Assembly: GCF_010093815.1 (NCBI RefSeq)
Contig: NW_022985560.1
Location: 245,501 to 309,500, forward strand
Direction of reading: 5' to 3'
Length of the DNA stretch: 64,000 bases
From: Pseudovirgaria hyperparasitica
Taxonomy: Eukaryota; Ascomycota; Dothideomycetes; Acrospermales; Acrospermaceae
The notes beneath the pieces are model-generated. The model worked only from the letters and a program-made list of their open reading frames with translations, was not told the origin of the DNA and made no database searches. The number at the start of each line of letters is the position of its first letter. Position 1 is the stretch's first letter. The translations under genes and the position numbers were made by a program. Of this stretch, positions 1 to 64,000 are shown one piece after another.

Positions 1-342
1 CAAATAGCCTTAGAGAGATGTAGTGCAAGTGAGACGCCACGACGTGAGCGATCGTGGAGGGTTGGAAGAGTGTCTCGAGGCGCGTTTCTGGTGGTGGGAA
101 TTATTTGATGGTTCAGTAATCGGGATGAAGGAGCATGAGTGATGGATAGTAATCAAAGAACGAGGACCCTAGTAGAGTGGGCACTGAAACAGAGATTGCG
201 TAGGATAGCGGTGTCGACGTGGAAGATACATAATACACCCGCACAGTAAGACTCACGTTACGAAAACTTCTCGCTCGTATGCTGCCCTTGTCGTTGTTGT
301 GGATGATTAAAGGTGACTGAGACAGTGAAAGAGTTAGGATCC
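1..342. other. Intergenic start of window
   Basis: No coding signal or repeat is seen. It should contain the promoter and 5' UTR of the following ECM4-like gene. An antisense open frame at 258-527 has no ATG-based or family support. Confidence 0.4.
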
Positions 343-1509
343 ATGGTTGCAGCGCCGCTCGCTCTAATGACTTCTCCTGTACGTATCACTCGACTGCTCC
401 CTATCCTGCCTGCGAAAACAATCCTGACGTCTTGTCCCGCCAAGAACACATTCCAACCCTTGATTGCAGACAAATTCTTCACGAATAGCATACTCTCTCG
501 TCCACCTGGAGCTTTTCCTGAGCGCATCCCTTCGCAGACGTTCCCTGCGGAGGCAGATCGTTACCTACTCTACATCTACCCAGGATGTCCGTGGGCACAG
601 CGGGCAAACATTACTCATAAGCTCAAAGGCCTGCAGGATGTCATTCAGGTTGTGGTTCTCGATAGTCTGGAGCCAGGGAAGGGATGGTGTTTCTCTGGTG
701 AAGGCCAATTTGGCCACAGGAGGTGTCCCGTTTTTGGATGCAAGTACCTGAAGGAGATCTACGAGTTCGCAGCACCCTCGTACGACTGCCGTATCATGAT
801 TCCAGCATTACTGGACAAGCAGACCAGTGCGTCTATGATATATACAATGTTAGATATCCATATACTGACTGTTATTTAGAACGAATCGTGAGTAATAGCA
901 GCGGCGAAATCACCCGCATGTTCATATCAGCATTCGACGACCTGCTACCCCTCGCTCGGCGAGAATCAAGCAAAGGCTCAGGAGGTCTCTTACCGGCACA
1001 GCTTCTAGCCCAGATAGACGACTTCAATGCTTTCGCATACGACTCCATCAATAACGGGGCTTATAAGACCGGCTTTTCCTCTTGCCAGAAGTCATATACT
1101 GAAAATGTGACCCGGCTTTTCGACGGACTAGACCGAGTAGAGGCGCTGCTTTCACAGCCAGGTCACTCTCCATATCTCTTTGGATCCCACGTCACCGAGG
1201 CTGACATTCGGTTGTTCCCTGCGATTGTCAGATTCGATGTTGTCTACCATACGCTCTTCAAATGCAACCTCAAGATGATAAGGTACGACTATCCGCGCAT
1301 ACATGCCTGGCTTCGGAGACTCTACTGGGATGAGAGTACCTCGCATGCATTCAAGGACACGACATATATGCAAATTGTAAGTCTGTTGTATTGAGGAATC
1401 GAGCCTCGAGTACTGACGACTGTAGATTCGCGAAGGCTATACGAGAGCTGCTGGAGAGACCATCGTACCTATCGGTCCACTACCCGACGTCGTTCCTCTC
1501 TCTCCGTGA
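343..1509 (+). CDS. ECM4/GTO-like glutathionyl-hydroquinone reductase (omega-class GST)
   Basis: Three exons are inferred: 343-826, 880-1376 and 1426-1509, giving about 354 residues. The N-terminal thioredoxin-like half carries the active-site motif PGCPWAQR (Cys-Pro-Trp), followed by HKLKGL and GWCF. The C-terminal all-alpha half contains YLFGSHVTEADIRLFPAIVRFD and YPRIHAWLRRLYW, typical of the ECM4/YqjG family. These enzymes reduce glutathionyl-hydroquinones and related conjugates through a Cys thiol, usually in the cytosol. The splice at 826/880 joins ALLDKQT to KRIVSNSSGEITRMF, a junction expected from the family (VSNESSEI). ATG 343 is the first in-frame ATG, but the first roughly 50 residues do not resemble family N-termini, so the start or a 5' intron is uncertain. 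The family is clear; the exact substrate is not. Confidence 0.85.
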
Positions 1510-1888
1510 CGCTATGCGAGCGATTGAAGCCTGCTCTCACAGCGATTCCGTCTGATCCCACTTGCATATACAACGGCGTTCGGTGGCTTTTTCATGAGAC
1601 TATTCCTACCATGCATGCATAGTTACTAGCGGTTGCATTCGCGGGCATTTTCTTTTTATGAGCACAAGATATCCATGTAGTATCCAGGAATATAGATCGT
1701 TCATTCATTGTGACAACATTCCCGAATCTGCCTTTGCGGTAATTTATGCGCCGGGCGCGGAACGCTCCGCATCCACCGGTCCACTTCTCCCCCGGATCCC
1801 CGCCAAAACTTTCCCGCAGCTGCAGCTGGCTCAAAACTCCTCAACACGACAGTCACAGTCGCATTCAGTCCGATGTATAGTACACAAT
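1510..1888. other. Intergenic, promoter of bmt2
   Basis: About 380 bp between two plus-strand genes. The bmt2 reading frame stays open upstream to about 1658, but the family N-terminus begins at ATG 1889. No repeat or RNA gene is seen. Confidence 0.4.
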
Positions 1889-2833
1889 ATGCCCTCCCGC
1901 CGTCCTAAACTTCTTTCTTCCTCCCGGCCACGCCCTCTGAACCGAATTGCCAAAGCTACCTCTCGCACTCCTACTCTGTCCGCGAAAAAAGGCCGCTCCC
2001 TAATCCGTGCCTTCCACACTCTGCGTAAACAGCATGCTGCCGCTCTCGTAGCCGGTGACGGGAAAAAAGCCACCGAATATGAGGCACAAATGGACGCTCT
2101 CGGAGGACTGGAAGCCTACCAGAAGGCGAGCCTGAACGGGCAAGGCAAAGAGAGGGGAGGCGATTCAAGTGGTGTGCTTGTGGGATGGTTGAGCAAAGGC
2201 GCTGCTACGGAACTAGGGAGTGGAACCGGGAAGAGAAAGAGGGCAGCAGACCCAAATGGTGTCGAGAAGCAGAGAAATGTGAGGAGGGTCTTGGAGGTCG
2301 GCTGTCTTTCCACGACGAACGCGGTTTCGAAAATGCGTGGTGTACACATGGATCGACTGGATCTGCATTCTCAGGATGCGCAGATTGAGCAGCAGGACTT
2401 TATGCAACGGCCCATACCGACAGACGAGAGCAAAAAGTATGATGTGGTCAGTTTAAGCTTGGTTCTGAACTATGTACCCGACGCAGAAGGGAAAGGGGAG
2501 ATGCTCAGACGGACGTGTGAATTTCTCAGGAAGCCTAATCATGAAGTCCAAGAAGAGGAAGAGGAGGCTAATACCGAAGAAGAGTTATATCCGTGTCTCT
2601 TCCTTGTCCTACCTGCGCCGTGCGTACACAACTCTCGATATCTAGATGAGGCACATTTGGCCCGTATCATGAATAGTTTAGGCTATAGCCTGATACGGCA
2701 AAAGCTATCATCCAAGCTCACATACACACTTTGGCGATGGGACGGCTGGGAAGCCTCAAGTAAACAGAAGTTCAACAAGGAAGAGCTCAAGCCCGGCGGC
2801 GCACGGAATAACTTTTGTATCGTTCTGAAATAG
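1889..2833 (+). CDS. bmt2: 25S rRNA adenine-N1 methyltransferase BMT2
   Basis: Single exon, 314 residues. Bmt2 is the nucleolar SAM-dependent enzyme that makes an m1A in 25S rRNA helix 65. The N-terminus is basic (MPSRRPKLLSSSRPRPLNR), suiting a nucleolar protein. The SAM-binding segment reads RRVLEVGCLSTTNAVSK, followed by MDRLDLHSQDAQIEQQDFMQRP and YDVVSLSLVLNYVPDAEGKGEML, then LFLVLPAPCVHNSRYLDEAHL, all in the family's order. An acidic insert of E residues lies near residue 225. ATG 1889 was chosen because the upstream in-frame extension is not family-like. The gene converges on htd2, with only about 35 bp between the two stop codons. Confidence 0.9.
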   Translation: MPSRRPKLLSSSRPRPLNRIAKATSRTPTLSAKKGRSLIRAFHTLRKQHAAALVAGDGKKATEYEAQMDALGGLEAYQKASLNGQGKERGGDSSGVLVGWLSKGAATELGSGTGKRKRAADPNGVEKQRNVRRVLEVGCLSTTNAVSKMRGVHMDRLDLHSQDAQIEQQDFMQRPIPTDESKKYDVVSLSLVLNYVPDAEGKGEMLRRTCEFLRKPNHEVQEEEEEANTEEELYPCLFLVLPAPCVHNSRYLDEAHLARIMNSLGYSLIRQKLSSKLTYTLWRWDGWEASSKQKFNKEELKPGGARNNFCIVLK

Positions 2834-2868
2834 TCTCGATACACGCCGCTCGGATTAGCATTATATGA

Positions 2869-4084
2869 TTATTGCTTGTTTCCCGCTCTCGCTGTCCCCT
2901 TCACACTCAGCGCTCCTTCTGCATTTTCTGCCCACAGCTCGTACTTGCCATCTCCCAGATCCTTGCCGCATACCTTGACCTCCTCATTACAGTACAACGG
3001 CGCGAGGTTGCGATACTCGAAAAACTCAATTGCTTTTCCTGTACCCTGAAGCTGTGCCTCTAATTGCGTCATCAGAAGCGTGAGGGATAGCGGGCCATGG
3101 AAGAGCAAGTCGCGATGGCCTTCTACTTCACGACAGTATTGAGGGTCGAGATGTATGCGGTGTGCATTAAACGTGAGGGCAGAGTAGCGGAAGAGCAGCG
3201 CAGGCGTCGGCGTGAAGGCATACGAAAAGTCAGGGGCATGTTGTGCTACACAAGCCATCAGCTTTCATTTCCCGGTCTCTCTCATCATAACATAGCTGGA
3301 ACAAGCGCAACTCACCTCTCAATATCTTGGTAGTCTTAGTCTCACTAGCCTTCCTCGCCTCCTCAGGACTCCTCTCTCTCATGAACACAATGTTCCTCCG
3401 CTCAACCAACTCCGCCTCGCCCAAATCCTCCTCAGTCTCCCTCCACAACCGCTGCCTGATCTCATCCTCACCCTCGCCTGGCACCCGCCGCCGCCCACTC
3501 CCAAACCGCCTCTCGATGCCCACAAACACCTTCTCCTCCCCGTCCTTGCCCTTGACTCGCACATCCCTGATCCCCTCGAGACACACCCCCGGTGGCTGCG
3601 CATGATGCCCGGAACAGCCCGCAAACCTGAGCCGCGGGCCACCCTTGCCAAAATTCAGATACCCGCCCGCCCACATGCGCCGCACAAATGGCGGGCCGGG
3701 ACTTTGCAGTGGGTCTGTGCCATCGGCCAGCAAGCGATCCGCGGGAATGGCAGGGTTGAAGTAGACCAGATGGTGTGCTGGTGGGAGCAGCTCTGCAGCA
3801 GCACCAGCAGGCGGCGCGTCGGCGTCGGCGTCGGCGTCGGCGGGTGGTAGCGGTGGAGGGAACGCTGTTGTGTTTGTCCAGTGGGATGGCAGACAGGCGC
3901 TGAGGGCGATCTGGAGTTTATGCGAGTTGTCGGGGGCGAGAGAGTCGTAGATCAGGGGGATTTTGCGGGCGCAGAGCTCGGCGTTGAGATGGGAGAGGTC
4001 GGAGGTGAAGCGGCGTGTGAAGAGCGAGAGGGAGTTGCGAAGGAGAGACGTGGGCAGGCGGCGGGAGAGACTTGTCGAGGCCAT
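2869..4084 (-). CDS. htd2: Mitochondrial 3-hydroxyacyl-thioester dehydratase (Htd2 type, MaoC/hot-dog)
   Basis: Two exons on the minus strand, 4084-3316 and 3245-2869, 381 residues. The protein dehydrates 3-hydroxyacyl-ACP in mitochondrial type II fatty acid synthesis, which supplies lipoic acid precursors. The N-terminus (MASTSLSRRLPTSLLRNSL, Arg- and Ser-rich, no acids) fits a mitochondrial presequence. The first hot-dog half has LVYFNP and GTDPLQSPGPPFVRRMWAGG; the second has the hydratase-like FRYSALTFNAHRIHLDPQYC with its Asn-Ala-His-Arg-Ile-His core. The intron 3315-3246 has GTGAGT and GTGTAG borders and restores the conserved frame (ILR-A-QHAPDFSYAF). A short (GAC GCC) run near 3810-3845 encodes an Asp-Ala repeat in a linker. 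Confidence 0.88.
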
Positions 4085-4487
4085 TGTTATAGGATGGATT
4101 GTGAGGGAGCAAGCGCAACAAAAGAGAATTATAGAAGCGTTAATTGGAGTTTCCGCGTCTCCATATATACATCTATACATACACACAGTAACCGATTTGC
4201 GACCTCGGGTTTCGCGTGCAGGGGAGCTTTGGGTTGGAACAGGGATGAGGTCATGCCACTGTGGCTGATGCATGTCTTATTGCCGCCTTATAACCGGACT
4301 CATATATAGTAGCCTTGGGAAGACGGTAATCTGTTTGCGCCCTATGCTTATACTGTGTCGATGCGATAGTATCACCACATATCATGTGATATACTTGATA
4401 TATCGGCATACATTGTATATATATGCGCATAGACTATTGGTTACAATAGCACTAATATCAACAACATAGCCTCCCTGAGTCCACACG

Positions 4488-6785
4488 TCATGCGCCAATT
4501 AAGTCCTTGGGCAAGCATGCAAATACTGTGCTCACGACCGCCATGATCACGGACACAATAAGTAAAGTCCAATCAAACGCCTTGTCCCTACGTCGCATCT
4601 CCTTGCCAAACAGTTTCAAGTGGAACGCCAGCGGCAAAATGATGCAGATTGTGAAACATGCAATAGCGCCAAGTAAGGTCATGATGCGATCAAAACTTGG
4701 GAAAACGATCGCAATGAGGACAAAGACAATGTACATGATGACCCGGATAGTGATCATGAGGAGGCCGCGGTTCCAGCCGGACATACCGGCCATTGAAGGG
4801 GTGGACGCGATTGCTCGAGAATCGATGCCACAGAAGATCTCCACGGTGCTGATGATCGGCCGAGCGTTTAGAGGGACTTTAGTAAGCGGAATAATGGCAA
4901 TACAAATTGCGAGGATAACCGAGAGTCCGGCAGGATAACCAGAGGTCATGAAAATATTGGAAGTAATCTCATCTCGTACATCCTCGCCGAACATAAGGAT
5001 TCCTATGACAGCCATGCCGAGATCAAGAAGGAGCTATGTTGTTAGCTTGGTGGCATCGCGAGTGATATGTAGACACTTACTGTGAAGCTATATGTGATGT
5101 TGATGGCTTTTCTGTATTTATATGAATGACGCATATCCCTGTAAATGTTTGGAAAAACACTGTGACCACCCCATGGTGCTAAGACGTTGGTTAGAGATAT
5201 ACTTGGTTCTTTTATTGTCTATACGTACACATCAATAGCCCAAAACTCAGAGGAATGGTTAGCCAGTTCTCTGGGAACAGGTACTGTTGAGCTGGTTCAA
5301 GAAGTGATCCTGGTTGTTCTGGTTTGATCAGACCATCCACGACAAGTATGAGGAATACTGAAATGTTGTTAGGACCTGCTGCGGTGATCTAATTATGAGA
5401 TTCTTACTTGAAAGACAACACAGTATACCTAGAATACTGGTAAAGCTCAGGAGTCGTAACGGGAGGAATCCGATTGGGATCAAGATCAAACCACAAAGAA
5501 TCTTCCATCCAGTAACACCCCAGCCAGGAATAAGGGCATTGAGAGAGTCAGCGAACAGAATGATCAGTGCTACACAAGCTGCAATCAGCTCTAGGCTGAA
5601 CAGAATGCTTGTAGCAATCCTGGCTTTCTTGCCAAACGAGACAAACGCAAGATCCGCGAATGTTATTAGCGAATTATCCACATCCAAGCATTTGGCAAGG
5701 AGTTTCGCCGTGTATGCCGTTGCGACGGCTGAATAAGTGAAAAAGATGAGTCCAATCAGCAGCCCAGAGTATTTCAGAGCCAGGGGCAAGCTCAATAGTC
5801 CAACCCCAATGAGCACGTTGACAGAATTAAATATGGTCTGTAGTTATGCTGTTAGTATGGACGGGACTTTTAGCGCCTCTAACAAATCAAAATACTTACT
5901 TGTGGTAATGTTGACTGTCCAACCACAACATTGATGATTTGGCCATCTTCTTCCACCTGCTTCACGAGAAGAGGTTCACGTTGCTCGTCAGGCTCGGTCA
6001 CGCCTTTGAGTTGTTGTTCGGTGAATAGTCTTCCAGCATGCATCTTTGCGGAGTCATTGATACGAGAGCCAAGACTCCCATACATGGTCCCATAACTTCC
6101 GCCAAAAGGCGACGACAGCGAAGGCTCGATAGAAAAAATGCTTTCGTCTCGAATTCTTCTCCTTTCATCTCCTGAGACATGCAAGAGACCGGAAGTCTCG
6201 ACTGTCGACTCGTCATCTTCGACTGCATGGTCTGTGGCGCCTTCATTAGAGGCCCGCCGTCCTTCCTCTTCTAGAGCAGAGCGTAGAAGCGAGCGGTAGC
6301 TTCGCGGTCCAGTCTCTGCGGTCGGTGTGTCCACATCATCTTGCTGTGTATCATCATCGTCCCCAGTATCAGATATACGAAACGAATTCCGCACATGGGT
6401 GATCTCGTGGAAACCAACGGCGCGCTGCCAGGAACGGGCAAAATTGTTCAAGGAGTTGACACCACCTGCATCAGCAAGGTTCTGTATGCGCATAGACAGG
6501 GAGGACCTGTAGAAAGTTTCCTGTTAGTGTTTGATCCGTTTGATGGAGTGAGAATTCTCCTCAGCCCCTTTCGACACGCGAAAGAGTGGGCTCTGGGAGC
6601 TCTCACCTTCTATGCCTTAATTGACCGTTGTGATCGGTCATATGTGGCGATTCAGTTCTAGATGCGCGTCCGGGTCGCTCAGAGCTCTCGTCCCATTGTA
6701 TGTGACTGCCAGTAGAGCTAAAGGAACCATAGCGGCCCTGTTCGTAGTCCTTGATGGTGTTTGACCTCTTGTCATTAATATCCAT
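4488..6785 (-). CDS. avt1: AVT1-type vacuolar amino-acid transporter
   Basis: Six exons are inferred on the minus strand: 6785-6607, 6506-5900, 5837-5408, 5357-5229, 5178-5081 and 5033-4488 (662 residues). It belongs to the amino acid/auxin permease family (SLC32-like), whose AVT members move neutral amino acids across the vacuolar membrane with protons. A long hydrophilic Ser/acid-rich N-terminus (about 260 residues) precedes the membrane core. The core starts TIFNSVNVLIGVGLLSLPLALKYSG and contains DGLIKPEQPGSL, LFPENWLTIPLSFGLLMSPWGGHSVFPNIYRDM and LTKVPLNARPI, all diagnostic. The C-terminus ends LPKDLIGA. All introns have canonical borders and keep these motifs in frame. ATG 6785 is the first in-frame ATG. 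Confidence 0.9.
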
Positions 6786-8005
6786 GGCCAATCTAAAGCA
6801 CCGCAGAGGTGTAGCTGGTTGTGCACTGTCAAGGAGAAGGTAGAGCGAGTCGCGACAAAAATTTCGAGATGATAAAGAGTGAGATTACGAGAGCTAGGTA
6901 GGGCTATCTATCCTGCCACGGTAATTGTGGGGTCGTACTGCAATTGGGCATGCGAGCAAGGAAGAGTTGGGACGAGTGGAGCAGATATGTGGTGAAGAGG
7001 AGCTGGTCTTAAAGGAGAGGGCAAATGAGGATGTGCAAAGCAGATTAAGTTTGAAGACACAGAAAAGAGAAGGGAGAGTGTTGAGGGCCGAGGAGGACTT
7101 GGGCGGAGAAGGGGTGAGGAAGCTTGGGAAGGTCATGAGAGCGAGCGTAATCGTGAGATTGATATCGCAGCCGATCGACGGTTCAGATTGCTATCTAACG
7201 GCCCGTTTTAGCATGACATCTGGCGGCGCACCAATCAGCTATGGATTAGGCTCTGGAATCTGAGCACCAGTCACTCACCCATGGATGCAGATGTTGTAGT
7301 GTCGGATATCAAGCAAGAAGATTTCGTGATTCTGTAGAGGGACCACTAGGCGCAGTGGTACGTAGAGAGTAGTAAGTAGGAGCTGGTGCACCTGCAGCAA
7401 TTACGGTACCTCCCTAGTACCTTACCTAAGGAAAGACGTACCTATCAGCAGGACTAATAATTGCTGCCCCAGGTGCCCCCGCGAGGTCTGCATGGTAAAT
7501 TCGCGCTGCCCGGCCCTGCCCCCCCCAAAAAAACTGGCCTCCCGCCCCCCCCCGCTGCCGTCACAACAGGATTTTCCGTAGGCGCCACGGTATCTTCAGC
7601 CCTTCTAGAACGGCGGATGTGCTGCTGTGATTAACAGAAGGATAATGCTGGTTTCTGATTCATAGGTACAATGACCTAGATTGACTGCAATCATTATTCT
7701 GACTCCAACTCCTGACTGCTGCCCCCTCATAAGCAGCCGCCACAGGAGCCCACTGAGGTCATTGGCTGTGGCTGGGCTGGGTTGCTGGACTGGGTTGGAC
7801 TGCGGGACTCGTGACTGGAAGCGAAAACACACCGCCGCTAAACTCGTAGCCGTACCCCTCGTCGCTCTACATGATACACACTGGCCTCTCCACAAAATTT
7901 CCCTTCTTTTCAACACATTCGTGTCTTGTCCGCTTCTGCGCCAACGACACTACTCTTACCTGCGTCGAGCATCTTTGGAAGTAGGTTTATCTGTACCTGC
8001 CCGAG
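6786..8005. promoter_or_regulatory. Shared upstream region of avt1 and eRF1
   Basis: About 1.2 kb between divergently transcribed genes, so it should hold both promoters. Homopolymer-like C and A runs lie at about 7518-7560. A cluster of TACCT/AGGTA words lies at about 7398-7447. Several open frames here show no family resemblance. Confidence 0.5.
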
Positions 8006-9479
8006 ATGAGCGCACCGCCGCAGGGGCAAGGCGCTGACGCCGAAAAAAATATCGAGATATGGAAGGTCAAGAAACTGATCAAACGTCTCGAAGCCGCTCG
8101 TGGTAATGGAACCTCCATGATCTCGCTCATCATCCGTATGTGTCCATTCACTCTAGTCTGCATACACTTTCCCTAACAGCACACAGCACCCAAGGACCAG
8201 ATCCCCCGTGCGGCAAAGATGTTGGCTGAAGAATACGTGCGTTTGAACGACACATGCATGCCCAATAAAATACATACTGATATGATATAGGGCACGGCAT
8301 CTAACATCAAATCCCGCGTCAATCGTCTCTCGGTTCTATCCGCCATCACATCCACCCAGCAGCGTCTCAAATTATACTCAAAAGTACCCCCCAACGGCCT
8401 TGTCATATATTGCGGTGAAATTATTACTTCTGAGGGAAAGGAGCGGAAGATTAACATCGATTTTGAGCCCTTCAAGCCCATCAACACTTCGTTATATCTT
8501 TGCGACAACAAGTTCCATACTGAAGCGCTGAGCGAGTTGCTGGAGTCGGACCAGAAGTTCGGATTCATCATTATGGACGGTAACGGAGCGCTCTTTGGTA
8601 CTTTGAGCGGAAATACTCGTGATATTGTTCACAAGTTCTCCGTTGATTTACCAAAAAAGCACGGCCGTGGTGGGCAGTCTGCACTCCGTTTCGCACGTCT
8701 TCGTGAAGAGAAGCGTCACAATTACGTTCGCAAGGTCGCTGAGTTAGCCGTCCAGAACTTCATCACTGCGGACAAAGTGAACGTGGCCGGTCTCATTCTT
8801 GCTGGATCCGCCGATTTCAAGAACGACCTCAATCAGTCTGATATGTTCGACAACCGCCTCCAGTCCAAAGTCATCAAGGTCGTCGATGTCTCGTACGGTG
8901 GTGAAAACGGATTCAATCAAGCCATTGAGCTATCAGGAGAGACGCTGAGTAACGTCAAGTTCATCCAGGAAAAGAAACTTATCAATAAGTACTTCGACGA
9001 GATCAGTCAGGACACAGGTAAGGTCTGTTATGGTGTCGAGGATACCTTGAAGGCGCTCGACGCTGGTGCCGCGGAAACCCTCATCGTATTCGAGAATCTC
9101 GAGATCACTCGATGGACGCTCAAGAGTTCAGAAGGGACAGAGATCATTTTGCATACAAACAAGCTTCAGGAATCCGATCGTTCGCTGTTTATGGACAAAG
9201 AGACCGGACAGGAAATGGAGATTGCCGACCAGATGCCATTCCTTGAATGGCTTGCAGAAAAGTACCGTGATTTTGGCGCCACTCTTGAGTTTGTATCCGA
9301 TAGGTCCAGTGAGGGCAACCAATTCGTCAAGGGATTCGGTGGCATAGGTGCCATTCTGCGATACAAGCTCAACTTTGAGCAGCTCGCAGACTTCGACGAC
9401 GACGAAGATGAATTTTATGATGGTAAGTATAGCTTTCGAATTTTGAGTAGATCCAGTTTCTAACGAATGACAAGATTGA
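8006..9479 (+). CDS. sup45: Eukaryotic peptide chain release factor 1 (eRF1/Sup45)
   Basis: Four exons: 8006-8135, 8187-8236, 8291-9422 and 9475-9479; 438 residues, the family length. eRF1 recognises all three stop codons in the ribosomal A site and triggers peptidyl-tRNA hydrolysis. Domain 1 carries NIKS (residues 65-68) and the YLCDNKF form of the YxCxxxF motif. Domain 2 carries [14 protein letters not shown] with the catalytic GGQ (187-189). The C domain ends in the acidic [12 protein letters not shown] tail that contacts eRF3. The last exon supplies only AT TGA, completing the final Asp and the stop. If the last intron (GTAAGT...ACAAG, branch-like CTAAC) were retained, the tail would read on for about 14 unrelated residues. 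Confidence 0.97.
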
Positions 9480-10242
9480 CGATTTCGCACCCTCGCAATG
9501 AGCGAGGAAGCACCCCAGGGGCTCGCCGCGTCAGGCCCTGGGAGCATTCCTCGCTCTACGTGTCCGAATGAACAGGACACCCCAGCACTCGGGACGAGCG
9601 ACGAGACGTTCGCTTCTCCCTGTTACGCCAGGCTATAATGTCGACCGACTACATTGATGCTGTAGGCTTTTCCCCATCTCATCGTTGATAAAGCCTTATA
9701 TTATATGTTCACTGACTAGAGCAGTATCAGACTCGATGAGCATCAAAATGGGCTTGCTACAGTGCAGAGCTTTAAGGTTTTTTATATGGGGGCATTGAGC
9801 AAGTAGGAGACATTTGGCTCGTATATCAGCCAAGAATATAACTGCTGAGCCATGTGTTTAGATTGCTAGTTGTTGAAATGCCAATAAAGTGCTCCACGTG
9901 TTAATCACTCGTAGAATGTTCATTGGACTTGTAATTCTAATGATAGCTTTCGCTCGCCAGATGAACAAATAGGGACTGAAAGCGAATCTAGGCGTGGATC
10001 TTACGTTCTACAATATTGTGCTACAGGTTAGTCATGTGTCTACTATACCCTAAGGTCGTTCGGTCCGCACCGAATTTGCTTTTGCGTGCATCATATCGGC
10101 GACCGATGAAGGCACGCATGCTCCGTCTTACCTGATCCTAGAAAATAGCAAGTGTAAAGTCGAGATCTGATCTACATAGTTCTGGCTGAATATTAGCTTC
10201 TTCAATTTTCTCCGTGGTTACATACATGTACTCAATCTTGCA
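9480..10242. other. Intergenic, 3' of eRF1 and 5' of pha2
   Basis: About 760 bp, rather AT-rich, with no long open frame on either strand and no recognisable repeat or RNA gene. It presumably holds the eRF1 3' UTR and the pha2 promoter. Confidence 0.4.
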
Positions 10243-11450
10243 ATGAACACCCCGCACGAAGGGGTGGCATTCCTCGGCCCTCGAGCCTCATACACTCATC
10301 AAGTAAGCGGATATTTCTACCCTGGTTTTTCTTCTCGTGCGCACCGTGTTCTATCGATAACCTAGTAGCTTTACTATGTCTTTATCTAGTTTTAGCGTCC
10401 TTGTGCTCCGTTATCTGATACATGAAATCTTGCTAAGCATAGTAGGCTGCACTCAAGGCGTTTTCAGATTCGTCAAAATATGACCTCCAGCCACAGGTAT
10501 CAATTGAAGATGTATTCAAGTCCGTACAATCTGGCTCATGTGCAAGAGGCGTTGTTCCCTTCGAGAACAGTACAAATGGTAGCGTAGTTTTCACCCTGGA
10601 CCTTTTCGCGGATGCCCATCAGCGCTATCCTGATATTCTCGTTTGCGGCGAAGTCTATGTGGATGTACACCATTGCTTGGTCGGTCATATGCCAAAAGAG
10701 GCACATTCTGCTGCTACCACGTCGGCGCTTACCAGTCCCCATAGCAGCGGCCATGCTACGCCTACGGCTGCTCACCCGAGCCCAGCCATCCCGCGGGCCG
10801 TTCCTCTTGTGTCGCTAAAGGGCATCAAAAAGCTGTATTCGCATCCGCAAGCTTGGGGACAGTGCAATGCGTTCCTGACAACCTATTTCAAGGGTATCGA
10901 ACGACAAGATGTCTCATCAACCTCTCGAGCTGCTGAAATCGTAGCTGCCGATACGTCCGGCGAGACGGCTGCGATCAGCAGCGAAATTGCAGCACAGGTA
11001 CACGACCTCGACATGCTTGCAAAGGGAATTGAGGATACAAGCGACAACAAGACACGTTTTTTTGTGTTACGGCGTGGGAACCACTCAGCCCAGAGCAATG
11101 GTGACTCCAATGGTGGAGCAGTTGACACAGACACTCCGGCATATAAGACACTGGTTTCATTCACCATTTCACATAGCGATCCAGGGGCTCTGGCAGATTC
11201 TCTGGCTGTGTTCAAACCTTATAATATCAATTTGACGAGTATCAATGCACGGCCAAGTGGGATTGCGTCTTGGAATTACATCTTCTTTGTGGAGGTGACG
11301 GGTCGCCGGCTAAAAGAAGATACCGGTGCGGTCAATGCTGCATTGCGGGACTTGGAAAAGGTTGCGAGAGAATGGAGATGGTTGGGGAGCTGGGAGAACA
11401 TGTTGCTACCAAAATGTCGGCCACTGGGAAAAATTGATGAGGTATCTTGA
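10243..11450 (+). CDS. pha2: Prephenate dehydratase (phenylalanine biosynthesis)
   Basis: Two exons, 10243-10302 and 10446-11450; 354 residues. The enzyme decarboxylates and dehydrates prephenate to phenylpyruvate. The short first exon encodes MNTPHEGVAFLGPRASYTHQ, the canonical start of the catalytic domain. Exon 2 continues AALKAFSDS, VVPFENSTNGSVVFTLDLF, YVDVHHCLVG and SRAAEIVA. A C-terminal ACT regulatory domain follows with SFTISHSDPGALADSLAVF, NLTSINARPS and YIFFVEV; in this family it binds phenylalanine for feedback control. The 143-bp intron has GTAAGC and AGTAG borders and joins THQ to AALKAF in frame. A Ser/Thr/Pro/His-rich insert of about 35 residues follows VGHMPKE. Confidence 0.95.
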
Positions 11451-11842
11451 TGCAGTAGTATGCTGAGAGAAGCAGGGCAGGAATTGATAGACTTACATAC
11501 GAAGGAAGCTACTCTGCATCACTCGGCAACTCCTCTAGCAAAGTGAATCGATTCTATAATTAAGAATTCTTTAGTACGTGATCTTGTGTAATTGACCCAA
11601 GCGACCAAGATAATGTGGAGGTTGAAGGTGCCTACAGCTCAGGACGAAGCTTGAGTTGGACCTCCGGCCAGTGACGTCGGCCCGCTAAAAACATAGATCG
11701 CGGCTCCAACGCTGCGAAGCTCATACCTTATGAGGTCGCATTTGTTTTGACAGAGTTAGCGAACCTTGTTTTTAGGGCGATACTGTTTACAGTCCTCGAT
11801 ATGTTATAGCACGAACAAAGATCCTGGATCTCAGAAGCAATC
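11451..11842. other. Intergenic, promoter of P5B ATPase gene
   Basis: About 390 bp without a gene. No clear element is seen. It should carry the 5' UTR and promoter of the following large gene. Confidence 0.4.
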
Positions 11843-14800
11843 ATGAATGAAGACGCACACGAACATGGGTCAGCCGTGCGTCGCAGCAGTTCGCTGCAAC
11901 GACGACGAAGCAGCGACGCATATAGAAGAAGATCAATCATGAGCGAGTGAGTGGTTGAGGTCGACTCACTATTGCGATACTGATCGAACATAGAGCTAGC
12001 TTCATGGAAGATGTCGAGATGGCACAAGACGAGGTCCGCATACCGTATGTTACCCTGACTTGTGTCCCATACTGATAAGGTGCTAGATCTTCTCAGGACC
12101 TATGTCTGAAAGCGTTCCCATGAGCGTGTCTTCCTTCGCGCACCGAACTCGAGCTCGGGCAGACTCTACCATTAGCCAAACGAGCTTTGCCTTCTACGAC
12201 GATGACGACGAACAAGGCTCAGAGATAACGGAGGAAGATGTCTTTGAGGAGGAAGAGAATGGTGATCTGAATGGCAATATGGAAGACTTTGATGGCTATG
12301 CAGAAGAGGGCGAGGATTTAGAAAACGGCCGCCGCCCACATTCGATTCGGCGCAAATCGTCGAACTACTCGAAGCACTCCAGACGGTCCTCCGGATCAGC
12401 GCGCGCGCCATTATTACGATTGCATTCCCGGACGAGTATTGAATCGGGCGATGGGTGGAGAGATGGGAGAGTGAGCCAAAAGATCTACATTGTTACGGAG
12501 GATCTCACGATAGTCGTTGCTGGGTTCCAGACTTCCATGATCGGATTCGCCATCTACGTCACGATGTGTATATGCACAGGTGGCCTAGCATGGCTTCTAT
12601 TTCGTTGGCTACCAAGGTGGTATGTTAAGATCACGGGCTCACCGACTTCATTGAGAGATTGTGACTGGGTTGTCGTTGAAAATCAATGGGGCGAGATGCA
12701 GATAATACAGATCTCACGGGTAGGCTATGATAAGCCGCTATCCACAATATTTGGTGTACAGGATAAAGATCTTCATGGTGACTATCATGAGGATGATGAT
12801 CCCATGGTAAAAGAGCTACTGACTTTGGACTATCGATACATAAGGTTTTGCTTCAATCCCCTCAGAGACAAGTTCATGCTGGGCACGACTTGGAAGGATC
12901 CCTCTTGGACAGAAATCGAGGCTATCCGCGGAGGTCTCGACACTGATGAGAAGGAATACCGCGAGACTTTGTTTGGAAAGAACGTCATAGACATCGAGGA
13001 GAAAACTACCGGACAGCTGCTTGTAGACGAGGCCTTCCACCCGTTCTATGTCTTTCAGATCGCCAGTCTGACTCTTTGGTCTTTGGATGAGTACTACTAT
13101 TACGCAGTGTGTATTTTCGTCATTTCTATCGTGTCCATCACAGCTACACTACTGGAAACCAAAGCGACTATGAGAAGATTGCGCGAAGTATCAAGGTTCG
13201 AGTGCGACGTCCGCGTTCTACGAAATGGCTTCTGGCGTTATGTTGAGTCGAGCGAGCTCGTTCCCGGCGACATCTATGAAATCACAGATCCTAATCTGAC
13301 ACAATTCCCATGCGACAGTCTGCTTCTCTCGGGAGACTGCATCGTCAACGAAAGCATGCTTACTGGGGAGTCTGTTCCAGTCTCGAAGATCCCTGCAGTT
13401 GATGAGACTTTGGCAGCGTTGAACCTTGGAGCAACGGCCATACCGGCGGACGTTGCTAGACACTTGCTCTTCAGTGGCACGAAAATCATCCGAGCTCGCA
13501 GACCACAGGATGACAAGGACGACGAAGCCGCCGCCATCGCCATGGTTGCCAGAACCGGCTTCAACACCACCAAAGGGGCTTTAGTCCGCTCAATGTTGTT
13601 CCCGAAACCATCTGGCTTCAAGTTCTACCGTGACTCATTCCGCTACATCTCCGTCATGGGTGGTATTGCTGGCATCGGATTCATTGTATCATTTGTCAAT
13701 TTTATACACCTCGGCCTAGCATGGCATCTTATCGTGGTTCGAGCATTGGATTTGATTACCATTGTCGTCCCTCCAGCGCTTCCGGCAACTCTCACAATTG
13801 GTACTAATTTCGCATTGAGTCGACTCAAGCAGAAGAAAATCTTTTGCATCAGTCCGCAGCGCGTCAATGTTGGCGGGAAGGTTGACGTCGTCTGCTTTGA
13901 CAAGACTGGAACTTTGACAGAAGACGGTCTCGACGTCTTAGGTGTACGAGTTGCCCAACCTAGCAGGTTTAGTGACATTCTTTCCGAGGCCTCTGATCTA
14001 TTACCAGGAAATCAGTATGAGCGAGATCCTACCGTGGACTATGACATCAACAAGGCTATATTGTACACAATGACAACTTGCCATTCACTGCGAATGATAG
14101 ATGGTGAGCTCATTGGCGACCCTCTGGATGTCAAAATGTTCGAATATACCGGCTGGGTCTTCGAAGAAGGCCAGCAGCGGAACGGCAACATTGATGATGA
14201 CGATCAACACAAACTCTCTCCATCTGTGGCCCGACCACCACCAGGGTCAGAGTACGATATCGATAACAATGAAGGACCTAATCGTACCCCAATTGAGCTC
14301 GGCGTCTTGAAAATTTTCGAGTTTGTATCGCAACTCCGACGAGCCAGCGTCATTGTTCGGCAATTCGGGTCACGCGATGGGAGTGTATTCGTCAAGGGTG
14401 CACCTGAATGTATGGCCGAGATCTGCAAGCCTGAGAGCTTTCCACCAGACTACGAAGAACTTCTCGGCTACTACACCCACCGTGGGTATCGAGTCATTGC
14501 TTGCGCGACTAAGGTGATACCGAAGATGAGCTGGATCAAGGTCCAGAAGATGAAGCGCGATGAAGCAGAATCCGATCTTCAGTTCCTAGGTTTTATCATA
14601 TTCGAAAACAAGCTCAAGCCCACGACAGCGGGCGTCCTTGATGAGCTGACCAATGCTGGAATCCGCAAGGTCATGTGCACCGGAGACAACATCCTTACTG
14701 CCATCAGTGTCGGCCGTGAATGTAACCTCATCGATAGGACTGCTCACTGCTTCGTACCACATTTTGTCGAAGGCAACTCGGGGACTCCGCTGGCTAAGCT

Positions 14801-16028
14801 AAGTTGGGAGAGTGTTGACAATCCTATCTACACGTTAGATGAACACACCCTCAAGCCACTCCCACCGCCTGCAGAGACTGATGCTTCGCTACCATACGAT
14901 ATCACGAATCTGAGGAACTACTCGGTCGCTGTGAGTGGCGACGTGTTCCGATGGATCATTGATTACGCCTCCGAGAAAGTACTCCGCGAGATGCTTGTGT
15001 GTGGGCAAGTCTTCGCACGCATGTCCCCCGACGAGAAACACGAACTTGTCGAGAAGCTCCAAAGTATCGATTACTGTGTCAGCTTCTGTGGAGATGGTGC
15101 AAATGACTGTGGTGCCCTGAAGGCTGCAGATGTGGGCATTTCCCTCTCGGAAGCTGAGGCATCGGTCGCGGCACCATTCACCAGCAGAGTCTTTGACATT
15201 TCGTGCGTCCCTCAGGTCATTCGCGAGGGTCGTGCTGCACTGGTTACGAGCTTTAGCTGCTTCAAATACATGTCTTTGTATTCCGCCATTCAATTCACGT
15301 CCGTCAGCTTTCTATACGCAAGCGCATCCAATCTCGGCGATTTCCAGTTTCTATTCATCGACTTATTACTCATTCTGCCAATTGCGATATTTATGGGTTG
15401 GACAGGACCGTACTGGGAGTTGTCTCGCAAACGCCCAACTGCGTCGCTCGTGAGCCGTAAAGTCTTGACACCACTCGTCGGGCAAATCGTCATCACCATC
15501 TTCATTCAGGCTGTCGGGTTCTATTTCGTGCAGCGGCAGCCGTGGTACCAACCTCCTATTCTGGACAAGAACCACTCGAACTCGAAGAATTCCCAAAATA
15601 CGACTCTTTTTCTCCTTTCGTGCTATCAGTACATCCTATTCTCAGTTGTGCTTAGCGTCGGCCCGCCGTTTAGGCAGAGTATGGCTCGCAATTGTTTGTC
15701 TTCTCCTACACCCATAATGTTAGGTGTTTGCTAACAGTCTTTAGTACCTTTCGTCATAACAATAGTTGTAACGATGCTTATTGCATCTTACATGCTATTC
15801 GATCCAGCCCACTGGCTATACAAGCTGATGGAGCTTACAGATATGTCGCTACAGTTTCAGCTCTTCATTCTTGCATTAGGATTGGGAAACTTTTGCCTTG
15901 CGTATGTGGGTGAGAAATATGTCTTCCCAAATATCGCAAAGGCGATTGGAAAGACGAAGCAGAAGATGAATCCGAAATGGAGGAAGCAGAGGAAGCAGTA
16001 TAAATTGATAGCAGAGGGGCAGACGTGA
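11843..16028 (+). CDS. ypk9: P5B-type transport ATPase (Ypk9/ATP13A2-like)
   Basis: The body is exon 12102-15693 plus 15745-16028, giving 1,291 residues from ATG 12102. P5B pumps sit in vacuole/lysosome membranes and are linked to polyamine and metal tolerance. Numbered from ATG 12102: the subclass signature PPALP is at about 557-561, DKTGT with the phosphorylated Asp at 600, CTGDN near 864 and GDGANDCGALKAADVG near 997. TGES is at LTGESVPVSK. The last exon restores MARNLPFVITIVV in frame. Two short upstream exons (ATG 11843-11946 and 11994-12044) encode a plausible family N-terminus (SSSLQRRRSS..., SFMEDVEMAQDEVRIP). Their junction to the main exon does not keep frame with the best acceptor, so the 5' end is unresolved. 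Confidence 0.92.
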
Positions 16029-16402
16029 GAGGGGTCCTGCGATACACAGTGGAATGAAGGGTTGAGGAGGATGTATATATGAATGCTGACATGTTTATTG
16101 TACATATTGAGTTTACTATACAGTAGAAATTGGATCGTACATAGCAACAAGTACGTATCATGTGGCGCGAGTTGAGACCGACGGCATTTCCGGATGGTCC
16201 TGGAAGTATGCTGCGGCCGTTCTTGAACCGCCTAAACCAGAAGGATCAGGCTCACATAACGTCGATCTTGTACTTTACAATTCAGACCATGTTAGCTCTC
16301 GTTACGACGTGCATGGTAGTATGTAGTGATGTATAAGGATTATCATGAAGACCTCCCTCTCTATATACATGTGGCTAGCGTGCCTATACCGTCGACCAGC
16401 GA
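16029..16402. other. Convergent 3' region
   Basis: About 370 bp between the convergent P5B ATPase and peroxidase genes. No gene or repeat is visible; both 3' UTRs must lie here. Confidence 0.4.
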
Positions 16403-18032
16403 TCACTTCGTAACCGGAATCTTACACCCCAAATTCTCCCACTGCGGCCCATCGATCGCCTTCAACGCCGCAGCCAACGCCTCCACAGTCGGCGTGACAA
16501 TGCCATTCAGACTACTGGGAATCGGACCTGCAATCAGTTGATAGAATAAACAGGCAAAGTCACTCGGCCCCGTGCCGGTGAAGTTGCCGCCCTTGATGTA
16601 AGGCGGGAAGTCCAGCCCGACAAACTGCCCGTTGACGTTGCCCCCGAAGCCCACCGGGTACTGCGTGTACAGCTTGAAGGTCTGCGCTGCGACATCGAGG
16701 AAGGTGTAGGGCGTGGCGCGCGTCGTCCAGTTGTCGGGGATGCGCTCTGGGATATGGCTCCAGGAGCCGTCGCGCTCTTTCTTTGCTCCGAAGCTGTGCG
16801 TGTTAGTGGGAGGAATTCCAACGAGCGTGATTGCAGGAATGGAAAGGAGGGGACGACTTACAATGCGGCAGTGTTCGCGAGCGTGGGTCTGTAGTCCTCG
16901 GTGCCGCTGGGGAACATCTCGTAGACGAACGAGGCGGCGCCATGGGTGAAGATGGCGAGAGGACCAAAGGAAAACTGTGGGTTGCGTGTGCGGCTGTCGA
17001 CGTAGCGGTTGTAGCGCACTTTCGCCATGCCGTAGGCGTCGAAATAGCCGCCTGTCGTGTTGACCATCTGGCCGAACAGCGTGCCGTTGAAGCTGAAGTT
17101 GTCGCCGTTGCCGAGGAAGTAGTCGTTGCGCGTGAGCGAGGTGTCACTGTTGGGTGGGCCTTTGTTTAGATTTCTTGCCTTTGAGAGGGAGGATATGGGG
17201 TACTTACGCCTCGAATTTGTTGTGCCCATCGAGACCCGGTTGGCTGCCGGTCAGGGCCGGGTTGACGGAAGTTCGAGTTGTGGCGTCACAGCCGATAGAG
17301 AGCTTGGAGGTGACGAGATCACCATCAGCGATGTAGATGGAGATAGCAGCGAGGAAGTTGGCGAGGTCGTAGCCCATGTTGTAGGCATTCTGTACGGCAT
17401 CGATGAGTTCGGTATATTTAGTAATACCATCACGAGCAATGAAACCATCTGCTCGATTGTTAGACCAGCATACCTGGGGAGATAGGGCACGGCAGCGAAA
17501 CTTCAGTCTTGTAACATTTCAAGCATCGTCTTTCCTGAAGCATCACCAGACTAATGCACCTCGTGCCGCCGAAAGGAGTACGTACGATTTGCAGCAGCGT
17601 TCAAGCCAGGACATGGCCCACGAATATCCGTCGACTTCGGGGCAATGTACTTGTGGTCTTCGTCACCGATCGCTGGAACGAGGTAGCCTCCGAGCCCCCT
17701 TCCAGGAAGACCGTTTTTGGCATAATTATACGGACTAGATCGATCAGCAATCACGTTACTGGGTCTTTTGCACCGATGTGCTCACAATTTGTCATTGACC
17801 GGGACCGCGTCCTTGTGGTCCGGATTGAACGGACAAGTATCCGCACCTCCGGGTTGACCGGGTGCCGGAGTCTGGTCTCAAGTCAGCTTTCTAAGTCGGA
17901 TTTCCAAAATTGCTTTCTTGACTATACCTGCTGCCTCTTCAAAAGGTAATGATCCACGCCTGGTTGCTCTGCAACAAACGCCCAACCGGCACTCAGCCCA
18001 ACCAACGACGAGATCGCAAAGACTGCCTTCAT
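16403..18032 (-). CDS. Secreted heme-thiolate peroxidase (chloroperoxidase / unspecific peroxygenase family)
   Basis: Six exons on the minus strand: 18032-17928, 17871-17786, 17734-17586, 17448-17208, 17146-16862 and 16793-16403; 418 residues. These extracellular enzymes use a Cys-ligated heme and H2O2 to halogenate or oxygenate aromatics and alkanes. A signal peptide is evident (MKAVFAISSLVGLSAGWAFVA). FPYNYAKNGLPGRGLGGYLVPA leads into DIRGPCPGLNAAANHGF, whose PCP cysteine is the axial heme ligand. E193 in KFEADTSLTRNDYFLG fits the distal acid-base Glu. Several N-glycosylation sequons (NFS, NGT, NTT, NFT) follow. All introns have GT-AG borders and rejoin conserved motifs. Substrate cannot be told from sequence. 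It is next to a tyrosinase and a Baeyer-Villiger monooxygenase on the same strand. Confidence 0.9.
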
Positions 18033-18886
18033 TTTTTCGAAAGTTCTCTTCCTGTTGGCGGTATGACCAGCTCTGATCGGCGCATGGATAGCATTTAAGG
18101 TCATTGATTTTTCCTCATGTTCAGCCACGTCCAGAAAGTTTCCTTAGCATTCGCCTCGGTACACGTTTATTATAGTGTAGCCATGTGAATATAAATGGCA
18201 TCTTGGGGACGCTTGGGGTATAACGGTCTGCGCTGGTCGCACGTTCATAAGACCGTATTATGCCATATTGGGATATAAGTGTATGTGCTAGCGTGGTACT
18301 GGACGGGAGCTCCCATGTGGCGTGGGTAATCCCTTGAGATGTCATTGGTCAGCTCTGTCTCAGATGTAGACGACCGAGGCTGCGAGGAGCTTGGCGTGGG
18401 ATTATGGAATCGCGTAGTAATCAGTGATGTGTATGTAGTAGAGGTTTGGTAGCTGATACGAAACGTCTCGCGCGGGGTAAACGTCTCAAGCAGATACGGA
18501 CTGCTGCAATGGTGTTGTGGTGTATGCAAGCAGGAGTTTTTGATGTGAAGCAAGGTGCTGAACTACTGCCTGAGGCGAAGTCGTTCCTCGCCTTGACAAC
18601 CCCTTTTCGAGGTCTGCATCGAACGGACGCGACGATCATGACACAATGGGACCAGGATCATTAGTGGTAACCGTGGGAAAAGCAGCTCACGAACTGATGC
18701 TACTTGCATTGGGTGCATCCCAGATATACAGTCAAGAGGAGGCACAGGTTCATGGTCATGATCACCCTACGAAAGGCACGTCCATTTCGGATGTGTGATC
18801 CATATAAGCTTCCTTTAGTTCAAGGTCAAACTCCAATACCCAAAAAACAATCTAAACTCCGAGTAGCAGATCTTTCCAGTATTCTC
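18033..18886. other. Intergenic between peroxidase and tyrosinase
   Basis: About 850 bp holding the peroxidase promoter and the tyrosinase 3' UTR. Open frames on both strands look random. No repeat is seen. Confidence 0.4.
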
Positions 18887-20197
18887 TCACTCATACCGGT
18901 AACAGAGGCCACCTGCAGTCGTGCTCATCATATCCCTAACAGGGATCTGAGGGCCGACATCGCCGTAATCCAGAATATCATCCAGCGTAGCCTCAGCACT
19001 GGGCGGACCTGCGTATTGTCAGCTACTGGCACGTACCGTCACTATTTCATACAAAGCAAACTTACGATTGAACCAAGTCAGCGTCCCCGCCAATCCGTTC
19101 TTCCTCGCTTCCCAATCTTGCCCTTGCCATAACGCCCAGATAAGGTCCAACCAGCCATGCAGGAAGACGAACTCCGGTGCCAGTGGACTAACGTAGAAAT
19201 CAAGCACAGCGCCTCCGACTGCCGCATGCATAGCGCCATGCGGCCCATCCGGGCTCTCGACATACGGTCTAAACGCCGCAATATCTGGCTGCGCTAGAGT
19301 CTCTGTGATATTAGCCCAGCTCAGGAAGCGCGTCGTCTGGCCAGGCATAAAGTCGCGGGTCAGACAGCGCGGGTTGTAGTTGCGTCCCATCGGGTCATTA
19401 GGAGGCGGATTTCCGGGAGTTACGGGGCCAATGGAGATGTTGAATACGTTTGCGGCAAAGGGACCTGTGGTCACGCAGCCACCACCCGTACCAGGCGGGA
19501 TCGTGAACTCAGCGGGCGGATTGCCGTCGTTGGCATCGATGCGGAAGACCTTGGGGGGCGGGTTGGCAAGGTGCTCGCCGTTGCCGCCGAGGGATGTGGA
19601 GCTGCCGTCAAAGAGAGCTGAGCCTGCAATATCGTTCTCCCAGCGCGGAATGTCCCAGTAGGGCTGGTATCCGGTGTACGAGCATTCTTCACGCAGGGCG
19701 CGTTCCCAGACATGGAGGAAGCCACGGTGGAATGGGAGGAAGAGACCCTACTAAGTGTTAGTTGTGAGTCTGTCAAGCTGAGGTTTCCGGATATACTCAC
19801 GTTGGCATGAGAGCGTAGGACGACGTTAGCATGCGATGAGGCGAAATCGTCCATCCGATTCCGGTTGCCAGGATGCAATGCCGGATCGGCGCGGGATGGG
19901 GCAGAGTGTAGGCATAGGACGGCGTCGATATAGGCCTTACGTTCTTTCTTGGAGAGTTTGTCCCTAGGGAGAGAGTGTTAGAGAGTGGGTGGGACCCGAC
20001 AAAGGTTATGCATACCATGATTTACGAACGGCTATGTTCTTCTCCGTGCATTTCCCAGAAGGAAGAGTTGACTTGACACTGCGAAGATATGTCTTTTGGA
20101 TATCTTTATACTCTGCTGGAGGGTCAATACCCCGAGAGCAGACCGGAGTACACAGAAGCACCGCGACAGTGGCCACAAAGGATATAAGGTTCTTCAT
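18887..20197 (-). CDS. Secreted tyrosinase-family copper oxidase
   Basis: Four exons on the minus strand: 20197-20016, 19963-19801, 19747-19066 and 19008-18887; 382 residues. Tyrosinases oxidise phenols or catechols to quinones with a type 3 dicopper site. A signal peptide starts MKNLISFVATVAVLLCTPVCS. Copper A ligands are His105 (DDFASSH), His113 (RSHANG) and His122 (FLPFHR). Copper B ligands are His285 and His289 (HGAMH) and His312 (FVFLHGWLDLIW). In the last motif the usual HH pair is Leu-His, so the ligand is kept but its neighbour is changed. The C-terminus DMMSTTAGGLCYRYE matches the short secreted fungal subgroup without a long C-terminal lid. Monophenolase versus catechol-oxidase activity is undecided. 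Confidence 0.9.
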
Positions 20198-21306
20198 AGC
20201 GAGTGTAGTCTTAGGCTTTGAGTCTCGAGGGAGGGTTGAGAAGCATGACCACAAATGCCATGATTGTCGAGGTACCTTGGTCCTTCATATAGTCGTAGCT
20301 ACGCCGACTCCCAGGACTCCTCTTGCGACATCCTGATCTGACCTTAAATTTGGACATGACTGACGACACACTATGCCAAGGCGCAACGTATGATCAAGTG
20401 AGCTCACCCTCCAGTCAATAGTCTTCGAAAAAAGTCTTAATTCACGAACGCAGAGGCCCAATGCTGGCCTCGCCAAGCTGGTAATTGCGCAAGCCAGTAG
20501 TTTGTATAGGGGCATGATTAGTTCCCGGGCCGAACACTGATCTCCTCATGGGTCTAATCTCCCCAAAAACTAGTGATGATGGCCTCATGGTTCGAGAGCA
20601 ACCGCTGCTCGCCAAGTACTCGGCATGAGGCTCAGACTCCACGTACCGGCTTCTTCTATGCATGTCAAGCCTTGGTCCTATGTATAGCATGACCAGTAGC
20701 GAGTACGCGGAAGTAAACGCAATGGTTATCTTATGACGAGCTTCTTCTCTCCGGCACGGCTCGCGTCCGTATGGGGAAGGCCCTTGCTTTCCGAAATCCG
20801 AGCAGTATCAAAGTGCGGGGTATTAATATAAAGGAGGGTCATGCCATCAAAAATCGCAGCTTCGTTTCAACGTCATCGAAAGGGCAAACCATATCCGCCG
20901 TGTTTCCAATAAAGTTTTACCAAGGTCTCGGTGTACTCTTAGGTGTTTCCTTTGTTTGTTAGCCAAGTTATGTTGGGGGTGAATGTAGAGATACAAGAGT
21001 GGAAGACAACGAGTGTAGAGTTGCAACAAACGTCTTAAGCCCGAGGAAGTCACTTCATAGAGTACAATGAAAGCGTAGTCTCCATGAACTAGACGGTGTA
21101 AAGAGGAGCACAACGGGGCACATGAAGATAGAAAGTGCTAGCTAATATCTAGCCCAGCCTTCTACCATTCTTATTGCTGCAAGAAAGACGGATCCTGACC
21201 ATGTCTACAACACAGCCATGTAGTCGTGTATGTCACCAGAGGCACCCTTGTCAAAGTCCATCACGCGTGGTTAACGGCTGTACACTCACTTCCATCTTAC
21301 CTTTCT
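20198..21306. other. Intergenic between tyrosinase and monooxygenase
   Basis: About 1.1 kb with the tyrosinase promoter and the 3' UTR of the monooxygenase. A TTAATATAAAGG word occurs near 20824 but on the wrong strand for either neighbour. No gene is supported. Confidence 0.4.
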
Positions 21307-23388
21307 TCACGACCGATTCTCTTGTACTCTCACCTCCATACCCTTCATACTTCCCTCTCTTCTCCATTCCCCTATTTCTCTCATGAATGCCTCGCTACCG
21401 CCAGTGTATGTCGCTCCCCTAGCACCCTTTGCACGCTCCCCTGCACTCTTGGGTCGATCCGCCGCACCCTCACCATTGAGATACCCAGGTGTGCAGCCCA
21501 CCACGGCGCCAAGCAAACTTGCGCCTTTCGCGATTCTATTACCCCATTCCAGCACACCTTGCTCCGAAGGCTCAAGCGCAACCTTGGCGCCACCTGAGCG
21601 GCGCAGTGCGGATTGAATCATGTACACGCAGTGCTCGGATAGACAGTCTGTAGTGTATGTATAGTTCACGGCGTTGGCCGCCTGCAGAGGCCCAGCGAAG
21701 AACACGTTTGGGATATGACGGGAGATGACACCGTGCAGCGTGGCCACGCCAGAATCGAATGTGTCGCGCATGCTGACACCGTTGCGACCAATGAGTTGCA
21801 TGCCGCCTGCACGTGTGGCTGGATCTATCATGCCAGTCGGATTGAAGCCTGTACTCCAGATGATGACATCGACGTCAATCTCCTTACCATTGACAAGGAG
21901 GCCGGATGCAGATGCGCCCTCAATACTCTTACCATTCGTATATACAAGAGTAACATTAGACTGATTGAACGAGTCCAAGTATTCATCGTGGAAGCAGGGG
22001 CGCTTGCACCAGCCTGCATACCATGGCTTGAGAAGATCTGCGGTTTTTGAGTCCCTGACAATAGTATCGAGACGGCGCCTGATCTTTTCCTGGCGTGCAA
22101 TGTCGATCTCGTGGAGTAGCTCGATGTAATCACCGAGCTTTTCACGGCTGCCATCAAAGCCCTTGCCCGGATGTCCGGTACCAAGAACGGCACAATAAGT
22201 GTTAAAGCGTGTCCATTCGTCGTTGACCATGTTGACCGAAGGCAGCGGATCTTCTTTGTTCGTGAAGGCATTGAAGTTGGCCTGACGCTCGCGTTGCCAG
22301 CCTGGGTGAGTAGCTACATCTTTGGCGTAGGTCCGTGGATCGATGGCCTTATTATCACGAGCATCAACAGCGGCAGGAGTACGCTGAATGACGTATAAGT
22401 GTTTGGCATATTTGGCGAGATGCGGTACTGCCTGGACAGCTGTCGCACCCGTGCCGACAATTGCGACTTTCTTATCTTGCAGTTTGAACAGGTCATAGTT
22501 ACCCTTACCTGGAGCGCCGCCAGTGATACTATAGTCCCAGCGTGCCGTGTGGAACGAGTCTCCCCCAAAGCTATCAATGCCAGGAACAGCGGGTAGCTTT
22601 GGTCGATCTAGGACACCAGCCGCCATGATCACAAAGTCTGCTTTAAAGTGAACTTCACGATCCCCTGTTTGGCCCGATTGCTTTTGCGTCACGGTGACAT
22701 TGTACTCTTTGTTCTCCTCATCCCATTGCATGAATCGAGCCTGAGTCTGGAAGCTGGCGACCGATGGAAGCGAGTAATGCTCAGCAAGAGAGTTGAGATA
22801 TCCCCGGATCTCTTCACCACTTGCATAACGATCTTTCGGCGTATAGTTCAGGTCTTCTAGAACTGGTAGATATATAGATGCTTCGAGATCGCACATGATG
22901 CCAGGATAGCGATTCCAGTACCAGCTCCCGCCGAATCCACCGGCAGTATCAATCATGTGAATATCTCCCACCTTGAAGCCACCCTTGATGAGATTCCTGG
23001 CATAGAGAAGACCAGATATACCTGTTCCCACGATGAGAAATCTGCAGCGCTCTGGGAATGCCGCACCGAAGTTCGGTCTGACTGGATCTATCCAGGGGTC
23101 TTCTGCGAACCTTGAAAGATGTTGTGAGCTGGCTGGATCCAGATACTGTGCGAAACCACCGAGGCGCTTGGCACGCTCTTCGCGATATCGTTGACGAGCG
23201 CGAAGCTTGTCTTCCACATGGATATTGGAATCTATAATCGCCTTCGGCTTGGACGGGTCGATACCAACTATACCGAGCGTGGCACCCTGCTCACCCTCTG
23301 CAAGGGGAGATCGAGGCGAGTACGCTCTCTTCAGATGGTCAACATCGAGATGAATGCCCCGGTTGGGCTGTGCGACTTGTGCTGACAT
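21307..23388 (-). CDS. FAD-dependent Baeyer-Villiger monooxygenase
   Basis: Single exon, 693 residues from ATG 23388; the in-frame extension upstream has no ATG. Such enzymes use NADPH, O2 and FAD to insert oxygen next to a ketone, giving esters or lactones. The FAD-binding Rossmann motif is FLIVGTGISGLLYARNL. The fingerprint FxGxxxHTxxW is present as FGGDSFHTARWDYS. The NADPH-binding motif is VAIVGTGATAVQAVPHL. GGSWYWNRYPGIMCDLEASIYLP is a further hallmark. An N-terminal extension of about 110 residues precedes the FAD motif, as in the cycloalkanone/steroid-type long BVMOs. A TATATA-like word lies about 145 bp upstream (about 23533-23540, minus strand). The substrate is unknown. Confidence 0.92.
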   Translation of the reverse strand: MSAQVAQPNRGIHLDVDHLKRAYSPRSPLAEGEQGATLGIVGIDPSKPKAIIDSNIHVEDKLRARQRYREERAKRLGGFAQYLDPASSQHLSRFAEDPWIDPVRPNFGAAFPERCRFLIVGTGISGLLYARNLIKGGFKVGDIHMIDTAGGFGGSWYWNRYPGIMCDLEASIYLPVLEDLNYTPKDRYASGEEIRGYLNSLAEHYSLPSVASFQTQARFMQWDEENKEYNVTVTQKQSGQTGDREVHFKADFVIMAAGVLDRPKLPAVPGIDSFGGDSFHTARWDYSITGGAPGKGNYDLFKLQDKKVAIVGTGATAVQAVPHLAKYAKHLYVIQRTPAAVDARDNKAIDPRTYAKDVATHPGWQRERQANFNAFTNKEDPLPSVNMVNDEWTRFNTYCAVLGTGHPGKGFDGSREKLGDYIELLHEIDIARQEKIRRRLDTIVRDSKTADLLKPWYAGWCKRPCFHDEYLDSFNQSNVTLVYTNGKSIEGASASGLLVNGKEIDVDVIIWSTGFNPTGMIDPATRAGGMQLIGRNGVSMRDTFDSGVATLHGVISRHIPNVFFAGPLQAANAVNYTYTTDCLSEHCVYMIQSALRRSGGAKVALEPSEQGVLEWGNRIAKGASLLGAVVGCTPGYLNGEGAADRPKSAGERAKGARGATYTGGSEAFMREIGEWRREGSMKGMEVRVQENRS

Positions 23389-25038
23389 ATGGGAGAGATG
23401 TGCTGATGGCGCAAAGGTGGTGGAACTGCCTTGCTGGGTGTTGAAGCCAAAGATAATATGAGTCCGAGGCTGGATATGCTGTGTATCAGAGATATACTTA
23501 TGTGTAGGTGGAGCCAATGGGCACAGATGCAGAGTATATAGATGCGCAGCGCTGATAGTGCATTGCGCCGGCGTTCATATCGCCCCGCGCCAGTAAGTAG
23601 TAGTCAACAGTCTACATTATGGGCGATGTAGAATGCAACGGTGCGATAGGAGGAAGGGGTTTTGGGTATCCATCGTCGTGAGGGCAGTTTCCTCCGACCA
23701 GGGCAAGTCTTATTTTTCGTATTCGACCAGGCCAGTGATTTGCTCGTATGGTGCGGGGCTAGCGAGGCCGGATGTTGAGTGACCTGCATATGTACAACCC
23801 TACAGGCGTAAGGATTCGGTTATCAACCGTGTTCTTTGATCCTTTAACGTCCAGAGATGGTCGTTAGCAACTGTCGAGCAGACACAGGCACCGGCCTGAC
23901 CCGAGGTATGGGTATCGAACGAGGCACGATTGCGCATTTCTAGTGCGCCATTAACGATATCATCACCGCTACGGCAGATGGAGCGGTACGCATTCAAGGC
24001 GGCCCGCCGCGTCCCTAGACATATATTTTGGGTTTTGCAAACTGCACGTATCGAGTTTTCGGTTTCGTATTTGGGTGCTCCTGGCTTGGGCGGACCTGTG
24101 ATCCATCGGCTGTACAAGCGAGTCACCAGCGGCGTATATGTGCGGCGCAACGAGTGGAGCTCCGCATATTAAGTTGACGATACGGGTAATTGGCCATTTG
24201 TAATGTTGTTTGCTGCTGATGTCCCGAGTATCGGAGGCTACGAGTTGGTACTTTCTGTGTTGTTTTCAGTATTGCATTTTGATTATGGGGGCGACCCTCG
24301 CCGCTTCGATCAGACAGATAGACGTTCTGGCTTTGACTAGCATACGCTTTGAGTAAGCGGAGTTATGTGATACACCACATGGACCATGGTCTACCGAGAA
24401 CACTTGATAGGATCCGAGCATGGTTGAAAGTATGTATGTTAATTATCATTACGAAGTTGGACTAGACATGGGAAAGCCGGAGACGTCGACATCTTGGTTC
24501 TGCCGGTGCCCCGCCCGGTGCCCCTTACCCCTTGCCCCTTGTTCCCTCTGCGCTAAACTAATATACATGTATCCGCTTAGCTGGTCTTATAACGATACCA
24601 CATGTTCTTGGAAGAGCGCCGCGCCGTATGCGTCCTGCATGACACGAGAGACGTCTCCGGTAGACTTCGAGAAAATCGTCCGAAGATCTGCTCAGCTGCA
24701 CGTGACCAAGTGCTTTGGCCCCACTTTTCAAGCCGATCCGATTTCCAGGCCGATTCTCGTCATCAGTGGAAAAGCAAAGAGAAGCCAAAGCATACCACAT
24801 CCTCAGTCCTCGGGCCCTATCTCTAGGTATCTGCCGTCATCACAGACTGTGCACTGAGTCTCGCCAGTGTCATAGTGAAGCGAAGTGTTCCTTGCTGGTG
24901 CATCAGACAACCAGCATCAGTCCCGAAGTCGTCGCACTGCAGTGCGAGAATGTCCCAGATGCTTGCTCCGTCCATTCCTATAATATCAACCGCGTGCGTT
25001 TTCATCGATTCATCATTTCGGCCTCGCACAGAGAAGTC
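23389..25038. other. Long intergenic region (divergent)
   Basis: About 1.65 kb between the monooxygenase and the plus-strand transcription-factor-like gene. Open frames at 23800-24150 (minus) and 24420-24857 (plus) show no recognisable domain. No terminal repeats or transposon remains were recognised. Confidence 0.4.
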
Positions 25039-26149
25039 ATGAGTCCCACCAAAGAAGATGAAACACCTGGAACCTCACAGTCGAACTTTGTCTGGGTCGA
25101 CTCGAGCTCGCTCCATCGTGAAAAGCCGCAGGCGATAAAGAAAGTGATCTGGTCGCGAGCTGCTGCACATAGCCATAAAGTCGCACCTCGAACACGCAAG
25201 AAGCCCGAGAAGTCAAAGACAAACAAAACGACAACGAAGACGACAACCAAAGTCCAGAGCAAGACTGTCAAGGGGATAAATAAGGTACATTTAGCCAAGA
25301 TATTTGCAGGGCAAGGCTGACATGCAAAGCCCCGTGTCAAATCAAGTGGCACGTCAAACCCAAAGGATCGCTACAAGACTACTGATGCAAGTTCCGAAAA
25401 GAGGAAAGCTCAAGTCGGCGAGCTGTTGGTTAGGCAGCCGTTACCATTACCGCTTCTGATGAATGCCAGTGCGAGAGATCCATTTGCGTACACGCCAGCC
25501 ATCCAATCGCGGCGTGAGTGGCTTACAGATTTTTGGTATAATCATGTTATACCGAAGAGTAGCCACCCGATTAAGGTTCCTATGGAACAGCTTTCGGTAT
25601 ACGTTCGATGGTGTAGGCAACTGGACCTTACAGAACCAGCACTGTATTACTCTTCTCTGTTCATGGCTTCTGGGATCCCCGTGGCAGAGGGCAAATTGCC
25701 AGTTTCTGAAGCACTCTACTTCAGGTCACTTGCTGTTCACTCTTTGAATGAAGCTTTGAACGACCCTGATCGTCGCTGTAGTACAGCTGTCATCCTTGCC
25801 GTGGGACAGCTGGCCGTGCATGAGCATGTATATGGAGACAGACAGCTCGCCCAGAGAGTCCACCATGATGCACATCGAAAGTACTGTAACCACAAATCGC
25901 TTCTGCACCAGTAGCTAACTGTTCTGCAGGATGATACTAATGCGAGGTGGGATAGAGGCCTTACAAATGCCTCCAGCGGCCGTGCAGCTTTTCCGATGGG
26001 GCCACGCTCTTCTGATGACCCCACTTGATGATCTATTTGGAAACTCAGTGAAGAATTTGCCCCAATATAGCATCCAAGAAGCACTCAGTGTAGTTGAGCA
26101 TTGTTCCCCGAGACGGAGCAACCACCCAGGCTACGGCTCGGGGAAATGA
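25039..26149 (+). CDS. Short fungal transcription-factor-like protein (Fungal_trans_2 style)
   Basis: Three exons are inferred: 25039-25284, 25330-25880 and 25930-26149; 338 residues. The N-terminus has the pattern SNFVWVDSSSLHREKPQAIKKVIWSRAAAHSHK followed by a Lys/Thr-rich basic stretch (RTRKKPEKSKTNKTTTKTTTK). This is common in a large class of fungal proteins with a Zn2Cys6-free N-terminus and a Fungal_trans_2-like helical core. The core shows SRREWLTDFWYNHVIP, LYFRSLAVHSLNEALNDP, ILAVGQLAVHEHVYGD and AHRKMILMRGGIEAL. The protein ends soon after that last motif, whereas relatives usually run 100-200 residues longer, so it may be truncated or have further exons. No DNA-binding domain is visible. 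Its role, including any control of the neighbouring oxidoreductases, is unknown. Confidence 0.6.
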
Positions 26150-26913
26150 GCGGTCTGCCAGACATAAGACGTAGTGAGAGTGTTGATGGGGTTTGACTTG
26201 TGTTGCAAAACGTTCTCGAGAGATTGATCGCATAGCTCATCGAGCTTGTTTGTTATTACAGAAGTGAACCGAGCGGCAAGAAAACTTGATCATCTACACT
26301 ATTCGTGTGTAGACATTGACTCATACCGTCATATGACTATTCCGGTAGTCTCTTCGAAAGAAAAAGTCCAGGTAGCAATAAGAAGAAGTAAAGTGAGAGA
26401 GAACCCTTGCATTTTATACTCAGTTTATACTGATGCTGTTCTGTCTTTGGTGCAGATCATTCCTTCTTGTGGGCAATGCAAACATTCCGCTGCGCACGAA
26501 GAATGACGCTTATACTCGCACGGGCCCGGCCCCTATATTAAGCATCCATAAACCGTAAGCCGGAACTGTCGATTGGTAACTGTGGCGGTATTATCCAAGG
26601 CTTCGAAAGCCACCCGGCGTGGCAGCTAATGTTATTCGTGCGGGCATCCGCGAACCCGTGCCAATAGTGGAAAGGCGGACTTGTAATGGCTGTTCAGCCG
26701 TTGACCACAGGCCAAATGCAGCAACCGTCGATTTTTATTTTTATGCTCTACATTGTTACACACGGTTTTTTTATAAGTATATATACACTACCTTACTACA
26801 CATTGACCTACCTGGTGTAAGACCTGGCCAATCTCTATTTAGATTGATATCTTTGGGTCCTCAAAACAAACCCCAATTCACCGTGGCCGTCTGACCCCAG
26901 CGTCACCGTAGAA
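26150..26913. promoter_or_regulatory. Intergenic with TATA-like promoter of lipase gene
   Basis: About 760 bp without a supported gene. A strong TATA-like stretch (TTTTTTATAAGTATATATAC) lies at about 26765-26784, some 130 bp upstream of the lipase ATG 26914, and is the best core promoter candidate in the window. Confidence 0.5.
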
Positions 26914-27801
26914 ATGATGGCAATCACCATGATCCTCACACTCCTCCTCAGCACCCTCTCCATGACCGTAAACGCCATACCGACCAAACCCCTTGCCCCA
27001 AGACAACAAGTCGGCGTCTATCCCGCCCCAGGCTCCAACAACTACGCCTGCCGCGCCACACACGCAAACCCAGTCGTCTTCCTGCACGGTCTCGGCGCTA
27101 CCAAGGACGAGGACCTAAATGTGCTCCAAACACATATGCAGCAGCGCGGATTCTGCACCTACGCCCTCACATACGGCGACTACCCGGCGTTCCCCTTCGT
27201 CGGCGGCCTGCAGCCCATCGCACAGTCATCCCAGGAGATCGCAGCATTCATAAGGACCGTCGCGCAGAAGACAGGCGCCGCGAAAGTCGACATCGTCGGT
27301 CATTCCGAAGGCGCGTTTCAGGCCTTGTACACGGCCAAGTTTGGTGGACTGGCGGGCTTGGTGGGGAGTGTAGTTGCGCTTGCGCCGCCGACGCACGGTA
27401 CCGATTTTGGGAATTTGTATGATCTGGCGTATGTTGGTGGCAAGCTCACGCGTGAGCTTGTGGGGACGATTCTGAAGACGGTTGGGTGTGCGGCGTGTGA
27501 TGATCTGGGGCCGGATGGAGCTGCGATTGCGCGGCTGAATGATGGAACGCCGATTGCGCAGGATGGTGTCGAATATACGATTATCATCTCGACAAAGGAT
27601 GGCTTGGTAACGCCGTATAACACATCGAGGGTGGACGAGCCGGGAGTCAACAATGTTGTTGTGCAAGACTTTTGTCCTGATGATCCGGTTGGACATATTG
27701 GGATGGCGTATGATACGTGGATTTGGAGTGTGGTTATTAACGCGCTAGAGCCATCGGTGCCTAGAACGGCGTGCACGAAGGGCATGCCGTATCGCCGTTG
27801 A
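26914..27801 (+). CDS. Secreted class 2 triacylglycerol lipase / esterase
   Basis: Single exon, 295 residues. It belongs to the LipB/EstA-like (class 2 lipase) alpha/beta hydrolases that cleave ester bonds of lipids outside the cell. A signal peptide is clear (MMAITMILTLLLSTLSMTVNA). NPVVFLHGLGATKDEDL forms the oxyanion-side strand-loop. The nucleophile is Ser131 in VDIVGHSEGAF. The acid is Asp229 in ISTKDGLVTPY, and the base is His261 in DPVGHIGMAYD. Cys residues at about 46/81, 192/195 and 254/287 could form disulfides. The two first codons are both ATG. Codon-body GC is high compared with the AT-rich flanks. Confidence 0.92.
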   Translation: MMAITMILTLLLSTLSMTVNAIPTKPLAPRQQVGVYPAPGSNNYACRATHANPVVFLHGLGATKDEDLNVLQTHMQQRGFCTYALTYGDYPAFPFVGGLQPIAQSSQEIAAFIRTVAQKTGAAKVDIVGHSEGAFQALYTAKFGGLAGLVGSVVALAPPTHGTDFGNLYDLAYVGGKLTRELVGTILKTVGCAACDDLGPDGAAIARLNDGTPIAQDGVEYTIIISTKDGLVTPYNTSRVDEPGVNNVVVQDFCPDDPVGHIGMAYDTWIWSVVINALEPSVPRTACTKGMPYRR

Positions 27802-28495
27802 TATGAATTCTATTATTTGAGGCTTGTTTGTCCTACTTATGCAAGTCGCACGTTTCAGCCTCATTTGCAGATAGAGGTTCCGGCCTTGGAACTTCGTGTT
27901 ATCTCCATGTGCCTTACGTGTGTTGAGCATGACTGACGTAGAATATAAGACGCAAGAGAGGAGACAGGAGTAGAGGAACTTCTCTAGAGCCAAGAAGCGA
28001 TTAACCGAGATGGCCCATGTAGAGATTGGCTGAAATGAGGGAAAGCGATGAGGTAATTGAAAGCCTCACTCCTTCTCTGGTATGTGAGAACAGCTTAATT
28101 ATGCTGACCCCCTGATGTTAGAGAAGAGCTACAGATGCGTTTGCTGTGATTGTTCATATGCCCTGATGCAAGAGGTGCAAGGCAAGGTGCAGTACTAGAA
28201 CAGATCCTACACATTTGCACTGTAATTTGGATGTGACGTTCCTGGCTGAGCCAAAATCGCATGCTTGTGGTACTGTTCATGATCACTTCTTCAAAAGCAA
28301 ATCTCATCAGATCACAATCAGAGAGCTGAAGATGAGCCTCACCTCGTTGGAAGAATATAAAGAGCGACATCGAGACCAAGAGCAGTGGTTATATTGCGAC
28401 GGTGCTTGAGCGTTACGAGATGGTCATACTTCGTAGTAAAGATTTGGTTTAGTGACAGCTGCTTCGCTCAGACACTTCGGGTATCGTACAGCTAA
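27802..28495. other. Convergent intergenic region
   Basis: About 690 bp between the convergent lipase and VPS45 genes. No gene, repeat or RNA is supported; small open frames on both strands look random. Confidence 0.4.
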
Positions 28496-30481
28496 TCATC
28501 GCCCAATCTCTCTCCTCAACCGCGCCTCCGCAGTCTGTGGTCCAGGCTCCGGCCAAGTCTCAACGGCGTCCTCGACCTCTTGTAAAAACGTCGTGCTATT
28601 GTGAATCGTTGTCCCACCGATGACAACACGAACTCCAGGGCTGCTTGCATTGACCTGGGCTACCATCTTTGCCTCCTCATATGTTGTACCTCCAACCATG
28701 AAGATGACAATGTCTTGTGGCTTATCGCGGGTCATCCCTCCGCCCTCAACGAAAGGATAGATATTCTCTCGCAGGCGTCCTTTGATTAAATCCTGCAATA
28801 TCGTTTCGAGACGCGGCGAGTGTTGTGTATAGACATTCTCGACACCTTTTAATCCCTTGAAGCGATCTCGCGCTCCAGAGAACAACGACGAGGACTGAAA
28901 TAAATCGGGAAGACCGGATCCTCCCGTTGCTGCGATATTTTGTAGAGAGTTGTGGTAGGTGAGGAGCTTGGAAATGACGGCTATACGTTGTTTCGAGAGG
29001 TTCCCGGCGACAGAGAGGAGGTCTAGAAGCATCGGTGTTGAATTAGAAGGGTGTTTAACATAGCGTAAAGCATAGATTGCCGTCAAACGAAGTTTGTTGT
29101 CGGGGGGTATCGTGGGATTTTGGATGAGACTTTGTAAGGTCTTTAGGTCGTTGTTGTGGTTGTCATTACAGGCTAAACTTTGCTCCAGCTCGCTGACGTC
29201 CAGGAGATTATCCACGCCAACCCGCCGGGACAGCTCACCGACGAGCGTGACATGTTTTGTTACATTTCCCGAAAGTTTTCGGAATTCCGGATAATCTTCG
29301 ATGAATCGCTTCATATCCGCTATTGAGTCAAGTTTGTGGTTACCTTGACTTTTCGATGCGAATTGTTCTACGTAGTCTTTTGCATTCTGCCCTAGGTCTC
29401 CGAAGTTGAGATACATGTTCTTCTTGAAGAACGGGTCCTGATCTTGCGCGAGGACAATTTCCTGTCCATGTTAGGAAGCCCAGTAGTACGCTATTTCAGA
29501 CTTACGTTGAGTTCTGGTCGTATATCGGGAACATCGGCCAGGCTCACCCTACCGTTATGTATGCCCATGAGCTCGTGAACCATTGCCTGGTACGTCCATT
29601 GTGTTAACAACGGTGTTACTGGATCATCTCTGCGATCCACTATCAAAAGTATTGGTGGTGTATCAGTCTTCCTGAAGTCAAAGAGCTGATCTTCTTGAGT
29701 CATGTTGTAGCGCACTTCAGTGGCCAATTTCTTCGACAGAGGACTGTTCTTCTGATATCGAATCAGAGGTTTCTTCTTGAGCGACAATAACAAGGCCAGC
29801 ACGCCTTCGGTAGATCGTTGTAGAGTGTCCGTGTTCCACTGATCTGGAGAGCTAGACCATATTCTATTCATGGGATAGGCGATGTTGAGCGAGAAAAGAT
29901 CCGGGTTTATGACGAGAAAGTCGGCGAAATACTCTTGCACAGCTCGGACAACCTCGTGATCGTCTGCTTCGGCCAATCGTTCCAAGGCTGACTTCTTGAT
30001 TATATTACTGAAATCTACACGATTCAGCATGGTGAGTGCGCATGGCAGCAGTTCTGATGCGTACAAATGTGATATTCGCCATACTTTGGCTCTCGCAGCT
30101 CTTCTATCAATGCTTGTATAGAGCCCGAGGAAGGGCGGACAAAGCATAGACAGCGCAGATGGCGCATCTTCTCACGATTCTGGTTCTCGAGTCGACTGGA
30201 CTTGTCAGGTGTCATGCGCCATGTGTATTGTAGGAAGAGACGATTTACTCGGTCAGATACACCTCATGATTGAGAAGTGCGGATTGAGTTGTCGCGGTCG
30301 AGACGATGGACACCTGCGAACATGTCAGCATCAACATTAGTAAATAGATTACGAGCGACAAACCCACAGTCTCATTGTCTAACAAAAGTATCTTCATCTT
30401 CGCGCCCGCGGTGCCGGTTGCGCTGTCTCCAACCGACACCATTTTCGTGATGTAGCTAGAGACGGCCTGGACGATATCCAT
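28496..30481 (-). CDS. vps45: Vacuolar sorting Sec1/Munc18 protein VPS45
   Basis: Five exons on the minus strand: 30481-30368, 30313-30249, 30195-30065, 30014-29506 and 29461-28496; 594 residues, close to the yeast protein (577). VPS45 is the SM protein that chaperones the Tlg2/syntaxin-16 SNARE in Golgi-to-endosome traffic. The start MDIVQAVSSYITKMVS and KMKILLLDNETVSIVSTATTQSALLNHEVYLTDRLENQNREKMRHLRCLCFVRP are typical. So are ELREPKYGEYHI, ALERLAEADDHEVVRAVQEYFAD, LLIVDRRDDPVTPLLTQWTYQAMVHEL and VIFMVGGTTYEEA. All four introns have canonical borders and restore these blocks. A short Ala/Gly/Thr insert (SVGDSATGTAGA) sits after residue 15. Confidence 0.95.
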
Positions 30482-30905
30482 GATGCTGGTTGCCTACGCT
30501 TGTGAACTGTGAGCGGAATGGGCCAACTGGACTTCGGTCGAGCGTTAGTGTTGAAAAATGTTGTTCTTGACTATGACAGAGATGTATGCCTCTTGCAGGC
30601 GCTGAGGTTGAATGCAGTGCTAACCTTCGAACATTAGAAGGGTCCAAGCTCCCGCGATCTACCTGCGTTAGTGTGGGGTGAGTGGGGCCTTTTACCCATC
30701 TGTAGCACATGGATGCAGTACCTAAATGAATTCCAGGAACTGCTCTGCTCCTAGACTGAACAACCTATATTATATCCATGCTTGATTAAACGAGCCTCCG
30801 ATCACCAACAGTCGTGAAGCTCAGGTTCCATGGTTTGCACACCGGTCACAGTACTCGCGATATATCTTAAGTAGTCATCATAGTCTTGTCATTACTAAGT
30901 ATATT
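30482..30905. other. Intergenic between vps45 and rfc3
   Basis: About 420 bp containing the vps45 promoter and the rfc3 3' UTR. Nothing else is seen. Confidence 0.4.
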
Positions 30906-32232
30906 TTATTTTTTGCCTTTCTGGTCCATCAGTTCTACCCCTGTCCTAACCACGCCTATGACTGCGCCCGTTTGTACTGTCTCATTCCCGCCGCCGCTTA
31001 ATCTATATTCAATTTCGGACAGACCCTCTATCCAGGCGACTCTAGTTTGAGGCGGTACTTCCCACTTCGACAAGTCATCGCCTAGCGCGGTCAAGATGTC
31101 GGCAAGTGCTAGACCTTTGTTCGCCTTTAGTCGACTGATCTTCAGCAGACAGGCTTTCACATCTGAAGTATTCAGTAGAAGCTCCCTTATTGATTTTATG
31201 TCTTCGGGATGCGGCGCGGCAATACAGTCGTATATCGTAGTCTCGGTGATGAGATCTCTTTCGATAGTCTTGGGGTCCGGTTTGGGTTCTCCGGGGGCTC
31301 GTAGGGGCGTACTGCTCGCATGACATGCTTGAAGTACATTCAAGGCCCTTCGCATGTCTCCTTTACTCAGTCGGACAAGGCTTTCTACGGCTGGTGCTTC
31401 GATCCTGATGTCCTCTTCATCTATAACCTTGTCCACTAGCCGCCGAATATCTGGCTCTTTCAGGGGGCTGAAGCGAAACCTGGTACATCGCGACAGGAGC
31501 GCGGGGGACAGCTTGTGCGTGTAATTGGCAATGATGCAGAATCGAGTGTTCGCAGTGTATTTCTCCATGATTCGTCTTAGAGCCATCTGGGCTGTTGAGG
31601 TCATGGCGTCGGCCTCATCGAGAATGATGAGCTTGTAGGAGGCTATCGCGGACGAATGACTCGAGGCGGTCATTGAGAATATCTGTTTTGTGCTACTGAA
31701 AGTCTTGATTTGCTCCCTGTTCCAGTGATTAGCTGATGTCCCATGCAAGCGTTGGAACTCATACCTAACAACGTCGATACCTCTATCGTCACTGGCGTTG
31801 AGTTCTAGCACCATCTGCCTCATATTCTTGTTGCCATATATTCGTCGTGCTAAGGCTAGAACTGTGGAAGTCTTGCCAGTACCAGGGGGACCGTAAAGAA
31901 GAAGGTGAGGGAGTCGCTGACCTCAATTAGCATGGAAAGATTGGTCGAGGAAAGCTCGTACGTTGGAGTCGACGAATTTATTGATCGTAGTCAGAATATC
32001 TTGGTGACCCGAGACATCGTCCAGGGTGTTTGGTCGGTATTTCTCAACCCTGTATCTATTAGTCTCGATGTGTTAGGTCTTACCCAGACACATACCATGG
32101 TAGAGAGTCCTCGGCCTCGACGGGCAAGTTAGCGGCACTCCGCTTTCCCTTCACTGCGCTGCCAGAGCTGAACTCGATGTCGCCTTTGCTCGCGGGCGCA
32201 TCAATGTCCATGTCATCCTCGTAGTCCGACAT
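30906..32232 (-). CDS. rfc3: Replication factor C small subunit Rfc3 (clamp loader ATPase)
   Basis: Four exons on the minus strand: 32232-32096, 32049-31962, 31916-31765 and 31716-30906; 395 residues. RFC loads PCNA on primed DNA in the nucleus. After an acidic N-terminus (MSDYEDDMDIDAPAS) comes WVEKYRPNTLDDVSGHQDIL. Walker A is GPPGTGKT (about 84-91), Walker B is KLIILDEADAM, and the SRC arginine finger is LLSRCTRFRF. The C-terminal block ends GGGNETVQTGAVIGVVRTGVEL, which fits yeast Rfc3 / human RFC5 rather than Rfc2 or Rfc4. The insertion MTASSHSSAIASY between QIFS and KLIILDEAD is longer than in yeast. Splices rejoin VVR-EQIKTF and SN-RLPHLLL in frame. Confidence 0.94.
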
Positions 32233-32721
32233 ACTGGAGTGAGAGTCGAAGTAGGTACTGTGAAAACAACAGTGGTTGTGCAGTTGGGCGCAGGACCGCC
32301 TACATTTCGCAATGAGGTTGACGCGACCGGCACGCGTCTGGCCAAAGTGTCTGTCTAACCTGATTTGGACTAGTAGACCACTCTTTCTATTGATGCAAAT
32401 CGCCTTGCAGCACTTTCTTCCAGTGTCATTTAGGCAGTCGAAGTAGCAGCACATTGTTAGTCTCGGATGAGAGACAATGGTGTTGATACACATTGCGCCT
32501 AGACAAAGTTCAATTCAGGATCTTGGTCTTTGTTCATGGCGAATACAATGTGTATGGATTAGCACGAGCGTAAGACGAAGATAAAAGTGACGTCTTTGAC
32601 TACGCAGATTACCTGGACCAAAATCTTCTCGGCATTCTCAGCAGCATCATACTTATTGACCATCACGAGCACCATTCATCCCGTCTTCGAACACCTAATC
32701 TAAACCTCATCTCGTCGGACA

Positions 32722-32964
32722 ATGGAAAGTCAACCTGACCAAAACACTTACCACGCCCCTTCCGCATGCAGTCACACATACAGCTTGGTGGACTATGAGG
32801 AAAAGGACGACGACAGGGCGCAGTGGCGTACATATAACAAACGTGTACAGTCGCCACAATCATGCGTGGCACTGCTTCTGGCGGTATTGCTGTGTATCAG
32901 CGTTGGTGGAAATCTGATCCTGCTGCAGCGATTAAATGCTTGTCAGGTCATGATCGGACAATAA
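32722..32964 (+). CDS. Small hypothetical single-pass membrane protein
   Basis: An 80-residue ORF with its own ATG. The first 45 residues are hydrophilic (MESQPDQNTYHAPSA, YSLVDYEEKDDDRAQWR). One clear hydrophobic helix follows (CVALLLAVLLCISVGGNLILL), then a 12-residue tail with one Cys. The hydrophilic-then-membrane layout recalls the N-terminal part of UstYa-like (DUF3328) proteins. The HxxHC motifs of that family are not seen in the next 400 bp in any frame, so this is only a resemblance. It could be a real small tail-anchored protein, a first exon or chance. It is divergent from rfc3. Confidence 0.35.
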   Translation: MESQPDQNTYHAPSACSHTYSLVDYEEKDDDRAQWRTYNKRVQSPQSCVALLLAVLLCISVGGNLILLQRLNACQVMIGQ

Positions 32965-33951
32965 TAAGAGTAGAAGTTGTCGCAGTGATGGGACGAGTAG
33001 TCGAAGAATGGGGAGACTGATAGCATTCTGTCTGTTTGGCTGCGAAAGTGGTACTTGATTCATGAACTGTCCTCTGATATACCATCAGATTATGCATATA
33101 ATCAATCTATTGATCCTTCAAGGCTGCAGGACCTGTCTACTATGGGCTGGTTTGTGCGGGCACAACAAGCATGACTGGTTGCAAGAAAGACACATCCATG
33201 TAACAGACCGGCAGAACACTGCTTGTAATTCGATTATCGGTGTTCATTGCCTGATCATGAACCTAGGAGAACTCAGAAGCTCAAATGTGCTGTTGGGACC
33301 CTGTTGAAACAACATGATGCCATAAGCTGAAGAAAAGACTCGTATCATCTGCATCAAAGGAGGGATCCGATCTTCCACGTTTCGAAACGTCGTTTAGCGA
33401 TGAAACGTCGCAAGAAGTCTCAAGAAGTAAATAAGCATGAGTAAGACCAACAGCATCAACAAAAGTAAGCTCGTACGGACCGGGCCACTAAGCAGGACAA
33501 GCCCCGATTTTAAGGAGTGACCGATCTTCGTCGGGAAGAGATCGTTCGGGAACAATTACAGCCACAGCCACATTCACTTTCTCCGATTGCGGGGATGGTG
33601 CACTAGCCACAATCGGAAGAACAGCACAACGCTAAAGCTACTAAAGCGCCTCGGATGCCTCCACTGCCGTGTCTTCCATTATTAAACCTCATCCTCATCA
33701 TCGTCGTATTAATTCTCCTAATGACGCCCTTTGACGCGTTCTTTTAGCTTGACTTAGCTTTCCGTCTGCTGCCCACTCGTCGGGCCCTGTATTTCTAACG
33801 ACACATTCCTGCAACTTGTCCTCTTCCATAACCCACCCGACTGTATATCACCTTTCATAGACCACACTTCGTCTGTGCTTTGGCAAAGCAACATATCAAC
33901 CAGGTCACTCATTCTGCGGCTCCTCGACTCGCGCATACGGAAGAGCTTAGG
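32965..33951. other. Intergenic upstream of MFS transporter
   Basis: About 1 kb with no supported gene. A short open frame at 33062-33307 has no recognisable domain. The 3' part should be the transporter promoter. Confidence 0.4.
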
Positions 33952-35595
33952 ATGATGGACTCCACGTCCCCGGAAGCAAAGGCCACTCGCAAGCGGGTCT
34001 TGCGCGTGCTCTTCATATCACTCCTACTCGATCTCGTACGACCATCCATGTCATTCACTTCCCTGCTCCCAGTCCAAGCACGAGCTAATCCAAGACTTTT
34101 TTTTTTATCTCGCAGATCTCCTTCACCTTCATTCTCCCGCTCTTCCCCAAACTCCTCGAGTTCTACCGCGAGACCGAGACGTCCGCCGGCTCCACGTCCG
34201 TCCTCAACTCGGTCCTGGACGCCCTCAATACGTACAAGAACTCGTTTGCAAAGCCGATATCTTCGCGCTATGACATTGTGCTTCTGGGCGGCGCGCTCGG
34301 CTCGCTGTTCTCCTTCCTGCAGGCAATCGCCTCGCCCATCATCGGCCGGCTGAGCGACAAATATGGTCGCCGCACGGCGCTGCTCTGGAGCATGTGCGGC
34401 AACATTGCCTCGGTGGCGCTGTGGGTGGCGGCGACGGATTTCCGCACCTTTCTGGCAAGCAGAGTGGTCGGTGGCCTGAGCGAGGGCAACGTCCAGCTTG
34501 CCCTGGCGATTGCAACGGACATCAGCGACGAGACGCAGCGCGGCGCGACAATGGCACTGGTGGGAGCATGCTTCAGCATCGCATTCACATTCGGGCCGGC
34601 GCTAGGGGCATGGCTCTCGAACATCACGACCGTCGCGGCGAACCCCTTTGCGACCGCCGCGGGCTTCAGCCTCTTCCTCATCGTCACCGAAACAATCTAC
34701 CTATACCACAGCCTCCCGGAAACGCTCCCGATCGTCGTCGCCAGCAGCAGCAGCAGCAAAGAGCGCAAAGACGACGACGACGACGACGACAAAACCAACA
34801 ACAAAAACCCCACGGCAAACGGCCCAACCACAAACCCGCGCCCCCTCCTCGTCCGCACAAACTCCCACCTCCTCCTCAACTTCACCCACTTCTTCTTCAT
34901 CCTCTTCTTCTCCGGCATGGAATTCTCCCTCCCCTTCATGACCTACGACCTCTTCAGCTACGCCGCCAAGGACTCGGGCAAACTGCTCGGCTTCATCGGC
35001 CTCGTGGCCTCGGTGCTCCAGGGCGCCGTCACGCGCCGCATGCACCCACTCCGCGTCGTCCAGCTCGGCGTCGTCAGCGCAAGCATCGCCTTCTTCATGC
35101 TCGGCCGCGTCGCCTCCGAGCGCGCCCTCTACGCCGCCGCCGCCTTGCTCGCCGTCACCAGCGCCACCGTCGTCACCGGCCTGAACAGTCTAAGCAGCTT
35201 CGAGGCCCAGGCCGGCGAGCGCGGCGCGAAGCTAGGCAATCACCGCAGCTTCGGTACGTTGTTCTTTGTTTCTCTCCCCTCCCTTTTTCGCGCCCACAAT
35301 CCCCCCTCCCACCGCATACACACACAGAAACACAAGCTAACATGATGCTATAAAAATAGGCCAAATCGGCCGCTCCATCGGACCCTTGCTCTTCTGCTCC
35401 CTCTACTGGTGGGCCGGCCGCGAGACGGCATACAGCATCGGCGGCGCCGGCATGGTCGCCGTCTGCGCCGTCGTCTTTGGCGGGCTCAAAGTGCCCCCCG
35501 GCACCGAAACGGTCAGTGTGAGGGGAACGAAGAAGAAGGCGGCAACGGGGGCGGGGGTCAAGGGGGTAAATGGGTCGGGCAAGAAGATGCAATGA
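33952..35595 (+). CDS. MFS transporter (MFSD10/TETRAN-like)
   Basis: Three exons: 33952-34035, 34116-35253 and 35360-35595; 485 residues. The major facilitator fold is shown by about 12 hydrophobic helices and the loop 2-3 signature IIGRLSDKYGRRTALLWSM. SRVVGGLSEGNVQLALAIATDISDE matches the group related to human TETRAN and fungal tetracycline-efflux-like carriers. The central cytosolic loop (about 34735-34860) contains a Ser run, an Asp run encoded by (GAC)n and an Asn/Thr-rich stretch. The C-terminus is Lys/Gly-rich (VRGTKKKAATGAGVKGVNG). Splices keep LDL-ISFTFILPLFPKLL and SFG-QIGRSIGPLLF in frame. Tandem ATG codons occur at 33952 and 33955. Substrate is unknown. Confidence 0.88.
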
Positions 35596-36140
35596 AGATG
35601 AAGATGAAGATGATGATATAGACAGGAACGCTTTTGGGGTTTGGGGTTTGGGGTGGAGGGGGGATTCCTTCTTCTTCTTCTTCTTCTTCTTCTTCTTGTA
35701 TTGTATTGTACTGTATGTGATTGTGTGTTGTTGTTGTTGTTGTTGTCGTTGTATACGTAGACCTGTCTTGTAAATGTAATGCATCGTATACGTGGACGTG
35801 GACGTGGACGTGTATCATATCTTGTCATGTCGTATCGTATCGTATTGCAATGCATTGTAATGCATGATTTCTATTGTTGTCAAAGTTGTAGGAGAAAGAA
35901 TAATGCCGCCAGTCTGTTCTACCCTCCTTATGTGTTCAATACTATATATACACCTACACACGCTGTGTAATAAGAATAAGATTTACGCCCAAAGAAGCTT
36001 GGCGTCGAATCTGTGTATGTGTTACCCTTACCCTCCTATACCTACCTTATAATCGATTACCCGTGCCTCATCCCTCCACGGATCAAACTACAGCTACACA
36101 ACACGATAGGGAAGGACGAACCGACGTATCATAGACAGGC
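35596..36140. repeat. Microsatellite-rich 3' flank of MFS gene
   Basis: Simple repeats in close succession: ATGAAG-type at about 35584-35612, (TTC)n at about 35667-35697, (TTG)n at about 35727-35750, GACGTG repeats at about 35792-35812 and CGTAT/GCATT words to about 35865. No gene is supported. Confidence 0.75.
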
Positions 36141-36362
<222 letters not shown>

Positions 36363-36756
36363 CAAGTACAACAAAGGAAAAGATAAAGGGCCGTACGCAG
36401 CCCGGAAAAATATGATACAAGCAAAACGCGCCGTATGGCTGCAGACATGATAGTGCAGCATGCAGGTTGCCAAACACCCCAACCCCAAAAGGTCCCCGTG
36501 TGTCATCACTTCGTCTCCAGTATCGCAACTAAACACCCAGGGGTGCATTTCTTTGCGATTCAAGCGTGCATACAGCGCGGCGCCCGTAGCGCAAATAGGA
36601 ATACCTTGAATTCAAGGCCTCACAATCCCTCAGTCCAGCCTTTTGCATTCAACCTCATATCCATTACGACCTCCTGCCGCCAAGTCCATCTTCATATCCA
36701 TTAGAAACCCCCTGCCAGCATGTCCATCACGTCCATCACGTCGATCCTCATATCCG
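36363..36756. other. 3' flank of snt1
   Basis: About 390 bp with no separate gene. The part nearest snt1 (about 36650-36756) contains degenerate copies of the end of the snt1 coding sequence (see findings). Confidence 0.4.
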
Positions 36757-37245
36757 TCACAGCCTCCTGCCATCGCGCCCATAATCAGCATACTGGCCTG
36801 GCTGTTGGGCTTGGCTTTGCGGTTGGTGTTGTCCCCTGCTGCGTTCGTATTCTTCCCTTATTCTCCTTTCGCGCTCCCAGTCAGCATGTGGATCCCTGAC
36901 GCGAGCGTCTCTCTCGTCTGGCCGTTCCCAGCTCGCGCCAGCGGTGCGGCTTTGTGGCCGGAACGGATCCGGTCGAAGAGGCTGCGCATGTTGGCCTTGA
37001 CCACCGTCACGCGGATCAAGCGCACCTCCTCGGAGCGGAGGTCCCTGGCCATGCGGACCTGGCGGCGCTTGTTGCTGTGCCCTTGCATCTGAGGCTGCAC
37101 TCAGCGGGTAGGCGGCAGGCGTGCGACTTGATGTTGAGGACGAGGACGGTGGTGGTGGCGGTGGAGGTGGAGCCCCGAAGCGAGCATGATGATCATGGGG
37201 TGAGACGCTAACTGGAGTGTGTTGGCTGTAGCGCATCTGCTGGAA

Positions 37246-37287
<42 letters not shown>

Positions 37288-37861
37288 ATGCTGATGCTGT
37301 TGCTGCTGATGCTGTTGCTGATGCTGCTGATGCTGATGTTGCTGCTGCTGCTGCTGCTGCTGATGCTGATCATGCTCGCGGCGCTCGCGCTCTTGCCTTG
37401 AATAGTATTTCGCATGCAAGGCTCGACTGTCTCGTGCATTCTTGTCATTGTACTCAGTCTCGCGCTCTCGAGCGTACTTCTCACGCATGTCTCGCTCGTG
37501 GAGCTCGCGCATATGCTCTTGTTTCTGTCGTTGCAAGTCAAGTTCTCGACCACGTTGTACGCGCTGTTCGTACTCTTGATTCTCTCGACCGAGGTGGTGG
37601 TGGTGGTCGTCGCCGCCGCCGCTGATGCCCAACCCGCGTTGCATCATCGTCTCGGTAGCTTGTCCCGGATAAGCGAGGCTTTGATTTGCGGCATGGGATC
37701 GTTCGGTCAAGGCCTGTTGCGAGGTCGCGTGCACGATGGGACCTGCGGGTGCAGTACTCGGTGGTTGGACGCTGGCATATGGATTCGAATGCAGTACAGG
37801 AGCTCCACCGACTGGAGGCGTGTGCAGACGGCTTGGAGCCTGGCTTGGTGGGGGCTGTTGA

Positions 37862-37914
<53 letters not shown>

Positions 37915-38992
37915 AGCTTGACTGTACGATGGGTATCGACCATGTGCATATGCAGTAGAGTGAGGTGGCGGAGTTGAAGAATGACCGGGGTGGGCATGTT
38001 GTCCCAAGGCAAGCGAGCGATGATTGGAGTTGCTTATTCCACCAAAAGGGGGAAGACGGGCTTCGCCAAGGGCCGAGGGGGCAGGATGCGCAGACAATGG
38101 TGAATTGTTCTGGGAATGAGTTGCTGGCTGAGCGCCAGGATACGCACGCTGAGTCCAGCCATCCCTGGTGGGAGGGACAGCGTGAGAGGGCGGCTCTCGA
38201 GTGGCTTGATCCAAAACAGAGCGGGACGGAGGGCGAGATGGCACTTGTGAAGACGCACCGTAGCTTTGTCGCGAATAGGACTGCTGCATTGGCTCTCCAT
38301 ACGCCACGGCCGCCAACCGAGCCTGCTGCGGGCCAGAGGGGCTTTGACCGATGGGAGTCGGGGCAGCGCGCGAAGTTGAGGCAGCGTGTTCGCCGTCACG
38401 TGTACTAGGCTGCTTTGCCGCCTCACTCTCCGGTGCCGGGTTCAGAAGCGAGAAAAGGTTCGAGCTCTTTCGAGTGGTCTCGGCGGCGGGCTTGGGTGGT
38501 GGTAGCGATGAGCGAGTGGCAGGTGCTGCTGCCGGGTTGGACGATGGTCGGGGCTCTTCTCTTGCACCATAAGACGGCTGACTTCTCTCTAGTATTGAAC
38601 GTGAATGTGAATGTGACGGTGCCGGTGCTGGTACAGGTACAGGTGCAGATGCTTGTGCTGGTGGTGCCTGAGAAGGGTGATCGTCCATTCGTCCGATACT
38701 CGAATGTGGTCGATGTAGCGGGGCCAGCGGCGTGTGTTGCGCAGGGACGCTCCTCGGCTGTAGTTCTTCGCTCGATGGAGGTCCGGTAGAGCGAGCGAGC
38801 GTCATTACAGGAGGCGCCGCCTGGCGAGACGAAAGGGGTTGTTGATACAGAGGACGATCCTGGACGCCCCAGGTCCGTGTGTGGGGAGGACGATCTTGCG
38901 GCGCTTGTTGGAGATGTTGTTGTTGTTGTTGTGACTGTGGCTGCTGGTGTTGTTGTTGATGTTGATGTTGTTGTTGGTGGTGGTGGTGGTGG

Positions 38993-39038
<46 letters not shown>

Positions 39039-39702
39039 GCGGTTGATGTTGCTGCTGGTGTTGTTGTTGTTGTTGCTGCTGTTGTTGCGGTTGCGGTTGC
39101 GGGTGCTGCTGTTGCGGTTGTTGTTGTTTTTGTGGATGCTGTTGTGGTTGTTGCGGGTGCTGCTGTGATTGATGCTTGGGCGCACTTTCAGTCTCCGAGG
39201 GCTGTAGACTTGTATGTCGAAATGGTGGGGATCCTTGACTTTGCGAACCATGACCAAGTCTCGACTGCTGTTCGGCACGGCCACCAGAATAAGGAGACGG
39301 GCGGAATGGCGACTGAGCATGAGCGGACGGCGCAAGCTGATTAGCATGTAGTGGTAGTGGTGCTGGTGGTGGCGGCTGAGTAGAGGATAAAGATGATGAT
39401 GATGCTGCCGCCGCCGCCGCCGGTTGAGCCAAAGGTCGACTCTTTGGCGACTCAAAATTCGTTCCCATCCTCGGGGGTGGCCCGGAACGTGCTTGGTATT
39501 GTGACTGAGGCGGGAGAGGAGGTGACAAGTGTGGAGCATCTGTCAACGGCCGCATTGGAGGGGAAGCTTGCGGCCCAGCAGAGGTGGTTTGTTGAAGACG
39601 CCCAGAGGGGCTTTGGCTGCTGAGGTTAGAGAATCTGTTTGTGGATTGTTGGACTTGAGGGGGCGAGTGAGCGGGCACAATGGCTGCTGTTGTTGCTGTT
39701 GA

Positions 39703-39742
<40 letters not shown>

Positions 39743-42700
39743 GGAGCAGCAGCCGACGACGACGACGACGCCGGCGGAGTGTCTGCGTCGACGTCTGGGT
39801 TCGGTGCAAGCGTTCGGGGTGCAGCAATCTGCGCGGTAGTATCATACCTTCGTCGAGGTGCAACTGCAGAGGGCACAGGCGGAGGACCCAGAGATGCTCC
39901 GCTCTTGATGCGTTGGTCGGCCTCTTCTGCCGCCCTGCGCAAAGCATCATCCCTACCTTGTTCGACGCTTCGGAGATACTGGTTCTTGACCTGTTCGATG
40001 GTGTTAGAAAATATATAGTTCGAGGGTTGTTGCTTCGCCATGTCGGCAACGTCAAAGTCCGGCGGGGCCGCGGGCCCGTCCGGGACTTGTTGCGCTTGCT
40101 GCTGAAGTCTTGTGATTGAAGAATGAGAAGTATCATTTACCATGACCATCGTTTTGGTACCCATGTGCTGGGCGATAGCAGAGAAGTTTGTGCCAAAATA
40201 CGCCACGTTCCGGCGGAAGTCTGCTGTCTCCTGTACAGACCAATAGCTGGAATGACCCTGGCGCTGCGTCGTTGGGGCGGCGGCGGCGGCGGCGATGGTA
40301 GTGGTGGTGTTTGTGGTGGGAGTTGCTGCCTGTAATCGCGGACGATCTGTAGAAAGTAGTGGAGGGGGTATTCCAGGAGTAGTAATAGTAGTAGTACTCG
40401 AGAACGGAATCTGACCCATGCCTTCTTCCATGGTCTGATGTACATCATCTGGTGGGCCATATGTTGACGGAGTGGACTCGTACAAGGCCAGCGGCTCCGA
40501 TGATTCTGCGCGCATCAAGTCTTCCTGCTTCACACCAAGCATCTTCTCGAAGCGGTCCCTTGGTTGCTTGACAGGCGATGATGTTGTTGATGTCGATGTT
40601 GTCGCTGTGGTTGCTGCCGCTGTTGCTGCTGTGGTCGCGGCGGCGGCGGCGGCGGTGGTGGTGGTGCTGGTGGTACTGGCGGTAGGTGCTGGGGCCAGAG
40701 CGTTGTTTCTTGCCTTCCGAGTTCCTTTTTCTTTTGTGCCCCTGGTCCGCTTTGTGCCCCCCCTTGGTTCAACGGTCGAGTCACCACTACCTCCGCCGCC
40801 ACCACCACCACCACGGCTCCTCACAGTGGTGGTGGAGGGAGTTGCATTCGCTTCGCTGTCATTGTCCATGCCAAATTGAGGTGCAGCGGCTCGGCGGGGA
40901 CGCCCCTTTTCAGTGACAGCCATCGTCGACCCTCCATCCTCTCCTCCGTTCTCGAGGCGGCCCAATGCTTCAGTGTTGAGTGGCGCTCTTCCCCGGCTGG
41001 CGCCCGTCTTGGCAGCTCTGGACCTGGCACCACCACCACCCTTTCTCTTCCCAACCTTTGGCTTGAATTCTCCTCCCCACTTGGTGTTGTAGTAGTGACA
41101 GATGCACTGTCGAAAGTTACGATTCTTGACAGCAGATGCAATGAAGCCCCACTTCTTCGGATTCTGGTGGTAGGCAGCAACGAGTGATTTGTGCTCGTCC
41201 TCGGTAAAGTCGTCGCGCGGGGGATCAAAGTGGAAGCACTTCAGCGCCTGGGAGGGGTGGCGTAGGCTCGTCCAGTCCTTGTAGCGGCGTCTCTGTTGGG
41301 TCAGCTCGTCCATCAGGTCGGGTATCTCGGCTTCCTTTTCCAGGTCGGGTTTCGACTTTTTTGCCTCGCGTTCCTGCTTCGCTTGACGTTCCTCTTCGAC
41401 CTTGGCAGACTCCTTCATGATGAGGTCGAGCTGATACTGGCTGATGAAGCCTCGGGCACGGCCCAAGCCTGGGGTGGGGAGGGCAGATGGTAGGCCAGTC
41501 GGATCAGGCGTCACGGCGGCACGCGGTTCATCGGCAGTGGCAGTGGCAGCAGTAGCAGCAGCCGGCTGATCTTCCTCGTCGTCTCCATGGACGGCATCGT
41601 AGTGCTCGAGATGCTTACGCCATTGGCAGTATAGCTCGTAGAAGAGCTCGCGTTTCGAGTCCATCTCGTCGTGCGTCGCGTCGAACCTGGAGCGGAGCAA
41701 GGCCTTGATCTTCTGGAGCGTATCCGCCGACATTTCCTCCTTGACCGGTAGCTCGTGCCCAGGGTCCGAAAGCGGAGTTGGGGGTGCTTTGATGAGGAAG
41801 GGCAGTGAACTGAGGTCAGGCGTAGGCTCCCGGTCGGTAGACGGGTCCCTGTGATGATGGGTCGTGGTGCTGTCATCGACATCGTGCATGATTTCGTCAC
41901 CATTATGCTCTTCCTTTGGCGTCATCATGTCCGGTTGGAGGGATGTTGTGAGCATCTTGTTGACGACGACAGCGGCGGCTGCTTCTTCCGGCGGCGTGGC
42001 ACGCTCGTCTTTGTGCTGCTGCTGCTGCTGCTGCTGCTGCAGCAGAGACCTCACGTAGTTGACATCATCCATGGAGATGCGTGCGATGCGTACAAGTTCA
42101 TCGAGGACTGCGGCAGCGCGCAAGGACGGGTCGCTCAAGTCGTGCTTCTGGGACTCTAGCCGTGCTTTACCCTCCAAAAAGGCCTTTTCTGCAGCCTCGA
42201 AATCTGCCTCGTCCAAATCCAAGCCGTCCTCGTCATCGCTGAGATCGTCACCGCCTTCTGGTGCCGAGGGATTAGCTGACAAGGGGAGTGGTGGTGGTTG
42301 ATCGATCGGGGAGGGAGACACATCAGCCATGACGTGGTCTTCAGACGTCTCACCCTTGGGCTCGGGTTTTACATGCACGTGTGATGACGAGTGGGTGGTA
42401 GCTGTGAGGATGGCTGGATGCTTGAGATTTGTCTCCAGCTTCAAGGACGCCGCCAAAGGGGTACGCTCCTTTTCTTCGCCGTCCGAGTCGCGTTTTGCCG
42501 GTATTACCACACCAGCTCTGTGGGCCGCAGGTGCGGTAGGCGCACCCGGACGGATCCATTGACGGCTCTTTATCGCAGGTTGGGGGAGGACAGCTGGACC
42601 GCGTGGAGATGTGAATGGAGGACTGGCGTGCACTGGCTGTCGCAAAGGGTTGCTGGGACCTAGTCTTTCTCGTTCGGCTCGGGGGCCGGTGGGTATGACT

Positions 42701-44676
42701 GCGCTGATGGACTTGGGCGAGGTTATCGGCCAAGAGTTTCTTGGTCCAGACGGAATACTGGCTGCTGCTGCTGCTGTTGTTGTTGTTGCCGTTGCCGTTG
42801 CCGTTGCTGTAGTTGTCACATCTGTGAGCGAAGCTGGTCGTGACGGCGCATTGCTAATCGCACTTGGTCCTGTGGGGGGAGCTGCTTGTGGCACCAGGGA
42901 CGGGACGCGAGACGGAACGCGGGACCTTGGAGCGGGAAGAGGTGATGCTGGTGCCGGTGCCGGTGCAGGTGCAGGTGCTGGAGACGCCGACGACGGTGGT
43001 GGTGGTGGTGGCTGAAAGGGGGTGTCTCTGTCTCTGGTATCCAACGGCTGAGGCGTGGAGACAATCTCACCGGGGGATAGCCTGGCAGCAGGAGGCTCAC
43101 GCTTGACGTGGTCGTCATTTGAAGGTAGCGACGACGGCGGCGGCGGCGGCGCCTCTCTATCTCGAACATCAGCAGCAGCAGTAGTAGCAGCAGGCCTTGC
43201 GGCTTTGGGCCCTGTTGGAGGAGCGGGGGGAGGAGGAGGAGGAGGAGGAGGAGGGGCAGTCGACAATGCTTTCGGCGCGGTTGGGGGTACAGGCTTGATA
43301 GTAGTAGGATTCTTCTTCTGCTGCTGCTGCGCAGTAGGGCCAGCAGCATTGGCCGGATTGTTCTTGTCAAGGTGTGATGCTCTCCATACATTCGAAGTAG
43401 GGCCGGCAGCAGTGAATGGATTTGGCGCTCGAGCTGGAGGCGGCGGCGGCGGCGCAGCTGGGAGGATAGAGCCAAAGGCAGGGACTGAGGGGGCTTGAGG
43501 TGGCGGCGAGGACCGGCCGGTAAAACGATCACGAGGCAGCAGCTCCGTTCGGCCTGGCGGAAGGTCAGACTTGTTGTTATTGTTATTATTGTTGCTGTTG
43601 TTGCTGTTGTTGTGGTCTTCGCGTCGTGCTTCCTTGGCGGTCGAGAGCTCGGCTAGGGAGGAGCGCCTAGTGGTAGAAGGGGGAGGTGGAAAGTCACGTG
43701 GGGCAGCGGAATCGGTCCCAGCAGATAGCGGTTTGCTGACATGGAGGACGTGAGGGCTAGCGGAACCTGAAGGGGCGTTGCGGGAGTCTATGTTGTAGGA
43801 CGACGACGACGATTCGATCCGAGCGGAAGAGGTCGGCGGCGGCGGCGGCGGCTTGTAACGATCATCCTTTTCTTCTCGGTCTCGATATATTCTTCGATCG
43901 TCGTCACGTCTGTCGAATCTTCGGTCATCCCTTCGGTCAACGTCACGATCATCCCGAGCCGAATTGTTCTCGCGCCAAGGACCCCTTGAGCGACTCCGGG
44001 CGCGATAAGTGTCCCGGTCGTCGCTGAAGTGACCTCTACCACCACGGCCATGATAATCCCAGTCGCCACGGCCTCCAGCTCCTCCAGCTCCTCCAGCTCC
44101 TCCAGCTCCTCCAGCAGCGCCTCTGAGCGAACCTCTGAAGCCCCCTCGGCCATAACCACTGGACTGCTGGGGTGGATCGGAATAGTTTGAGCCGGCAGAT
44201 GGGGGACCGTCTCTGGCGGCCCGCTGTGCACCTCTCACATCGAGTTCCCGGGGTGGAAAGTCTCTCGGACCGCGTTGTGGTGAACGAGCTCGTGGGGAGG
44301 GTCTCCTCTCGCTACGCCTGTCAAAGTCACGATCCCGATCACGGTCACGGTCACGATCCCGGTCCCGATCGCGATCCCGATCATTCCATCTCCTGTCTCG
44401 TGTGTCGGTTAGCGGTGGAGCGTCTCGAAGTTCAGGGCGTGGCGGGAAGCCTCTTCCTCGTGGACCAGAAGGGATGGAAGTGCTGGCAGCTGAAACGGAA
44501 GCGCGCGAACCATTCTCCAAGGCGCGTGGACCTCTCGGGGGAGCATCTCTGGCGGCACTATACTGGCTGCTTGACGCATAAGAAGAGCGCCGGTCGCTGC
44601 GAGGAGGCGGCGGCGGCGGCGGTGACCTATCACGTGGAGGATATCGCGAGTCAGCCGAAGAGATGCGGTATGACAT
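36757..44676 (-). CDS. snt1: Snt1-like SANT-domain corepressor (Set3 complex, NCoR/SMRT-like)
   Basis: Two exons are inferred on the minus strand, 44676-40141 and 39990-36757, about 2,589 residues. Snt1 is a scaffold of the Set3 histone deacetylase complex in the nucleus. The start MSYRISSADSRYPPRDRSPPP and an Arg/Asp-rich stretch of RD repeats fit fungal Snt1. SANT 1 (about 1157-1203) reads DFTEDEHKSLVAAYHQ, NPKKWGFIASAVKNRN and CICHYYNTKW. SANT 2 starts near 1477 (SSYWSVQETADFRRNVAYFGTNFSAIAQHMGTKTMVMV) and is completed after the intron by KNQYLRSVEQGRDDA. The intron (40140-39991, GTAAAT...CGAACAG) is 150 bp with no stop, so unspliced mRNA also reads through. Very long Pro-, Gln-, Thr- and Ala-rich segments fill the rest. 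The C-terminal half is largely Gln-rich and prion-like. Confidence 0.85.
37245..37370 (-). repeat. CAG/CTG repeat encoding Gln/His tract in snt1
   Basis: Imperfect (CTG)n on the plus strand with TGATGC interruptions. On the coding strand it gives a Gln tract broken by single His residues near the C-terminus. Confidence 0.9.
37860..37915 (-). repeat. CAA/CAG repeat encoding poly-Gln in snt1
   Basis: Alternating TTGCTG units on the plus strand encode about 18 consecutive Gln, broken by one His. Confidence 0.9.
38915..39175 (-). repeat. Long Gln/His/Pro repeat block in snt1
   Basis: About 260 bp dominated by TTG/CTG units on the plus strand. Coding product is Gln runs with interspersed His and Pro, including six His in a row from a (GTG)n part. 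Confidence 0.9.
39688..39746 (-). repeat. (TTG)n read as poly-Thr in snt1
   Basis: The same TTG-type repeat as the Gln blocks, but in another phase, so the coding strand reads ACA/ACG and gives a Thr run. This is followed by a short (GAC)n read as Ser. Confidence 0.85.
42017..42043 (-). repeat. (CTG)n poly-Gln in snt1
   Basis: A pure run of about nine CTG/CAG units on the plus strand, read as Gln on the coding strand (LLQQQ...HKDE). Confidence 0.9.
44066..44114 (-). repeat. (CTCCAG)n repeat encoding Gly-Gly-Ala in snt1
   Basis: A 9-bp period (AGCTCCTCC) on the plus strand, about five copies, encoding GGA repeats in the N-terminal Arg/Gly-rich segment. Confidence 0.85.
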
Positions 44677-46441
44677 CTGATGGTCGGAATGGGAAGCAGG
44701 ACAGAGTCAGAGATTGAGGCAGACGTGCTTCCAACATTGACGACGGGAAGAGGAAGCAGGGTTGGTCGGGGACAGACAGGATGCAGTGGACGGAGGTGGT
44801 GGAGTTGACGTCACGTGGAGAGCAGACAAGGGGAAGAGGGAAGTCGCCACGGGATCGGGAAGGAGGAAGGGTTGGAACAGAGGAAAGTGGGGCGGAGCTG
44901 CAGCCTGAGGCTAAATTTGCAACTTTGCAGACGTGGGACAGCAGCGGCGGCGGCACCAGGAACAGGAACGGGAACAGGAACAGGAGCCGGGAGTGTAGTG
45001 AAGCGAGACGACAACGAGGGACAAAGTGAATCAAGCGCGTAGACGAACGGGGACAGTAGATGGAGATTGAGACGAGCGTATGTTGGGCGCGCGCTGGATG
45101 AAGTCGAGTCGAGTCGAGTCGAGTCGAGTCGAGTCAAATGGAAGGGAGAGTGAAGAGGGCGGCTATCCAGAGGCTGGTCGGATGCGGCAGTCGAGTGATT
45201 TGGGGAGGAGGGAAGCCAGATGGAAGAAGCAGAGTATGAATGGCGAGGATGTGTTAAGAGGCAGCCGGTCGGGAGAGACGAAGAAGTGTGTTGTGTGGTT
45301 GATGGAAGCGGAAGGTGGTATGAATGGAGGAATGAGGATGGAAGTGGAGGAGGATTGGAGAGAGTGGACGAGGCGGGTTAGTGACAGTGGGTGGTGGTAA
45401 GGCGTGTAAGGTGTGTTTCAAGCCGGCGCGTGTGCGCGTGGATGGGTGTGGGTATGTGTGCCTCAGGCAGGATTGGGCGATATGGCAGCAAGCCAAGACG
45501 AAGTAGACGAGACGTATCGAATCGAGTGAAGATGGAGATGGAGATGAAGATGAGGATGAAGATGAGGATGAAGATGAGGATGAAGATGAAAGATGAGGAC
45601 GAGAATGAGAATGAGAATGAGAGAGGGCGAGAATGGATTGGTTGGTTGGCAGAGAATTGGGAGAATGGGTGTGGCAGTCTGTGGCGTGTGTGTGGACTGT
45701 GGACTGTGGACTGTGGACTGTGTGGAGGGGTGTGTGCATAGCCAAGGGTAGGCAGTAGATGGATGATGATTGGCTACAAGGGCTAGCGGGCGAGCTGCTA
45801 CGGGCCACCCGCACCGAAATAGCCTTTCTCGACAGCTTGACTTGTAGACTTTGACCTTCTCGAACAGCCGTGATTGGCCAGCGGATTGAAGATGTGCACG
45901 AAGAGAGAGCCAGGCAACAAGGCGACAGGGCGACGAGGCAACAATCCATCGACTGCGCTCGACTCAACCTACCAGTGACCACTAAAGATAAATGCATCGT
46001 CACCGTCAGCATCAAGTTGCTCTTCTTCGCATCTCGTGTCGCTGCGTCTGCACCAAGCTGCTGCTGCATGCCGTTGTATGCATCTGCCTACTACAGTGAT
46101 TAATTAGCTATACAGGACAGGCTACAGTAAGTATCGCCTACTTATTATTACTTATCAACCCTCCGACTCTCCCCCTGCCCGTGCTGGCTGCCACATCCAT
46201 GCATGCTACCACTAATTATATATCCTGCCGGGCTGGCCTGCGTTGATCTCAGCATGGGTGCGTATCTCTACTGTATTCTCTGCTTGTCTGCTTGGCCCCA
46301 CTACGCTGTCGACAATCAATTTTCACTCTGCCTGCCCTGCTTACCTTCTATCCTCTTGTCCCTTCAACTAATTACTTATTCTCTCTCGCTCTCTCTCTCT
46401 CTCTCCCTCTCTCTCCTTCCCTCTCGTGCGCGCGCGCCATC
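44677..46441. promoter_or_regulatory. Divergent snt1-dys1 intergenic region, purine-skewed and repeat-rich
   Basis: About 1.76 kb between divergent genes. From 44690 to about 45660 the plus strand is strongly purine-rich, so the snt1 leader would be pyrimidine-rich. Repeats include (GAGTC)n at about 45101-45135, GATGAG-type at about 45528-45598, and a GTGGACT repeat at about 45693-45721. A CT-rich tract at about 46380-46432 immediately precedes the deoxyhypusine synthase ATG. Confidence 0.6.
45101..45135 (+). repeat. (GAGTC)n pentanucleotide repeat
   Basis: About six to seven uninterrupted GAGTC units in the snt1 upstream region. Confidence 0.9.
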
Positions 46442-46650
46442 ATGGATCCTGCCACCGCCACAGATGCCGTCCTCAGGCCCTCCCATCCTGTCCCCGACAA
46501 TGCCCGCCCGGTCCGCGGCATCGAGTTCGACAATCTGCACCACAGACCCGTCACTGTCGATGATCTCGTTGCTGGCATGGCCGACATGGGCTTCCAGGCA
46601 AGCGCTGTAGGCGACGCCGTCAACATCATCAACGATATGGTAACAGTCCA

Positions 46651-46722
<72 letters not shown>

Positions 46723-47741
46723 CTTTCCACCTGCCCCCCACCGGACCTGACCAGCGCTCTCGATGCATGCAGCTAATGAATGCCCTGCCTTGCACAGCGA
46801 CGTTGGAGAGATGCAGACACGCGCGAATCCACCACCATCTTCCTTGGCTATACCTCGAATCTCATCTCGTCCGGGCTCCGGGAGACGCTGCGCTACCTGG
46901 TCCAGCACAAGCATGTCTCTGCCATTGTCACCACTGCCGGCGGCGTTGAAGAAGACTTTATCAAATGCCTGGCCCCGACCTACCTGGGCTCCTTTACCGC
47001 GCCGGGTGCTGCCCTTCGCGCCCAGGGGATGAACCGCATCGGCAACCTGTTTGTGCCCAACAGCAACTACTGCGCCTTTGAAGAGTGGGTGGTGCCGATC
47101 CTGGACCGGATGCTGGACGAGCAAGAGGCGGCACGACACGAGCCAGACCCGCTCGTCTGGACGCCCAGCAAGATCATCAGCCGGCTGGGCAGGGAGATCA
47201 ACGACGAGCGGTCCGTCTACTACTGGGCGTGGAAGAATGAGATTCCGGTCTTCTGCCCCGCCATCACGGACGGCAGCCTCGGCGACATGATGTTCTTCCA
47301 CACCTTCAAGTCGTCGCCCAACCAGCTCATCTGCGACAGCATTGGCGACATCAGGACGCTCAACACGCTCGCCATCAAGGCCAAGCGCGCCGGCATGATT
47401 GTGCTGGGAGGCGGGGTGGTGAAGCACCACATTGCCAACGCCTGCCTCTTCCGCAACGGCGCCGAGAGCGCCGTCTACATCAACACCGCCCAGGAGTTTG
47501 ACGGCAGCGACGCGGGTGCACGGCCCGACGAGGCGGTGAGCTGGGGCAAGATCAAGGCGGATGCGCAGAGCGTCAAGGTGCGTGCACACACTGCCCTCTT
47601 ATCGGCTGTTTTCGTGAGTATGCCAGTTTTGTGTGTGTGTGTGACTGACGGCAGCTTTTTATATAACAGGTGTATGCCGAGGCGACGGTGGTGTTTCCTC
47701 TGATTGTCGCAGCGACATTTGCCAAGGCGGCCACGGAGTGA
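46442..47741 (+). CDS. dys1: Deoxyhypusine synthase
   Basis: Three exons: 46442-46639, 46798-47577 and 47670-47741; 349 residues. The enzyme transfers the aminobutyl group of spermidine, using NAD, to one lysine of eIF5A, the first step of hypusine formation. Typical blocks are [84 protein letters not shown] and [19 protein letters not shown]. The catalytic Lys is Lys317 in [13 protein letters not shown]. The C-terminus [19 protein letters not shown] is in the last exon. Intron 1 (46640-46797) contains a (CA)n tract of about 69 bp close to its donor. GTAACA and GTGCGT are the donors. Confidence 0.96.
46652..46720 (+). repeat. (CA)n microsatellite in intron 1 of dys1
   Basis: About 34 uninterrupted CA dinucleotides starting 13 bp after the donor site. 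Confidence 0.97.
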
Positions 47742-49130
<1,389 letters not shown>

Positions 49131-51648
49131 ATGAGCGTTACCACCTCCCCGGCCACTCTTGATCCTCCACCGCTTCTCTTCCGCCAGCCTTCTCCTTCTC
49201 CATTCAACGCCGCTCCGCTCTCTCCAAACCCCTCCGCCCACTCCGCCGACTCCTCACACTCGCACTCGCACTCCGACTCACACTCCCTCTCCGCAGCAAA
49301 CATGGCTTCCTTGCCGCCGCCCCCCGACGATCACGACCACGATATCGACATGACAACCTCCACAACACTACCTCGCCAAGATGGTCAAAATCACGACAGG
49401 CAAGACGCTGACATGGCCGGTGCCGAGGACACGGCTGGCTCTCCTGTGCTGCCTGCAGACGACTCCACTAGCAGCGGTCATGCTGATTCTGACGACGAGT
49501 CGGAGGATACCATGCCCAACGAGGAGGAGGAGGAGGAGGAGGAGCAGGAGGACGAGGACGAGGAAGAGGAGGATGTCATGGACACCACTCCAGATCTCAC
49601 CCAGCTACACAACCTGCCCGCAGTCGTCGATGCTCATGCAGCCCACCATCCTCCTCCTCCTCCTCCTCCGACCATCAGTAGTATCGACGCTCAGACCCCA
49701 GCTTCCAATAATGTCCCTCCTGTTCGTGTCCCTTCCCCCCAACCACCACCCTCGGTCCCGCATCCTCCTCCCCCCGACGCTCATGTTGAGGATGTCGATG
49801 AGGCTGGAGACGACGACTTTTCCGACGAGGACCAGCTGCACTCCTGGCATCCCATACATGAAGACACCTCCGCCCCGGACGAGCGTGAATTACGCGATAT
49901 TGAGGCCCATCCGGAGCATTCGGCGCTTGAGCGTGAGTGCTTGCCCCCTTCTTTTTTTTTCCCAATCACTTTGCTGACTGTAGGATTGCCCCTCCATAGA
50001 TGAATACTGGGAGAAGAAGACGTTTACCGATCTCGATGATCCGGAATACATACCAGGTCCAACCGGCCGGATCGAATGGACTGTCCCCAAATACAATGGT
50101 TCCCGCGACTCGCCCAACAAAGAGCTGGTCATGCGCTCGCACGTCGTCCGCATCGGCGGCTACGATTGGCAAATCAAGTTCTATCCAAAGGGCAACGACA
50201 CCGATCATCTCAGCGTTTACATTGATTGCCTCACCGTCACCCACCGTGCCCCCGCCGCCGCCGCCGCCGCCGCCGCCAAGCAGCAGTCCAGAGATGGGTC
50301 GGCCAGCAAGCTCGACAGGCCGGCTGACGAGCTCGACAACACTGGCACCACCACCACGCTCGAGACTCAATTCACGCCCTTGCCCCTCTTGGACACACAG
50401 CCGCTGCCGAAGAGACCCAGTGTGGCGGCACAGGCCTCGGTCGTCGTCTACAATCCCAACGAGCCGCGCGTACACTGCTTCCGCTCGTGTGCTCACCGCT
50501 TCTGCCCCGACTCTGCCGACTGGGGCTGGACGCGATACCATCCCATCTACGAGATCCACCATCGTCTGCACGGCCAGCGCCAAGCCCTCCTCCGCAACGA
50601 CACCCTGTCCTTTACCGCCTACATCCGCATCGTCGACGACCACACCGGCTGCCTCTGGGAGCATGGCACCACAGACAACAGCTGGGACTCCTTTGCCATG
50701 ACCGGTCTGCAATCCCTGTACGTGCCACGTCAGACTCCGGGCGGGAACCTGGTCTCGGCCGTCTCGACATGGATCCTCCTGAAGCCGTTTAGAGACCTCA
50801 TCACCCGCCTGGTCGTCCCCGACCCGTCAAGCCCGATCCTCGACCACCCGAAGCCCTTCATCGTCGGCTTCCAGTATGTCCTCTACCGCATGCGCACCCA
50901 GGTCCAGCCCCGCATCGGGAAGATAAACATAGACTGGATCACGTGGGGCTTCCGCTTCTATGGCATCTACCATAAGCTGGAAAAGATGGATGTCATTGAG
51001 ATTTGGGAGGTGCTCCGCACGAAGATGGAGCAGGAACTGCGCGGCACCTGGGCCGAGAATGCGCTGACGGAGATATTTGGCGAGAGACGGCAGTATGCCG
51101 CGCCTGCGCCCGCGCCCACCTACAAGATTCCGGTAAAGGGGCTTCACAGCATACAGGAAGCCGTCGATGCGTCTGAAAACATGCTCTCCGACACCCAGGA
51201 GCTGCCCCAGGTACTGACCCTTGAGCTTGCCAGGCAGCAATTCGACGTGCCCACCCGCACCTGGAACAAGCTCACAAACGAGGTCACCTTGGACGAGTCG
51301 ATCGTGGTACGCGGAACGTCCTGGACCTTGTTTGGTCTTGTCGCCCATTCGGGTGACCCCCAGTCTGGCCTGTACAAGTCGGTCCTTCGTCCAAACGGCC
51401 CGGACGGGGGGAAATGGTACAGCTACCTGGACTCGCGCGAGGAGTACAAGGTCGTGTGTCTGACCAGAAGGCAAGCCCTCACCGCGCACGAGGGTTCACG
51501 CTCAAAGTCTCCGAATTCAACCGTGGCATATGCCGTCATCTATATCCGAAACGACATGACAGAGTCTGCCTTTTTCGCGCCCGAGATTGCGTGGAAAGCT
51601 CCCGCCTGGATGCCTCGCGAGTCCATGGTCGACTGCGGCGACATGGGT

Positions 51649-51679
<31 letters not shown>

Positions 51680-52190
51680 CGCCGCCACCGCCACTACCAC
51701 CACCAACACCGCCTGTCGGACAAGGAGGGGACGACTACTCCTCCTCTACTACTACTACTATCACCTCTCCCTCCCCCTCCTCTGTAGATGCTCCGTGCGC
51801 ACTCATGGCTGTCGATTCGCGTGTATTCTCACAACACGAGGGTCCCGGCTTCTTTGACCCCTACGATCCGAAATGGAGACCCGAATCCTCCGATCTGATC
51901 CACTCCATCCGCCTCAAGCCTTCCGACACCTGGAAGGTAATTGAATCGAAGCTGGCGTCCGTCTTTGGAGTACAGGACCCGCGGCAATGCAAGTTCTGGA
52001 TCATACGGGCGGGTTCGCGCGAAACCGAGCTGAGACCAAGTAGTACTGCCGCCATGCCCGATCACCTCGACGCGAGCGAGTCCTGGGTCCTGGGCAGATT
52101 GCTGGGCGATCCCATCAAGTACCAGTGGTGTATATGGGTCCACGTACTCAAACAGGAGGACCTCCCTCCACTGGCGCCGCCGCCGCCGTT

Positions 52191-52224
<34 letters not shown>

Positions 52225-53514
52225 ACAACACAAGGAACAGCAGCTTCCGCACAGATGGCTGCCGGAAATGCATTCAGCCGCGAGCGGACCATACCTCCGC
52301 CACCACTACCACCACCACCACCACAAGCACCACCACCACCTGCTGCAGGAGCTGCTGATGATGAGCTGATGGGAGACGACAGAGTCACGGTTGCGGAAGA
52401 CACGCCCATGCGTGAGCCCCTCCAGGACGGTCGAGAGAATAATGCCGCCGCCGTTGTTCCAGCTCCCGTGGCCGTGGAAATAATACATACCGGTAATGGT
52501 CAGACGGCAGAACTGATGGCTCCCGTCCGAGATGCGGACATGGCAGACGTCCTACTGGCCGTGGCCGTGCCTCCGTCACCCCCCCCTGCTGGGGCTATTC
52601 TCGGTAATGGCCCCCCCCGGGCGGATGATCCAATTGCTCCGACTGTCGTCCCGCACCCGCCCAACTCCGCCACGGAGGTCTACTTCTTCTTGAAGTTTTT
52701 TGATTATGAACACCAGCGTCTGGAGAGCCGCGGCTTCCATGCGGCGAGTAAATCTGCTCGTCTCGATACGGCCATCCTGAAGATTCTGGATCTGCCGCAC
52801 GATACCCCACTCAACATTGACGAGGAGGAAGACATTGTGACGGTAACGCCGCTGCGTGCCCGCCGCTCCTTTGAGCAGAACAAGGTCGATCGCCAGCGCA
52901 ACCGGCTTCCCATCCTCATCGCCTCACCCACCCTCACTGGCCCCCAGCGCATCGAGCTTGCCGCCCGCGGTGCCTTTTTCGACACACAAGCCCTGCTCCG
53001 TGCCCGGGCAAACGCGCGCAACTTTCCCGGCGTTGCCAACGGCCACTTTTCCTTTGCGCCCTTTGGCGGCGAGAGCTACGTTGGCGAGATCAAGCACCAC
53101 CACATGCACGGCCATGGCACGCGCGTCTACCACACCGGCAACTCGTATACCGGCGCCTTTGTGCTCAACCAGCGCCATGGCCACGGCGTCATGACCTTTC
53201 AGAACGGCGACACGTATACCGGCGAGTGGGCCGACGACCAGCAACACGGCCAGGGCACCTACATTGAAGCCAGCACAGGCAACACCTACGTCGGCGGCTG
53301 GCGGCACGACAAGAGGCACGGCGAGGGCGTCACGCACTGGAAGAGTGCGCAGGAGACGGAGAAGCTCTGTCGGATCTGCTGGGACGACGATGCCGAGGCG
53401 GCCTTTTACGACTGCGGGCACGTGGTGGCGTGTCTGCCGTGTGCCAGGCGGGTCGACGTGTGTCCCGTGTGTCGGAAGCGGGTGTTGAGCTGTATGAAGC
53501 TGTATTATGTCTAG
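49131..53514 (+). CDS. MATH / catalytically dead USP-like / MORN / RING protein
   Basis: Exon 1 is 49131-49932 and exon 2 starts at 50000. A second probable intron (51647-51787) is in frame; length is about 1,391 residues spliced, 1,438 unspliced. Residues 1-270 are Pro/Ser/acid-rich with an E/D run. A MATH domain (about 290-500) begins IEWTVPKYNGS and ends SFTAYIRIVDDHTGCLW...NSWDSFAMTGLQ. A USP7-like core follows: the Cys-box position (about 503-530) reads GGNLVSAVSTWILLKPFRDL with no Cys, and the His box reads HSGDPQSGLYKSVLRPNG (Leu for the catalytic His), then AYAVIYIRND. A HUBL-like stretch (DLIHSIRLKPSDTWKVIES) follows. MORN repeats (GESYVGEI, NSYTGAF, DTYTGEW, NTYVGGW) lie at about 53068-53340. 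A C-terminal RING has CRIC, YDCGHVVACLPC and CPVC. It is probably a ubiquitin-pathway adaptor or E3; relatives are annotated MATH-and-UCH-domain proteins. Confidence 0.8.
51645..51787 (+). other. Probable in-frame intron with (ACG)n repeat
   Basis: The span 51647-51787 starts GTACGA and ends TCTGTAG, is 141 bp and has no stop in the coding frame. Its translation would be a Thr run, then a Pro run, then Ser/Thr, unlike the conserved sequence on either side. Splicing gives DCGDM-DAPCALMAV. Confidence 0.55.
52184..52224 (+). repeat. (GTC)n encoding poly-Ser
   Basis: About 12 TCG/GTC units inside the MATH/RING gene encode a Ser run in a low-complexity linker. Confidence 0.9.
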
Positions 53515-53902
53515 TAGTCGAGGGCAAACCCGACGAGCCGTTGTACTGTACAATCCCACCCACACACCCAACAAACCTGTCTCTCCCTCGATCAGTCAGC
53601 TTTCCCCCTCCCCCCCGCCAATCTCTCGAAACCCTCTCTCTCTCTCTCCCTCTCGCTCCCTTGATAGCGTTCTTTGAAGTTGACCTCCTCTCGGGCTCTC
53701 CTGCTGTATGTACTTGTAGTAGTAGTAGTAGTAGTAGGAGTAGTAGTGCTGGTAGGAGTAGTAAGCGTTTTTTGGTCCCTTCTTTTTTTCTTTTTGAGGT
53801 TTTCCATCATGTGCTCATTCCTCTCCCCTCTCCCCTCTCTCCCCACTCTCCCTCTCCCAAATGGGCAGACTGCTATTATTACCTTTTTTTCCTTTTATTC
53901 TC

Positions 53903-53971
53903 ACGGTCTTGAGTCTTACGGTCTTGAGTCTTACGGTCTTGAGTCTTACGGTCTTGAGTCTTACGGTCTTG
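53903..53971 (+). repeat. 15-bp minisatellite (ACGGTCTTGAGTCTT)
   Basis: Four full perfect copies and a partial fifth, head to tail. No spacers, so it is not CRISPR-like. Confidence 0.95.
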
Positions 53972-54698
53972 AGGGGGGGCGGTTTGGGTCTTGGTATGGT
54001 TTCGGGGATGTTTTTGTTTTTTTGGGGAACTGAATACTCAGTTCCATGCCATGCCATGCCATGTCATACATAGCTAGACTGGAACTGAATATATGTGAAA
54101 TGACTGAGTGATTGAGTGATGAGGTGATTGAGTGATGAGGTGATGGAGTGGCCGAGTATGAATACACATACACATACACATACACGCACGGTGATGGTGA
54201 TGGTGATGGTGATGGTGATGGGGAGGTGTCTGACTGGCTGGTTGGCTGGCTAGTTGGCTAGGGGCTAGGGTAAATGGATAAATGGACAAGGGAGCTGGCT
54301 TTGAGATATTTGGGGGATATTTGGGGGATATATGGAGGATATATGGAGGATATATGGAGGGTATATGGAGGGTATATATATATATATGTATACATTTACC
54401 ATGGATTTGGGTATGAATGTAAGTGTGAGTGTGAGTGTGATCGTAAGCATGAGTATATGATGTCTACAATGTTCAGCCTCTCTCTCTCCCTTTCTGTAAA
54501 CTGTGAACTATGTACTGTGTGTACAGTCTAGTAATACAGACTGAAAGATTGATCGATCAAGGGAATGGGTAGGTAGGTATCAGACCCACCCACGATGATG
54601 GTCTTTTGATCTTTTGAAGTTTTTTTGGTGTTGTGAGTGACGCTTTCTGTCTCTCTCTTTATCTCTCTCCCTTCTCCTGACTCGTCTCCGTCCGTGTC

Positions 54699-54978
54699 TC
54701 TCTCTCTCTCCGTGTCTCTCTCTCTCTCCGTGTCTCTCTCTCTCTCCGTGTCTCTCTCTCTCTCCGTGTCTCTCTCTCTCTCCGTNNNNNNNNNNNNNNN
54801 NNNNNNNNNNNNNNNNNNNNNNNNNNNNNNNNNNNNNNNNNNNNNNNNNNNNNNNNNNNNNNNNNNNNNNNNNNNNNNNNCTCTCTCTCTCCGTGTCTCT
54901 CTCTCTCTCCGTGTCTCTCTCTCTCTCCGTGTCTCTCTCTCTCTCCGTGTCTCTCTCTCTCTCCGTGTCTCTCTCCGG
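54699..54978 (+). repeat. 16-bp minisatellite (TCTCTCTCTCTCCGTG) with assembly gap
   Basis: Perfect copies flank a run of 95 N at 54786-54880 on both sides. The repeat therefore probably continues through the gap and its true length is unknown. Confidence 0.95.
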
Positions 54979-55142
54979 TCAGTCAGGTCAGTCAAGCCAT
55001 GCCCATCGACGCCCCTTTCCCCACTTCCTCGGATCGATATTTACCAAGTCTCGTCTCATCTGCCTCATCTTATCTCATCTCATCCCGTCCCATCTCACGA
55101 ACGAGCATCATCAGCCCATTCAGTATAATCATCACCCACGAC

Positions 55143-55212
55143 GCTGACAACCACGACAACCACGACAACCACGACAACCACGACAACCACGATAACCATG
55201 ACGATAACCATG
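55143..55212 (+). repeat. 9-bp tandem repeat (CGACAACCA)
   Basis: About five near-perfect copies, then degenerate CGATAACCATGA copies. Confidence 0.9.
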
Positions 55213-56082
55213 ACGATACCACCACCAACACCAACACCACAACCACCAAGCCACCCCGCGAGAACCCAAGAACCAAAAAACACACAAACGTCGACATTGC
55301 GTTTCGAGTCTTGACCACCGGAGCCGGGCGGGAGAGTAACTAACGTCCATGCTCGCTCCTCCTCTTATATTCGTCCCGTCAGTCGTTCGGTAGGTCAGTT
55401 AGTTAGTCAGTTAGTCAGTAATTCAGTCAGTCAGCCAGTCAGCCAGCATTCACACATCCACAGACAAATCCACAGACAAATCCACAGACAAACTCATCTC
55501 CCAGCTAATAGATCTGGCATTTGAATACTAGCTAGCCAAATATCTGAGCTCCCCCCCCCCTCCTCCTCCTCCTCCTCCTCCGCCCTCGTTGCCTACCATA
55601 TGCATCATCATCATCATCATCATCATCACCATCACCACCACCACCACCACCACCACCACGCAACATGCGATTCGAGCCTGACGAACCTCAAGCTCATACT
55701 CAAGCTCAAGCTCACACCCACATCACCCCACGGAACAAACCCCCCCTTCGTCATGCTCCCTTTCGTTCTAAAAAGTAAAAAAAAAAACCCAATTCGCTCG
55801 AGGCGTGACCTACTCCCCATGCCCCCCCCTTCTAAACACATTAATGGGAATCTCCGCGAAGCATAATGGGTTTCGGACGCATATGAGCAGCTTGACGGCT
55901 GACTTTGGGTTGCGCCGCCAATCGGTGGTGTTGTACCGTTTTCGCTCCAGTGGTTTGGTCGGTGGCTGTGTATTAGGATTAGGGCGGTAATGTATTTATA
56001 TTAGCCAAGCTGGTCATTGAAGCGACCCTCCCGATTGTCAGGAAGCCAGGTCGACGGGATTCAAAGATATAGGTTCCGGTCC

Positions 56083-56109
56083 GGGTCCAGTCCAGTCCAG
56101 TCCAGTCCG
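56083..56109 (+). repeat. (CCAGT)n pentanucleotide repeat
   Basis: About five uninterrupted units, roughly 50 bp beyond the AP-2 mu stop codon. Confidence 0.85.
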
Positions 56110-56156
56110 GGACGGGACCGCGATGAATCGACTTGCTCTGACGCTGTAATTAATGC

Positions 56157-57636
56157 TCAAAACCTACGTCAAGTCAGGGACAGCCCAAGTCCTCGCAGTC
56201 AGATCCACACGTGCTTACCGTATCTCATAGTTTCCCGCCCTCGTCATGTACCGCACCCACTTGACGCTGCTGTAGTTGCTCTTCTCAAACACCTTCAAGT
56301 ACCGCACCAGCAGCCCGGAACTCGTAAACATGAGCAGGGAGAAACTCAGGCCCAGCGGCGGCCGGCTCCATGCCTTTTGGTTCGTCATGCTTGTCAGCTG
56401 GGCCTCTGCGCTGAGCACAAACTCGCTCTGGCCGGTGAACCGCGGAATCTTCCACACGACGTTGTTGGACTCGGGCTCGTATTTGGCCTTGCCTGTGCTC
56501 GATCTCTCCGTGACCTTGGCCGTGTTCAGCGGCGTCGGTATGCGGACTACGACGTTTGTTGCAAAAAGCTTGGAGCTGTAATTGGCGCGGATCGCGATGC
56601 TGTACTCCACCTTCGTCTTCCCGACTTCGTTCACGATTGCCTGTACCTTGAAGGGCAAGTTCACATTCTCCGTCGCGCGATATCTCATCAGGTCGAATTC
56701 ACCGTCGGGCGGGACAAAGCTTATGATCCTGTCCGAGTCGAATTTGCCGAGCTTCACACACTGGTGGAACTGGCAGTCTTCCAAGGTAACGCTCCCTGCC
56801 GCTGCCCGGGTAGCCTTTGTTCCCGCGCGGTTCCCGGACGGCGGCTGTACATTCTCGTCACCGAGCGTGAGCCGATCGTTGAGGCCGAACTTGCACTCGG
56901 GGGTGCCGGAAAGATATGCGCGCATCACGATTTGTCCGTTCACGTCGGCGCGCAGAACCGTGCCTGTCGCCGACATGAGCAGATTGACGTCCTCGATGAC
57001 ATCGACAAACGCTTCGTTTTTGCGGTATTTGATGTCAGCCCTCCGCCATGAGAGCGCCCCGGTGGCCTGCATCGTTATCTTCGACGAGTCCTCCTACATC
57101 ATGGTTAGCCCTTGCACTCTCGTCGTGTACTACTGCCCGCACCATGACCCTATCAGACTTGACCCCTTCCGTCGTGATGTACATCTTCAACGTGTCTGTC
57201 TCCGTGTTTTGAGGGTATCCAAAGTCCAAGATCTCTGTGCCGTTGTCAGCCCTACACCCCTTCCCCCCCAAGTCCAATTCCGCCAAGGCATAACCTTACC
57301 GTCTAGCAACTCATAAACCAGGACAAAGTTGTTCTTCACGGCCTCCTCGTCAAACTTGTTAAAGTATGCTTTGCCCAGTGCTATGAGGCGGTATAGGAAC
57401 TCAAACACCAACGCCGCATTCGCATTGCTCTTTGTGACCGCAACCAGATAGATGTTTTCGTGTTTGACATGGCTGAAAGTCGTCGAGCCCAGTGTCAGGA
57501 TTGGCGACCGCACCTGCGCATTCGATATCACCTGTATGCGGAAGACGTCGGCAAGGCGGGGACGGCAGTCGTTGCGGAACGCTCTGAAAATGAGGTTTTC
57601 GCCCTTTTGATTGAAGATGAGTATACCGGAGAGCAT
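56157..57636 (-). CDS. apm4: AP-2 adaptor complex mu subunit
   Basis: Four exons on the minus strand: 57636-57300, 57234-57143, 57093-56219 and 56163-56157; 436 residues, the family length. AP-2 mu binds cargo tyrosine signals and PIP2 in clathrin-mediated endocytosis at the plasma membrane. The longin-type N-domain starts [54 protein letters not shown] and WRRADIKYRKNEAFVDVIEDVNLLMSATGTVLRADVNGQIVMRAYLSG are highly conserved mu2 blocks. The C-terminus is SVKWVRYMTRAGNYEIRF. The last exon is only seven nucleotides (G TTT TGA) and supplies the final Phe, which matches the usual IRF/IRC ending. The short exon 2 splice gives SDRVM-EDSSKITMQATG. Confidence 0.93.
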
Positions 57637-58067
57637 CTTGGGCAGGTGGGAGAAGCGACAGTCAAAAGCACACGAGAATCCGCCTAGACAACTTGGGAGC
57701 TGATATATGGTCATGGCTGGCTGCTCCCCTGGAGGTAGCTGTTACCTCCGTCGGTGATATATCGGGTTAACTCACGTATCCGGATCTCATTCGAAGGGGT
57801 TCACATAACAACACAGATGAAAGTGTTCCACATATCACACGTTCATCCTCTGCATACGCTTTGCATCGATTCATGCAATAAACAGGTGCATATCGTAACA
57901 ATGGTCGCTCCTAGGTGCTGTATACTGACGCAACGAAACTCTCATAGAAATTGGAAATGCATGATACAAGAATTGCTGAGCCGGAGGGATTTAGATAGAA
58001 GCCGGCTACAACGTTTGGCCACCAGCCGAAAGGTATCTCCCAGAATAACATCATCAATGCCTGCCAT
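57637..58067. other. Intergenic between AP-2 mu and LSC1
   Basis: About 430 bp; contains the AP-2 mu promoter and the LSC1 3' UTR. No gene or repeat is supported. Confidence 0.4.
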
Positions 58068-59370
58068 TTATATCAAGTCCCTCTTTGTGAATTCGCTGTA
58101 CAACGTCTTGCCGAGAGATGCTGGGCTTCGCTCGACTACAACACCGGCGGCCTCGAGAGCGGTGATTTTGGAATTTGCATCTCCTTTGCCACCACTGACA
58201 ATCGCTCCAGCATGACCCATTCGGCGACCAGGAGGCGCAGAGATGCCGGCGATGAAGCTGACAACTGGCTTGTTCTCAGTGTTGTACTGCTTTAGGAAAT
58301 CGGCAGCGTCCTCCTCAGCCGAGCCGCCAATCTCTCCGATCATGATGATTCCATCCGTTTCCTCGTCCTTGAGGAACACATTCAAGCAGTCAATAAAGTT
58401 GGTTCCAGAGAAGGGATCACCACCGATACCAACAACGAGTGATTGTCCTAGACCGGCCTGAGTGGTCTGATTGACGGCTTCGTAGGTCAGAGTTCCGGAA
58501 CGAGACACGATACCGACGCGTCCACGCTTGTGAATGAAGCCGGGCATGATTCCAATCTTACATTGTCCCTGTCCGTAGCGTAAGCGTCCAACACCTAAAG
58601 TCCACGAACAAAGGCACCTACTGGAGCAATTATACCAGGGCAGTTAGGGCCGACAAGACGAGTCTTGCTTTGTGATTTCAGCATATCAGTAATGCGAACC
58701 ATGTCTAGTCGAGTCAGTTCAGATGTACGGCAAAACTGTGTCTTATCGCATACCATGCTGGGGAATTCCCTCAGTAATACTAGGGGCACTTAGCTTCTCA
58801 CTTCAACCAGAAGATTATGTTTGACTGCTTACCAAACGACTAAGGGAATCTCTGCAGAGATGGCTTCTTCAATACCAGCAGCAGCCAATGGCGGACTATT
58901 AATGTTAGCATCTGAGCATTGATCGCGCCTGTAGAGCTTCGTACGGAACGAAGATAGCTGATGCATTGGCTCCTGCTTGCTTTACAGCTTCTTCTACATT
59001 CTTAAAGACAGGCTTGCCAAGATGCTCCGTCCCAGCCTTCTTTGGGTTTGTGCCTCCGACAATGTTCGTGCCTGAGCAGTCTTTAGTTCATATGCGCATT
59101 GGATGAAAGGGAGTCAGGTTTCAGTACCGTATTCGATAGCTTGTTGAGCATGGAAGCTGCATACTTGTCAGTAATGCTTCGCGTCAATTGGATTCTTTTT
59201 ACGTACGTTCCCTGACGACCAGTAAAGCCCTGGTAGACCACTTTGGTGTCGCCGTTTATCCTCAGATTCTGAACCGTTTGAGCATATTGCGAAGACCCAG
59301 TTGCGTAACCCTGCTTGCGGACAGCGCTCTGCACGGCAGAGGAAAGGGGACGACGGAAAGCCTGCATCAT
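58068..59370 (-). CDS. lsc1: Succinyl-CoA ligase alpha subunit, mitochondrial
   Basis: Seven exons on the minus strand: 59370-59207, 59156-59128, 59071-58945, 58895-58833, 58779-58754, 58704-58622 and 58568-58068; 330 residues. The enzyme makes ATP or GTP from succinyl-CoA in the TCA cycle. The N-terminus [21 protein letters not shown] is a mitochondrial presequence. Conserved blocks are [89 protein letters not shown] and [16 protein letters not shown]. The phosphorylated His is His283 in [13 protein letters not shown]. Two exons are tiny (29 and 26 bp), yet every junction keeps the conserved protein in frame. It is divergent from elp3, with start codons about 280 bp apart. Confidence 0.95.
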
Positions 59371-59649
59371 GAAGCTTGCCAGGAAACGGAACAGGCTCGA
59401 GAGGAAAGGAAACAGATGTTGAGTTCGGCGATCGTTGCGAGATGCGAGATACCCGAGGTGCGGTTGGTTTGAAGGTTTGTCACTTGCTCGTCGGAGGTTC
59501 CATTCATGCCCGCAGCCTTAGCGTCGTTTTTCTAGATAAGTTTCGCCCTGGACAAGGTTTACCGCCGCCCAGACTTCAATCCATATATAACAGCACCATC
59601 AATATTCGCGCATCCAAACAGCAAACAGCGCAAGTGCGCCCAGCACATC
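59371..59649. promoter_or_regulatory. Bidirectional promoter lsc1/elp3
   Basis: Only 279 bp separate the two divergent start codons, so both 5' UTRs and core promoters must overlap or abut here. A CATATATAACAGC word near 59583 lies 65 bp upstream of the elp3 ATG. Confidence 0.7.
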
Positions 59650-61432
59650 ATGGCCACAACGACCCTAACTGAGACTCGGACAAAGGCTCGAGGGCCGAAG
59701 CCAAAGAGCAATGTGAAATTGGCACCCGAGAACGAGCGTTACATGAGGGCATGCGCCGACATTGCCAGTGCCTTGATAGACGATTATGAGGCTCAGGCTG
59801 ACGGGTCAAAGCCTAAGAAGGACCTCAATCTTAATGCACTTCGAGGGCAAATTGCAAAGAAGCATTTCCTGAAGAGTCAACCCCCACTAACTGCTATCAT
59901 CGCTGCCGTACCAGAGCACTATAAGAAATACATATTGCCAAAGCTAATAGCAAAGCCGATACGTATGCTACCACTGTTCTCTACTTGAGTTTGTACTGAC
60001 TACCTGCACAGGGACATCATCAGGGATAGCAGTTGTAGCTGTGATGTGCAAACCCCACCGGTGTCCTCACATATCTTATACTGGCAATATATGCGTGTAT
60101 TGCCCCGGAGGTCCAGATTCAGATTTCGAGTATTCTACGCAGTCATACACAGGCTACGAACCGACGTCAATGCGAGCGATTCGTGCCCGTTATGACCCTT
60201 ATGAACAAGCGAGAGGAAGAGTCGACCAAATAAAGTCCCTAGGCCATAGTGTAGACAAGGTGGAGTACATTATCATGGGTGGCACCTTCATGTCATTGCC
60301 AGAAAGCTACCGAGATGAATTTATATCGCAGCTCCACAACGCCCTCAGTGGATATCAAACGAATAACGTAGACGAGGCCGTCGCCGCTGGCGAGATGAGT
60401 AATATCAAATGCGTAGGCATAACCATAGAAACTCGCCCAGACTACTGCCTGGACCAACATCTCTCAGCTATGCTCCGCTATGGTTGCACACGTCTCGAGA
60501 TTGGCGTGCAATCTCTCTACGAAGACGTCGCTCGAGATACAAATCGCGGCCACACCGTTGCCGCCGTTGCCGAAACATTCCGGCTGGCCAAAGATGCTGG
60601 CTTCAAAGTCGTCTCACACATGATGCCCGACCTACCCAACGTGGGCATGGAGCGCGACCTCGACCAGTTCCGCGAGTACTTTGAGAACCCAGCATTTCGC
60701 ACCGACGGCCTCAAAATCTACCCCACTCTCGTCATCCGCGGCACAGGGCTATACGAGCTATGGCGCACAGGGCGATACAAAAACTACACCCCAAACGCCC
60801 TCATAGATCTCGTCGCGCGGATCCTAGCCCTCGTCCCGCCATGGACACGCATCTACCGCGTTCAGCGCGACATCCCCATGCCACTCGTGACCGCAGGCGT
60901 CGAGAACGGCAACCTACGCGAGCTCGCACTCGCACGCATGAAGGACTTTGGAACAACCTGTCGTGACGTGCGTACCCGCGAAGTCGGCATCAACGAAGTC
61001 AAGAACAAGATCCGACCCGCCCAGGTCGAACTTGTGCGTCGCGACTACTATGCGAACGGGGGCTGGGAGACCTTCCTAGCGTACGAGGACCCGAAGCAGG
61101 ATATTCTTATTGCCCTGCTACGACTGCGCAAATGCAGCACGACGCATACCTTCCGGCCGGAGCTGACTGGCCAGCCGACGAGCTTGGTGCGTGAGCTGCA
61201 TGTGTACGGGAGTGCTGTGCCGGTGCATGCGCGTGATCCGAAGAAGTTCCAGCACCAGGGGTATGGGACCTTGTTGATGGAGGAGGCGGAGAGGATTGCG
61301 CGGGATGAACATTGGAGTGAGAAGATTTCTGTCATTTCAGGCGTTGGGGTCAGGTCGTATTATGCTCGGCTCGGGTACTGGCTGGACGGACCATATATGT
61401 CCAAGATGATCGTTCAAGAAGACGACCCGTGA
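59650..61432 (+). CDS. elp3: Elongator catalytic subunit Elp3 (radical SAM / acetyltransferase)
   Basis: Two exons, 59650-59962 and 60012-61432; 577 residues. Elp3 adds carboxymethyl-type groups to wobble uridines of tRNA within Elongator. The radical-SAM cluster cysteines are Cys122, Cys132 and Cys135 ([14 protein letters not shown]). ECM-like blocks [69 protein letters not shown] and [19 protein letters not shown] follow. The C-terminal GNAT domain shows [36 protein letters not shown] and [25 protein letters not shown]. The single intron (GTATGC...CACAG) joins [15 protein letters not shown] in frame. Highly conserved and complete. Confidence 0.97.
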
Positions 61433-61847
61433 AGTATATGCGGGGATTTCTCTGGCTCTATCGAAAAGGAAGTGGACAGGCGTTCTGCATTGCTGGCGTA
61501 GATTTTGATAGTTGGACATTCAGAGCAAGGTGCAACAATCTGCATTCAGATGAGACACGAGAACATTCGAACAGTTCATATGGGAGAAAAGTTTATCTGG
61601 CGCAGTGCATCATACACTGCCTGCGCACCTCCATCATTCTTTCGCTACATTGCTGGCCTGCAGCTATAGCAATGCTACAAAGGTGCCTCGTATCTAGAAT
61701 GAGGTTCATCCTTGACTCCTATTACGCCTCATATCGAATAACGCCCCATAAGCTAAATGACACCCTTACCACAAAAGATGAGACTTGAGCGTGACAGAAT
61801 CACAGACATAAAATACCACGGACAAAAATGAAGTAGTCTATATGCTA
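61433..61847. other. Convergent 3' region elp3 / BAR gene
   Basis: About 415 bp with no supported gene or repeat; holds both 3' UTRs. Confidence 0.4.
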
Positions 61848-63376
61848 CTAGTAGTGTGAGACTTCGTGCTGATTCAAAGCGCTCCTTTTAGGGGGTGGAG
61901 GAGGTGGTGGAGGCTTCTTCCCACTAGCACCTACTCGTGGAGCAGGCGGAGGCGGAGGCGCTCGTTTGTAACCAGTAGCTCCAGTCTCTCCTGTAGCCCA
62001 GCTGGTGCTTCTCTGGCTACCATATGAAGTGGCAGGTGAGGGTGAACGATCTCGGAAGGGGCTACTACTTCCATTCACAGAACCATCTGAAGGGTAGTTA
62101 CCATTGTCGGTGTCAACTCTGGGTCTATGAACAGGGCGTAGCTGTGTGCGACTCGCAAGGATTGACGTTGGATCTGTCGGTACTTTTGACAAGCGAGGCA
62201 TGGGTGCTGGAGATTCCTCTCGTGGGGTACTTGATGGACCCTCGAACGTAGTCGATCTCTGATAGTTTGGTCGCCCGATATAGCGATCAGGGCTCTGTGT
62301 TTCGTAGTTTGTGGATTGACTTCGTGTGGTACTTCTTGGTATAGTGATCCTGGGCGGCGCGGGCAGAGGCTCCTCCTCAATGCCATTGAAGCGACTGTCG
62401 TAATCATGTGCTGTATTAGACCGTGACCGTGGTCCTCTTCGCGATTCACCAGATGTGCCGACTGTAGATCTGTTTCCTGTTAGTCACAATCGTCTGCACA
62501 GCATCTTGGTTATAAATCTTACACAACAGGCCATTCTCTTTTGACTTGTAGAAGGACCTCACGGCAACGATCGTAGTAGGACAACTCTGCTTCCAAGAAC
62601 GTCGTCAGATCTTGCACACTGTCCGCCTCAGCTTCTTTTATATCTTGCATTCGCCTCAGAACCTCATCACTGGACTCTTCGTATTTCGCCTTCTGAGATC
62701 TGAGCTCTTCTTCGGTACGATAGTCCTCCTTCTTGGCTTTCTGCATCTTGGCAAGTGAAGTATCGTATGCTAGTCGTCGAGCCTCAAGCTTCTTGCGAGC
62801 CGCCTTGGAAACTTATCAGACCGTCGCTCATACAAACTCCATGTAGACTCACTCACCTGGTACTCTTTCATTTGTGCAAGAGACCTCTCTGCTGACTCCA
62901 ACCATGTACTCGTGGCCTCCGAGACGTAATTTTCCTGGACGCGAGCAATGCGCTCATTGGCTCTTCCCAGAGCTGTCTGTGTTTCAGTACAATGTTGATA
63001 ATATGTTGATATTATGCACTCACTCTTCAAACAGTTGCCAAATTCCGAGTCTGGTTCGAAGTCGTCACTGTGGCTAACCATTATGGAGCCAAAGGCACCT
63101 ACAGGCATGGCCTTTTCCTTGTCATCAAGCTCACTGCGCTTATTCAGGTATTTGACGTAGGCATTGACGGATTTGTGCATCTTGTCCATCCCTTTTAAGA
63201 GATTAGCATCCTGCAGGGGCACTCCTGTAGCCGCGACGGAGTGACAAACCGTCATGTCTCAACTGCATTTCTTGTTCCAGATCCTTAAACTCATCTGAGG
63301 TGTTGGTCTTCACTTCCCCTCCCATCCGCTCTCCAGCCCATTGCTTGAAGCGATCGAGTTTCTTGTTGACATTCAT
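61848..63376 (-). CDS. BAR-domain protein with proline-rich tail (endophilin/amphiphysin-like)
   Basis: Five exons on the minus strand are inferred: 63376-63250, 63191-63024, 62972-62857, 62803-62523 and 62469-61848; 437 residues. BAR proteins bind and bend membranes in endocytosis and secretion. The BAR region (about 1-230) includes MNVNKKLDRFKQWAGERMGGEVKT, HKSVNAYVKYLNKRSELDDKEKAMPVGAFG, PDSEFGNCLKTLGRANERIARVQ and SAERSLAQMKEYQAARKKLEARRLAYD. It continues into KAKKEDYRTEEELRSQKAKYEESSDEVLRRMQDIKEAEADSVQDLTTFLEAELSYYDRCREVLLQVKREWP. The tail is Ser/Arg-rich with poly-Pro runs (RAPPPPPAPR, KKPPPPPPPPKR), possible SH3 ligands. The first intron acceptor was chosen to give RHDGMDKMHKS, matching relatives; the last two junctions are less certain. 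Confidence 0.85.
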
Positions 63377-64000
63377 ATTTGCAAAGAGTAATGGTGGGTG
63401 CTAGAGAAAAAAAGGGACGATATGATCGGAGTGGATAGGGAAGTCGTGTGGTCTTAAGGGCACCAAATTGCTACGAGGCCGGTGGCGTAATGGTTTCAAC
63501 AGTGAACCGGTATTGCTTTGGAGTTGGGGCGGGGTGAGGTTTGAGGGGTCTCCGGGTATTAATTGGCAGAGGCCTTCAAAGAACGAGCGAGCGAGTGACA
63601 AAGAAATAAGTTGTTAAACGACAGATAGACAAAGACAGACAACGGGTTGCAGTGTGAAGGGAGGAAGTGAGTAAAATATTTTTCAGAATCAACGGCCAGA
63701 CCTCTTGTAACTAGTGTATTATTCACAGTTTCGAAATAGCTCTATCGGACGTGCCAAGCAAAAAGCGGATCAGATAATTAGTCGCTGGGAGGGAAGGAAC
63801 AGGTAGGCTGAGCTAGCCATAAAGACCGCAGGGCGTACCAAGCCACCGGGGCCTGAGGTGCTGCAGGGCGGCAACCCACGCCTGCCGAATCAATCGCGCG
63901 CCCGGTCAGGCCTTCAACGGTCTACCAGCCCAGGGCAGGTCGGGCGGACCGATGGATTATCTCGCCTTGGACGACTGACGACCTGCTGGCCCTGTTGAGG
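63377..64000. other. Intergenic end of window
   Basis: About 620 bp upstream of the BAR gene. No complete gene is seen; a short antisense frame at 63401-63601 has no domain. GC rises toward the window end, so a further gene may begin beyond it. Confidence 0.4.

Follow-up and report, generated by a model that had tools for sequence, protein, structure and literature searches.

A USP7/Ubp15 paralogue without catalytic residues that may act as a RING ubiquitin ligase in filamentous fungi

The deubiquitinase USP7 (HAUSP) and fungal Ubp15 have a MATH domain, a USP fold with a Cys-His-Asp triad, and UBL domains that end in UBL3-5 and an activating tail. P/A/ExxS targets require D164 and W165 in the TRAF/MATH pocket of human USP7 (excerpt of PMC6203733; the role of W165 is also supported by the excerpt of PMC4624675), and D762 and D764 are part of the UBL2 pocket (PMC6203733, same excerpt). 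Pseudo-deubiquitinases as a class have the deubiquitinase fold without its catalytic residues, and known examples are allosteric activators or scaffolds (PMC10919355, excerpt). In C-terminal dimeric RING E3s (XIAP/cIAP, MYLIP/IDOL, RNF4, and MDM2), a RING with an aromatic tail lies near the C terminus and other domains lie upstream. We know of no described pseudo-deubiquitinase with a RING on the same chain. In the open-access literature, no paper was found for the phrase “MATH and UCH domain” (a database name of Aspergillus and Talaromyces proteins), and none of the best matches had a title on a dead but conserved USP7 joined to a RING that seems active. The available portions of a fungal deubiquitinase review that counts one MATH-bearing UBP15 (PMC9599802), of a paper on Aspergillus UspA (PMC6627422), and of an evolutionary survey (PMC4327156) make no mention of a MATH-USP-RING or MORN protein.

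We analysed a stretch of 64,000 nucleotides from Pseudovirgaria hyperparasitica (the window), and one of its genes is the subject here. The encoded protein shares the MATH domain, USP fold, UBL1-2 order, and Asp-Trp substrate pocket with USP7 and Ubp15, but it has no Cys-His-Asp triad, its fingers are shortened, its UBL2 acidic pocket is not kept, and past UBL2, where USP7 has UBL3-5 and its activating tail, the chain continues with MORN repeats and a RING. Unlike the pseudo-deubiquitinases that we know of, it also bears a RING with the E3 signatures that we tested, and unlike the C-terminal dimeric RING E3s, its upstream part is derived from a deubiquitinase, with MORN repeats before the RING. 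The Aspergillus and Talaromyces proteins belong to the same family and have the same layout, but they hold Ser-Lys-Asp at the former triad. From homology, predicted fold, triad loss, and the conservation of the pocket and the RING, we propose (with a probability of just under 0.6) that the window gene is a USP7/Ubp15 paralogue that lost catalysis and is now a single-chain RING ubiquitin ligase. Each part is known, and the sequences are public under enzyme or domain names; the new element is the reading.

Gene model and domain layout

We tested all GT-AG pairs of at least 40 bp within positions 49900-50010, and only one left the frame open. Removing this intron gives two exons and a single open frame (Table 1). 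The predicted product of 1438 amino acids matches, letter for letter, the public protein EJ05DRAFT_81011 (P0001 in our listing) of P. hyperparasitica, which the lineage look-up places in the Dothideomycetes and whose genome is 35 Mb. Everything from the MATH domain through the RING lies uninterrupted in exon 2.

Table 1. Features of the gene, in positions of the window.
Feature	Positions	Strand	Basis
Exon 1: acidic/Pro-rich N-terminus, residues 1-267 and first base of codon 268	49131..49932	+	spliced frame
Intron GTGAGT...CCATAG, 67 bp	49933..49999	+	sole frame-keeping GT-AG pair of at least 40 bp in 49900-50010
Exon 2 through stop codon, residues 268-1438	50000..53514	+	spliced frame
MATH (TRAF-like) domain with low-complexity insert	50047..50640	+	Pfam MATH_2; AF2 model
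Asp-Trp, residues 441-442, counterpart of USP7 D164-W165 substrate pocket	50518..50523	+	DW in 207/211 listed proteins
USP-like core without catalytic residues	50683..51654	+	
Former Cys box; residue 516 (Gly) at catalytic Cys position	50701..50772	+	alignments
Former His box; Leu725 at His position, Leu744 at first Asp, Asp745 at second Asp	51322..51441	+	alignments
First UBL past the core (UBL1-like, by position)	51796..52146	+	AF2 secondary structure; alignment to own canonical copy
Long disordered Pro-rich linker with short conserved D-x-x-M motifs	52195..52665	+	pLDDT mostly 25-45; invariant columns of alignment A1
UBL2-like domain of USP7	52660..53016	+	
MORN repeats, 4 Pfam stretches	53029..53343	+	
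C-terminal C3HC4 RING, Arg linchpin R1426, aromatic tail Y1436	53368..53511	+	

An earlier note, made from the DNA letters, had described a MATH domain leading into a USP-like core, and Pfam agrees: MATH_2 (1.3e-11) and UCH (3.5e-7; 30.5 bits versus a cut-off of 23.9) were found above their cut-offs, as were MORN (1.4e-17, four stretches) and the C3HC4 RING (4.8e-10). USP7_ICP0_bdg was under its cut-off (23.6 versus 27). When we ran Pfam on four relatives (two Eurotiomycetes, a Lecanoromycete, and a Pleosporalean), MATH_2, UCH, MORN, and RING were above the cut-offs in all four and USP7_ICP0_bdg in one. NCBIfam assigned no family to any of the four proteins tested with it.

The note had also proposed structure prediction as a check on the core, and the model gives it the USP fold of peptidase family C19, not an unrelated fold. 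The order MATH-USP-UBL, together with sequence homology, places the protein in the USP7/Ubp15 lineage. According to Pfam and the model, the MORN repeats and RING come directly after the UBL2-like domain, and UBL3-5 and the C-terminal activating tail are absent. The RING was modelled poorly in the full-length prediction and well only in a prediction of the C-terminal piece. The 50 listed structural matches of the full-length model include no RING or MORN chain because the USP core occupied the list; the model of the C-terminal piece matched both.

Within the linker (52195-52665), the Asp and Met of D-x-x-M are invariant in a 101-sequence alignment (A1, columns D800, M803, D844, and M847). The pattern [ED]DT[PR]M is present in 112 of 179 proteins of at least 1050 amino acids, versus 2 of 179 after one shuffle, and is missing from most Eurotiomycetes.

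Relatives, former active site, and binding surfaces

Elsewhere in the genome, there is one other candidate place for MATH_2 and one for USP7_ICP0_bdg, both at a single locus on another contig (C18). Its GATCYLNS, AGHYY, and FDDD stretches show that the genome also encodes a canonical USP7/Ubp15. The window protein matches the canonical copy with 119 bits (E 3e-31, 24% identity). The two MORN places detected in the genome are both inside the window gene.

To collect relatives, we used three homology searches, which listed the best 120 of 436, the best 120 of 329, and the best 120 of 163 matches; the third query was a 101-residue conserved block. All 211 proteins listed by these searches, shortened ones included, were aligned. 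The named matches that could be placed in the first two listings are all, we take it, Dothideomycetes, and the conserved-block query reached further classes. Among the matches listed, the full layout occurs in Dothideomycetes, Aspergillus, Talaromyces, Onygenales, Pyrenodesmia (Lecanoromycetes), and Pycnora (Candelariomycetes), where the lineages of five taxa were looked up and the other class assignments are our own assumption. None of the named matches listed is from Sordariomycetes or Leotiomycetes. We built a tree from 61 of the listed proteins, weakly rooted by a single distant outgroup (the canonical copy). In it, the Dothideomycetes (33) form one group and the Eurotiomycetes (24) form one group with a support of 100, and the four lichen-type sequences form no group apart from the Eurotiomycetes.

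The earlier note had pointed to a stretch without Cys from about residue 503 to about 750, and this is borne out: Cys485 is followed by Cys754, with none between. The stretches that it quoted (HSGDPQSGLYKSVLRP, KWYSYLDSREEYKV, and AYAVIYIRND) are all in the window protein. In the alignment to the genome's own canonical copy, the catalytic Cys corresponds to Gly516, the His to Leu725, the first Asp to Leu744, and the second Asp to Asp745. Across the 211 listed proteins, the catalytic Cys position is never Cys (143 Gly, 54 Ser, 5 Asn, 4 Ala, and 5 others), His survives at its place in 2, and Asp is retained at the first Asp place in 28 and at the second in 179. A full Cys-His-Asp/Asn triad was found in none of the 211 aligned proteins, shortened sequences included, and neither was a Cys/His pair at the aligned place, which the note had named as a finding that would speak against its reading.

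We considered whether the catalytic residues had moved or were kept in some lineage. Only 12 of the 211 proteins have a Cys at a distance of 8 residues or less from the former nucleophile, none nearer than 4, so we rejected a migrated Cys. In two Phyllosticta proteins (P0127 and P0128) and one from Aplosporella (P0131), the nearby Cys is in the loop preceding the helix and the His position is not His; this loop Cys may have a role. The only two of the 211 that retain the His are P0209 and P0211 of Blastomyces; as Ser replaces the Cys and Glu the first Asp in both, we rejected a retained active site there too.

The residues at the triad places differ by class among the 61 named proteins (of the 211 listed). 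They vary in the 33 Dothideomycetes, with Gly-Val-Ser the commonest (11 proteins), and they are Ser-Lys-Asp in 20 of the 24 Eurotiomycetes, Asn-Asp-Ser in the three Lecanoromycetes, and Ser-Ser-His in the one Candelariomycete. As there is no full triad and the residue sets differ by class, catalysis appears to have been lost either before the sampled classes split or more than once. Ser-Lys-Asp occurs in 27 of the 211 listed proteins, in the range P0169-P0208 and mainly in Aspergillus; it is perhaps drift, and a Ser/Lys activity may exist.

The MATH Asp-Trp is kept in 207 of the 211 listed proteins (the exceptions are P0166, P0174, and P0185, with DY, and P0190, with DR). In UBL2, with the place of human D764 read off the genome's own canonical copy, the acidic pocket is not kept: 156 of the 211 have Ser, Ala, or Thr at the second Asp place, and at the first position 111 have Asn and 56 have Asp. 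The substrates may therefore differ from those of USP7. The fingers, which grip ubiquitin in the canonical enzyme, comprise 42 residues in the window protein versus 74 in the canonical copy, 39-47 in the 33 named Dothideomycetes, 50-71 in the 24 named Eurotiomycetes, and 67, 74, and 74 in the three Lecanoromycetes. Because the fingers are about 30 residues shorter in the window protein and its Dothideomycete relatives, it is doubtful that this core binds ubiquitin. Because they are near full length in the Lecanoromycetes, the partial loss of the ubiquitin grip does not date from the start of the family and, judging by these lengths, is not family-wide. The window protein thus appears to have kept one substrate pocket, whereas catalysis and the second pocket are gone and the grip on ubiquitin is partly lost.

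Several of the listed entries are named as enzymes: ubiquitinyl hydrolase (P0044), ubiquitin carboxyl-terminal hydrolase (P0038 and P0050), ubiquitin thiolesterase (P0209), and probable ubiquitin carboxyl-terminal hydrolase 5 (P0194). Since the catalytic Cys is present in 0 of 211 proteins, these names are likely misannotations. Such names seem unreliable, and tallies of deubiquitinases in fungi would suffer from them; the window protein may even have the reverse of the activity that some of them imply.

The RING finger and the competing explanations

All eight C3HC4 ligands of the window RING are present (C1391, C1394, C1406, H1408, C1412, C1415, C1422, and C1425), in agreement with the complete RING described in the earlier note. 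The RING is complete in 120 of the 120 proteins of the first listing and in 178 of all 211 listed. In the other 33 it is incomplete or missing; 29 of these proteins have at most 1000 amino acids, many end at nearly one point, and they were probably cut at an intron, although some may be genuine forms without a RING. Among the 178 complete RINGs, the E2-contact residues are nearly invariant (Ile follows the first Cys in 175, and the Pro of CPxC is present in all 178), an Arg linchpin directly follows the last Cys in 176, Lys or Arg is at +9 from the last Cys in 173, an aromatic residue is at +11 in 176, and the chain extends 13 or 14 residues past the last Cys in 172.

Among solved structures, XIAP, cIAP2/cIAP1, and MYLIP are nearest in sequence. 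By the IAP spacing as we take it to be, Arg614 and Phe616 of cIAP1 are at +9 and +11 from the last Cys. In the cIAP1 dimer, these two residues of one subunit's tail pack against the donor ubiquitin of the other, and BIRC7, RNF4, and MDM2-MDMX use a Phe or Tyr in their tails likewise (PMC6349121, excerpt). The Arg linchpin stabilises the closed E2~ubiquitin, although XIAP itself has Tyr there (PMC12326332, excerpt). The window RING looks like that of an active dimeric C-terminal E3, as predicted from these residues.

Could the protein be an adaptor instead? In this rather unlikely case, the dead USP core binds ubiquitin or pairs with and regulates Ubp15, and the RING mainly controls the level of the protein itself or of its partner. 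Known pseudo-deubiquitinases do work as allosteric activators or scaffolds (PMC10919355, excerpt), the model shows an intact USP fold, 179 of 211 proteins retain the second Asp, and the fingers are near full length in three Lecanoromycete sequences; a core that only binds substrate would fail to explain the last two observations. Against an adaptor stand the shortened fingers of the window protein (and, by class, those of the Dothideomycetes and Eurotiomycetes) and the retention of the tested active-E3 features in the RING. RING domains without ligase activity exist, and the RING might serve for dimerisation or as a docking scaffold for an E2 in a protein that is not itself an E3. We regard this as improbable because the linchpin Arg and the aromatic residue of the tail, each present in 176 of the 178 complete RINGs, would be difficult to account for if E2~ubiquitin were not activated.

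It is very unlikely that other residues took over from the triad and that the protein is still a hydrolase. The Ser-Lys-Asp set, which covers most of the named Eurotiomycetes, would suit such a replacement, and USP53 and USP54, long called inactive, proved active (PMC12037411, excerpt). This caution weighs less here because the nucleophile itself is missing throughout. Also, the window protein has Gly, Leu, and Leu at these places, the residue sets vary both between and within the sampled classes, and the few nearby Cys are no closer than 4 residues. That the layout is an artefact, with two neighbouring genes joined or an error in the assembly or gene model, is hardly credible. Merged models do apparently occur at this locus, as nine relatives are fused to deoxyhypusine synthase. 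But MATH through RING is one exon here, and a complete RING is on the same chain in 178 of the 211 listed relatives, which come from several sources. We therefore rejected a gene fusion and consider this to be one gene, contrary to the two separate genes that the note had allowed for.

Proposed function and gene neighbourhood

If the window gene does encode a ligase, then the substrate would be held by the MATH domain, perhaps together with the USP-like core and the UBLs, and the MORN repeats would position the protein or bring two copies together. The C-terminal RING would form dimers, recruit E2~ubiquitin, and pass the ubiquitin on; the Arg linchpin of one RING and the aromatic tail of its partner would close the E2~ubiquitin. 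The loss of catalysis probably predates the divergence of the sampled Pezizomycotina classes. The earlier note had already suggested that the scaffold of a deubiquitinase was turned into the part of a ubiquitin ligase or adaptor that binds substrate. The conserved Asp-Trp (207 of 211) and the RING features support a ligase of this kind in part; the fingers, about 30 residues shorter in the window protein and its Dothideomycete relatives, and the UBL2 acidic pocket, which is not kept, qualify it.

If the substrates overlap with those of canonical Ubp15, then an eraser and a writer of ubiquitin would have come from one ancestor and would oppose each other. More specifically, one copy of a duplicated USP7/Ubp15 may have lost the triad, swapped the activating UBL tail for MORN-RING, kept the Asp-Trp, and come to ubiquitinate the substrates of the other copy, as a fixed writer/eraser pair in leotiomyceta (Dothideomycetes, Eurotiomycetes, Lecanoromycetes, and Candelariomycetes). 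We offer this extended scheme tentatively, as a possibility that is less probable than its failure. A dead USP with a same-chain RING that has the signatures of an active E3 suggests that a ubiquitin eraser can be rebuilt into a writer. Because the family spans four classes of filamentous fungi, including Aspergillus, in which gene deletion is routine, the idea is testable at once.

Deoxyhypusine synthase (PF01916, 8e-106) is encoded upstream on the same strand (46780-47700, +), and this neighbourhood seems to be conserved. In nine relatives (P0015, P0019, P0027, P0074, P0102, P0103, P0106, P0118, and P0146), the gene is modelled as fused to the synthase; where shown, the fusion joins near the synthase's last residues, and these are probably merged gene models. 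Between the synthase and the window gene, upstream of the latter, there is a long CTA-type microsatellite (48495-48595).
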